Part shown: piece by piece, positions 1 through 64,000 of the stretch
How the letters are laid out: each line of letters begins with the position of its first letter
Position numbering within the stretch: the stretch's first letter is position 1
Assembly: GCA_026874595.1 (NCBI GenBank)
Contig: CM049320.1
Location: 42,046,714-42,110,713, forward strand
DNA from: Sipunculus nudus
Taxonomy: Eukaryota > Annelida > Sipuncula > Golfingiida > Sipunculidae
Direction: 5' to 3'
Length of the DNA stretch: 64,000 bases
Position numbers and translations under genes: made by a program
The notes under the pieces: generated by a model
Told to the model about the DNA's origin: nothing
Database searches by the model: none
What the model saw: the letters and a program-made list of their open reading frames with translations, nothing else

Positions 1-23
1 TTACGCACGGTTTGGGACGACAC

Positions 24-1485
24 GACAATCCGTACGGTGGTATCGGAAATCCACAGAAAATTTTGAGATACGGAAAATCACACAAATCGCATTACGAAAT
101 TAATATATAAATCCATTATAAGTATGGTGTTGTGGATAAATATCTTTCGGAACAGCGTTCGGTCTCCCGAACCCAGTGCTTATGATGTGTTCGGGGTCTT
201 TGACAAATAGTCACCTACACATGTATACCCTTTGACACGAGGACCTGATCAACAGGATTACATATAAATACAAAAGGAACCGTTCATGGAAGAGACCTAA
301 GAGGAAAATGCAAAAATACCAGTTTTAGTTGTGAAAATAGTAACAATGATGGCCATGACTTATACGCAATAAGCATACATACTGAATTAAAGAATTAAAA
401 GTCTTTAAAAACAAAGAATATTACATAATCATTATTGAAAATAAGATGGCACATGCATGTAAAAGAAACAAATACCAGTACAAACGTGTTAAATATACAT
501 TTTTACACGAGTTACACATTTGTAACTGCAGTAATGAGAAAAAATCTCGATTTGCAAAACATTTAAAGTCTATATTATGTGTTTACAACTTTGGTGGTGC
601 CACTCCAACGTGTACTCATCACACTGAACCAACCACGATGTGAATTTGGTTAACATTTACTTTAAATCTGTTACATAGTAGGCCTACATGTGTTGGTGAA
701 TATTTGTCAAGGACATCAATCACATGCAAGGCCCTAGACTTCGTGCGACCAAGTGCGACAGTATATGACAAAAAAAATTAAAGGTATGGTTCTCAGGCAC
801 CGCCCGCGTCAATTGTACTCCCCCTCCCGCATAAAAAAATCATTTTGATTTTCATCTTTCAAGAAGATAAAATGATACAATTTTGATCAGATTTCCTTTG
901 TTATGTGCTTTTGCGTGTATAACAAAACAATTCTGTTATTTTCATGCTTTCCCTGATCATATGAATTTTTTTTATCGAAATGAACAAAACAAAGGTAAAA
1001 TATCGCCCGGCCTCACAGGTTTCTGATATAAAGTGTCTGAGAACCATACCTTTTTTTTGCCTATTCATCACGATTTCCTGCGGCCCGGTAGATGTGCACT
1101 CAAGCATATCAGGCCACGAATAGGGCTCCTACAAAACAAGTCTTTCAAAGATCCCCCTTTTTAGAAGGGATCGCCGATGGGGATTATTTCGGGCCAGTCA
1201 CTGTGAAATGTAAGAAAACCCCAGTTAGGGCCCCCGCCATCACACACTCTATGGCCATTGTGTTACCGGGCCCGAAGACACAAAGAAAAGAGGCGCCCAC
1301 GGGGATGCAAATATTTAAATTATTAATTATACACGTAATACGCAAATATTGCAAATAAAAGTGGGTGGAATCTCTTCGGACAAACCCGGAGCATATGTAT
1401 GTCGAAAATCACGGCAATCCGTACGGTGGTATCAGAGGAGATACGGAAAATTACAAAAATCTCCTTACGCTATTTATATATAGAT
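24..1485 (+). repeat. Pair of direct repeats about 1.4 kb apart
   Basis: Segments near 24-110 and 1414-1485 share CAATCCGTACGGTGGTATC, then 'gagatacggaaaat' and an A-rich stretch. They could be terminal repeats or two copies of one dispersed repeat. The window edge prevents judging the left one fully. Confidence 0.5.
783..1050. mobile_element. MITE-like element, 268 bp, with 18-bp terminal inverted repeats
   Basis: The left end GGTATGGTTCTCAGGCAC (783-800) is matched by the right end GTGTCTGAGAACCATACC (1033-1050) with one mismatch. Pairing can extend into the flanking A-run and T-run. There is no coding capacity and no clear target duplication was seen. Confidence 0.55.
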
Positions 1486-1921
1486 ATGCAGGATACCGGC
1501 AAACTATGTAAGCAGGCATCACGTGAGATGACTGAAAATTTCAAGCATTACACGAAATGACTAATTCACAAAGGCATTTCATGAAATGGCTAAAATATCC
1601 AGGTATTAAGTGTCATGACTGAAATTTAGTGATCATTAGTACAATATTTACCTAAAGTGTTTAAAGGCAAATAGTGATAAAAACTATTCTCAATTCCATG
1701 TGCTCTATTTTGCAAAACAGTCAGCTTGGATTTTGCAGAAGACTTATCTTTTCATATTTATTTCATGATGGTTCTGGGTCTTGAAAGGTATTAATGACAA
1801 ACATAGGCCATGTATTTTGTCAATAATAAATTACTGATCTACTAAGATTGAGCAACCAACACAACGGGGTACCACGAGTAATGAATTACTACTGATCTGC
1901 TCACACCCTCTTCTGATTTAC

Positions 1922-1963
1922 TGTGTGTGTCTGTGTGTGTGTGTGTGTGGGGGGGGGGGGGGG
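1922..1963. repeat. (GT)n then poly-G microsatellite
   Basis: Interrupted GT dinucleotides followed by about 15 G. Confidence 0.9.
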
Positions 1964-2130
1964 TGTCTGTGTTGACCATTCTATATCCATCATTTGTCAC
2001 TAGTTGTTGCTTGTCCTTCAGGGTCCATACGTGTTTTGCAAGCTCTGTTTCGTTTAGATGTAAAACATAGATCGATATCGAGCGCTGTGTGACCGAGAAG
2101 GAACGACAATATTGCCATAGATCATTTCTA

Positions 2131-2132
<2 letters not shown>

Positions 2133-2169
<37 letters not shown>
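2133..2169. repeat. (AT)n microsatellite
   Basis: Pure alternating TA of about 37 bp. Confidence 0.95.
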
Positions 2170-2171
<2 letters not shown>

Positions 2172-2515
2172 GATGATTCAGGAAAAAAAAGTAAACCGAA
2201 ATTTCGGGGTAAATAATTTTACAATTAGCGTATGCAAGTTGTTGGAATCTGATGTGTGGAAAGATGCACATATTTTTAATATGTCTTTAAAATTTCATTG
2301 GACAAGGAGCTCAACTTGTTATTTTATGACAAGAATGTATTTACATAGTGAAATTTGCTATACCCATTGCTTGGTAATGCATGTTCCCTTTGGCGGTCGG
2401 TGAAAGTGTCATCTGGGTACAGGACATCAAGTACAGGTGTGATGGCTTTTTGATCCATGGTCACTAGACCTATAAAGCCTTTTTATGCCAAAACAAAATA
2501 TTATTCTATTCAGTT

Positions 2516-3185
2516 TGTTACGGACCCTAATATTAACAGATCACGTAGTCGTGACGAGCCTAAATTTTGTTATGGAGATAAAAAATAATCAGATTCTGCT
2601 ACACTAGGCAGCGTAAAATGTCTAGTGGAATGAATAAAGAAGTTATTGTTTTTTTGTTAACAAATAACTATAATTTATTCTTAAAACAACCCTTACAGTA
2701 AAATACACTTAAACAATACAATTACACAGTAAAACAACAGAATAACAGCAAATCCATACAATCACACAGTAAAATAAACAAAGTGCACAGTATCTAGAAA
2801 CCACCACTGTCACAGCGATAAGTCCTTTAAAATGTATAAGCCGGATGAACAGTTCACACAAATCTTCTCAGAGAATAACAGTCCAATGGAATCACAAAAT
2901 CAATGTACTGTAATCCAAATGTGAAATCCTGGCAGTGATCCGAAAGGCAAACTGACTATATAAAATCCGTCATAATTTCCGAAGAAGACCTATAACTGCT
3001 GCATGTATCGGAAAAGGTCCAACAAACTGACACACACTCTTCCGTGCCCGCTGGAATATTTTCTCACCTCTCTCCCGGCTCTAAAACACAGCCCCTATTT
3101 ATAGCTTCTCATCTCAAGCCGAGAACTTTCCATTTCACGAACAATCTGAACAACAATACATAATACACAGTACACACGCGTTACA
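2516..3185 (-). mobile_element. Probable solo LTR, Gypsy-like, minus orientation
   Basis: A 670-bp segment bounded by TGTTACGGAC on the left and CGCGTTACA on the right, so it has TG...CA ends and short inverted termini (TGTTACG / TGTAACG). Read on the minus strand it has a TATA box (TATAAATA, 3096-3103) and about 420 bp later an AATAAA (2674-2679), in the order expected of U3-R-U5. No primer-binding site or polyprotein is attached, hence a solo LTR. The immediate flanks (cagtt / ggaaa) do not form a target duplication, which weakens the exact ends. Confidence 0.55.
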
Positions 3186-4687
3186 GGAAACATCTAGAAC
3201 AAAACGCTGTGTTTCTACATATCAGGGTTTCCGCGTGGGCCGGCCAGGCAAGAAAGCCCCAGACTAGCATGACTGCTGTGTACACGTCAGACCCTACACG
3301 TGGGCCGGGCTACACATACAATAAAAGAGATATCTGTATCAAGTTGAGTTCGATTTATATATACCTTGCTGTGTACAGACTGTTTTTTAGCTCTGCTGAT
3401 AAGGATTCGATCAAGTGTTGCATCACGGAAAAGGGATTGAGAGGAGCACGCATCGTAAGTGATTTTCAGGGACGGATGGAATCTACGTTCTGTGAACAGG
3501 GTAATCAAACTTTTTGAATCAACTTGTTCAGTTGATCGGTAAGCTAGAAGTGGCAGCCAGAGGACTGCAACAACTGAGGCGAACAGAAATTACATCTCAA
3601 GAGGGCAATCCGGGTACCCATGAGTCACAAAGAAAACGTGCCAATAACATGAGGATAAGTCAAATATCAGTGCACGTTTTCGCAAGTCATTTAAATATTC
3701 CTATTGCCTTACATAAATAAAACATCAAGGGCCGTATATTCAGCAAAATAAAGCCTAATACGTGTTTTGGATTGTCATATCTTCGAGAGAGCTTACATAA
3801 AAAACAATTTGACTGAATAAAGTTCATTTTTGCAAACAATTTTTATGCAAAAATATGTAATATGGATGCTAGATGAAAACTACCAAAATGAATCGAAGTA
3901 TGACGTGTTCTTTTTGTTTAAATATTAATAAATCTGTTCATGTTTGTATCTCCCTGATTAATGTTTCTTTGTCTCATTTCCTTTCTTCTTGCCTGTCTGT
4001 CTCTCCCTTTCTCACGCATACCCATGTCCTTTCGGAACCATAGATAGGGTGTTTTTTTTTTCTCACAAATACCTTAACCCTGAAGGCAACTCGTGTTAAT
4101 TCTATTCAGGGGCAATGAAAGGTGCTGAATCCAAATCTGTTGTATGCCCATCCTCAACATTGTTGGTTTCCATGGTAACCTGTGTTTATAATTGTTTAGC
4201 AGTGTAACCGTACACAGTAGGTTTACGTTCTCAGTAATAAAAGAGAGAAGTTAATACAGATTTTAAAATGTGAAATTTCAATATATTCATGCAAATTTTG
4301 ACAAGATGTCTGTAAGAAGGGGAACACATATGTCCAAACAAAACCAGTCTTCTCTGCTACAAGTGTTATTAGGTTCTATATATAAATATTACCCGGAACT
4401 GTTATAACTGAGAAAAATGATTTATTCTGCCACCGGCTTGGTTATTTAAACTTATTGACTTTATAAATACAGAGGAAACAAATTCCTAGTTGCCAGACGA
4501 ACGATAGAGGTTGCCTACCACCCGTTTTAGATTGTGAACTCCCGGACAGGTCTTCACGTAGATTAAACTGCATCTTGGTTCTTCATTTTGTACTAACAAA
4601 TCCAAGATACAAATATGCTATGTTTTTATTAAATTTGATTTTATTAAAAAAGATAATTGTGTGTATTTTCTTGAAACCGATTTTACG
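3186..4687. other. Gene-free interval
   Basis: AT-rich sequence with only short open frames and no recognisable domain or repeat structure. Confidence 0.6.
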
Positions 4688-5088
4688 TTATAAAAACTTT
4701 ATTGCTTTATTTGTGTATGTAAGTGAATGAGCTGGCTGTGGGTCTGTTTTTTTCCGGCCAACATTCCATTTACACAGCTTACTGGTGCATGACACTGGCT
4801 CATGGCCAAACTGGATTGTGTAGTCCTCCAGTGCAAACAACAGTCCAGCAGTATGACTGCATCTCCCCATGGCTGAGGCTTTACACTCGCATGATGAACT
4901 GCAATCTTTCCATCCTTCTGCAGAGTTACACTAGTATGATAGTTTGTACAAGCAAATGAAGCACGTACCAGGGCTTTGGCAAAATAATGTTCAGTGCTGC
5001 TGGAAACTTGAAGTTCAGTGACATGACCAATGACAAAGTACTGCCTCCCTTTCTTCAATGTTTTTGCAGTGCTATATTCATCTGCATC
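4688..5088 (-). pseudogene. SWIM zinc-finger protein fragment, frameshifted
   Basis: The minus strand reads ADEYSTAKTLKKGRQYFVIG, HVTELQVSSSTEHYFAKALV, RASFACTNYHTSVTLQKDGK in one frame. Then, after a one-base break near 4892-4905, it reads SCECKASAMGRCSHTAGLLF, ALEDYTIQFGHEPVSC, TSKLCKWNVGRKK. The second part has an intact SWIM zinc motif CxCx7CxH (C-E-C at 4883-4891, C-S-H at 4853-4861), followed by the 'LLFALEDY...SCT..LC.W' text usual in the invertebrate SWIM proteins that often carry a downstream YqaJ-type nuclease. No nuclease domain follows here, and the frame closes soon after. SWIM domains bind nucleic acid or protein; this copy is probably a decayed duplicate. A sequencing error at the break could instead hide a live exon. 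Confidence 0.6.
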
Positions 5089-5168
5089 CTATCAACAGCT
5101 TCATTCACATTCACCAACTTTGCAGATGAGATGATATGCTCATAAATACTGCCATATAGCAGAAGTCA

Positions 5169-6426
5169 TCAGGAATCCTGGTGGATGGAAACTACTGGCA
5201 ATACAGGTGGGGGTGGTGGACATCTTGAGGCTCCAGCTTTGCTGGGAGAGCTTGTCCGGGCTGAAGCTCTCTGCACCTTTAAGGTTTCTTGGACCTTCTT
5301 TTCATACCACTTTCCCCCATCAATAGATATGATGATGTCACCTTGGCTCCCTGCAGCTATGCAGCTGTTGCATCTGCAAAATAAAATGTAAAAAAAAAAT
5401 AAAAGTTTGATACAAATTTCTGAGCTTTTCACTTTATTCTTTTGAGTTGAATTTAAGAATTTATATTGTGACAATATAAGCTATGTACGTAGCACTTCTT
5501 GCTGTTGTGAATAATTTGTTACATATAAAAACAAAACAATACATGATTATCTCAAAAGAATTAATCAGGCCCAAAATGGGCTATGTCATGTTGAAAAAAC
5601 AAATGCTGTATGGCCCTGTTATTTACCTTGTGCTTTAATCTGCAATTTTGGTTACAAGACAGTTAAATAAGAGTTAATAACTATATATCATAGGTGTGCA
5701 GATCTAATTTTTGAACTGGGAGATATATAATTATCCCTCTATACTTGGATTGATAACAGAATGGGGGGGGGGGGTCATTTTACTGATTTATCATTGTAAA
5801 AATATTATTGATTCTTTTATAAATTTTCATTATATACATTAATAACGGTTCTTCATGTTTATGACTTGAATGAAAATTATAAAATAAACTACCTTACAGT
5901 AATAGTAACAACATCTTCACTACCAAATTATTTTAAAAGCCTTTGTAGGCTTTGACTTTGTGACTTACGCTATGACAATGACATGATACTACATTGTAAT
6001 GAAGATTTGATCCCTGCCTTGCCAAATAATTTGTGACAAAATTTTTTACATAATCTAGGAATTAATTAATTTAATTTAATTGATTTAATTAAAGGGTTGA
6101 TTCATGCATTCATAATGTAGCTGGCAAGCAGCTGTCATGCTGACATTACCACTGATTACACGCTAGCAATGCCTATATGGCTCGAGGTCTCACCTGTAAA
6201 CAAGTGTCGGCTTCTTTCTCGTGACCGGCAACCCTCTGCATTCCAGCCATCTCTTCTTGACACACAGAATGTGGACAAACCTTGCTCCTGAACCATCACT
6301 TTCAGTCAGCGTTATGTTAAAAACTCGCAAGAACTTGCCATGATTGACGCTACTAATATCAACACCATGCACAGTAGGACATAGACTGGTACCCCGCTCT
6401 ATTTTGGTACCGCTGCTCCAGGCCAA
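5169..6426 (-). CDS. Possible two-exon minus-strand gene fragment upstream of the SWIM relic
   Basis: Two open segments join in frame across a plausible intron. Exon 6426-6194 ends TTTACAG|GTGAGA. Exon 5373-5169 follows the acceptor ATTTTATTTTGCAG. The 2+1 split codon restores one reading frame (RKKPTLVY-R-CNSCIAAGSQGD), which runs through a proline-rich tail (SRCPPPPPVLP) to a stop. The first segment has no in-frame ATG and has a stop just upstream, so the 5' end is missing or the gene is dead. It may belong to the same decayed gene as the SWIM fragment 80 bp further along the strand. I do not recognise the protein. Confidence 0.2.
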
Positions 6427-6489
6427 TCATAGATCTATGCTTGGCTGCGGGCTATAATAACTAGAGCAGGGTACCAGTCTAAGTGGGAC
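6374..6489. repeat. Imperfect 28-bp inverted repeat
   Basis: Arm 6374-6401 and arm 6462-6489 match in 23 of 28 positions when one is reverse complemented; the shared core is TAGACTGGTACCC. The 60-bp loop contains agatctatgcttggctgcgg. It could form a hairpin or be the remnant of a small foldback element. Confidence 0.6.
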
Positions 6490-7887
6490 AGCTTGTGTTT
6501 GTACTACTCGGCTTTGTGTGTGTAATACGTAGCACAAAGCGCAGAAAGTGATAACGTGTAACCGATCAGCGCTATTATCTGTTGGGTTGACGGAATATGA
6601 GCAAACGCCTTATTAAATGGCACACAAAACTCCTTAATATTTACAATATACAATATTTATTGTGCCCGTCGTTAGTTATAGCTCTACATGTATTTTATTC
6701 ATGTCACATCGATTCTATGCATTGAAGTAAATGTTTATGCAAGGTTATCACAATAAATTGAATAATATGACTATGTTTAAATTAATATATATACAAGATT
6801 CCACAATTACTGGTGTTTATATACAAAACTGTAAAAATATTCTCAAATGTTATATAAATGATGGATATCATCCAATACACAATCACACTCCCCAAACAAA
6901 TAGTGAACCCCACAGCTGTGATCAATATATATATTGCACTTTCCCTCATTGTGCAAGAGCCCTGTATGTCACCCGAATGTTTTCTGGCTGCCGCAGTATC
7001 TTATCTCCACTCCAGCCCTGGGCCGGTTAAGTGAGCTCAGCTTCCATCGCTGTAGCCTGTCGTATGCAAACACGTTGTTATGACCACATGATGATGCCTC
7101 TGTTGCATGTGGTTTTATATTACGAGGTCTGTTCCTACAATTTGCGGCAGCGGTCAGAAAGGAAAGAGTTTACCCAGCAAAACCTCAACATAGAGTTCAC
7201 CGTTCTGTCAGTCTAGATAAAATACACTGTCAGTAAATGAAGAGATACATTAAAGTGATAAGATGTGAGTATCTCTGACCGAAACGTACAGCATCATATT
7301 ATCAGCGGGTCTCCTGGTATAACAACAGGGCTGTCACTCGGCTGAACACAGCTGCGTGTCGCATGTCACACGAGAAGTAAGCAAATCTGTGTTTACAGAG
7401 ATTTAAAAAGAGAAAATGCTAATTTGACCCATGTAATGAAATATCGTCAATTTGCTGGACGTCACATTGGCTGGCTATATATGAACTTTTTTATTCCTTT
7501 CCGCCACCGTGATGAGGAGAAGAATGAGATGACGTTCAACAACAGGTGCCCGGACATCAACGCTTGGACAAGAGCAACACTTTAGCGACTACATAAAAAA
7601 TAACTACATAGGGAATTCCTAAAAATCGGTACTGACTTGTCCGTGATATATCACGTTCACAGGGAAGCCATATTCTAAGTAGATTCATCAGCTGGTGGTC
7701 AGCATATAGGCCTATGTTGTACCACTGAGTTTTTGAAGGTTTACCTTGTAGGAGAATAACTGCTGGAATTTTAATAGTGACCGTCTTTGTTACTAAATTT
7801 CTTTAATTATGTATACAGGATATAGTTTAACATCAGAGGTTAAGCTTTGAAGAAATTCTCTCGAAGTTTTACTGCACAGATCTAGGC
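6490..7887. other. P450 upstream region
   Basis: It holds the presumed promoter and 5' UTR of the P450. I cannot place a TATA box or transcription start. The short open frames at 6731-7216 are unrecognised. Confidence 0.5.
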
Positions 7888-10800
7888 ATGTCTGAGGAAC
7901 CTGAGTCGTTGGTTGGTGCAGTTATTCGAGCATCATTTATTGTACTGGGGGTTATTCTCGTGCTTGATCTGTTACACAGGTCGTGGAGGAGAATGCATTT
8001 ACCCCCCGGACCCCTGAGTCTGCCGATTGTTGGCAGTCTACCTTTCATAACAGGAGATCTACTGGAGGTATTTGCTGAACTGAGGAAGAAACACGGCGAT
8101 GTTTTCACCGTGGATATAGGTGGCGACACTACAGTGGTTCTGAACGGATATGACGTTATTAAGACATGTTTTGTCACTCATGGTCAAGTCACTAAGGACA
8201 GACCGCCGTCGTTTCTGAGTAAAGAACTGCTGAAAAATAAAGGTGAGATTAACCCAATACTTTTGTTAAAATGATGAAGAATGCAGGGCCCTTATATCCC
8301 CTTCGATTATTGTTCGATTTAACGGACTCTTCAGTATAAAGGGGGTTATGAATACATAACATGGAATATGAAATTTAAATTAACGTATAATACCCTTTAT
8401 TCCGACATGCGACGTGCGACATTTGGACTATTACGAACGATGGCGGCACAGGAACGGTTTCAAAATGTTTGAGAGGATTGAATCAGTCAAAGATTGATAA
8501 AGCACGAAAATACCACATGGAAATCATGTGAGGTTAGTCTCAACGCGGGAAACTAACTTCGGGAAGACAGATGGGCTGAGAAGCTTGAATATCGCTCTTG
8601 GACGAACACGCCCGTGTTCCATTGCAGGATGAAAAATGATAACTTTAAATGTTAGTTTTATTAAGTTTACCTCGTTCTCTCCCAGACATCAGAATCCTCC
8701 GGTTTATTGGCGATAAGCGAGGGTACCTAATGACCAACTTTTTCAAATGGGGAGAGGTAATGTTAATAAGGATTAAAATGTCGGTATATGCCTCTATATA
8801 TTGTTGCAAAAAGTTGACCTTATAAAAATGATTCCATTTATGGCGTGTATTCTGTAATTGATGAACAAATCCATAAAAAATGAAGGATGTTAAAACACCA
8901 AGTTTAACAAATGGAATTTGTGATCTTTGTTCGAACGTATCGTTAATAAACTCAAAACAAGTATATGCAGGTCTAATGATAAACGATTGAAAGAGTGCAT
9001 TTTCGATTCTCATTTGTGATTATCCAATAAATGAACATTAAAATCAGTACCTAGACGAATAGTAACCCCAATGAGATTTGTTATTCTCCATGACGGGTCA
9101 AATATATATCATTTATTATTATAAGGATAGTAAAGTGAATTTTATTTGGAAAAAAATGTTTAAAAAAATCTAAATTTATTTAAGAAACTTTTCATGTTAC
9201 CCTTTATGTTTGTATAGGTAAATATACTATTATATGACAAATTCATCCTTAAATGTACAGTTAGAAACCCGTAACACTAAACTGGGTGTTTCTATCGTTT
9301 TACTGCATGGGTCAGGACTTTATTTCATCTGGCAGCTTATGTTAGGAATAAATTTAAGCCTGTCCTTTTAATAAGTACAGGTTAATAGTGTTAAGTTGTA
9401 CATATCTGATGAAAGTACATTCTTAAATATTAAATAACGGTTATATCAAATTTGTAATTGTGTAAGTCGCTAAATTTATATTTTCCGTCCACTGCAATTA
9501 AAAATGGGACATTCTAGGTTGATGATATATTGTTTTTGAGATGGAAACGTGGTGGCAATAATTACATGTAAACTTATTATTTATTTTACTGAACCTCTTA
9601 AATTCTGATAAATTTAATATCAATATCTGCCCCAAGTTAATATGTATATGTGAATGAACACAGCCTCAGCAAAGCCTGTCATGACTGAATCAATAATAAT
9701 TACTTGACGATATGTCAATAAACTTACTAATATTACCAGCTGAAAACCTGAGTTATATTCCCAGATGATCCTTTTGTATGCTCCATGTCTCTCTTGAGCA
9801 TAATTAAGGATATATTAGCGGTTGCACAAAATGTACTATTATTTGTTAGCAAGAGCTCCCGAACACAAAATGTCTTCATCAGCAGTGTCATGCTAAGCTT
9901 GGTTACCAAATCAAAGAAAAAGAATTTTTTTTCCTGTTAACATTGAAATACACTATCATGTGCAGATTTGGTTGGATTTGCCTATTGAGTAATTCTATTA
10001 TGATAATTTATTATAATTAATTTTTCTCCCAGGTATCCTGAGTCGCAACGGCAGAGAATGGAAAGACGTTAGATCCTTCATGTTCAAGGTATTACGGAAT
10101 TTCGGTCTCGGCTCTTCAAAGATGGAGGAAAGAATCAAACAGGAAATAGATTGCTTATCTGAAGAAATAATGAAGACAAACGGCGCTTCGTTTGATCCTT
10201 GGCGTATTCTCCAATGGTCGGTAGGCAACGTCGTAAGAAAGATGGCGACTGGTCAACGAGAAGACCTTACGGAGAAAAAAAGTTCCTCATTAGCTGATCT
10301 GTTTGACAGAATGCTGCTCCATGCTGCCCCTGAAAGTCTCTTGTCACTCTTTCCGTTTTTGTCGTATTTCCCAGGTGACATGTTTGGGTATCAGTCCTTG
10401 AAGGTGAGTTTTAGAAATGTGCTTCTCATATTATCAGTAATTATGTCAGCAGTTACAGAGGAAACCCCATAAAAATTCCAGAAGAAACCTCCATAAAAAA
10501 AACTACAGAGGAACCTCTTATAAAAAAACTACTATGACGTAAACCCAGCTAAAGCTGCAAAGGGAACCCTTCAGTAAAAGATTCAATTCAACAATTCTGT
10601 AGTGATCATCAAAGATTTTATTGTCTGAATATGGGCAATTATTTTGAAATAGCATTATATTAGATATGAGAAAAAAAGTTGTAGATGTTAATGCAAGCTG
10701 ATGAAAATGCAATTTAAAGAGTTAGAAGCTGCACAAGGATAAAGGCGATTATTTATTGAGTACGAAAAAAACAGTTAATGACATAGTTGGGTGAGGGAGG

Positions 10801-13800
10801 GTCATGCTTATTGTGTACCATCGAAATTTGCTGGCTTTATTTTGAGGTATATCATTTGTTTCTCTGATGACTCAGCTGCTGTGAAAAGTATTGATCTCGC
10901 AAAACCTGACGATCATGAGGTTTGTTTTATTTGCATCAACTCAGCTCTAATCGGATGTAAAGGTACCAGGTTCCGTGACATTAACTTGGTTTCTGCTATC
11001 GTTAATAACATCACGAATGAATTGTTTTTGAAGCATCACGTTGTTTTTTTTATTTCTTCAAAGTCGATGCCATAATCTTACATGAAAATAAAATGACAGC
11101 GTTATATGTTCTCAATAAGAGTTTCTCAATTGGAGATAAACCCATCCATTTTCTGTGCAAATTATATTAAATTTACATGACAGATTTTTCTGCCTTTTTT
11201 TTGGCTCCATTTCGGCTTTCGGCTGTTTATGGGTGATGAGATTTCATTGTCATTTAAGATGAAGTCTAATCGTAAATTACTTGTATGTTTCAGGAGGTCG
11301 TCGATGACATTACAAGAATCCTTCAGGGTCACATTGACAGACACAAAGAGACCATGTGTGACGACAACGTCACGGATCTAATCGATGCTTTTCTGGTACA
11401 GATCAAGCTGGAGGAGAACAAGGCTGACTCTGTCTTTACCGGTAAATCATCCACAGGCTTTTTAAAAAGGAAATATGGTCTAAAAATAAAAACAAGAGCA
11501 CCATAAACGTGCATAACACGCCCCTCGTGTATCTCGTGACCTCTGACTTCATTAAATATGCGTGAATTTTGATTAGAATGTAATTCAGGTGATACACTAT
11601 TGGTAAATAATTTTCATGAAAATCCGTAGGATTTTTGTAAGTCACTAAGGTGCCCCCAAAGTGCGAAGACCTCTGACCTCATTAAATATGCATGGATTTC
11701 GCTTGAATTCGAAATAAGGCGAAATATTTTATTGATTAACATTTCTGGTGAGTTTTTATCCAAATCAATCATATACCTTCTAAGTTATCGCGGCGACACC
11801 ACAAAGTAGCCATGACCTGTTTAAATGTGCGTGGACTTCGCCCAATATCGAACTCAGGCGAGACAATCTGTTGATAAGTTATTATGGTGAGTTTTGCCAA
11901 AAAATCAATTATAGCCCCGATACGTTATCGCGGCGACACTGAAAGTTTAACGGACGGACGGGTATCCCATAATACTCCCGTCATATGACGGGCGTATAAA
12001 AAGAAGCTTTTGATGAAATTATTACATTGCTACCTGAAGGGGCATGATATAGGCTTCAAAGTCTACCTTTTAATTTTAATTTTTGCTTGTAAGCAAGGCG
12101 GCGTACCTCGAGAAATATACTCCACACTTCGAGCTTTAATATTGTGATTTGGAGAGTATCAGTCAGTCTTTAAGTACCACGTTGATGATTTATTTTATAT
12201 AAATTATGTCTTTAATTTAGATGATATCGGGTATAATAATGATTATAATAATAATAATAATAATAATAAAAATAATAATAATATAAATAAAATAATTATA
12301 ATAATTATAATACAACTATTATTGTCATTATCATTAATGTAATAAATGTTGAGAGCTATAAAATTCATATTTTTACGTTAAGTAGTGCGAAAATGTATCA
12401 CTGTCAGGAAAGTGTTTTTGCATGAATAAGTATGCAGGGAGAGTGCATTTTTACCCTCTCCAGCCCAAGATGCCCGATGGCGCGTAGTTCCCATGTCTGA
12501 AACTTAATGGTAGTATAAGTGCAAAAATAACGCGGAGCCAGACGGGTTTTTATTATTGGTGATCAGTTGTGACAACTTGACTATTAAACACTCTACACCT
12601 CGACATTAATGATGATCTTTACGTATAACTTTGCTCTATCAAACCAACGATTTTCATCAATATGTTAAGCATATGTCTTTTTACATTGTTCATATATCGA
12701 CAGAGGACGAGCTGGTCAGTGTCCTCATAGATTTTTTGGTTGCTGGTACGGAGACAACAGCTGCTACCATCTACTGGGCATGTCTTGTACTAGGCAAGTC
12801 CCCGGATGTCCAGAATCGTCTGGCCAGGGAGCTTGAAGACGCTGCCGGGCCCAGAGGGATAATTCCTTATAGCGACCGACAGTACTTGCCCTACACGATG
12901 GCCTTCATACAGGTATTTTATACAGTACAACATGTTTTCATTCGAATAGAATGTTATGTTAAATATTTTACATATGTCAAATATTTTGTGTACCTTACAA
13001 GAAATACATGTAATGCATTAAGAAAGCGAGCGAAATTGACAAGTGTCCCACTTTTCCTTTATGTTCATTTTTTCCATCTGACAGTCTACGCTATAGTTCC
13101 ACTACCCCTGTCCACCTGATTTTTAGCGATTATCTAAACATAGGACAAACTTGCCAAACAAAATTTGCGCCAGTTATAAAAGAGGCAAATGCGTAATTTT
13201 TTGTACCTTACCTGCTCACGATATAAATATTATTTACTTTACGGCCTGGTAGGCTTGTCTCGTATATATCTGTTGTTCATTGCGTTCCTAATAAGTGGCC
13301 ATTGATATTTTTTATCCTCCTGAGATATAGATATAAATGTGAGGTGACGTAACAGTGAAGCGCGTGCACGAGGAGAATACAAGTCTCACTGTAAACAGAG
13401 GTCGGCTGCTCTTGATCATTGATCCCATGAATGTTGGTGCCTCTTTAGTACGACACGTCCATTATGACATCATCACTGTTCCCTGATATGTCTATTTCAA
13501 AGATTAGTGGCAAGATGTCTAGAATAGACTAGTCTCTCATAAAATGGTTTTAAATTGTTCACAGGAAAATGCCATAATGTAGGCTATTATTTCCACAATA
13601 GTTTATTACGCATTTTCCTCTTTCTGCTCTAAGGACAAAACGTTTTGGCGTTCTTTTACTCACAAAAATTATCACAAAAACAAGTGGATAGGGGTGATGG
13701 AACGGACCTGTCGCATATTTAAAGGCTTCGAAACATAGGGTCACTTTGACGTAAGGCTCTTATATTATGAATGCATACCGTGATGTGTTATGCTGAAACT

Positions 13801-16176
13801 CTGGTCATTCTATTAATGTTCGGACTTCATTGGTAATAACCATATGTAAGGTCTAGCGATTTCGAATTCGATTAACCATGAAGGCCTCACATATCCGGGC
13901 CTCTGAACAATTGGATAACGTTTTGGTTTAGCACCAAAATTCAGTTAAGACATTCTTGATTACCTATTATGGTTGATCACAAGATCAAGCCGGGCATACA
14001 TATATCAAAACTGACGATGGACGCCTTCAACCGTTGTCACGCAACTCCTCTGTGGCCACCTTTTGGAAATGGCCGTTGTTCGGTCTTAAATGGCGGTACC
14101 TTTAATGCCAAGTGTGTCCTAATGGGGTGCATTTTTAACATATTTTGTGAAGGGGCAGCCCTATTTATAGGTGCACGCCTATAGTATCTGTAATGAAACT
14201 AAACTGATCTTCAAGTACAGCCGTCATTCATGGATAATTAAATTGTTTTACCTATATTTTACCAGAACTAGGAGCAGCAAGCACACTTATAGATTTTGAG
14301 GAAAAGGTGAAACTTGTGTTTTTGATATAAATGTGTGAAAATAAATGTTATCCCTCTTTTTATAAGTTTACTACTGAAATCTTAAAAGTGCATGATAATA
14401 TCCTGCAATATGGATATTTTGCCTTTGCACAAAATATTGATGGTACTGATCACCACGTTCAGATAATAAAAGAGGTTACCACATAAATAGTCTTAAGGTT
14501 TAAGGCAACGGTCAGAGGCGATTTTATAAACACAACTATCCTGGTATCTTATTGAATAAAGATATTCTGAACTACTTATTTGGGTTCTCGGGCACTCCTT
14601 CCCCAATCTGCATACAAACCTACCTGCAACATAATTGACCTATCCATGAACTCTATGTGACCTTAATCGCATATTCATTCAATGAATAATCATAAGAATT
14701 GAACTAACGAGCAATCAGTCAGGTAACCGTTGGCATTGTAAACCGTCAATCATCTGACAAGCACAAAATTTGCATAATTTGGCAGAGCTCTTCCAAAGAG
14801 AACACGTTTAGTCTGAACTAGTACCCACGTCGGGATATTTTCGGGATTTTTTTACAAAGGAGACAGTATGAATTAAAAGTTCTTGGCAAAAGGTTACAGG
14901 AGCCATTCCTCGAACTTCCGAGTGAATAATAATGTCTTACCTGGCACGTAATTTGTATGAGACAAATAATCTAAAATATGGCAAGACAATTTACAATGAC
15001 CGAAACATATTCAACAATGGAGAACAGTAATTCCAGTTGATGACGTCAGTCAATGCGACGCCATGCGTCATCAACCTTTTGTGACGTCATTATTGTCTTA
15101 TAAACAGCTCTTGCAACCATGGGCAATGAAGACCTTCTTTGTAGGAGCGTTTTAGGGGCTCATTATAATACCTATAGGTTAAACGGGCGGAGCATATCGG
15201 CTTTAGTGGATAGGTCAATTAGCAACTTGCCCCTGTGTTTAACCTCTTTGTCGGCCAGTTCGACTTAAGTATCACTTGGTTTTCACAGCATATATAACAG
15301 CGCTTTGGTTATGGTTCCTTAGTGGCATTCTATTATTCGGCTGTTACAACAGGAGCTACAACGCCTGAGTGACGTCGACCCTGTTGCGTCGCCTCATGTA
15401 ACGTCTGGTGACGTCACAGTGAGCGGTTACGTCATCCCGGCCGGCGTGACGCTGATTCCGAACATCCATAGTGTCCAACATGACGAAACATTGTGGCCCG
15501 ACCCGGAAGTGTTTGATCCTCAGCGCCACCTGGACGTCAACGGTGTATTTACAAAACGAGACGAAGTCATCAGCTTTTCTCTAGGTGCTTAAAAACGGAT
15601 ATCCCACAATGGTATTGTTATATTTATGGATATATGCGAAAGAGCGGGAGTCAGTCAGGCAAAAAGAAAGAAAAGGAGACAAAGAGACATAATCGAGAAA
15701 AAGGATGCAAATATAAACAGATTAATTCAGATTTAAACCAAAAACAAATGCACATCCCACTTAGATTCAGATAAGGCTTTATTCATTTTGTAGTTTTCAT
15801 TAAGCATGCATATTGTAAGCATGGTATATTGATTTGCATAGATATGATTTGGAAAAATAATATAGGTTTAAATAGTCAAATTAGTAATAAAATTATTTTT
15901 TCTAAACGTGATCTGTCCTGAAGATATGAACATCCTATTTGGTTAATTGGTAAGAATCAATAATGACAGATATTTTATATGTTTGCAGGACCCCGCGCAT
16001 GCGTAGGAGAGGGTCTCGCACGTATGGAAATATTTTTGTTCCTGACCATTTTGGTAAGACAGTTCAGAATCCAACCTGCAGATGGCGCTTCACTCCCTTC
16101 TTTTAAAGCCAAATCAGGTCTTCCACGGAAGCCATCCCCGTTTCAGATTGCTTTCATTCCACGCAAACATGACTGA
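7888..16176 (+). CDS. Cytochrome P450, CYP2-clan type, complete, six exons
   Basis: Haem-thiolate monooxygenase, expected on the ER membrane, oxidising small lipophilic substrates with electrons from P450 reductase; the substrate cannot be read from sequence. Exons: 7888-8242, 10033-10403, 11294-11441, 12704-12912, 15353-15584, 15989-16176. All introns are GT-AG and phases agree (1,0,1,0,1), giving 500 residues plus TGA, the usual microsomal length. Visible in order: hydrophobic anchor about residues 10-30, PPGP hinge at 39-42, helix-C W128xxxR132, I-helix oxygen-binding AGTETT at 305-310, ExxR as ELQR 362-365, a PxxFxPxR segment (PEVFDPQR), and the haem loop FSLGPRACVG at 436-445 with Cys443 as iron ligand. 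No key residue is missing. The start is the first ATG before the anchor, with G at -3. CYP2-clan placement follows from the exon 1-2 text (DRPPSFL; WKDVRSF; LRNFGLG) and the I-helix; the subfamily is not assignable by eye. Confidence 0.95.
8243..10032 (+). other. P450 intron 1 (1.79 kb)
   Basis: AT-rich intron, donor AG|GTGAGA and acceptor TTTTTCTCCCAG, phase 1. No internal gene or clear repeat was recognised. Confidence 0.85.
11510..12003 (+). repeat. Dispersed repeat of three diverged tandem subunits in P450 intron 3
   Basis: Three successive blocks of roughly 130-150 bp (near 11521, 11654 and 11801) share the themes 'gacctctgacNtcattaaat', 'tgcRtgRatttYg', 'aactcaggcgaRa' and 'gttatcgcggcgacac'. 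The unit ends in a GGACGGACGGG stretch followed by the perfect 16-bp palindrome CCCGTCATATGACGGG at 11977-11992. This looks like an interspersed repeat carried in the intron; the family was not identified. Confidence 0.6.
12913..15352 (+). other. P450 intron 4 (2.44 kb)
   Basis: Longest intron of the P450, donor CAG|GTATTT, acceptor TTACAACAG, phase 0. It holds two perfect TGACGTCA octamers close to exon 5 (15041-15048 and 15082-15089). Open frames inside (for example 13969-14184) match nothing recognisable. Confidence 0.8.
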
Positions 16177-18420
16177 GGCTATACTTTACCAATTAATGTT
16201 TTTGTTTTCCTAGGCAAAACGAATATTTAAATGACTCGCGAAAATAATACATTTATAAGATTTATTATATATCACACTATTGCCAGTTTTAATACAACTG
16301 TAATGTATCTTTGTATCTATGTAGAAAAAAATGAACCCAGCTAAAGTTTACATTGATATGACTGTACATTACATGATCTCGGAATGATTAAACTTTGTAG
16401 TAATTACATATATTTATATACTGGCACAGGACAAACCCATAATTACATGGCCGAACGTTAATTCATGCATTGTCACAACCGTCATGTTTTCGAAAGCTCA
16501 TTTTGGATCAATGAATCGAATAATCTTATCCAAGGAGACGTGGTTGAGAGTTTTCCAGGTCAGATTTTCACATATATTCAGAGACAAAAGTCGACCATCT
16601 TGACCGTATCCACAATAAAATTGCTTACCAAACCACGTTTTTGTCTCGTTTTTTTTTTTTTTTGTGTCTCGCGTCACTTGTGTATACTCCAATGATATTA
16701 CTTAAGTTTTCTCACGTGGCCCGAAAATAAAAACGATTGTTTTAACTGAATTTTAGAAACCCACGGAAGCTCCATCCTGTGACCCTTTAGTGTAAAATGT
16801 TCTCCGTACGGACTATCAATTACCTGTATAAAACTGATGACGTTTAAAATATGGGTTTTAAGCATCAGAACGACTCGAACGACTGAAAACGCGTCATGCG
16901 CTACAGAAAGCCATTTTTGTTCGATCCGTCAGTGTTGCGAAATGCCGAGCGAAGCGATGCATTTATAAAACAGCAACAAAGGAGACTTAGATAAAGACGT
17001 TCGAAGAGTAAAAGGGCTACACAGAAATACCTCCCCGCCGGCCGTCGGACCTCTTTTTCATTCCACGACACAGGATCGTTATAAGTGCGCATTTTCACGA
17101 AACTATAAATATTAAGGACAGAGGCATTTTAAAATACAACAGACATGGCTTCCCTGATATTCATTCACTGTTGATTTTTAGAGCTGACTACCACCTTTTG
17201 GCAAAGATATTTTGAAGTACGACTCACACCTGATGTTTAACCGTAATTTAATGTCTTAATGGTTACACTTAATTAAATAAAAATAAATGGAGAGCGGCTG
17301 GCCAATCAGAACCCTCTTAACCGGGGGGGGGGGGGGTGAATTTGTCATGGGAACCAGACCTCCTCACGGTGTTTGTATTGTGTTTGGTGAAGACAGTTTT
17401 CCCAGCATGTATCGAGAGGCATACACCTAGTGGCATGCCTGACAATTATTATGCATATCCTGCAAAAGTGGAGCTATCTCAGATATACTGTGCAGCGACC
17501 ATGTATGATCGGCCTACATCCGTACCCTCATAGACAACACAGTACCTTCATCCGGGAGCTTGTAGGCCTTTTTTGTTAGGGTTGGGGTTCACAACAAAGG
17601 AAAATTCATCATATTTAAGCGGATATTACAATGGGATCTTGCAGCTGTTGTTGATGTGCATTATTCGTTTGCAGGAATCAGGAATATTTGTTAATTAATT
17701 ATCCTGTTGAGTCATATCTTCATGTAGTATATATCTATTTTCTGTAGGCATATAAACCTAAACTAGACCACCTATTAAAACGTCTGACATGTGTACTTTC
17801 TAAAAGCACCCACCATGTGCAAAAAAGATTCCGCAAAATAAAATATATCTCTGCAAATTAGTTGAACTGTTGGTCGCATACAAGACTGTGTATCCACGGG
17901 TCTTGTAAGTGACAGCAAAGTCGTGACGGGCGCAGAAAATGACGGTAGTTTCCGTGGTGGAATTTACGCTTGAATTATCTATTCACCGGTACTTTCATGT
18001 TATGATTCCTGGCTTTATTAGAGCGATACTGCCGCAGCTGGAATTTAGTGCAGCTTTCCTTGTGACTGGCTTCATGACGTTTTATAGGCGCTATCAGTCC
18101 ACGTTAATGCTTACTGAATCTTCTATACTGAACCCTATGAAGACGAATGCATTCTTCTGTCTTTGTCTTGTTTAATATATTTGTTTCATTTCAACTCCCT
18201 GTATTTTTTATTTATTTGTAATTGCTCCCAGTGCACGTCTTTTCATTATTTCGTAAAATAATGAAAAAAAACCGGCATCCCTGTCTGTCATATAATTATA
18301 GTATATCGTCCTGTAATAGACACATTCCCCATTCATTCAGCCGGTGAAAAAGTAATTTTTAATTTTTTAAAAATTTTTAGATATTTATCTGGTGATAAAC
18401 ACACAGCTGTATAATATATA
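16177..18420. other. Interval between P450 and the GC-rich block
   Basis: P450 3' UTR and intergenic DNA with a poly-G run near 17324-17336. The missing N-terminal exon of the glycosyltransferase could lie here, but no open frame shows a clear signal anchor followed by a donor site. Confidence 0.5.
16614..16731 (+). promoter_or_regulatory. Candidate polyadenylation signals of the P450
   Basis: AATAAA at 16614-16619 and 16726-16731, 440-550 bp after the stop; a variant ATTAAA lies at 16387-16392. There is no closer canonical signal. Which one is used is unknown. Confidence 0.3.
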
Positions 18421-18429
18421 CATCGATAG

Positions 18430-19140
18430 ATTTTCTGCGTGCCTTCCGCTGTCACTTAGGGAAAAATACCTTCCATACCATGTCCGTTACACCGCTCAGG
18501 CAATAACTAGGGTTTCTACGCCGCAGTTTTGCCTCTTCGGGTACCCCCCCTCTTTGCACTGAGGTCGCCAGAACTGACACGCCAGCCAGCCAGGTCCGGC
18601 CCGCCCTCGCTGACCGACCACCACCGGGGAATCCCCCAAGTAAAACCGGGAGCCTGAGCCTAGCAACCAGCCAGTAATGTCCGAGCGTCACCGGCCTACC
18701 CCTGGACTACCGTGAGTCCTGCCCTGAGCCTTGTCCCTTTCGACCAGGTACGGTGTTCGTTCGATCTGAGCCTTTTCCGGAGCCTTTCCTGGTTCTCGTG
18801 CCATCATGCTTGAGCCTTGTCCCTGCTGATCCTGACCGGACCCCCGGTTTTTACGTCTCGGAGCCTTGTCCCTGATCCTTTCGGGATCCCCTCAACTTTT
18901 ATCCACCAAACGGCTGGCTCTTTAGGGCCTGGTTCCATACTGTCGGCAACGGACTGGCCTACTCTTCTATCGAAAAACAGTATGGGATCTTTTACGTGCC
19001 CATCCCCTTCTGGACACGGGACCGCCATTTTACGTCCTCATCCGATGGACGGCCCGTATTTTGCTTTTGCAGTCGGGCGCTGCAGAGCCCGGAGCCTTTC
19101 TACCCCTCCCCCACTTTTTCTAGTGGGGTGATGATACTGG
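18430..19140. repeat. GC-rich interspersed block with 'gagccttgtccc' subrepeats
   Basis: About 700 bp markedly richer in GC than its surroundings. It repeats GAGCCTTGTCCCT-like words at least four times (near 18725, 18765, 18810 and 18860) and later contains GGGATCTTTTACGTGC and GGGACCGCCATTTTACGTCC. Similar words flank both ends ('gaaaaataccttcc' near 18462, 'gaaaaataccttca' near 19145). It is probably a foreign repeat element; the class is unknown. Confidence 0.45.
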
Positions 19141-19602
19141 GGTGAAAAATACCTTCACTGCTCATACTATTTGTCACATACCTACCATATCAATATTTGA
19201 GGTGTGCATTAGGCTGATTAAAAATTCCAAGCTCTTCCCTCACAAATTTACAATTCAGTTTCGTAGAACGCTTATTTGTTGCGTGAGTGAATATACCTTT
19301 ACTGCTGATCAAACACACCGACAAGCACTCTCAATAATTCACACCGGGAAATCCATTACCACTCAATTACTACAAACTCTTTCTAGGGATAGTTCAGTTA
19401 GGCTGACGACAGGCGCACGTCAGGTGGCCAGTAGGACAAAGCCGTAACGACAGATCATGTATGGAATAGAAGGTCAATGGCGAAAATCACCCTACAAGTT
19501 CATTGCCTTTTTTTATACTCACACTCTTAATATGTTTTATTATTTACAACTCAAATACTGATGAATAGCGAAAGCATGATTTCATTGATACCCGTCTCCC
19601 AG

Positions 19603-21495
19603 CTTGTTTGTCGTCACTGCGAGATTATCCTACACATGAAACTGCGTTCAGTAAAAATGGTATTTGCTACAAAGCAAAGCTTGGTGAAGTTCTCTTCAAA
19701 GTTAATAAGGTATCGTCGAAGATGAATTCAGGAATTCTATCCAACAGAGATGTTCAAGGCGATATGGCTACACAGTATGTTGTACCAAATGTAGTGCACT
19801 ATGTTTGGTTCGGTGCGAATAGAACATTCACCTTTTTAAATTATTTATCTTTTCTCGGGGTGACGAACTTATCAAACCAGAGCAGATCCTGGTTCACGGA
19901 GATGCCGAGCCCGTGGGTAAATGGAGGAGGTCCGCACTCAGTAAGATTCCTGATATCTACTTTGTGAACCGCCAGAGGCCGACACAAGTCATGGGAAAGA
20001 AAATCAAACTGGTTCAACACAGTGCGGATATCGCCAGATATGAAACAATATTAGGTAAGATACCTACATATGTCATTATGTTGCAGGAATTTTATTATGT
20101 TATATTTTAATATAACACCACCGTTTTCCTCATATTAATGGCGAACCTATAATTTGGGGATGACTACACGGTCACAGATAGAGCGTTCTGCCTAATATCA
20201 TAGGTTTACTGGTCAACTTGCCACCAAACCTTTTCTGTAGATTGGTTCCCCCTACAGACTGTCGTCGGAGCAATTTTCTGTCATATTGCCCCCATTACAC
20301 CAGACGTCGGAATTAAGGGTTTCACGCTAGTGTAAAAGAATTCTAACAATAAGCCGAAAAAAAAAAAACATTCACATAGTCAAATATACATGTGCCAATT
20401 TATTATACCTGCATTCACTCTCTCTCCATACAAAAACCGACGTGAGACTGGTATATATGTATATTTATATATTTCAGGTATATCGAACCCGGAACTTCAT
20501 GTATAGTGGGATGTGCTCTGACGACTGAAAAATTGGAACGCCCGTGTTCACACATTTAGAAAAGTATATTTATACATGTAAAGACTGAATACGTGCTCCG
20601 ACTACCGTGATAAACAAAGTTGGAGCTAGGTATACAAAGACAAACCCTTTTGAAGTTCCATTATGCATTATGGTGGTATTTAACTGGAAACTGGTGTGTA
20701 TATATTTCCAGATTATGTTGGCATTTACCTGAATACAATATGTGTATATACATTTATTTCCATATTATGGTGGAATTTACCTGAATACTGATGTATATGC
20801 ATTTCCAGATAATATTGGCATTTACCTGGATACTGATGTGTATATATTTCCAGATTAATGTTGGAATTTACCTGAAGACTGATGTGTATATATTTCCAGA
20901 TTATGTTGACATTTATCTGAATACTGATGTGTATATATTTCCAGAATATGTTGATTTTACCTGAATACTGATGTGTATATATTTTCAGATTATGTTGGCA
21001 TTTATCTTAATATTGATATGTATATTTCCAGATTATGGTGGCATTTACCTGGATACGGACGTCCTGGTACTAAAATCATTCGATGCCCTGAGGGGATACA
21101 ACTTGACCTTGGGAAGACAGTCCAAGTACAGAATAGCCAACGGCATCATTATAGGTCAAATGTTCTCGCCCTTGCTTCGAATGTGGCTGGAGTCGTATTC
21201 AACGTTCAACAGTGATGAATGGGCAATCCACTCAACATTAATACCACACAAACTAGCAGATATATTTCCTAACCTGGTGCATATTGAGGAAGGCACCCTT
21301 ATTAGTCCCGGTTACCGTATAGGTCGCAAATTATACAAACCCCATGCTTATAACTGGACTAACAACTATGCAGTGCATGTATGGAAATCGCTTGGAAAGG
21401 TGCCCCGTGACCCCCAAGAAATCCAAAAAATAGATACTATCTTAGGGGAAATCATGAGATATATCTTTTTTAGTTCGAAGAAAATCAACTTCTAA
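19603..21495 (+). CDS. DXD glycosyltransferase, GT32-like (Gly_transf_sug family), catalytic exons, with one frame break
   Basis: Expected to be a Golgi type II sugar transferase of the alpha-1,4-galactosyl/N-acetylglucosaminyl-transferase-like group; donor and acceptor are not readable. Exons seen: 19603-20054 (acceptor GTCTCCCAG, donor TTAG|GTAAGA) and 21032-21495 (acceptor TATATTTCCAG), phase 1 junction giving YETIL-D-YGGIYLDTD. Evidence: VVPNVVHYVWFGANRTF near the domain start, then KIKLVQHSADIARYE, then the metal-binding DxD in GGIYLDTDVLVLK, NGIIIG, and the family's C-terminal NYAVHVW...TLGEIMRYIFF before TAA. About 305 residues are visible; the family usually has some 350-400 with an N-terminal anchor, so an upstream exon is missing or unrecognised. 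In the first exon the frame changes between FLG (near 19855) and ELIKPEQILVHGD (from about 19865): one base appears lost at the GGGG run. That is either a real lesion or an assembly error. Everything after it is well preserved. Confidence 0.85.
20655..21060 (+). repeat. Minisatellite of splice-acceptor/exon-start copies in the glycosyltransferase intron
   Basis: About eight head-to-tail copies of a 43-52 bp unit, each resembling 'tatatttccagattatgt' followed by 'tggcatttacctgaatac'. The last copy is the authentic acceptor and the first codons of the DXD exon. AG or its equivalent lies at 20711, 20763 (mutated to AT), 20808, 20853, 20899, 20944, 20988 and 21031 (authentic). Several copies still read as variants of DYVGIYLNTD. 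Confidence 0.85.
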
Positions 21496-24400
21496 TCATC
21501 ACATACAGGAAAAGTGAATTTTTAGTAAATGGCTTTTATGGATCCCTTTTCAGAATACTATATCACCTTTGATCCGTATGGCGGCCATTTTGACGGCTAT
21601 ATTAGGTTTTTGATAGATGAAATGAATACATTCATGTATGTTATGTCTAAGAGTTTTCAATGATGAGAATAAGTAAGATCTAAAAATGGTTATTATTGAA
21701 AAGAAATCTTAGTTGGAATGGATATGAAACGATTTTTGTCGATGCTAGAGTGGAAATACGATAAGTTAAATAATTTCCTGGGGGGGGGGGGGGGTTAAAT
21801 ACTGAGCGATATTACCAAACATGAAAACTGGAGGGGATGTGACTGAGACGCAGTAGGCCTAACATCACCAGAAGGAATAACAAAACGGTTTAATGGTCAA
21901 AAAGCAGTACTAATAAATATTTTAAGTGGAGGTAACGCCTCCATTTTTTAAATAATTTAACTACGTATATATGTATATCTGCAGAGTTCCATTCCGGTTT
22001 CGGACTACGTGACAGAGCAGTATCACACGCTTCCTCTCATTTTATATCTGGCGTCAACCAGGCCCGGCGACTGCTGTTTATGCTATCGCCAAAAGATGGC
22101 GCCACAGACTGGTCCTCAAATTAAATTGTCTATATAATACAACAACTCCGTGGATAAATCATAGCCAAGAAAAAGCAAAATATTTGAAAATTCACGCATA
22201 TGTTGGTTGCTGCATGAGTTCAGAGTGTCTGATTATCAGAATATAGGTTTATTTACATATTCTACAATGACTTACTGCAAAATAAATTAAATATATAATT
22301 GCTATTTCTTTCATCTAATCAAACATTATGTGTTCCTTGTTCCAATTACATTTAAACAGTGGTTCATATTTAAATTCAATTCAGGACCAAACGTACGTCC
22401 TTTCATTTACAGGAAAAATGATGTAAAATTACATTTGTAAGCAATATAACAGCCACAGAATCAAATCTAATCCAACATATTCCGATGGCCTGTATAATAT
22501 ATCTGCTGCGTTTATACCTGCACCATTGCTGGATTTAGAAGCCACAGTGCATTTTGGAGAAAAGGACTGCTTTGCCCATAATCTCTAGAGTCGTTATTTT
22601 ATGGGTGTATCCTGCATAGTGTGCGAGGATCATCCCCTCTCAGTTTGCAAAGTTACCTCTGAAGATATTATATCCACTTTCAACTCGTTGTCCTTTTGCA
22701 GCTGTCATGTCAACTGACAACATATAAACTATTTCGCGTGAAAAACGTGCCTCGGGGAAAAATGTCATTTTCTGAATGGTCAAGAACATGTAGCGACGTT
22801 TAAAAAGGAGATAGCTGGCCGAAGTAAAAAGAACAGTACAGGATCCAAGTAAACATAATACATGAATCTGTATAATGAATACATGAACATAACAAGAGGA
22901 ACCCCCCCCCCCCCCACCGGAACATGATGTTATAGTAATAGTCTCTGTTGATAGAGGGAAGCACCATTAAATCCACGTGTTTAGATTTCTGAATTGGTCA
23001 ACTCAATTAATTCTCACTTACTAACATAAGCATGTATTCGTGTACACTAGTATAATCAATACTCCCTAACTTCAAAAAGAAGCAAAACAAGAAAACTAAA
23101 CAAACAAACAAATAATTTGTCAATTTAATTTATACCCCAGATGTGTCTGGACATGTCCCTGTTTTTAAATTACTTGCAAGCTTACATAAAAAAAATAATT
23201 AAAACCACATATTGGCACAGGTTTATTGTACATAAAAAAGCAAAATTTAAGCACAAGGTTGATCTTAAGTCTCAGTAGATCTCAACAATACAGTTAAAAA
23301 TAAACATGACCATCATACACTTATTGCTTACCTCATATATGGTTTAACTGTCGCAGTCTCCTAAATTAAAAAGAAGCGAAAAAAAGCACCCCCTGAACCC
23401 GTAAAGTGGTTTTATCCTTAAATGGTGAATAGCATTTGGCTAGAGGTCACTCACTTATCACATTAGGGAGGGATTTCTATATGGAAAATTTTAAAAATCA
23501 GTCCAGGAGTTGTTTGTATAGTTCGTATATGTAATCCTCGTGCTTTCTCCAGTATTCTTAACGTCAGAACTTCAGTGACAGTCTATTTTTCTACTTGACT
23601 CGGTATGGACCAGGCCTGATTTCTCGAATTCTATAGCCTCCAAGTCCGAGTACAAGACTGAGTCCCTGAAAAACGTAAACTCCTGTCTGGACGCGAGTCC
23701 GCACTCAACTTCTCATGAGACAGAGTAACAGCACTCACTCTCCGCCATGAGGGCATGCGCTCATGCTGGTTTGTGTGTGTGTCTGTACGTGGGTTTGTGT
23801 GTGCGTGGGTCTGGGTTTTTTTCACAACATAACTCGCCGCATCATGTACGGAATCTCATGAAATTATAAGAGCATTTCGGGAATAGGCCTAGGAAGAACC
23901 GATTAGATTTTTGTGCGCATCCATTATCTCCGGTTTTTGGAGCGTCATTAAGGAATATTCACAAATGTACGGTCACTTATGCACGAATGAACCTGGGAAT
24001 ATGGGCAAAAAAATAAGTGAATGTAAACAAGATCTAGCCCCTTGTGCCGCGCAATGAGGCCTTTTGCCACCTGTTCACGTCACTGTCGAGCGCCGACATC
24101 CTCATGATGACGGTGTCAAATGTGTTCGCAGAGCGTTTATGAAACTAGTGATCTTAGGTGTGCTCATAGGTTCTGAGGTGATTTGATGCACTTCCGCTTA
24201 GTGAGGATTCCGCGTAAACCCATGTATCCATTACAGGCGGAGGCATGTATCCATTATAATGCAGATTTCTAGATATGGTCATGTTTTTGTCCTTCATTCT
24301 CCATCTTAATATATATCTTATCCTGGGCAAGAGGACAATATAATAGGGAGAAATATACTTAACTTCAGGAAGCAAGTTTGAGTAACAGTAAATCTAAAGT

Positions 24401-25369
24401 AACCATGCTGAAAGTAATATACTGGACTATAAAAAATTCAGATTAAAAACAATACTAAAAACGAAAACTGCGTAGATAAGATACTTCTTCATACAAAAGA
24501 TCACCTAATTAACTAACACTGCATAATACAGTCTAGGATATATGTTAACGTGTAGTTGACCCCTATTTGTGCAGTAGTAAATGGAAATATGCATTTTTAA
24601 ACTGCATTTGTATAGTTTTAAATGTTAACGTTTTGTTTTGGTCACAGAATGAAAAACCACTTTTATGCCTCGATGGGTAAATATTTGAATTTTATCGATC
24701 ACTGACATGAAGGCTTTATATTAACTTGCTGTTGAGTGAGTTTTTTAACAATGCTCTGTTTCGGTAATCATTTTATACTAGCTGCACCCGTGGAAATCCC
24801 CAAAAATATCGACATTGAAAGAAAAATTATTCTATTCCAGAAATCTCACCCAAAAAAATGGGAAGAGACGTGAGGTATATACAAGATGTACGAATTTTTA
24901 AGTGAGAAGTTTTTTTCCGATAAACAACATAGGTCCGACAGCTTCATTGCTTTGGAAATATCGTAGATTTAACGATTGTATACAGAAGCACTCTACCGTA
25001 AAATTATGTGAAAGATGTTTTGTATTATTTAAAACCCAGGCGACATCGTGAAACACGATGTTTATTCAGTGTAGTCAGTTGATGGTAGTCTAAGGCATGT
25101 TAAGGCGTGTTATCAGACACATGCGTTATTTATATACACATGCATATGTCGTTGAAGTCTCTTGTACGTGAAACGTATAGCTGCCAATATGGAAAAGATA
25201 AGCCCAGAAAAATATATTCCAACAGTATTAAATTTTTTGTTTAAGTACTGTAAATTGTCATGGAATAAGCAGGTCTGATGCAGGTTGATATATTTCGATG
25301 AAGCATTTAGCAAAGAAACCACTTCAGCCTTGGTTCGTTGCATCGTCTTTCAGCAAACTAACGCAAAAT
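21496..25369. other. Gene-free interval downstream of the glycosyltransferase
   Basis: AT-rich. It contains a poly-G run (about 21781-21794), a poly-C run (about 22903-22915) and a GT-rich stretch near 23768-23815. No coding signal was recognised. Confidence 0.6.
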
Positions 25370-26560
25370 GTAATATACGATTTTGCTGAAAATATGTAGA
25401 GGAGTAGAGTAAAACTGCATACTAATCCATAACATTTTTTTGAGGTTATCGGAATCACCGTAATATATTTTTTCTTTAGTGCCATCATCACAATTCCTTA
25501 AAGAAAGAATTTTTCCCTGAGCATGCAGTTTTTATGCAGTTGTTCTGCCACTCGTGAATCCGTGCTTCTGAACCCTGACAATGTTTTACACGAAACGTGC
25601 ACGTATGACAAACGACTGATTACTAGATTATGGCGGGGATTCAAAGTCCCCAAGAGACTGAGGACCCTAAGAAGTGCAATCCCCCCCCCCTCCCAGGCTT
25701 CCTTTTGAAAAAACCATAAATCGACCGAACCTTTAAAAACATGGTTATCATGGAAAGATACTTCTTAATGTATAAAAATAAACATACCTGTTAACCTATA
25801 TATAAAACGGTGATCGTGTAAAGGGTTTTAGCTCTTGTGTCCACTCAGCGGAAAAGTGCTCCCTATTAAAAGATTCACGTCGACTTGTGTTCCGCGCTTG
25901 AATCTGGAATCTTTGCTTCCTTTTGACAGACTAACATTCCTTAAACGGCGATATAATGGAAAGGGCGTTCAGTGGGGATAACGGGTCGCCTCCTAAAAAA
26001 AGCGTGACAGGCGAAAAATATTTTGCTGAACATTTGTAGAGGTTTTGGGTAAAGACATATCAATAGTCCATTTAATTTTGGAGGTAATACGAAATACCAC
26101 AATATATATTTTCTTATAAACCATTATGACAAAGGGCCAATCTTTTGTTCCCGTATGGAAGCCACCCATTCGTATTTATTTGTTCTGCCACTCGCAAGGT
26201 GAACAAATATATGTGAACCCTTCCCCCCATCCCCAACCCATCCCTAGACCCCCACCCCCACCCTACCCGAATGATAATTAAGTTGTGGGGCTTTTTTTAA
26301 ATTTCATAAAACACATGACTTGGCCGAACTTTTAAGACTATGGTGATCATGGAAAGATATTTTTGAATGTATAAAAATCAACATACCTGCAACCCATAAA
26401 AAAATTGTCAAACGGTGGTCCCATCACTGGACTCAGTGCCCAGTGCTGACCAAACTGAAAAGCCCTCGCATTGAAAGCGGAGTCATGTGGTCTTTGGATT
26501 AAAAACCTTTACTTCCTTTGAGAGAGAAAATTCCGTTATATGGGGGATCAATGGGGATTA
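25370..26560 (+). repeat. Diverged tandem duplication, unit about 640 bp
   Basis: Copy 1 (about 25370-25960) and copy 2 (about 26015-26550) share, in order, 'tttgctgaaMatNtgtagagg' (offset 641), 'ttctgccactcg', a C-rich tract, 'atggtNatcatggaaagata' and 'tgtataaaaatMaacatacc' (offset about 600), and a 'ttacttcctttgaNaga' stretch. Many substitutions and indels indicate an old event. Confidence 0.7.
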
Positions 26561-27424
26561 TAGTTGACCCGCGTGATCGCGTATTGCACAGAAATGCCTG
26601 TTGGGCAGGACATGCGCGCTGGCCACGGTCTTAACAGGCTAGTGAAAATCCCCGTGGGGCCTCGTGAAAAAGCGTCACAGGCGTGGAGGACCTTGCAGCA
26701 CAAAAGAAATAAGGGCAAATAGGAGAAATATTAAAATTATTAATTGATCAGCTTAATAGGCATAATACCGCAAAATAAAACTAACTTGATCTGTAAGAGC
26801 ACACCACCGTTACGTATGCCGAATTTGAAAAGTCAAATCAGAACGGAAGCAGGTGAAGTGGTCTAGAAAAAACAACTCCGTATTAATTATATAGAGCTAC
26901 GTTGTCATATTGTCATTAATAATTCAATGATAATATGAATATTACATTAATCAATAAAAACAAAGAGAAAATTGACTTCAATTTAGAATTTGACTGAAAG
27001 ATTATAGTCAGAGGCATATGTCCCACTGTGATAACCTGCTACATAATTACAGGCAAACACATTCAGCTTATGATTTACTTTACTACATCAAAATTTTTGG
27101 TAACAGTGACCTACATGTCAGTGTTCCTTAAAATACATCCTGTAACACACGATGAAAGGTAAGTCCGTGAGTAAAAGGCCACCAAATAAAGTGATATATA
27201 GAAGGAACAGGATATTAAGTTATAACAGACCTCCCCCGGGTAACGGCATCGACTATTTACTAGGTCTTCTCACGCTAAGATATGCGGTGATTTACCAATT
27301 AACGTCGTACAGAGTATGAGTAAATTGCAAATTGGGTATTGATCGGGCTACGTCCTTACACAATGCGATATTTCCCGTGACTGCATGCAACTAGTTTCTT
27401 CAGGTTATTGCTAGTTATATAATT

Positions 27425-27468
<44 letters not shown>

Positions 27469-28670
27469 GAGAGAGTGAAAGAAGAGGGATGGAGAATACG
27501 GCCTATGTGATTAAGAAAAAGAGGCATTGAAATAAGAACTGAAAGATGATATATTAACTGACAGATTCTGATTTGATAATCATTTTTTGTTCAAATAAAA
27601 CATGGAGACATAATTTTTGGAGCTTTGAAATAAGGATCATAAATGACCCATAACTAAAGAGCTTTAAAAGCACATATTTCCTTGCATATAATACCAAAGC
27701 AGGATAATTACCTTTCATTTTCTACTTTTATAGCTAAATAATATGTATTTATCTATGTATTACAGGACCCTTCTGTAAACAGAATTTTATCCTGATAAAG
27801 GCTACCCTGAAAGATGTTGTAATGAAACTTCCTTTAGGCACTTATGTATGGACTTGATCAAAGCTAAAAAGCAAAACATTTGTGAAAATGTCATCTGTGC
27901 GTCACCAAGCAGTGCTAGTTAACATAACTTTCTCGGCCACAATATTTGTAACTTGATTAAAACCGAGGCTGAAATTCTACCCTAAAATTCAACCTCAGCG
28001 TCCCATGACAATTTAATATTATTACAGTGTGGAACTGAAATGAATGAATAAGGACGAAATCAGATTGTCACTTTATCTTGTTTCAGGTCATTAGAGAGCC
28101 CACGTTCTCTTGCATCGCTATATTTGTTAGAAAGCAATCTCTGTGCAAAAGGTCTGGAGCTGGAGATTGGTCTAGAGATTGGGACTCAAGGGATACAAAA
28201 ATTACTTTTTATCAATCAGGATACTTCACGTTTACACTATAACTATCTCTAGCAGGTTTTCCTTTTCTGGATCTGCATGAATGTGTTCCAGTGAACATTA
28301 TCAGCCACGGTGCATGCATTCCAATGTGGACAGGGGATGGATCTCCCGGCTTAACCAATGAGAGACGGATTGTACGACGTATTGTACGACGACTCCCCCC
28401 GCCCTACCCACCCACCCAACACACACTTTAAAGCAAGGGGAATGGTCCATGTAATCACCCCTCCCCTCGATACTGTTAGAATAATATTAATATATTGAAC
28501 ATATTAATATTTAGAAAAACAGATTTTGGTCCCATTTCTGAATTTACTATGAAAATCATATATCTAAACCTGGTTTAAAATTAACATATACTTGAAACAT
28601 AATACCTTATTTTTTTAATGTTATACTTAATTGATATATATTTGAAATGTGTCACACAGACAATGAAAGT

Positions 28671-28701
<31 letters not shown>

Positions 28702-29490
28702 TTCAGTCCCAACTTTGATTACTCTACCATACCTTCGAGTCATCCCCCGAACCTTAATGATAAATTGACGGCATTGCTCGTTTCTACTATATTCCCGCAA
28801 GAAAAACTGCAGAACGTATTATATGCCTAACTTATGACTCAGACCTGGAATAATTCGAATGTTTGTATATATAGTCAATATTTGTGGTCATGAGTTGACA
28901 TTTCTACACAAGTTACTGTCATACTGCCGGTGTCCGTCTAAGCCATGGAACATGACAAAGTCAAAAGGTACCGAGGAAGCTCAAATTCATGAATGAAAGT
29001 TAACATCCGCTGAGTGGAGTATTTAGATGGCTAAAATCTGGAATTTACCCAGTTTTAGTTTTCTTAATTGTGCCATATACGAGTTGTTTTATAGCAAGAT
29101 TCCTCATTGGCAATAAGTTATATTTTACCTTATTTTATCTCTTTCTAGATCTTATTATTTGGCAAAAACGTAAATATATATTTATCGGACGCTCTAACCA
29201 TTTATCACTTTCAGATATATGAAATATTTTTTTTGACAAAAAGTGCCTCCTGAATTCAACTAACCGGCATCTGACTATATAACCTTACATAACAGAGAGC
29301 TCGCAGATGACGTATCGGCGTACTCCGTGACACCTATGACAAACATCGAGCACTCCTCTGACAGAGTTGAGAAAGAAACAGAGAGACTGATGGGGAAGCG
29401 GCAGTTGACTCCGCGTGACTGCACACACCCCAGGTTTATCCCGGTACAGTGTTGACAGACGTCGGACGCTTGTTGTTTCGCCAACTCCAC
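26561..29490. other. Gene-free interval
   Basis: AT-rich DNA with a (GA)n tract (27427-27475), an (AT)n tract (28675-28701) and a C-rich patch near 28386-28425. No supported gene. Confidence 0.6.
27427..27475. repeat. (GA)n microsatellite
   Basis: Nearly pure GA repeat of about 49 bp. Confidence 0.95.
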
Positions 29491-30215
29491 GACGCTGATC
29501 TCCGAGTATGACCTGAATCAATTAAGCCCCATTCATTATGAGTTATTACTATCTGTTTCTGTTTATTATACATTGAATCAATAATCATTACTCATGCTAT
29601 CAGTTCAGCGAACAGAAGGGATACAGACAAGGTTCCACGGTTCAGACAAACAATGAGTTCGACCCTAGGTTTATATATACATCGTCAAAATACTGCACTG
29701 AAACACCGCATCATACTAATTAGATTTATTTGTTTCTGAAGAAAACGGTAGATGGATATTATGCATTTCAGGTAGAATACCGGGGGTTGTGCTTCTCGAG
29801 CATTTCTCTGTTATATGCTGAAAATTCCACAATGCTTTTACATCTATAAAACTAGGAATCAGCACTCTATGAAATGCAAGCTTCCACCATGCTACCTAAA
29901 ATGTGTTTTCCTTCACTTATTCGGCCCATATTTCCAGGTCCATTCGTAAATAAGTGACTATACACTTGCGAATATTCCTTATGAAGTTCCTGATTGCGGA
30001 TGTACCAGAACCACATCACAATTTAATCGATCCTTCATTGGCCCATTCATGAAACGACCTAAATATTTCATAAGATTCCGTTCAAGATTACGTGAGTTAT
30101 GTTGTGAACAAATACACACTCAAACGCACACACACACGCACTGGGATGAACGCATACTCTCCAGCCAATAACTGTAAAACCTAGATACTTGTATTTAACA
30201 ACAGTTGGCATCGCA

Positions 30216-30442
30216 AGTCCGAATCCTTGACGGATAAAAGTCTTACGACATATTTGTAACACATTTTTATTTCAAAATATTTTACAATATTTGCAGGCCA
30301 AATACCTGGTAACTAATTTTTCTGAACTTTTATCGTTGGTGAGGGAGGCGATTTGGAACCCTGCTTGCTGGAAATCAACGTCATCGGCTCGAGCACCGAC
30401 TCAACTTTTTCGTATCGTTTCGTAAATCTGTATATATATATA

Positions 30443-30516
<74 letters not shown>

Positions 30517-30575
30517 TCAGAATCCTTGACGGATAAAAGTCTTACGACATATTTGTGTCACACTTTATTTCAAAT
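30216..30575 (+). mobile_element. Part-Y fragment inserted between 60-bp direct repeats
   Basis: Flanks 30216-30276 and 30515-30575 are near-identical ('gaatccttgacggataaaag' and on). The duplicate locus near 42047-42105 has this sequence once. The 238-bp insert matches 39837 onward and 44250 onward ('atttgcaggccaaatacctgg' start, 'tttcgtatcgtttcgtaaat' end) and terminates in an (AT)n run. Confidence 0.75.
30430..30514. repeat. (AT)n microsatellite
   Basis: About 85 bp of alternating AT with one interruption. Confidence 0.95.
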
Positions 30576-32126
30576 ACGGAAGTAAATCAGTATCAGGTAA
30601 TGCAGTCAGTATAATACTAGATGAATGATTTTATTGTATACTAGCTGATATACTCGGAAACCGGGGGTTTTACGCCTTTGGGGGGGGGGGGGGGGTCAGT
30701 GTAGGGACGAGGTAAGGAATAAAAGATTTCATAAACGTTATACGAAGAGAAGTATTGTAAACTGGTTGGTGGGTAAATCGTCAATATCAGATCCAGAGGG
30801 ATACAGATGTCCAGATTTTGTTTGATAGCAATGTATGAAGTGCAACTGAAAAATATATAGTGTAGAGGGAAGGAGAGCCTATAGTTAAAGCGCTGTGTAA
30901 AGAGCGTACTGTTTGTTATGACCTCGTATCCTGAATTGCAACACCAGAGGGGAGCACTGTATTTTTGTCCAATCAGATGAGACCTAGCTTGCGCTGGAAG
31001 ACACGGCCAAGCGAGGAATACACGGAGCCTAGCATGTTCATTTCGTTTTGAGTGACAGCTCATCGTCTCGGTAATGGTCTGAACAGGCCACAGGCTCGGA
31101 GAGAATTTCCGCAGACATAGTTTGCTTAGGGCCTTGGGCACATAGGATGCCCGGTCGGTGAGCTGTAATTCAAACGAAACGTAACAACAAAGGCTGCGTG
31201 CACACCTCGCTGGCTGGTTTCAGTTCTGCAGACAACAGATACATGACTACGCTAACACAGTCATACTGTCAGAATCGAATCGGTCGATGATGCGAGAATG
31301 CAGAGGAAGCAATTAAAATTCGACCGTTAACTTTATTCAAACGGTGCTTGAAGCGCAGCTATGGGCGGAGCCAGGATGCCTGTCGATTGTTTGTTTATTG
31401 GCATCTGGTTGGCTGCTTGTCACATCATACGCACGTGTTTTTCAGCGGACAACGAACCGCCGTCTGGTGTCTAAATATATCATAAACGGTCAAAGCTGGC
31501 AGCGTGAAAATCAGTTGCTTCTTTAGAAGCGTAAGATTTCCGCTGCCTCGGGAAAGTAGGTGATAGCAGACACGTAATTTAGAAACCACTCAAAAATCAC
31601 TCCAAATGATGTGTTTATTAAAATGAACCAAAACTAGTGGCGGATCCAGATGTCCCCTGCTATATAGAGAATATTTTAAGTATGTAAAGTAATGAAGGAA
31701 TTTTGAAACATCCTTCTAAAAAATATGAGGAAATTCTGTTCTCTTAAATATATTTGCATAACGTAGTCAAACTTTACGTGTGGCGTGCTAAAATATTTCT
31801 AGTTCTCGTTAATTTGGATATTAACTTGAAAGTCCAAACATTGAATAATTTATAACATGTTGATATCTATACGGTGCAAATGTCCACTTACATTTATAAC
31901 TTGCAAAATATCATACTTTAAATGCAATGCTTTTGGTAGCATAATTGATATGTTCAAGTCGCATTTTAAATCTGCGTTAAACAGAGTGTAAAACCGGCTT
32001 CTGTGGTCTAAGCAGCCCCCCTGGACTCAACAGAGTACAGGTGGTGAGAGATCTAGTATTAGCCGAGGTGCCGTGAAATTTTCCACAGCCCCAGCTGAGC
32101 TCTGTAGGCTAATGGGAAGGCGAAAT

Positions 32127-32168
32127 GGGGGGGGGGGGGGGAGGCGAAATGGGGGGGGGGGGGGGGGG
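32127..32168. repeat. Twin poly-G runs
   Basis: Two runs of about 15 and 18 G, each preceded by 'aggcgaaat', i.e. a duplicated short unit. Another poly-G run lies near 32440-32453. Confidence 0.9.
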
Positions 32169-35053
32169 TTCTCAGTGTTTTGACCAAACAGAGTGTAATA
32201 ACGGAAAGACTCCCTATCTAAATCACAGGGCTGATCATTAGTTAACTCAACTTATGAAATATATTGTTATCAATTGTGGGTAAATTAATAATTTAATTGC
32301 TAGGGAATAAAATAATAAAAATAAAAATGAAAAATTATTAATAATAACTGCGAAAAGAAATGGATAAAATGAGAGATGTTAGAGCTCAACCGGGGCCCCC
32401 TCTGGATCAGTGGTTTCAGGGCCACAGGTCTAGAAAACGGGGGGGGGGGGGGGTAGCTAAGTCCATTAAAAACGTTTGCGGGGCCTGAAAGGATGCCCCC
32501 GCCCCCGCCCGGATCCGCTTCTACGATTGTTGTTGCTGACATTTTCGGCGGTAAGCTCTCCACTTTGGTCGGAAAACACGCAACATGATGTGTACATTAA
32601 GAATTATTTATTCTCATATCGACCTTGTCACTGTGGGGACGATAAACTTAAAAATGAGGTATGGCAAAGTGTCATACGCAATGCGGTTACAGAATACATT
32701 GAGGACAAAGGTAGAGCGAATTCCTTTTATAAGTTTTAGATAATCTGCAGTCTTGTCGGTGACTGAGAGCTTTGTCATTTTGATCTATTAGCGAATTTGA
32801 CGGTATGTAGAGAGAACCCCAACTCCAAGCTTATCGCTGCTTGAACTATTTACTTTTTGTTCATATATTTTCACAAACGCAGATACCATCATGATGATCA
32901 TTGATGCCTATATAACATCTGTGTTCAATTAACATGTGTGTCGCTATGAAGGCGAGTATGTCTGATTAACCAAAACGTAATGAGAACGATCAGAAATGAA
33001 AATGCTAAACGGCTTACGTAAATGTCATGCCTTTATACATGTCAGCAATTTAATGTGGGCGTCCATCATGTTATCGGTGAGATCAGTCACTGTCTTGTTA
33101 AACCGGTTCCCCTGTATCTGGACACAGTGTAGACAAATGTACTAGTTATTCACGGGATCAGTTATAACCATAGATGGGATACACATCATGACTTCACGTG
33201 TTACAGTTTTAACCTATACTTACACACTAACCATGAAACCGGCCTTTAAAAAATAAAATGATGGGGCCTGCGAGTCATGACACCAGTCATAACTGAACAG
33301 TCGCTTTAAGGATGGAATCAAAATTTTGACGGAGTGGTATTATTTCAAATCTTTTCTTTTGCGCAGCACCAGTTTTCTTGAGCTAGTTTCAACAGCTGCC
33401 ATGGCGCTATCCAAGACTATTTCTCAAAGGGCGTTTTTTTAATGTGATATTTGAGTATTTATATGGAAGAAAGCCTAAACTAAAAACCGATCACAATCTC
33501 ATGGGTTGTTCTGTCACACCAACTTCTACAGCAGTTAAATAACGACATTTGGGTGGTAATTTACTGCTACCTAAAGACCCATCCACCAAAAATGTTTCGT
33601 TCTGTGCATATATTTAGGGTTCTTTAGTTAGTGTTTTCGATACGTGTTCATGTCACATAACATGCAGTTAAACCACTTCACGTCCGCCGACATATATGTT
33701 CACATATATACTTTTAAACATCATAGACGTGTACTTTGATGTTCCTCTGAAATATGTATTTAATGTTACATTAATCCCTTGGCGGGTCTGCAGGGTGACC
33801 GTTTCTGCACGGCCTGGAATATTTGCTGTCCCGTGGGATATAAATGTTTGATGAATGTCACAGCTTTGCCGGCCAGCATATTCCACTTGCCTTTATTTTA
33901 TTAGCATATTGTTAATACTGTACAATTTATTGTTATACAGCGGATCATAAAACCTTCATGTTCTGATGAAACAGGATGATCTCATTGAAAAGAGACTCCA
34001 TATGACCGAATTAGATAAATTGTGCCGTTTCTATATAATATTCCGTTTATTATCTAATCCTCGGATTGGAGGGGGCGCAGACCCTTACAATTGTACTTAG
34101 GTGCACTAAATGTGGCATCACGACCAAACCTCTAAAGGAGCGGGGCCGGTTATCTCCGGGGAAGAAAAAAATAATCACAGGACAGATTTTAAATATATCA
34201 AGAGAGTAATAAAGTGGAGTTTTACACTTATGTTCGGTGTTTCACAAAACCGTGCGGTTCATACGAACAATCTGCCAGCATAACTCTTTCTAATCTTTTG
34301 CCATGAAAAAAGCGAATGTTTGTTTTTTTAAGATGTAACTCGCATCTGTTGTCGAACCTGATCATCTATAGACTGGTCCCTTCTCTATTCCTCGAAATCG
34401 CAGGAAGAATCAACTCCTCAGATTCATAAGTCACATGTTTCCCTGGTGCAACATTAAACTAGGAAACAAGAAAAGTGGAACGATCCAGGCAGTAGCGAGT
34501 ACTCCCGGAGTATGTTCTTTTCTCACTTTGATTTTATAACATTACTATTTATCTTTTATTCCTTTCTTTCGAAACATGAGGAGTGACCATGTACAGCTAG
34601 CTCCACCTGCAGGACGGGATTGGTGATTGTTGGATGAATAATAAAAAGTTTACCTGTAGTAATAGAAGGCATCACCATAATATCGTGCGACAGCCGGGAG
34701 TTTATCAGGAATAACTACACACACCGAAAAGGCCAGGAGAATATAGATATCACTCCACGATTTTATCAGATAGAGGATAATAATCTATTCGTATATATTT
34801 CAAAATTCATACTTTAAAATCCATACTGGAGAAGACTGACTTTATGATGCAGTGTAGAATAGTTTGACCTAATATTTGATGCTCAGTTTTCGAGAAATTT
34901 GCATTTTCGACGGTCTCGAAGGGCATGAAGTATAAAACACGTCATAACCTGTATAAGGACGTCACGCATCCCGCTGACTGTCACCTGTGACAACTATTAA
35001 TACAGTTATTATATCCAGTGGCGGATCAAGAGGGGAAGCTATCGGGGCTGAAG

Positions 35054-35079
35054 CCCCCCTCCCCCCCCCCCCCCCCCCC
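35054..35079. repeat. Poly-C tract
   Basis: C-run broken by one T, just inside the left end of the hAT-like element. Confidence 0.9.
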
Positions 35080-37536
35080 TTCCAGGAGCGAAACATTGTT
35101 ATCATTTCTTATCAGAGAAGATTTTCTTAACATTATTTCAGTTGCCGTCATACAAATATCGCCCTTTCAACAAAAAACAAAAGTTGTAAAACTCAAGGAA
35201 TCGTTCGGAGAAAAGCATGTCTACACAAGGATCAGGCATCTTGTTATTCCCCCGCCGTTAAGTGAGAGGACTACTTAAATGGTCCTTTCGTCCGTCTGTC
35301 CTTCCATCTGTCCGACCCGCACCATCACTGATGCCACACTCTCAAGGTTAGCATATGGCCGGGCACCATTGTGGCCCTAGGTCCTTATGTATTTTAAAAT
35401 AATTAGTTGGGCATTCTCCAACATTGGTTACAGACGTTTAAAAATTCGAATTACAGGATCTATCAACCATGACTCACTCAACCATTTCTCATGCAATGCT
35501 CCAGCTGTCCTTGGGCACCTTGCTTGTGAACATGATAAGGCATTTAAATAGAAAGAAGCCTTTTTCAACTCTTTTTTCTCATAGAAATAAAAATCATTTA
35601 CTCTTTTACTCTTTTAAACAAAACGTCAATATATTATCATTCAAATAAAAAATAATAAACAATGTCTGAATATAGATACATCATAGCATTTAATTTTTAT
35701 GATCGGCAGTGGAAATTTACTGTTCCGTCATAAATAACATGTATGGGGGACTTGGATTTGGCTGTATATATCAGTTGGAATTCTCAATGGGGAACCTGTT
35801 TGGAAATTATTTGTCCTTGTCGCTCTTTAAAAGAAAAAGGTGTAAAACGGTACAAGACATTTTAGTAAACTGGCAATGATTAATACCTAAAGCATCGTTT
35901 TATGGAAGATTTATTATCGATTACAAATATATATGTAAACGATAATGCATAAATATGCGAACGAAAGAAATGCATTTTATACTTCGGACGTATATATAAA
36001 CGAGATCTGACGTTTGAACGTATAAAAGCAAGTTATAGATTAAAGAAGCAACTGCATACATGGAAAAGAAATTTAAGCTTTACCAGTTATTCAAAATAAA
36101 CGCTGATGCGTAATATCTTAAAAGTAGAGAATAATGTTCAGTCATGAGTTATTTGTTAGCCTTTTTAATGATGTTTAATGTACTTAAATGTTTATATGTA
36201 GATGTGTCTTTATGACTGATCAATTATTTGAGATTAAATAATGAATGAAATGTTCACATCGTTTGGCACTTGTGCTCATTTCTCATGTCCATCTCTATAC
36301 GATATAACTTTAAAAAAGAGTATTTATATACCCAAGTCTTATTTTTATTTATAAATCGGTTAATAGAAAAAATAATATCCAGATCATTTATTCTTTTGCT
36401 ATGAATTTCATATTCTTACTGCTTGCTCCAGAGAAATCTTTATTTGCTGAGTAAATTAATCCTCTGCCAAGCAAGATTTATCACGTAATTATCGACGTTG
36501 GTTGATTCCTCTGTTAGCATCTGTACTCAACAGTTATGACGGACTTATGAGGAGACCGAGAAAAAAAAAACAATCCAAAATAATTTAAAGTTTACCTTGA
36601 TCACAATAATATTTTTTATTTAAAAGAGGCTTAACTGTTGTGAAAAAAGGCGATAAACAGATTTTGGTTTTCTTGAGTTGAATATAAATTTCCGAAAGAG
36701 AAGAGAAGACCGGTTATACAAAATCGAGTTGATGAACTTGCCACACATTCCTCATGATTAGATATAATTATCGCGCTACATAATGTAAATTAAAACAATA
36801 CATATAATATGAATTGTCTGACAAAGTGTGCATTTACGTTTGTCTCAACTTTGAATTGTTCATCAACTTCATGAGTTTCCAGTTGGAAACTGTGTCTCGG
36901 GAAAATATAATAAATTGCACATCTGTACCCATTAACAACAATTTAAAAATTTACATATTGTCAGATCGTATATGAAGTGAAAAATGCAAAAGGTATATTT
37001 AATATTTATAGCCGTTGAGTCATCTTTTGTTAGTTTCTAGTCTTCAAATTATTTATATTGGATTGAAACTATACTACTACATGTTTACAAGAGATTGAAT
37101 GTGGTGTTACGACCCATAATGTAATAACCGGCCCATAATGTAATAACGGCCCATATTGCAATAAAAACGACCCATAATGTAATAATGGCCCATCATGTAA
37201 TAAAAACGGCCCATATTGTAATAACCATACCCTGCCCATATTGTAATAAAATCGCATGTGGGTAAAACGGCCCATATTGTAACAAAATCGCAGGTATGTA
37301 AAACGGCCAATAATTTTATAATTCAAATTTCATGCAAATTAACTAAGACAATTCAAATATTGACTTCTCGTGACACGAATGTGTAAGTGAACATACAAGT
37401 ATGAAAAACCACTGGATTACATAATGACTATCTGTTTAAAACGGTGACCAAGCTAATATGAGCGACATATGGCTTTGATTCATGTTTATCCTTTTGTTGA
37501 ATCAGTGTTTAAATAGGATGATAAAGTATTTAAACA

Positions 37537-37538
<2 letters not shown>

Positions 37539-37598
<60 letters not shown>
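37539..37598. repeat. (AT)n microsatellite
   Basis: About 60 bp of pure AT. Confidence 0.95.
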
Positions 37599-37600
<2 letters not shown>

Positions 37601-38139
37601 CTGCAATATTTTGGCTTCTGAATAAAACCCAACAAAACAGGTATTGAATGAATTTTGGTTTGCTGAAAAAACCTTAATATTTCTTCTCGGTACATTTCTA
37701 GGATTTATTTAAGCGCCTGGGTCCATTAAAGCTAATACACTTGTGTGTGTGTGTATATATATATATCGCCAAAATGTAAATATTTTGTCAATTTTAACAG
37801 ATAAAATGTACAAAACTCATTATCAATACATTTTAATGTATTTTAATTCTTTTTTAAAATATAAATTAAACTTTAAATTTCAGTGCGCTTTGCTCAAAGT
37901 ATCATAGAGAATATTTTATATGATCTCTTGAAACCTCCCGAGATATTGTCTTAGGTCAATATGTATAACACGTCGCATAGATTAAGAGCTTTCAGCACAT
38001 GTATTTGAAGTTAAAACCTGGATGCGTCAATCGTGCGATTCATGAGTGACTCTTATACAATTTAGTTTTTAAAAAAAAAGAACATTACCACCAAACAACA
38101 AAACAACAAATGAAAATGCCGCTTTCTGTGTTTTAGAGG

Positions 38140-38141
<2 letters not shown>

Positions 38142-38201
<60 letters not shown>
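38142..38201. repeat. (AT)n microsatellite
   Basis: About 60 bp of pure AT inside the foldback element. Confidence 0.95.
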
Positions 38202-38203
<2 letters not shown>

Positions 38204-39313
38204 TGGTATTAGATTAAGTGAAATTCCGAAAGGACGGCGAGTACTGGATGCGACCGGGGCCCAGCCGAGGAGCGGTGAGGATTTTCATGGTCGGCCTCCA
38301 TTCAGAGTGGGCGCTCTGCATAATCGGAAGGCTGTGCCCCACAAACAGTATCACGTTTGTATCACAAAAAGGAATGCAAATTGGCGAGTTCTTCCATGTT
38401 ATGACTCAGTAATGGGGATGATTTCACACCCAAGCCTCTCTCAGCCTTCTTCACCCTACCCGCCACCCCAGCCAACCCCCACCCCTCACGGTAAAACACC
38501 CCCCCCCGGTTACCCGCAAATGATCCGTAATAGTAAATGCGTGGAAAAAGTGAAGACTTTACCTCACCTATACTGTAATCAGCATGGTGGGGGCTAAAAT
38601 GGGCAAAAAGGCCAATATTGTAAAAAAATGCAGTTTAGAAGATTATGATTAAATTCGTGTCAAATTTACGTAGCATAAATGTTGACTGTTTCACTTGATT
38701 TCCATTATGACTGCATCTCTTATACCAATGAGGAACCAAAATGGCTATCATTTCAGAAGGTATTCTCAAACGACATATCGCCTTTTAGATTTGGGATTCA
38801 TTCTTGAGCTTAAACATATGTTATTACAATATGGGCCATTTTTCCCACTTCTAGTTTTATTACAATATGGGTAGGGTATGATTATTACATTATGGGTCGT
38901 TTTTATTACAATATGGGCTGTTATAACAATATGGGCCGTTTTTTTATTACATTATGGGTCGTTATTACAGTATGGGCCAGTTTTATTACAATATGGGCAG
39001 GGTATGATTATTACATTATGGGTCGTTTTTATTACAATATGGGCCGTTATTATGGGCCGGTTATTACATTATGGGTCGTAACATGTTGTACTGGCCATCT
39101 AATACCTCTTTCTCACATCCATCAATAACAGTTAATCTTTTTGTAAAATCACTATTCTGAAGTCTAAGAAAAAAAAGGGCAGATTTTCGGGGTTTTTTTT
39201 AAAAAGGCAAAGAATTATTTTTTATAGGTATAAAATGACTTAAATTCAAATAACGTATATATCTAGCGATTCACCCATTATAATCTTTTGAACATCAGAA
39301 GTTTACACTGCAA

Positions 39314-39314
39314 T

Positions 39315-39380
<66 letters not shown>
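39314..39380. repeat. Compound (CA)n(AT)n microsatellite
   Basis: CA dinucleotides grading into AT, just before the right end of the hAT-like element. Confidence 0.95.
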
Positions 39381-39385
<5 letters not shown>

Positions 39386-39544
39386 TATGCAAAGTCTAGC
39401 CTCCCCACTTGAAAAATCTTGGATCCGCCCCTGATATCACCGTATGTCTTCTTTTCCTTCGTGAGTTGCACGTTTGGTGTGACGTTATCATTCCTGCAGA
39501 ATAAGTTATTAAATACAGAACTTGCTAGAGGGAAATTATGAATA

Positions 39545-39638
39545 CGCGGGGTAGAGAATACAGCCCTGTGGTAAAGGCGTTGAACTTCTCTAAGTTTCCG
39601 GTTCGATGTCTCATCGAAAAAAAAGTTAAGGTCGTAAG
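39545..39638 (+). mobile_element. tRNA-like SINE head
   Basis: A box A-like TGGTAAAGGCG is followed by a box B-like GGTTCGATGTC about 30 bp later, then a short A-run. This is the layout of a tRNA-derived Pol III promoter. No full body is evident. It abuts the start of part Y. Confidence 0.4.
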
Positions 39639-41276
<1,638 letters not shown>

Positions 41277-42947
41277 GACGCTGATCTCCGAGTATGACCT
41301 GAATAAGCCCCTTTCGTTATGATTACTTATTATCTGTTTCTGTCTATAATACATTAAATCAATAATCATTAATCATGCTATCCATTCAGCGAACAGAAGG
41401 GATACAGACAAGGTTCCACGGTTCAGACAAACAATGAGTTCGACTCTAGGTTTATATATACATCGTCAAAATACTGCACTGAAACACCGTATCATACTTA
41501 TTGGCATTATTTGTTTCTGAATTAACCGGTAGATGGATATTATGCATTTCAGGTAGAATACCGGGGGTTGTGCTTCTCGAGCATTTCTCTGTAATATGCT
41601 GAAAATTCCACAATGCTTTTACATCTACAAAACTAGAAAACAGCATTCTATGAAATGCAAGCTTCCACCATGCTACCAAAAATGTTTTTGCATTCACTTA
41701 TTCGGCCCACATTTCCAGGTCCCTTCGTTAATAAGTGACTATACATTTGTGAATATTTCTTATGACGTTCCTGATACGGATTATGTACCAGAACCACATC
41801 ACAATTTAATCGATCTTTCATTGGCCCATTCCCGAAACGCCCTGAATATTTCATAAGATTCCGTTCAAGATTACGTGAATTATCTTGTGAACAAATACAC
41901 ACTAAAACGCACACACACACGCACGGGGATGAACGCATACTGTCCTGGCAATAACTGTAAAACCTTAAACCTGAATGATTACACCACCTATCATCACTGT
42001 GGAAACATACTTCTTTTTAACAACATGCAGTTTGCATTGCGATCAGAATCCTTGACGGATAAAAGTCTTACGACATATTTGTAACACACTTTTTATTTCA
42101 AATACGGCAATAACTTTAGTATTAGGTAATGCAGTCAGTATAATATTAGATAGCCAAGGAATATTTATTGTATATTAGCCGATATACCCAGTAAAAAAGG
42201 GGTTTTACGCCTTGGGGGGGGGGGGGGCAGTGTAGGAATGAAATAAGGAATTCCGTGTAATGAGAGGAGATTTCATTTACGTTATACGAAGAGAATTATT
42301 GTAAACTGGTTGGTGGGTAAATCATCAATATCAGATCCAGAGGGATACAGATGTCCAGATTTTGTTTGATAGTAATGTATGAATAGCAACTGGAAAATAT
42401 CTAGTGTAGGTAGATTGAAGGAAAGCCATCGTTTGTAGATTTTTTAGGGATTTACGTAAACACGCGGTCCTTATCATAGTCATTATTTCGATCTTTGCCG
42501 AAATCAGTTGGGCTGTGTCCGGTGATAGCATATACATGTAATTTAGAAACCACTCAAAAATCACTCCAAATGATGTGTTCATTAAAATGATTTATCTTCA
42601 TATCGGTGAAGTAACTGCGGGAACCAGTAGGGGATCCAGATGTCCCCTGCATATAGAGAACATTTTAAGTATGCAAAGTAATGAAGGAAATTTGAAACTT
42701 TTTTCACAAAAATATGAGGAAGTTCTGTTCTCTTAAATTTCTTTGCATAACGTATTCTTTATGTGTGGCGTGCTAAAATATTTCTAGTTCTCGTTGATTT
42801 GGATATTAACTTGAAAGTCCAAACATTGAATAATATATAATATGTTGATATCTATATGGTGAAAACGCCCACCTACGTTTATAACTTGCAAAATATCATA
42901 CTTTAAATGCAATCCTTGTGGTAGTTAATTGTTATAATATAATTTAT

Positions 42948-42990
<43 letters not shown>

Positions 42991-44065
42991 TATTATTATT
43001 ATAATAAAATATATGTTATATATATTTCAGAAATGAAAATGCTAAACGGCTTACATAAATGTCATGCCTTTATACATGTCAGCAATTTAATGTGGGCGTC
43101 CATCATGTTATCGGCAGGATCAGTCACTGTCTTGTTAAGCCGGTTCCCCCATATCTGGACAAAGTGTAAACAATGTCCGCAAAACGTCCTAGTTATTCAC
43201 GAGATTCATAATAACCATTGATGGAATACACATCATGACGTCCCGTGTTAGAGTTTTTACCTATACTTACACTAACCATGAAACCGGCCTTTTAAAATAA
43301 AATGATGGGGCCTGCGAGTCATGACACCATTCATAACTGGGCAGCCGCTTAAAGGGTCGAATCAAAATATTGACGGAGTGGTATTATTTCAAATGAAAAC
43401 TAAAAAAGTTGCGTTTTACTCTCACCACGATTAAATGTATAATGAAAAACTAAGTTTAATGGTCCCAAATACCTCTCACTTGAGTAGGACCAGTTTATCG
43501 TGAGCTAGTTCAAACAGCTGCCATGGCGCTATCCAAGACTTATTATCAAGGGCGTTTTTTATGTGATATTTGAGTATTTATATGGAAGAAAGCCTAAACT
43601 AAAAACCGATCACAATCTCATGGGTAGTTCTGTCACACCAACAACTTCTACAGCAGTTAAATAACGACATTTGGGTGGTAATTTACCGCTACCTAAACAC
43701 CCATCCACCAAAAATGTTTCGTTCTGTGCATATATTTAGGGTTCTTTAGTTATGTTCTCGATACATGTTCATGTCACAAATCATGCAGTAAAACCATTTC
43801 ACGTCCGCCGGTATATGTTCAAACATATACGTTCAAACATCATAGACATGTACTTTGATGTTCCTCTGAAATATTTATTTGATTATATACATTAATCCCT
43901 TGGCGGGTATGCAGGGTGACCGTTTCTGCGCGGCCTGGAATATTTGCTGTCCCGTGGGATATAAATGTTTGATTAATGTCACGGCTTTTCCGGCCAGCAT
44001 ATTCCACTTGGCTTTATTTTATTAGCATCGTTAATGCTATACAAGTTATTGTTATACTGCGGATC
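41277..44065 (+). repeat. Segmental duplication, unit 2, part X'
   Basis: Second copy of 29491-33946, lacking the unit-1-specific insertions and with an (AAT)n/(AT)n patch (about 42950-43030) where unit 1 has about 1 kb of other sequence. No gene was recognised. Confidence 0.85.
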
Positions 44066-44070
44066 TTAAC

Positions 44071-44372
44071 AGAACTTAGGCCATTCACTCTGACATTTGA
44101 ATTATGAAAAGTGAAACTTCTCGTCTAGATCTCGATACCGTGTGTTCTCGAATCAACCTTGGGGTCTTCTTGGCTTTTTTTTGTGCGTGGCTGGATGTGG
44201 TATCTAAAACAACCTCCAAAAACAACGCTTCTATTTCTCCCTAAAATATTTGCAGGCCAAATACCTGGAAACTTATTTTTCGTTGGGAGGCGATGTGGAC
44301 ACCGGCTTGCTGGAGTCAACGTCATCGGCTTGAGCCACGACTCAACTTTTTCGTATCGTTTCGTAAATCTGT

Positions 44373-44426
<54 letters not shown>

Positions 44427-46631
44427 CATATACATACATTGGAAAGTTCATTCATTGTAGCACATTTTGGCACTCGTTCAAATCAAGCAAAAGGACATAA
44501 TTTAAAATCAAATACCTATTGTAGCTGTCAAGTTTTTTTTTAAATATGACCGGATAGTCAGTTGTTAAGTCTTCCCCAATGTCAATACCAGAAAGATAAG
44601 TAAATATGAAGACGCAAATGACCAAAATGGGCGGAGAACTCCGGGGATGTGCTGTGTACACGCTCTGTTGAAATTCGGGCTTGCACAAGTTACTTGCAGA
44701 TGTTTCCGGTCGACAAAATTAAACTGGCCAACAAGAACAAATAGGCAGATGGGAGGCCGACTTAAAGATGAAAAATTAACATATTTTCACCTGCCTTTTG
44801 CAAGTTAAGCAAAATGGAGACATTTCCACCACACTTAATCTGTTTCGCTGAACTAAATATCATCACACTGTAATCATAGTGTGTCGGTTCACCACGTAAA
44901 TACACGGCCAAATTACTTGTATTTATATCAATGTTACACAGTCTGAATTATCCTTGTCAAAGTTGCCCGTTATATTTTTACCATTTCCTAGTGTAAATAT
45001 TATTTTTACATTTTTTTTTAATATTTGTAACAATGACAAAAAGGGGGGCAATGCCGTAAAAGCAATCTACAGATGTACCAAATGCGAGTGTCCGTGGAGC
45101 ATCGTAATAGCTGTTTAAATGGTGCTGAAATATCTGAATCGACTGTGGCTTATGTTACAGGATCTGTGAATGACTCGAGTGTCGTCGTTTAGAATGATAT
45201 GTTTGGAACCAGATACTCCGAAGGAGCTCTCCAGTTTCATGTTTACGGTAAGCTTTGAGTAGCACGTTTTGAGAGAAAAGACAGAGAAAATGGAGCCGTA
45301 CCTGACCGGCGGCGATAAGGGCGTAAGTTAAATTATCAGTTCATGAAATAACAAGATTTTTTGACAATTCTTTCAGTATGTTTTATACTGTAGAGTCTGA
45401 AGGGCATGTTGAGCATGTTGAGCAAATCATTTTGCAGGAGCTTATCCTGAAAGAACTTCAGCCTAAATGCTTCTGAATGATTCCATGAAAATTGCATATT
45501 GTACCTCATTTTTAAAATACTAGTCCCTTCATCCGAAACAAGCCACCATTTTCGGCAAAAAAATCATAATCTTTCCTTTCTCTGAAAGATTTTTGGAAAT
45601 GTGGTCGCCAATCAGCTTCAATCAACGATCAACAAACTAATCGATGCTAAGCAATTACACCACAAACAATACCAAACATCCTCACTTTATGTCCAGAATA
45701 TTCTTTTTTGTGCACTTGGTGATCAGATATGAAATATACTCTTTCTGTCTGCCATCATGGCTACCACTGACCGCAAAGATTCACACAGTCGAATTTTGGT
45801 ATTAACGGAACGGTTCTATAGAACAGTTTTCACCTTATATTTCAACGTCTGTCACAGTCTTCCACAGTACAACACATATTGATAATACAAGCACCAAGTG
45901 AAACGCCTATGATCTTATCTTCAGGGTGCCCTATATGGCCTTGGGAGTCATAATTGTATCATATAAGTTTTACAAGTCGTAATTAATGGGTTAATACGAA
46001 GCTCTGCGTAACTGCCATAATGTCTTGGTAATTTAAATGTCCTCGAGTTAAATAAGGATAAAACTCACGTACTGTTTGATAGTTGAAAAACACTACATTA
46101 CATTTTCGTTCGTTATTTCGGTGTTTTAACCAGATCTTAGTATGGTATTTCGTTATTTTCTTTGATGTCACTTTTGTCTTTAGACTTAAATGTTAATTAT
46201 AAAAGCGCATATTACTTATCTACATTGCAACTATATGGCATTACCTTTCATCTCTTCATCAAGCGGCAATAACGTCACATCTGGGCAGGCGCAGTTTATT
46301 ATTTTCTGTTATAGCTATTATGTATTTTAGATAAATTGGAGTTTCGTAAATATAGGCGCAGCCGACTTATTTATATGATTAAAGGGATTAAATAATATGA
46401 ATATTTATCAATGAACTGGATTAAGAGGAGTTTAATATAACAAACGTTTACTTAATACATCAGCTGTACACAGGATACCCTGTACACGTCACACAGTAAG
46501 CGTCATAACGAACATGACGTAGACATGCGCCTTGCGAATCACCAGCAGCAGTTACACCAGCATCTCCTCCGCTTCGGCGCTTTACATAGCCGCACATTCA
46601 CCTGAAATCATTTGATGGCAAGAACACGGAC
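44071..46631 (+). repeat. Segmental duplication, unit 2, part Y'
   Basis: Second copy of 39639-41276 with about 0.93 kb of extra sequence (44953-45885) between 'acacagtctgaattatcc' and 'ataatacaag'. No supported gene. Confidence 0.85.
44375..44440. repeat. (CA)n microsatellite
   Basis: About 45 bp of CA followed by short AT/ACAT. Confidence 0.95.
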
Positions 46632-49600
46632 GGATGTCAAGAGATCGTCGGCTCCCACAATGGAAAGGGCCTGCATGCCCAGTGCGCTTGTGCTTCCATC
46701 TTGTGATACGATGCAGGGTTGTATCAGCCCTGGCTATAGCAGTTTTTAATTGTGTCATAAACAGGTAAACCATAACGTACAAACCAGCAGTGCGAGCGAG
46801 TTTAGCGTTCAGTGCTGAAAGCTCATTTAAGTTTATGCAGGTAGTTCGCGGAAGAAGTGCTACTTCGGAAATATACCATCTGATCAGCGTGCCATTTTTC
46901 TATAATCTACCTGGGTCCATTAATACTCAACCACTCATGGTATATTAATTGCCAAAGAGACATAAATGGGACGTCTAAGGAAGGAAGGACAAAAGTGAAT
47001 GTCTCGAAGGTTATTCAGTGCAGTCTTTAGTCACGTGATGCAATGGGCACGTCCACGGCAAACAGACCAGTCTATATTAAAACGGATACCTACGGAGAGA
47101 TGATACGAGCTGCTAGGAGAAATCTCGCAGATTTAATTACATGGTCTGAATTTTGGCTGTGACAAACACTGAAGGTAAGCTGATATTCATCAAGTTCAAC
47201 CCCTTTAATATAACCTACAATCAAAGTTTTGAAAAAGTTTAATTTTAACTCATACATTATTTTTATAATTAACCCTTCATTTATTTTAGAGTGTGTTCTA
47301 TGCTGAATTTAGGTTAATCGTATAACCTTCTGGTGAGTTTGATGTGTCTGATTTACTTATACATTGTTTATTAGAGGCACAGGAATATATTTTGATAATT
47401 TATGATCATATGCAATACTCGATAACCTTTTTTTCTCTGTCTAACCATTTAATTAGATTCCCATTTTCCTGAAATTGTTGACGCGTGTCCTCTTTGTACA
47501 ATCTATAAGCAAACATTTAGTTTTATTATATTTGATCAAATTAACACAATTATATAGAATAACTCCACTCAATGTAACTGGATTTCTTGGTTTAAGTTAG
47601 GACCCTGACGTGTAGATGGTATTCACCGTTACTCTATGACAAAGAGACACAACTGGTGACCCTATTTTAAGGTTTCGGAGGAACGTGTATGAGAGATATT
47701 CAAATTCATGGAGGTGAATAAAAAGTTAAGAACGAAACTTAGTATATACTGAAATTTTTAGTATTTGTAGCAGTTTCCGCCGTACGCGCTTGTGCCCTCA
47801 CTTTTGGGGTCTAGCGCTGACAACAGTTCGGGGATACATCCACCAACGATTTAGACAGCACGATTGCAGCTAGAATAAGCAACCGTGTGATAAATTGGAC
47901 GTGTTATCCTCAAGCCTTAAATTTTCCGTTCTAAAGTGTACTTCACAATGGCAGCGGCTTGGCTGCCCCAAGGTACTTCTAGTACTGTTTGTACTAAAAA
48001 ACAGATGATTACATAGTAAACACGGAATGGGTAGGCACTCCACACAGATAAATGATTGGTACTTTTAAACTATGAGCTCTGGTTCATTCATCAATGAACT
48101 AACGATGCAGACATGGGGAGAAGTCCCATGAAGATACTTCACTTGTAATCTAATCCTTTACATCAATGTGACATAAAGAGTAGGTTTTTAAAGCCATTAT
48201 ATTAATGAAACCACATTGTTTTGTGGATTTCACCGTAGCTGATGCTTACTTAAAGGAAAAGATCCTGTTTGCTGGGTTCACGTTTTCCTATTATGTCAAA
48301 CGATGGCGTTATCAAGTATTATGCAGGACTATTCATCAGTGAAGCTGCGCGGGGAAATCAATAGCGAAAGGGTTAATTTGGAATTCAAGTTATCTGTCAA
48401 AGTGAGTAACGAAACATTTTCGTCATTCGTGGCAGGAATGTTTAATTATCAGGTGAGGGTACTTCATATAAGTCGTGTTTTAAATTTATTTAGTAAAGTG
48501 TACTGTCCATTTATATTCAAGTTCTCAAGCGTTATTGAAAGTGCAAAATAAATGACACCGCTATATTTTTTTTAGAAATGACAAAACATCAAATAATACT
48601 TAATAATTTCAGATAATGATTGATAATTTGAATTTTAGCAACGACATCCAAAGTCATGTCAATTTAATGAATCGCAATTTTAGACTACACGATAAATGGT
48701 ATTTAGTACCGGTATTCAAAATGATTTGAACAGATCATTGAATGCGTGTTCGTAAACACAACGCCGAAAATATAATTTTCCTAAGTTCATAGTTCAAATC
48801 GAATATTTAATCAACAACAGAGTGTTATTTACACTTCCACTGATATGATCTATCATCTAAATATGAATCAAAGGGAAAAGCGTAAGACAGCCGCTCTTGA
48901 TCTGAGATAAAGTCCGCCAAATAGCACGTTAGAAACCTAAATCAATGTAAAGTCACCTTTCGACAGCTACTGTACCCCCCATAATTATACCTGTATTAAG
49001 AGGCTTGCTAATTGTTTGTCTTTTGCTAATTCTTTAAATAATGATAAATTCTGTAGAAGAATAAACATGTAATAATTTCCTGTATTCAATGAAAAAGACA
49101 CAATAAAAGGTATCAAACAAAGTTAAGTGCTAGAAGTGCGCACCGTAAATGCAGCATCCAATTTTTACAGTTTACGCAATGCCCTGGTAAAACTGCTTTA
49201 GTTAACAGAAGTCTGATAGAGAAATAATCTTTGCTAAATTTGCACTGCAAATCATCACTAGATCCCTAAACACACAAAAATCTTATTCACATAAGTTTGA
49301 ATTCGATATATTGCCTAACATTAGTTAGGTTACATCATACTGTGTCGTCGCTTGTCATCTATAATTTTTTTTTAATTCACAACTTTGGCCATTTGTTCCA
49401 TAATCACTCTGAATCTAATATGATCTTGTTAAACAGAACACGCTTTTTTTTAATGTCAATAATGTTGATTTAACGCATACATAGTTGGATTATTTTAAGT
49501 TTGATTCGGATAATAATGGCGGGAGGAATGTCGTAAAACAGCGCAGACAGACCAGACGTCGTAAACTGAGCAGACGACAGTGTCTGTGTATTCATAATCA

Positions 49601-49801
49601 ATAAACAAGCGCATCAATCACGCAGGCCCGTGCCTCCTCGGTTCGTTAAACATTTGTCCTGTATCCTCTTGTTAACACTAAAACGGTTACCATTATTTAC
49701 GACATGCACGTTTTACGGCATCTCTGGAGCCGAACATGTCGTAAACAAAAGAAATGAATTAATAAATATGTAGTTTACTAGCACCTGTATCGGGTTCATC
49801 A

Positions 49802-49804
<3 letters not shown>

Positions 49805-49886
<82 letters not shown>

Positions 49887-49895
49887 AGAGAGAGT
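49805..49895. repeat. Compound (AT)n(GA)n microsatellite
   Basis: AT tract running directly into a GA tract, then interrupted GA. Confidence 0.95.
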
Positions 49896-51242
49896 GAGAT
49901 TCGTCTATCGAAATCACTCACACCATAAAAGTTAAGTATATATATACATATAAAAGAATTTAAAATGTGTACCGAAGTGAAGTTCTAAGAGTTTAAAGAT
50001 ATGAAGATATTGTTCTAAATAGACTCTGCAATTCTCTCCAAAATATGGTTTATCACAGTGGTGTTGTACCCGGTTTTCGCTTGTATTTTTTTTATCAATT
50101 TCTACTGTCATACCTGTGTGAGTACAGTAATAATCCAGCAATGATAATTGGATGAGAATGACTGGGTTTGCCCGAGGGCTGTTATAATGGTGCGCGGGGA
50201 ACTTTTGGCCCTTGACCTTTGGCCCCTGGCGCATCCTTGAATGTAAATATTCATGAATTTGTAGGTAACGCGTACTAAACAGACAGGTAATTACTGGGCG
50301 TTAGAGCGGTTAGAGTGGGCTTCTGGTGTATTATAACCTTACTACGCATGCAGACTGAAGGGGTTTAGGACCAGTGATATAAACAACATTATATCATCCC
50401 ATCTCCTATTCCTAACACACTTGTGATCCTCAATTTTCTGGTTACGGATGAAAATAATTCTCCGAACATGAAGTGGATATGTCTGCAGGTGAAACAAACT
50501 TATCCAGAAACTCATTTGTATTGATTATACAAACACACTTGTCCATACAAAATGTTATGCATAAATTTGCATGAAATGAGCCTTTTTGCAGGCAGACAAT
50601 ATATATTTGTTATATTTACTTTTCCAAGGAAAAAAAGCCCAAGGTTGACACGTTTTGTTAATCAGCTGATGGTACTACTTTACAATAACGTCAGCAAAAT
50701 GTAAAATAAAGAATTCTATCACTAAATGAAAGCTTAGTATTGCTGACTCTCTCAGAATCAAATTTATTTTAAGGGAAGAAAAAAAATAAAGTTTTGCCTA
50801 ATTTAAGCCATTTCTGAATGAATGAAGCCATGGCTGGGGCCCAGTCTTTTCTGGGTGCAGTGTAAGAGGCATACAACACTGAACCACGTTGAAATGTACA
50901 TTTCCCTGAAAAGCACGCCCCTTGCCAAGCCTCTCTGATCCAAAGCTGTTATTGATAAACAAGTTTTGAACCTTTTTAACAAAAGGTTTACTGTAATCAT
51001 GCCTGAAATGTTAACATATGAAATACCAATGCACGTAAATGTAAGCACAGTTATCTTTATGGCTTAGTAATTCACTTAACAAAGCCTTAAAGGCAATTCG
51101 GGAAAATGTTATATTAAATGTAAGCTGAATTTTTTTAATGATTTCTGATCATTTAATATTCCGAGTTTGACAAGTAATTAATCAGATTTCATTTAATTAA
51201 AATACCTACAGCCGAAGAGCGTTCCAATTTAAAGTATATAAT

Positions 51243-51247
<5 letters not shown>

Positions 51248-51286
<39 letters not shown>
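51248..51286. repeat. (AT)n microsatellite
   Basis: About 39 bp of AT. Confidence 0.95.
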
Positions 51287-51292
<6 letters not shown>

Positions 51293-54200
51293 TTATATGG
51301 ATGCAGTTGTTGACATATGTTCATGTGTATAGTCGTTGTCTGTCAGTATGATTATCACGGATCAGGTTCTGGCTAACAAGTGCTAACAAAAAGAGAAGAG
51401 AAGGTGTTCATGAAACAAATCTGAGGATAGGTTATAACTGGTCGCCGGGAAGTCGTAACAACAATGGCCTTTATGTGTTTGAGCAATTCTCGTCCTGTTT
51501 AATTTAACATTAAATCCAATGAACCCACGTAATAATCTAACCATCGTGATGAAGTGGCCCGCCGTACATCAATACCAATCCAAGTTCTACAAAGTGCTCG
51601 TCAGGCCCCGGCTCTTGTCTCAATATCGATCGTATTAATCAACCGCCAGGTGGTGGCTTCTGTTACGTCCCGGCATGGTCCCGTGGGTTCCGGTAAAGCC
51701 GTGGCCATTCTGCACACAGATTCCAGCTCACAGAAACCCGTGGACGCGCGGCTCATCACAGTCCTTATTGATCTTATTATTATTCATTAGCGTGCTTTAT
51801 GGTTACAGAGCTGCTGGACTAACCATCATCCATCGTTTCGTAATTGAAACGGTCATATCAGTGACCACAGAGACACGCGGAGTGAAAGGTCGTCCTATTA
51901 TCAACATCATATAACGGTCCACTGTGGCTCCCTTTATGGATTGTTTATTCCGTTGCGGCATCTTGCATTAGAGCCATGTACAGGTTAGGCCTTTGACAAA
52001 GGAAGCGGAACTAAAGTCGCTTCGTTTGTTTCACATAAGCTTGTCTATATAGCGGTAGTTATACCATCACAAAACCGTTACCTAAAATTGAATGTCATGG
52101 TATTTTAAGGTGTACGAGGAAATATGATGAAAAGCTATAGAACAAAATGTTCACATTCTCATTTAACTTATGTTAATTATATGGTGTTGCCATGGGAAAA
52201 ATATTTTATATTAATTTGCATGAATATTTGCCAAAAAAATCTAAAAGTAAACACCTCCCCGCAAATCTCTATGCAAACCACATTAGAAATGAAGAAATAT
52301 TTTAATCAGTATCTTCAAACATAGAAGACACAAAAAGGTTCAAAATATAATATTCTCCACTATGTTTTCTAATAAAAGTGATATTCATAAATTCATAGTC
52401 CCATTATACTAGGACTTGAAACACAGATGAAACAAAAAAAGTTTAAAATATTTTTCTTCCAACTAATTAATTAAAAGATAAATGAACAATTTCTTCGATT
52501 ATTCCTGAAAAAATTTACCATTTACCTTCACTTACCCTACATCCATACCACCCTACCTCACCTAAACTCACCAAAACACTCTGAATACTGCCATCTTATA
52601 TTGTTAGTCGAAAAATTTGGGAGAGAGTCAACGTAAGCTTTAAGTAGCTTGCATTCGATCCCATGGATGCCTGTATTATGTGATATAGACGTGCATATTC
52701 AGAATCAATAAAATATCTCAAACAAACAAACACTGGAAAATGAAGCGAATTCAAAAGCAGATGAATGTTGTCTATGTACACTTTAGAGAGAGTATCATTT
52801 GCAATTTTAAACAGATCCTCGCCCGGAGTGACGAATGGACCCTGATTAGATATTACTTTTACTCTGAGAATTCTAAAATCCGGATTATATAATCAGACTA
52901 TTTTTAAGAAGAACGAATATATTGTGGAGCCTTAGGTTGTGCAAACCTTTCAAGTGGAAATATTCTGTAACAAGTCTGGTCAGACATTTATATAGGCAGG
53001 CACGATTGTAATAATCTAACAACCGGTTGTAAATTCGGTTCAAGACGCATTATACCTACTTTTCGTTCTAACATGTAACTTCAAAATGCCGAGAATGGCT
53101 GTGAAAATGTGTTTGTGTTATAACTATGAAATTATTATGGAAAATTTGGTGCACCCTATGATCCCAACACCATTAAATAGAACAAAGAAAGAAAAACAGA
53201 CTCTTTGCGGCTATAGTTTCTTATCTTCATGATATCCTTTTACATGAACATGCCTGATACCACAAAATTATACATTTGTGGTTTCAGTCCTACGTTTGTC
53301 CTACTTTTTCTTGCTAATTCTTCTTTGTAATACTTTTTCATAAAGTTCTGCCGGTCAACCTATGTCTTAATGGAAGCTTAGAAAAAGCAGTTATGTTGGA
53401 AATTTAAACTCGCTTAAATCGTGTTCGTAAAAGTGAAATAGTGTCAAAGTGAAATATTCTTTCTCTTTGGAAACCGTTAAACTATGCCTTGATATATATA
53501 TTTTTACAGAAAGAAATAATATGACCTTCTGCATGATATGAGCAGCGATACCCTGCGTGCTAGAGAAGCAACTCCGCATGTGCTCCTGGCGTCTTAAGGA
53601 ACAGAACACACAGCGATAATGGTTAATACTCGCTCATCTTGGCAAACTTCACGCCAGATAAATGAATGATTTTTTCCGTTCTAGTCTTAGAGAATTTCAT
53701 CCCTGCTGATAGTTGACTATCGTTTCTTCATTCTCTGTTGTTTGTCTAGCTGTAATAGCCCAACTCTGTTTGACAGCCATACAGCGGGAGGTTTTTACGC
53801 CGCAAATCTTAATTTAGGAAGCTTTCTAAGAAGGCTGAAAAGCAGTCAGAACACGTTAAGTCCCTTACCTCTCTCTGGTAGCCGAGGGTTTTATGATAAA
53901 TTAACCCGGCGTCTGAGTGTATATAAACCTACCCTCAGAAAACGAGCATATACTTTATCGTTTGATTGACATTATATAACAAATAGCGACTAAATACATG
54001 TATTACCATTTTTCATTTGAATATGCTGATCTATATAAGTATGTATATGATGAAAATATCCAACATAACTGGGATCTAGAGGGTTAATAAAAATGAAAGG
54101 TTGTTTTCAGGCATATTTCCAGCTTTCAGCGCGGGCATTTTTGCTTTTTTATAATATTTAGGTTTTCGGGAAAAAAAAACATTTGATCAGTGCACAACGT

Positions 54201-55426
54201 TATAAAGCAGAAAAGCTTTGCCAAACAAGTACAGACCAGCATCATTTTATCTTAATTTTACCAAAATTGTACTACTTTATTTTTTTTTCAAAGAAATGTC
54301 CGAGCATATACACTCCAAATTGGCAAATTTCTATTGAACGTAAAAATTAATTTTGTTATGCGAGGGGTTACAACTGACGGTCAAGGTGCCTGAGAAAAAA
54401 AAATTATTTACTTTTGCCTAATATCATTCTTTCATTATTCTGTATAATTCAATCATGATGTGCATGGATTATTGGTAGCCTTTATTTTTTGTTGTTTATT
54501 CACGGTACCTATCTTTTATCGGCCAAGTTATTTTGTATTCCTGTCCCGCTAAAGACAAAAATGTCTTAAAAAATACATGGTCGCGGTACCCCGCACGACG
54601 CCAGTGTATATTTTGTAATGACATATAATAAGCAGAAAAGACTGACGGCCCTGTTTGATCAGCTGTAACTTCTCGATTAACTCAAAATATCACAGGTTGC
54701 AATCCACAAAGCGACGTATATCAGCTACTTTACCAGTAATTTCCTTGTATATCATAGAATTAATGACAGACATGATAGGTGATTATTGTCCAACACGTAG
54801 GAATCGCAGCCTACTGGCTGTCTGCACATAACTTTTCATAGACTCACGTATCCCAACAGGTAAAGCTGTTTACTATTAGCATACGATGATTTGTTTGGAT
54901 TGTGGGAAAAAAATCATGGTTTTACGTTCCAAGATCAGAAAACAGGATAATATAACATCCCGTTTATTTCCGAACAGATAGGACATTACGTTCTAATGCA
55001 TATACATTTTGCATGATAACTTTGTCAAATATATTTTATAAGAATATTTTAACATTTGTACATAAACTATACTATACCATAATAAGCATACTTCAACAAA
55101 TTTATTCCATAAATTCCGACGTTTTCAAAGTTTTCAACATAGTCTATGTAAAAGGATTGACCAGGAGCTCAAACCTGCTGCAAATCGAGAAATATTTTTA
55201 CACAATATTTATAGTATATTTGTGCAAGACTTAATAGCAAGACTGTCAATTTGACATGAGCAAGATTGGTTTGATTGACGCCATAGCCATTTATACTGGA
55301 TCTACAACATCATTTATTCTTTTATTTTTAAAAATGAAGAAATCCATAGACCATATTTTTTTTACATTTCACGACATTTTTTATTGCCGAAAAATCATAC
55401 AATACACATTTCACACATAATTGTAC

Positions 55427-55431
<5 letters not shown>

Positions 55432-55476
<45 letters not shown>
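55432..55476. repeat. (AT)n microsatellite
   Basis: About 44 bp of AT. Confidence 0.95.
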
Positions 55477-55478
<2 letters not shown>

Positions 55479-57029
55479 TTTTGGTCTTTACAGAATACTA
55501 TAGTATCCCCTTGCTTTTCTTTCACTACTATAACAGAAAAGTTACTGTAGGTTATAAATTTTTCTTATTTTCCCCCATTTTTCTAAATGTGCAGTAATCT
55601 TATATTTCTGTTTTGCTATTATATATTTAATTTTCTCTATATATTTCAATCTCCTAAAAAAACCTGGCATTAAATTGCTTGTGTTCTTATAATATTCCAT
55701 TCTACTTTGATATACGCACATTTTGAATGTAAGGAGCACCTGATTTATTAAAAGTTTATTTATTAATTGGAAACATTCCATACAATACTGTGTTTAAGGT
55801 TAATGATGACATTATCAATGCATTTAATCCAATCACATCAGTTCTAAGAAAAAACAGACTTTGTCACAAAACATTCATAAAAATATGTTCTTTGGTCTCT
55901 AATTTACTACTTCATATAGTAAATAATATATCTTTATAGATGTAAATTTACATTCCACCAAAAGACGAGAAATTAACGTTTTAAGGAATACGTTTATACG
56001 CGCATCAAATCTTTGAGTACGAACCTACTATATGAAATGTGCTTGCATTAAAAATTGAATAAAAACATATTATCACTCACCCGGTTTCAATTAACCGCGT
56101 TGACAACATAATGTTTTGAGGAAAAATGATCGACCACGGAGTCGAGGACGAATTATCAGCCGACAAGAACAACTTATGCATAAGCTTCTTTCCGCGGAAA
56201 AAAAATATTGTATTTGACTGTTTGTAGTATATAAGCTGTGTACAAGGTTGCAGACCAGAAACATTACATGTTTTTACTTGATACCCTTTTTATATTACTG
56301 GCTGGGGATTTCAGTTTAGCAGTAGGACTTATTGGTCTATGTGTGTGTGTGTGTGTGTTTGTGCGTAAGCCTATTTTTTCAGGGCAACCATTTGGGAAAA
56401 TGTAGGAAAAGTGTAGAAGAAATTTACACATTACACAGGTAGGTTTAATTAACATCCAAAATTACGTCAGATTAGTTTTATCCATATCCTAAGATATATA
56501 TATAAAATATTTGGGTTCCATTTTCATCTAATAGGACTCCACGTAGTCTAAAGCTGTCAGAATTACTGGGTTAAACTGGGTTACTATGATACGCTGTTAA
56601 ACGCGGGGAAATCTGTTACTGACGAAAATGTTGAACAGACTGTTCTCACTTTCCACTTAATTTTATACATTGGGAACCATGCATGTAACTTGTAAGGAGA
56701 GCCGCTGGAAGCCATTCCGGCTGCACAAACCTTGTCCACGCTGCCCCCGGGGACTGGGTAAGAAGTCAACAGCAGACCATCGTCTGGATGACTTCATTAA
56801 ACAGCCCTGCAGCAGCCTGTTGCATTGCTGTTGCGCCTGGGTAGAATTAAACCCTTCTCTCCGGTAACAAGATAACCTTTGGCCCGGGGCATACCGAACA
56901 GATACGGGCGGTATCTACGTACGGGAGATCACAGCTGCTTCAAAATCAGCTGTTTAAGAAAGACCAAGTGCCGTGACAGACACTGATAGCTAACACTCTG
57001 CAATAAATAGGTGATTAACAAGCTAATTT

Positions 57030-59360
57030 GAAGAGTACATGCCTAGAGCTGACAAGATAAAGAATGTAACAGATGACAAGGTTCAGGCACGCGTTCAGAG
57101 CTAACACGAAAAGAGAAGAATACGCGTGCGGTGTTGACAGGTTACAGAGAAAAGTGAATGTCCAAAGCTAAGTAGTTAAAAAAAGAGGACATGTCCAAAG
57201 CGAAGTAGTAAAAACAAGAAGAGAACACGTCCAAAGCCAAGTATTGAAAAAAGAAGAGTACACGTCTAGTGCAGACAGGTTATATAGTAGAGTTCACGTT
57301 CACATTCAAGTTGTAAAAAAAAAAAAAGAGTACATGTCCAGAGCTAAGCAGTTAAACTACAAGAGACGAGTTTTAATTGGAGAAGTTTTTATTGAAATTC
57401 GTAACTCATGTTTCAAAATAAAATTTTAGTACTTTTGTTTAGCACCACTTATTATGTATGTTTAAATGTAGGCGCTAAATTAAATGAATAAAATTTAAAT
57501 ATATCCCCAACTGATTAGATATTGAAAAGAGTACAGGTTGATAACACAGAAGACAAAAAGTACACGCCAAGAGATAATAAGTTACAGAAAAGAGGACACA
57601 TCCAAAGCTAAGAAGACGCACAGCCCAGAGCTATCATGATGAAAATAGTGACCAGATCAAAGAAGTGATTACGAAGAGTTACACGATAAAAATGATAAAG
57701 AGAGAAGGTCACGTTCTGAACTAAATTTAAATGTAGTACACGTCTGTAGGTAACGAAATAAGTAGAAGAGTAAACGTCCAGGGCTCAAAAGAGAAACAGA
57801 GGATTTCACGTCTAGAGCATGGAGGATAACAAGAAGAGTAGACCAATATGTTCAGAGTTATAGAGGATAATACACGTCAAAAATGTAAACAGAAGAGGGC
57901 ACATCCACGCTAGGAAGATAAAGTGAGTACAGATCCAGGGGAAAGAATATAGAGAGAAGAATTCATGTCCAGAGTCGATAAGTTAATTCGAGAGTACATG
58001 TCCAGAGGCCAGGATATAAACAGATGAGTACATGTCCAGAGGCTAGGATATAAACAGATGAGTACATGTCCAGAGGCCAGAATATAAACAGATGAGTACA
58101 TGTCCAGAGGCCAGAATATAAACAGATGAGTACATGTCCAGAAGCCAGGATACAAACAGATGAGTACATGTCCAGAGGCAAGGATATAAACAGATGAGTA
58201 CATGTCCAGAGGCCAGAATATAAACAGATGAGTACATGTCCAGAGGCCAGGATATAAACAGATGAGTACATGTCCAGAGACCAGAATATAAATAGATGAG
58301 TACATATCCAGAGGCATGAATATAAACAGATGAGTACATGTTCAGAGGCCAGGATATAAGCAGATGAGTACATGTCCAGAGGCCAGAATATAAACAGATG
58401 AGTACATGTCCAGGGGCAAGGATAAAAACAGATGAGTACATGTCCAGGGACCAGAATGTAAACAGATGAGTACATGTCCAGAGGCAAGGATATAAACAGA
58501 TGAGTACATGTCCACAGGCCAGGATATAAACAGATGAGTACATGTCCAGAGGCAAGAATATAAATAGATGAGTACATGTCCAGAGGCCAGGATATAAACA
58601 GATGAGTAACTGTCCAGAGGCCAGAATATAAACAGATGAGTACATGTCCAGAGGCCAGGATATAAACAGAGTAGTACATGTCCAGAGGCAAGAATATAAA
58701 CAGATGAGTACATGTCCAGATGCAAGGATTATACCGATGAGTACATGTCCAGAGGCAAGGATATAAACAGATGGGTACATGTCCAGAGGCAAGGATATAA
58801 GCAGATGAGTACATGTCCAGAGGCAAGAATATAAACAGATGGGTACATGTCCAGAGGCAAGGATATAAGCAGATGAGTACATGTCCAGAGGCAAGAATAT
58901 AAACAGATGAGTACATGTCCAGAGGCAAGGATATAAACCGATGAGTACATGTCCAGAGGCAAGAATATAAACAGAAATGTACATTTCGAGAATCAATGTA
59001 GAAGCGTAGAGTACATGTCCAGAGTGAATGAGTTAAACGGAAGTGTGCAAGAATAGAAACAGAAGTGTACATGTCCAGAGGCAAGAATATGGACAGAAGA
59101 GTACATTTTCCAGGGCAGGAATATAAACAGAAATATACATGTCAAGAGTCAATACGTTAAATCGAAGAGTACATTTCCAGAGGCACGAATATAAACAGAA
59201 GAGTGCATTCCCAGCAGCAAGAATATAAACAAAGAGTTCACGTCCAGAGGAAAGAATATGAACAGAAGAGGACACCTCCATGCTCAGGAGATAACATGAA
59301 GAATTGAGGTGTCAAAGCTAAGAATACACGTCCAGAGGCAAGAATAGAAAGAAGACTTAA
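57030..59360. repeat. 34-bp minisatellite with homogeneous core and degenerate flanks
   Basis: Core about 57993-58970: roughly 28-30 copies of a 34-bp unit, on the plus strand 'agtacatgtccagaggcc' followed by 'aggatataaacagatg'. Copies vary mainly at 'ggccag/ggcaag' and 'gatat/aatat'. Degenerate relatives ('agtacacgtccaRagctaa' and similar) extend left to about 57030 and right to about 59360. The minus strand has long open frames (57963-59084 and 58043-58996), explained by a stop-free unit whose length is not a multiple of three. I do not regard them as genes. Confidence 0.9.
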
Positions 59361-61618
59361 CATATCAAGCAGGTAGAGGAGAACTTTATGGCTTCAGAGA
59401 ATGGAGGCGGGTACCTCCACGAGAAACAGCAGATAATGCACATTTATGAACGACGAAAGGGGTTTGTGACTTCCAAGAGAGACACAGCTGCGGTTACAAT
59501 TAATTTGCTGACAGTTTCCCCACATCTGTCAATGTCTGGCAGTCACTGGGTGTTTAGTCCTCCGAGATCTGCAAACTCAGCACTTATGCTGACCGCCGAG
59601 TGTGCGCCAAAACACAGGATGTCAATTATCATATTTTTCTTAAGTACTACCCTTCTTACTCGGGCTTTCTAAATTAAATTAATTCCATCGCAATATGGAA
59701 TACATTCCGGCAGTGTTTTTTTCTGCTTATTGATCATCAGGCTATTTTGACAGACTGGTTTTAGGACCCTGGGAATCAGGGACCTCGTGGAATGTGATTA
59801 CAGTGACTATACCTGGCGAATAAATCTTTATCAAGTGATGAATGTCATTATAACCATGTCTGCGGTACATTGGGAAAGCTGTCAGAATTCAGTAATAAAG
59901 CAGGCCAATACAAAACGAGTCATCTACTTCAATAACACCTCCACAATGGTGAACTCGTCGACAGGTTAACTCTCCATTTCCTAAATCGATACTAATGTTT
60001 AATTTGAATTCTCTTCTGAACAGGTTTGTTATTATCGTATTACGAAATAGAGAATAATTGCTACAGCGTTAACAGGGACTCTATCTCCTTTTTGAAAGCA
60101 GTGATCAATGCGAATTCCTGTTGTTGCGCGTGGCAAAATTCGAAGTAATTACGAATTATTGTTCACCTACGGACGTTGATGAACCCCGCTGGTGGTGGCA
60201 AACATGCTTGCTTCGTAAGACTTCAAAACTTGGATCAATTACATTGACTCATGCAGCGTAACCAATTTACAGTTTCTTTTTTAATGTTTATCAGACAGAA
60301 GGACTGGTTAAAAGAAAAAATGAACGACGTTCAATTATTCCTCATCACACAGTGCAAAGTGGTTACTAAACATCATAAAAGTCAGTCCTGTAACTGTGAT
60401 GTTAATGTACCACCTCCCATCATAGCTTGCTAAAACTCAAAAGTGTATTCGATGGTTTTATATGTGATGTATATAAAATAGAAGGGCCTATATATTTATT
60501 AATTCTTTTGAATGAGGATGAAAGGCAACTGCATATTAGGAATGATATATTATTTTTCATCTTTTTGGATTTTAGGGTTAACACGCATAGGGCTCTGCCT
60601 TTTTTTAAATTATCGGTCGAGATACAGTTCGTGGAATTTTGCAAGATTGTCAAAGTAATTACTAAAGTCCTTTCAATGGCGTAAATAAGCAACAAAATAA
60701 ATGGTCCATTCTCTATAAATTTGAGTATTTTCACAAATAAGGCACTTCTCGAGGACCCGGTCTTGATATCGACATAAAACGGGAGCAGCGAATCTGTATA
60801 ACAATTAGTTTTTGTTGTGTGGCCTAACCTGCAGTTATAAACTAAAAGAGTGAACCTTTGAGGTGCTACAGAAATATCACGTTTTTTTCATTCGAGGCAC
60901 TTAAGGAGGAGGAACCAAGGAAATTGGAGCCTTCCCACCAACGCCTTAGCCTATAACCAATATAAGGCCAGATCAATAAAAGGCCATATCAATATAATGC
61001 CATATCAATATAAGGCCATGTCTTAGTTCGTATAAAGCTATGTGTGTATGTGTGAGGGGTGAGAGGCGTTGATCGTCGTGTATTTCGTCCCCTTATAGCC
61101 AGCCATATCTTTGACTGCCTTCAAATACCAAGTTTAACTATTTCCTTGAACTTACCAGATATCGTTTAGCCTTTTGATCTACTGGCAGAAACGCCTATTC
61201 TATTCCGGTTCAACAATGACTTATTTTTCCTACACGTATTTCTAAGTTTATATACAGACCCGGTGACTTATTACAACAATATGTTGGTGATGTTTATCTC
61301 TTGGCCTTAGTACATGCTTTAGGAGTCAGTAAGACCTCTGGAGCTGGACAGACCATTAGATCAACTAGTGTAATTTGTCCCCTTTTACATCTGAGACTTT
61401 GAACAGCATATCAGATGTTGTCATCTTTATTTTCAAATACAAACACGAAACTCCGGAAGGAATATCCCCATCACAAATATAAGGCGCGTTTGTTATAATG
61501 AATCACCAAACATATAACAAAGCACGGAGTTTGGGTCGAAATAAAGAACAAAAAACATATCAGATGCCGCAGGTGTGATGGGGAAGGTGTATTTATTATC
61601 ATGTTTGGTATTTCGCAA
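59361..61618. other. Gene-free interval
   Basis: Short open frames only (for example 59388-59672). A small tandem motif 'atatcaatataaggcc' recurs 3-4 times at 60955-61020. Confidence 0.55.
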
Positions 61619-61910
61619 GAGTTTTTTTTTTTGTGGAGCGTGGTGCGTTGGACTAATGACCGCTAGGTTGTAGGTTCGCGTCCCGATCTGACCGCTTTCC
61701 TTGCTAAGTCTCCTAGCCAAAGTCTTTACCACAAGGGTGCGCTCTCTTCACCCAGGAGTGAATGGTACTGGTCAAAATGGGTGTCAGACAATTGTGGAAC
61801 TAATAACCTTCTAGCGCCGTGTGTAGCTCTGTAGTGTATGCTCCCCAGGGAGCCGAGAAAAGCTAAAAGAATGAACAGGCCCGAAAGACCAGGAATTTAA
61901 GGCAAAGGGG
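61619..61910 (+). mobile_element. tRNA-derived SINE
   Basis: After a T-run, a tRNA-like head (61634-61695) carries a box A-like TGGTGCGTTGGAC and a box B-like GGTTCGCGTCCC at the right spacing. A body of about 200 bp follows, including 'ttcacccaggagtgaatgg' and 'gctccccagggagccgagaa', wording I associate with conserved SINE bodies of molluscs and other invertebrates. It does not fold as a clean tRNA gene. Confidence 0.65.
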
Positions 61911-64000
61911 AAAAATACTCTCGGATGAGACTGACATGGTCGGTGATATCAGACCATAAACCCCAACTACCTAATTTTACCTTTTTTCGCGACCCCATAA
62001 TGCAGAAATATTTACTTTGAGTAACACAGTAATATATATATATATATATGTTTGGTGTAATATATTATGCATTGAGCGCTGCTGTGACTACACGAACTTA
62101 GATGAATCAGGTTCTTTACATCACATCTTCAGCCAACCACGTCCCTACTTCACCCAGACTGTAAACTCAATTGTTTTACGGCGCCCCGGTCAATACTTTT
62201 TAATGCTCTGTAAAGTATTGGTGGATCTGGTTTTGCTCTCCAGGTTAAATTGTCAATATCCATTGTTTAAACAAAAGGCATCGCAAAAGGCCGAGATGAT
62301 CGATATCTAGTCTAATGTTCGTCTTTTATTACATTTTCTCTGGTACAATGAAAATCTTTAGACATTCACAATTTCTAGAGGGGAAACCAACGTTATCGCG
62401 ACCAAAACAAATATTTTAAAGATAATTTAAGGTTCTAACAATTATTTTTATCCGTTTGATGTTAAATATCAAGAGGTATTTTTTTTTTTAATTTTCCAAG
62501 TTCATTCGATTTCATCAAAGAATATATATATTCGCAACAAAAAGAAATTTTCTTGTTCAGCATACGAATATAACCTTTTAAACAAAAAAGGCCTCGCTTC
62601 TCACAGCTTAAGGTATATTGATTCAGTGGTGGCTGATAATGTTTGAGTTTCATGCATTCCTGAACTAGGTAATACTCGATTATAGCCCTTGTGATGAGCT
62701 TGATAATGGTAGCACGATTGGCAAAAAGCCATTTGTGTAAAATCAGTCAAAAAGTTTTTTTTAAATTCATATTAACCCCGTAAAGTATATATTGTTTTAT
62801 ACCCGTGACAATGTCCTTTCTGATGGTAAACATATATTCCATTCATTTTAGTCTGTTTTTGCAACATTAAAAAAATAAAAGGTGTACTATTTTAAGCACT
62901 CAGTAAGACAATTTTAAATTGACAAATATTAAAATATAACAATATCTCGTAAGTGAATTTTCCCACAGTGTGTGTCTTCATTTATGTAAGGAGAAATTGA
63001 TTTTTTTTATAGAATCAAAATTTATAATGCCATTTTTACGATAGATAGAGACATGATAGAGGAAAAGCAAACGGCTTTAATGTCATTTAGTTTAATAAAA
63101 GCCAACTGAAGAGGCTTGTTATTACTGGGTGTTGCGGTTTGAATAATATGTAAAAATAGCGTACTGTTTAACAATTAAAATTAAAAATCAAATGTAAAAA
63201 TATTACATGAAAATGAATGTTAATTTAAAAATATATATATATATATATCACATAAGCAAGAACACTGTTACAGGTTTTAAATAATGTATACTTAATGATT
63301 CTAATATGGTTTAAAACAACTTTTTGATCGCTTTAAGATATTGGCATTTTTTTTCAATTGTGCTACCTTAAGTCACGAACTCCTGAACATTAATTGCGTC
63401 AGTCTGGACACGCACCTGTACAGGAGAGGAGGTCCCTGGTACCGGCGGTGTGTGCGCCTGTTTTCCCGCCCTGACCATCCTGTTGTAGCCGACCCTTGTA
63501 TCACGGACAGATGGTACTTCTGACCCCTGCTCTAACCTAAGCTGAAATAACACTTTATTTGATATAACCTGCGGTTAACAAGGTATTTACCCGGGCAAAA
63601 ATATACATGGTTTACACTAATAATACGTGGCATCTGCAATTGTTTCATTTATAGCGGACACCGCGGGGTCAGGTATTTAACTCTTACGGCAATCCAGCAG
63701 GCGTTAAAAAGTAGTTGGCGGAGGACATGAAAAAAAAAATGTATGAGGTAGGTTGTATTTGTTAGGGGTCGGGCTAAAAAGGGCATGTGTGTGAGTGTTC
63801 ATGAGCATTATGAACAAAAATGGACGGATAGACTTAGTGTGGAGTTAACAAGTGGAATGTCCAGCAAAGACCATATAGTATAAGACATAAAAAAATTGTT
63901 ATAAATAAAACTGTAAATTAGTCCGAGACAACATGTATATATTCATCATGTTTTTGCTACACCGGAAATAGCCTAGCCCAGCGCAATGAGTGTCGTGGTT
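61911..64000. other. Gene-free interval to the window edge
   Basis: AT-rich, short (AT)n tracts near 62031-62048 and 63228-63248. The GC-richer patch 63400-63535 has only short open frames. Nothing recognised. Confidence 0.55.

Follow-up and report, generated by a model that had tools for sequence, protein, structure and literature searches.

The window, a stretch of 64,000 nucleotides (contig C15, positions 42046714-42110713 of a 1.43-Gb assembly in 153 contigs), carries a glycosyltransferase gene on its plus strand. The catalytic part of exon 1 lies at 19779-20054 and is followed by a phase-1 intron of 977 nt (20055-21031, GT...AG) and by exon 2 (21032-21495), which is open for 154 codons up to a stop ending at 21495. 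The original prediction of a DXD glycosyltransferase is borne out by the end of exon 1 and exon 2, which in one frame match PF04488 (Gly_transf_sug) with 47.7 bits against a curated cut-off of 23 (E 2.7e-12); a search of the PDB returned a single, non-significant match, a mannosyltransferase (E 0.66). Together with the D codon that is split by the intron, exon 2 reads DYGGIYLDTDVLVLKSF..., and it shows no gap in the 467 nt that align to the adjacent paralogue. Since an AATAAA motif lies downstream at 21912-21917 and exon 2 has a stop-terminated frame of 149-158 residues in all 20 family loci that were read, it looks like the last exon and is probably terminal.

Several other features lie in the window. 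A cytochrome P450 gene with at least four exon pieces is found upstream of the glycosyltransferase (7831-15592), and a 26-bp repeat (10454-10532) sits beyond the apparent donor of one of its exons (10401). Two arrays of a similar motif of about 20 bp, in opposite orientation and about 1.5 kb apart (37109-37312 and 38855-39053), are possibly the subterminal repeats of a DNA transposon. A 34-bp minisatellite of at least 30 copies (57924-59274) holds overlapping minus-strand frames that stay open over as many as 392 codons.

Anatomy of the boundary array

The 3' end of the glycosyltransferase intron is occupied by eight head-to-tail units on the plus strand (20667-21031), which were delimited by segmentation, Tandem Repeats Finder and alignment and measure 45, 52, 45, 45, 46, 45, 44 and 43 bp. 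The head of the authentic exon 2 begins directly after the last unit, at 21032. Tandem Repeats Finder, run on the window, places the array at 20755-21056 with a period of 45, 6.8 copies and a score of 413, and gives a period of 91 as an alternative (score 434). In each unit the first 31 nt or so of exon 2 precede about 14 nt from the end of the intron. The source of the exonic part, 21032-21062, reads DYGGIYLDTDV with the split D codon and thus includes the DXD motif. Some eight copies spanning the 3' splice site and the exon start had been predicted at 20655-21060, a range close to the one found.

The leftmost unit, U0 (20667-20711), has no AG at its own left edge and ends in a decoy AG, as do U2 (20764-20808), U3 (20809-20853), U4 (20854-20899), U5 (20900-20944) and U6 (20945-20988). 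The 52-nt unit U1 (20712-20763) has CAT in place of the acceptor AG, and the end of U7 (20989-21031) is the authentic acceptor. The six decoys lie 320, 223, 178, 132, 87 and 43 bp from the authentic AG, exactly the distances given in the original prediction.

The units differ from one another by 0.19 on average in the alignment. The mean difference is 0.12 among U3-U6 and 0.25 among the four outer units, the most extreme of 70 possible splits for a grouping that was chosen post hoc. Adjacent units resemble each other no more than remote ones do (P 0.49), so the order of the units shows no trace of local copying.

The most frequent unit length is divisible by three and the units read like DYVGIYLNTDVYIFP in the frame of the exon, as might be expected if the 45-bp period had at one time supplied the protein with 15-residue, DXD-like repeats and had later been made intronic. 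Such an origin is highly improbable. Length changes are present in at least four of the eight units, the glycine of YGG and the first D of DXD are altered in most of them, and the position of the intron is common to 20 loci. Variation by codon position among seven of the eight units (5/68 and 5/75, against 9/68 at third positions) makes third positions somewhat more variable with no clear bias, and the proposal of a former coding repeat was set aside as unsupported.

Distribution in the gene family and the adjacent paralogue

Searched at the protein level, the same genome yielded 36 matches, 30 of which were taken up as loci. In 20 of these (L006-L025) an AG stands at precisely this phase-1 edge, and the other 10 read through. 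Longer stretches were taken for 19 loci, with 4.3-9.0 kb upstream searched per gene. Exon 1 was located for 19 of the 20, the exception being L042, whose intron may therefore exceed the stretch; that of L038 lies only partly within its stretch, and that of L047 matches as three separate pieces. The last of these genes (contig C16, near 13227000) is probably a broken copy. At E<=0.01, copies of the exon edge are found in two of the 20 loci, as the array in the window gene and as a single copy in L010/L039. The array is absent from the other 19, and 18 of these 19 related genes have no copy of their own exon edge at all. In L009 (750-1480, gene orientation) about 23 copies of a 32-bp minisatellite unit run to within some 20 nt of the exon and exclude the edge.

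Tiling of the exons places the effect at the boundary itself. When 580 45-mers from exon 2 of the 20 genes were each compared with the DNA upstream of that exon in the same gene, over 7 kb at most (E<=1e-4), only probes from two edge offsets found matches, nine in the window gene and two in L039, which argues that the array is not due to chance. At the same threshold no copy was found with the exon-interior 45-mers of this set, nor with 313 donor-side probes from 19 genes (the tiles of L052 and L054 end before a visible GT). The neighbouring P450 gene served as a further control, and none of 87 probes over its approximate exon ranges matched window 6001-18500 at E<=1e-4. Because the array is confined to the window gene and interior and donor copies are lacking in these searches, the array is, on sequence comparison, the gene's own exon edge, amplified locally. 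The derivation of the repeat from the exon edge, which the original prediction had held open to refutation, is thereby upheld within this genome.

A dispersed minisatellite family that merely resembles the exon edge can be given almost no credence. One other locus, L002, matches the array DNA at 71%, and it proved to be a 21-bp satellite with no protein match; the other three non-self DNA matches are the exon starts of paralogues. As L002 is the sole match outside the family and is unrelated, the dispersed satellite was rejected, with the proviso that the genome DNA search skips very common words and so leaves the absence of dispersed 45-bp units unproven.

The copy in L010/L039 (contig C16, near 13715902) is a lone, decayed acceptor and exon start at L010 1315-1358, 173 nt upstream of the exon. 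It is closest to the exon head of its own gene (91% over 34 nt; the runner-up, L040, has 85%) and for this reason looks like a separate duplication event. Its near-twin L011/L040 has no exon-edge copy. The introns of L010 and L011 are homologous only over the last 47 nt or so before the exon; past this break the sequence of the twin (L011, about 901-1453) resembles, by eye, a minus-strand reverse transcriptase of the Gypsy type.

Two members of the family have thus copied the same exon start and acceptor, apparently independently, and the probed donors and exon interiors have not, which raises the thought that 3' splice-site edges are a hot spot of tandem duplication in this genome. We consider this unlikely. 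If it were true, it would point to a splicing- or transcription-linked origin of the intron-exon boundary minisatellites called mirages, and these would be a general animal phenomenon and not a peculiarity of amphioxus. With a second event, of a single copy, known from this family, it becomes possible to test whether such duplications recur.

The closest paralogue, L003/L007, lies about 25 kb away in inverted orientation and has 91% identity to the window gene over 289 nt of exon 1 and 85.7% over 467 nt of exon 2. It has the same intron edge and a 533-nt intron that carries no array. The two introns do not match past about 10 nt at their ends, except that the array copies match the acceptor edge of the paralogue. 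Three methods give dN/dS values between the two genes of 0.13-0.18 for the joint alignment and 0.11-0.17 for exon 1. Exon 2 differs by 25 amino acids; 13 of these look like changes of the window gene and 9 like changes of the paralogue, with 3 that are unclear.

The codons of the DXD motif give some indication of when the array formed. Six of the eight units end the first DXD codon in T, as the window exon does (GAT); the paralogue has GAC there. GATGT is kept in five of the eight units; the window exon has GACGT. As most of the units share GAT and keep GATGT, the codons suggest that the array arose after the split of the paralogues and before the change of the exon from GATGT to GACGT. This dating is only indicative since the same states recur at the DXD sites of the 19 other genes, with GAT as the first codon in four and GAC as the second in six.

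Decoy acceptors and the state of the gene

Only the decoys at distances 132 and 87 keep the reading frame, and both run into the TGA at 20962-20964, in line with the expectation of a shared TGA near 20963. From the farthest AG to the nearest, the products of the six decoys stop at 20791, 20858, 20858, 20964, 20964 and 21215. The view that the decoys could only yield truncated protein is sustained by these early stops in all six products. By this reading of the frames, use of any decoy AG would cut the protein before the remaining catalytic half, with a stop in the apparent last exon. Exon-junction-dependent decay is not expected for stops in a last exon.

The strength of the acceptors was scored with a matrix built from 19 other family acceptors, a small set whose own members range from 2.5 to 18.6 in leave-one-out scoring. 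The authentic AG scores 10.4, and the decoys score 10.9 (20988), 8.3 (20853 and 20899), 8.0 (20711), 7.0 (20944) and 1.5 (20808). The six best of the 33 scored intron AGs, the authentic one included, all lie within the array. The suggestion that the last copy is the strongest does not hold with this small family matrix, which ranks the decoy of U6 slightly above the authentic site. A branch-point-like CTGAT is found 17 nt before the AG in five decoys; the authentic site has TTTAT, TTAAT and TTGAT instead.

The ladder of near-equal acceptors could be thought of as a splicing rheostat that reduces how much functional enzyme is made and persists for this reason, with copy number setting the dose. 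Five of the six decoys score within the range of 7.0-10.9, CTGAT is present in five decoys and not at the authentic site, and the stops would fall in the apparent last exon, all of which would suit such a device. It is nevertheless very unlikely given that the other 19 of the 20 family loci have no array, that the gene is damaged upstream and that a CTRAY motif near the acceptor is present in only two of the 19 other family loci. The tuning of splicing that had been suggested for the array found no support.

The damage lies in exon 1, whose frame shifts near 19865 in a region where the adjacent paralogue is unbroken across the catalytic part, so that the PF04488 frame of the window copy is not intact. 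An assembly error may have produced this frame change, or only one haplotype may carry it. Further upstream in the exon 1 region a segment that looks by eye like a membrane anchor is followed by a stop, and the inferred start ATG of the paralogue is not ATG in the window gene. The paralogue itself has one frame switch N-terminal to the catalytic part, which is either an intron or a lesion. A dead gene had been named as the finding that would overturn the original prediction; the frame change and the upstream stop may partly answer to it.

These lesions, together with the lost start, would also fit a gene that was dead throughout, in which case the duplication followed the loss of function and is one of several marks of decay. 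At sites where 17 or 18 of 18 other relatives agree, the window lineage has three changes and the paralogue one, which points in the same direction. Exon 2, however, is not only open but gapless over its 467 aligned nt, and dN/dS between the paralogues is 0.11-0.18. The divergence of the units adds a further argument. If the units radiated in a star-like manner, their difference of 0.19 corresponds to an age of about 0.095 substitutions per site per lineage; over the 362 nonsynonymous sites of exon 2, about 34 amino-acid changes would be expected had it been neutral for that time and at most 16 are seen on this lineage (P 0.0004, or 0.0007 with an assumed 351 sites). The test hinges on the age of the array, and repeats may mutate faster than exons; at half that age neutrality has a P of 0.45 (0.50 with the assumed site count) and the test says nothing. 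The absence of stops in exon 2 is a weak signal of constraint (P 0.17). On balance, a gene that was dead from the outset is possible but rather doubtful. Because too few amino acids have changed for the age that the units suggest, the likelier, although not proven, order of events is that the array was tolerated in a gene that still worked. Given the damage to exon 1, the decoys probably have no phenotype now and may no longer matter today.

Origin of the array and comparison with known systems

The array is probably a neutral mirage that formed after the paralogues split, that is, a minisatellite of an intron-exon boundary that is mostly a tolerated by-product of DNA copying. A segment of about 45 bp (the last 14 nt or so of the intron, AG included, and the first 31 nt of exon 2) would have been duplicated, probably after the paralogue split. 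We infer that slippage or unequal exchange then expanded it to eight copies, with the centre more alike than the edges. The copies lie within the intron upstream of the authentic acceptor and, assuming that splicing proceeds to the last AG, would be removed with the intron whenever that AG is used, so they would be mostly neutral. The gene may have been under constraint when the array formed, although exon 1 is damaged today. The result is a naturally occurring row of near-identical acceptors, spaced mostly at 43-46 nt, in which the exon start has been copied along with the AG. Such a row lends itself to the question of how the spliceosome chooses between AGs that are almost equivalent.

Mirages have been described in amphioxus, in Adh3, the globins BflGb6 and BflGb9, TnC and PGBD5 (PMC3087553, PMC3902484). 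According to these two papers, regular splicing is not disturbed, the units measure 10-160 bp (PMC3087553) and the hosts are cephalochordates. Like these mirages, the array is a minisatellite-like tandem duplication of an intron-exon boundary with units that span the boundary, and its units of 43-52 bp fall inside the size range given (PMC3087553). The layout is that outlined for BflGb6, with the 3' end of the intron joined to the 5' part of exon 2 in both. As in those mirages, the splice signal has survived in many copies but not in every one, here with six decoy AGs and one CAT. The boundary units of amphioxus mirages are portrayed as escaping homogenisation, to which the difference of 0.12 among inner and 0.25 among outer units may be compared, the grouping being post hoc. 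Unlike the amphioxus mirages, the array has a damaged host gene, and the 1.43-Gb genome exceeds what would be expected of an amphioxus, which makes a different animal the probable host. We file it as a mirage by its anatomy.

Other systems share parts of this arrangement. A minisatellite of IFI6 (6-16, G1P3), the subject of work by Turri et al. in 1995, reportedly provides multiple splice donor sites in the transcript. The repeat unit bears a splice site in both cases, but it is a donor in IFI6 and an acceptor in the window. Variable internal tandem repeats at exon-intron boundaries are described for human segmental duplications (PMC2812944) and resemble the array as minisatellite variation at the exon-intron boundaries of recent paralogues. 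Those repeats are discussed there as making new introns, whereas the intron in the window is family-wide and has kept its position. Intron gain through tandem duplication with proto-splice sites, as outlined in PMC2891723 and PMC4974935, likewise copies a splice signal by tandem duplication. It differs in that no new intron has formed in the gene studied here, the phase-1 AG being common to 20 of the 30 loci and the other 10 reading through.

Among invertebrate gene families, the metallothionein genes of earthworms combine exon duplication with minisatellites in introns and are similar to the window gene in this respect (PMC12783039). Their exon-4 duplications are absent from the transcript, and the passages available from that paper describe duplicates left out of the mRNA and do not state a unit that spans the acceptor. 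The literature searched, which comprised open-licence papers only, contained no report of the locus described here. Taken by its sequence features, the array matches a kind that is already known from the mirages of amphioxus, of which it would be a further case. If the host is not an amphioxus, it would extend mirages to another animal lineage with a case that is controlled by an adjacent paralogue.
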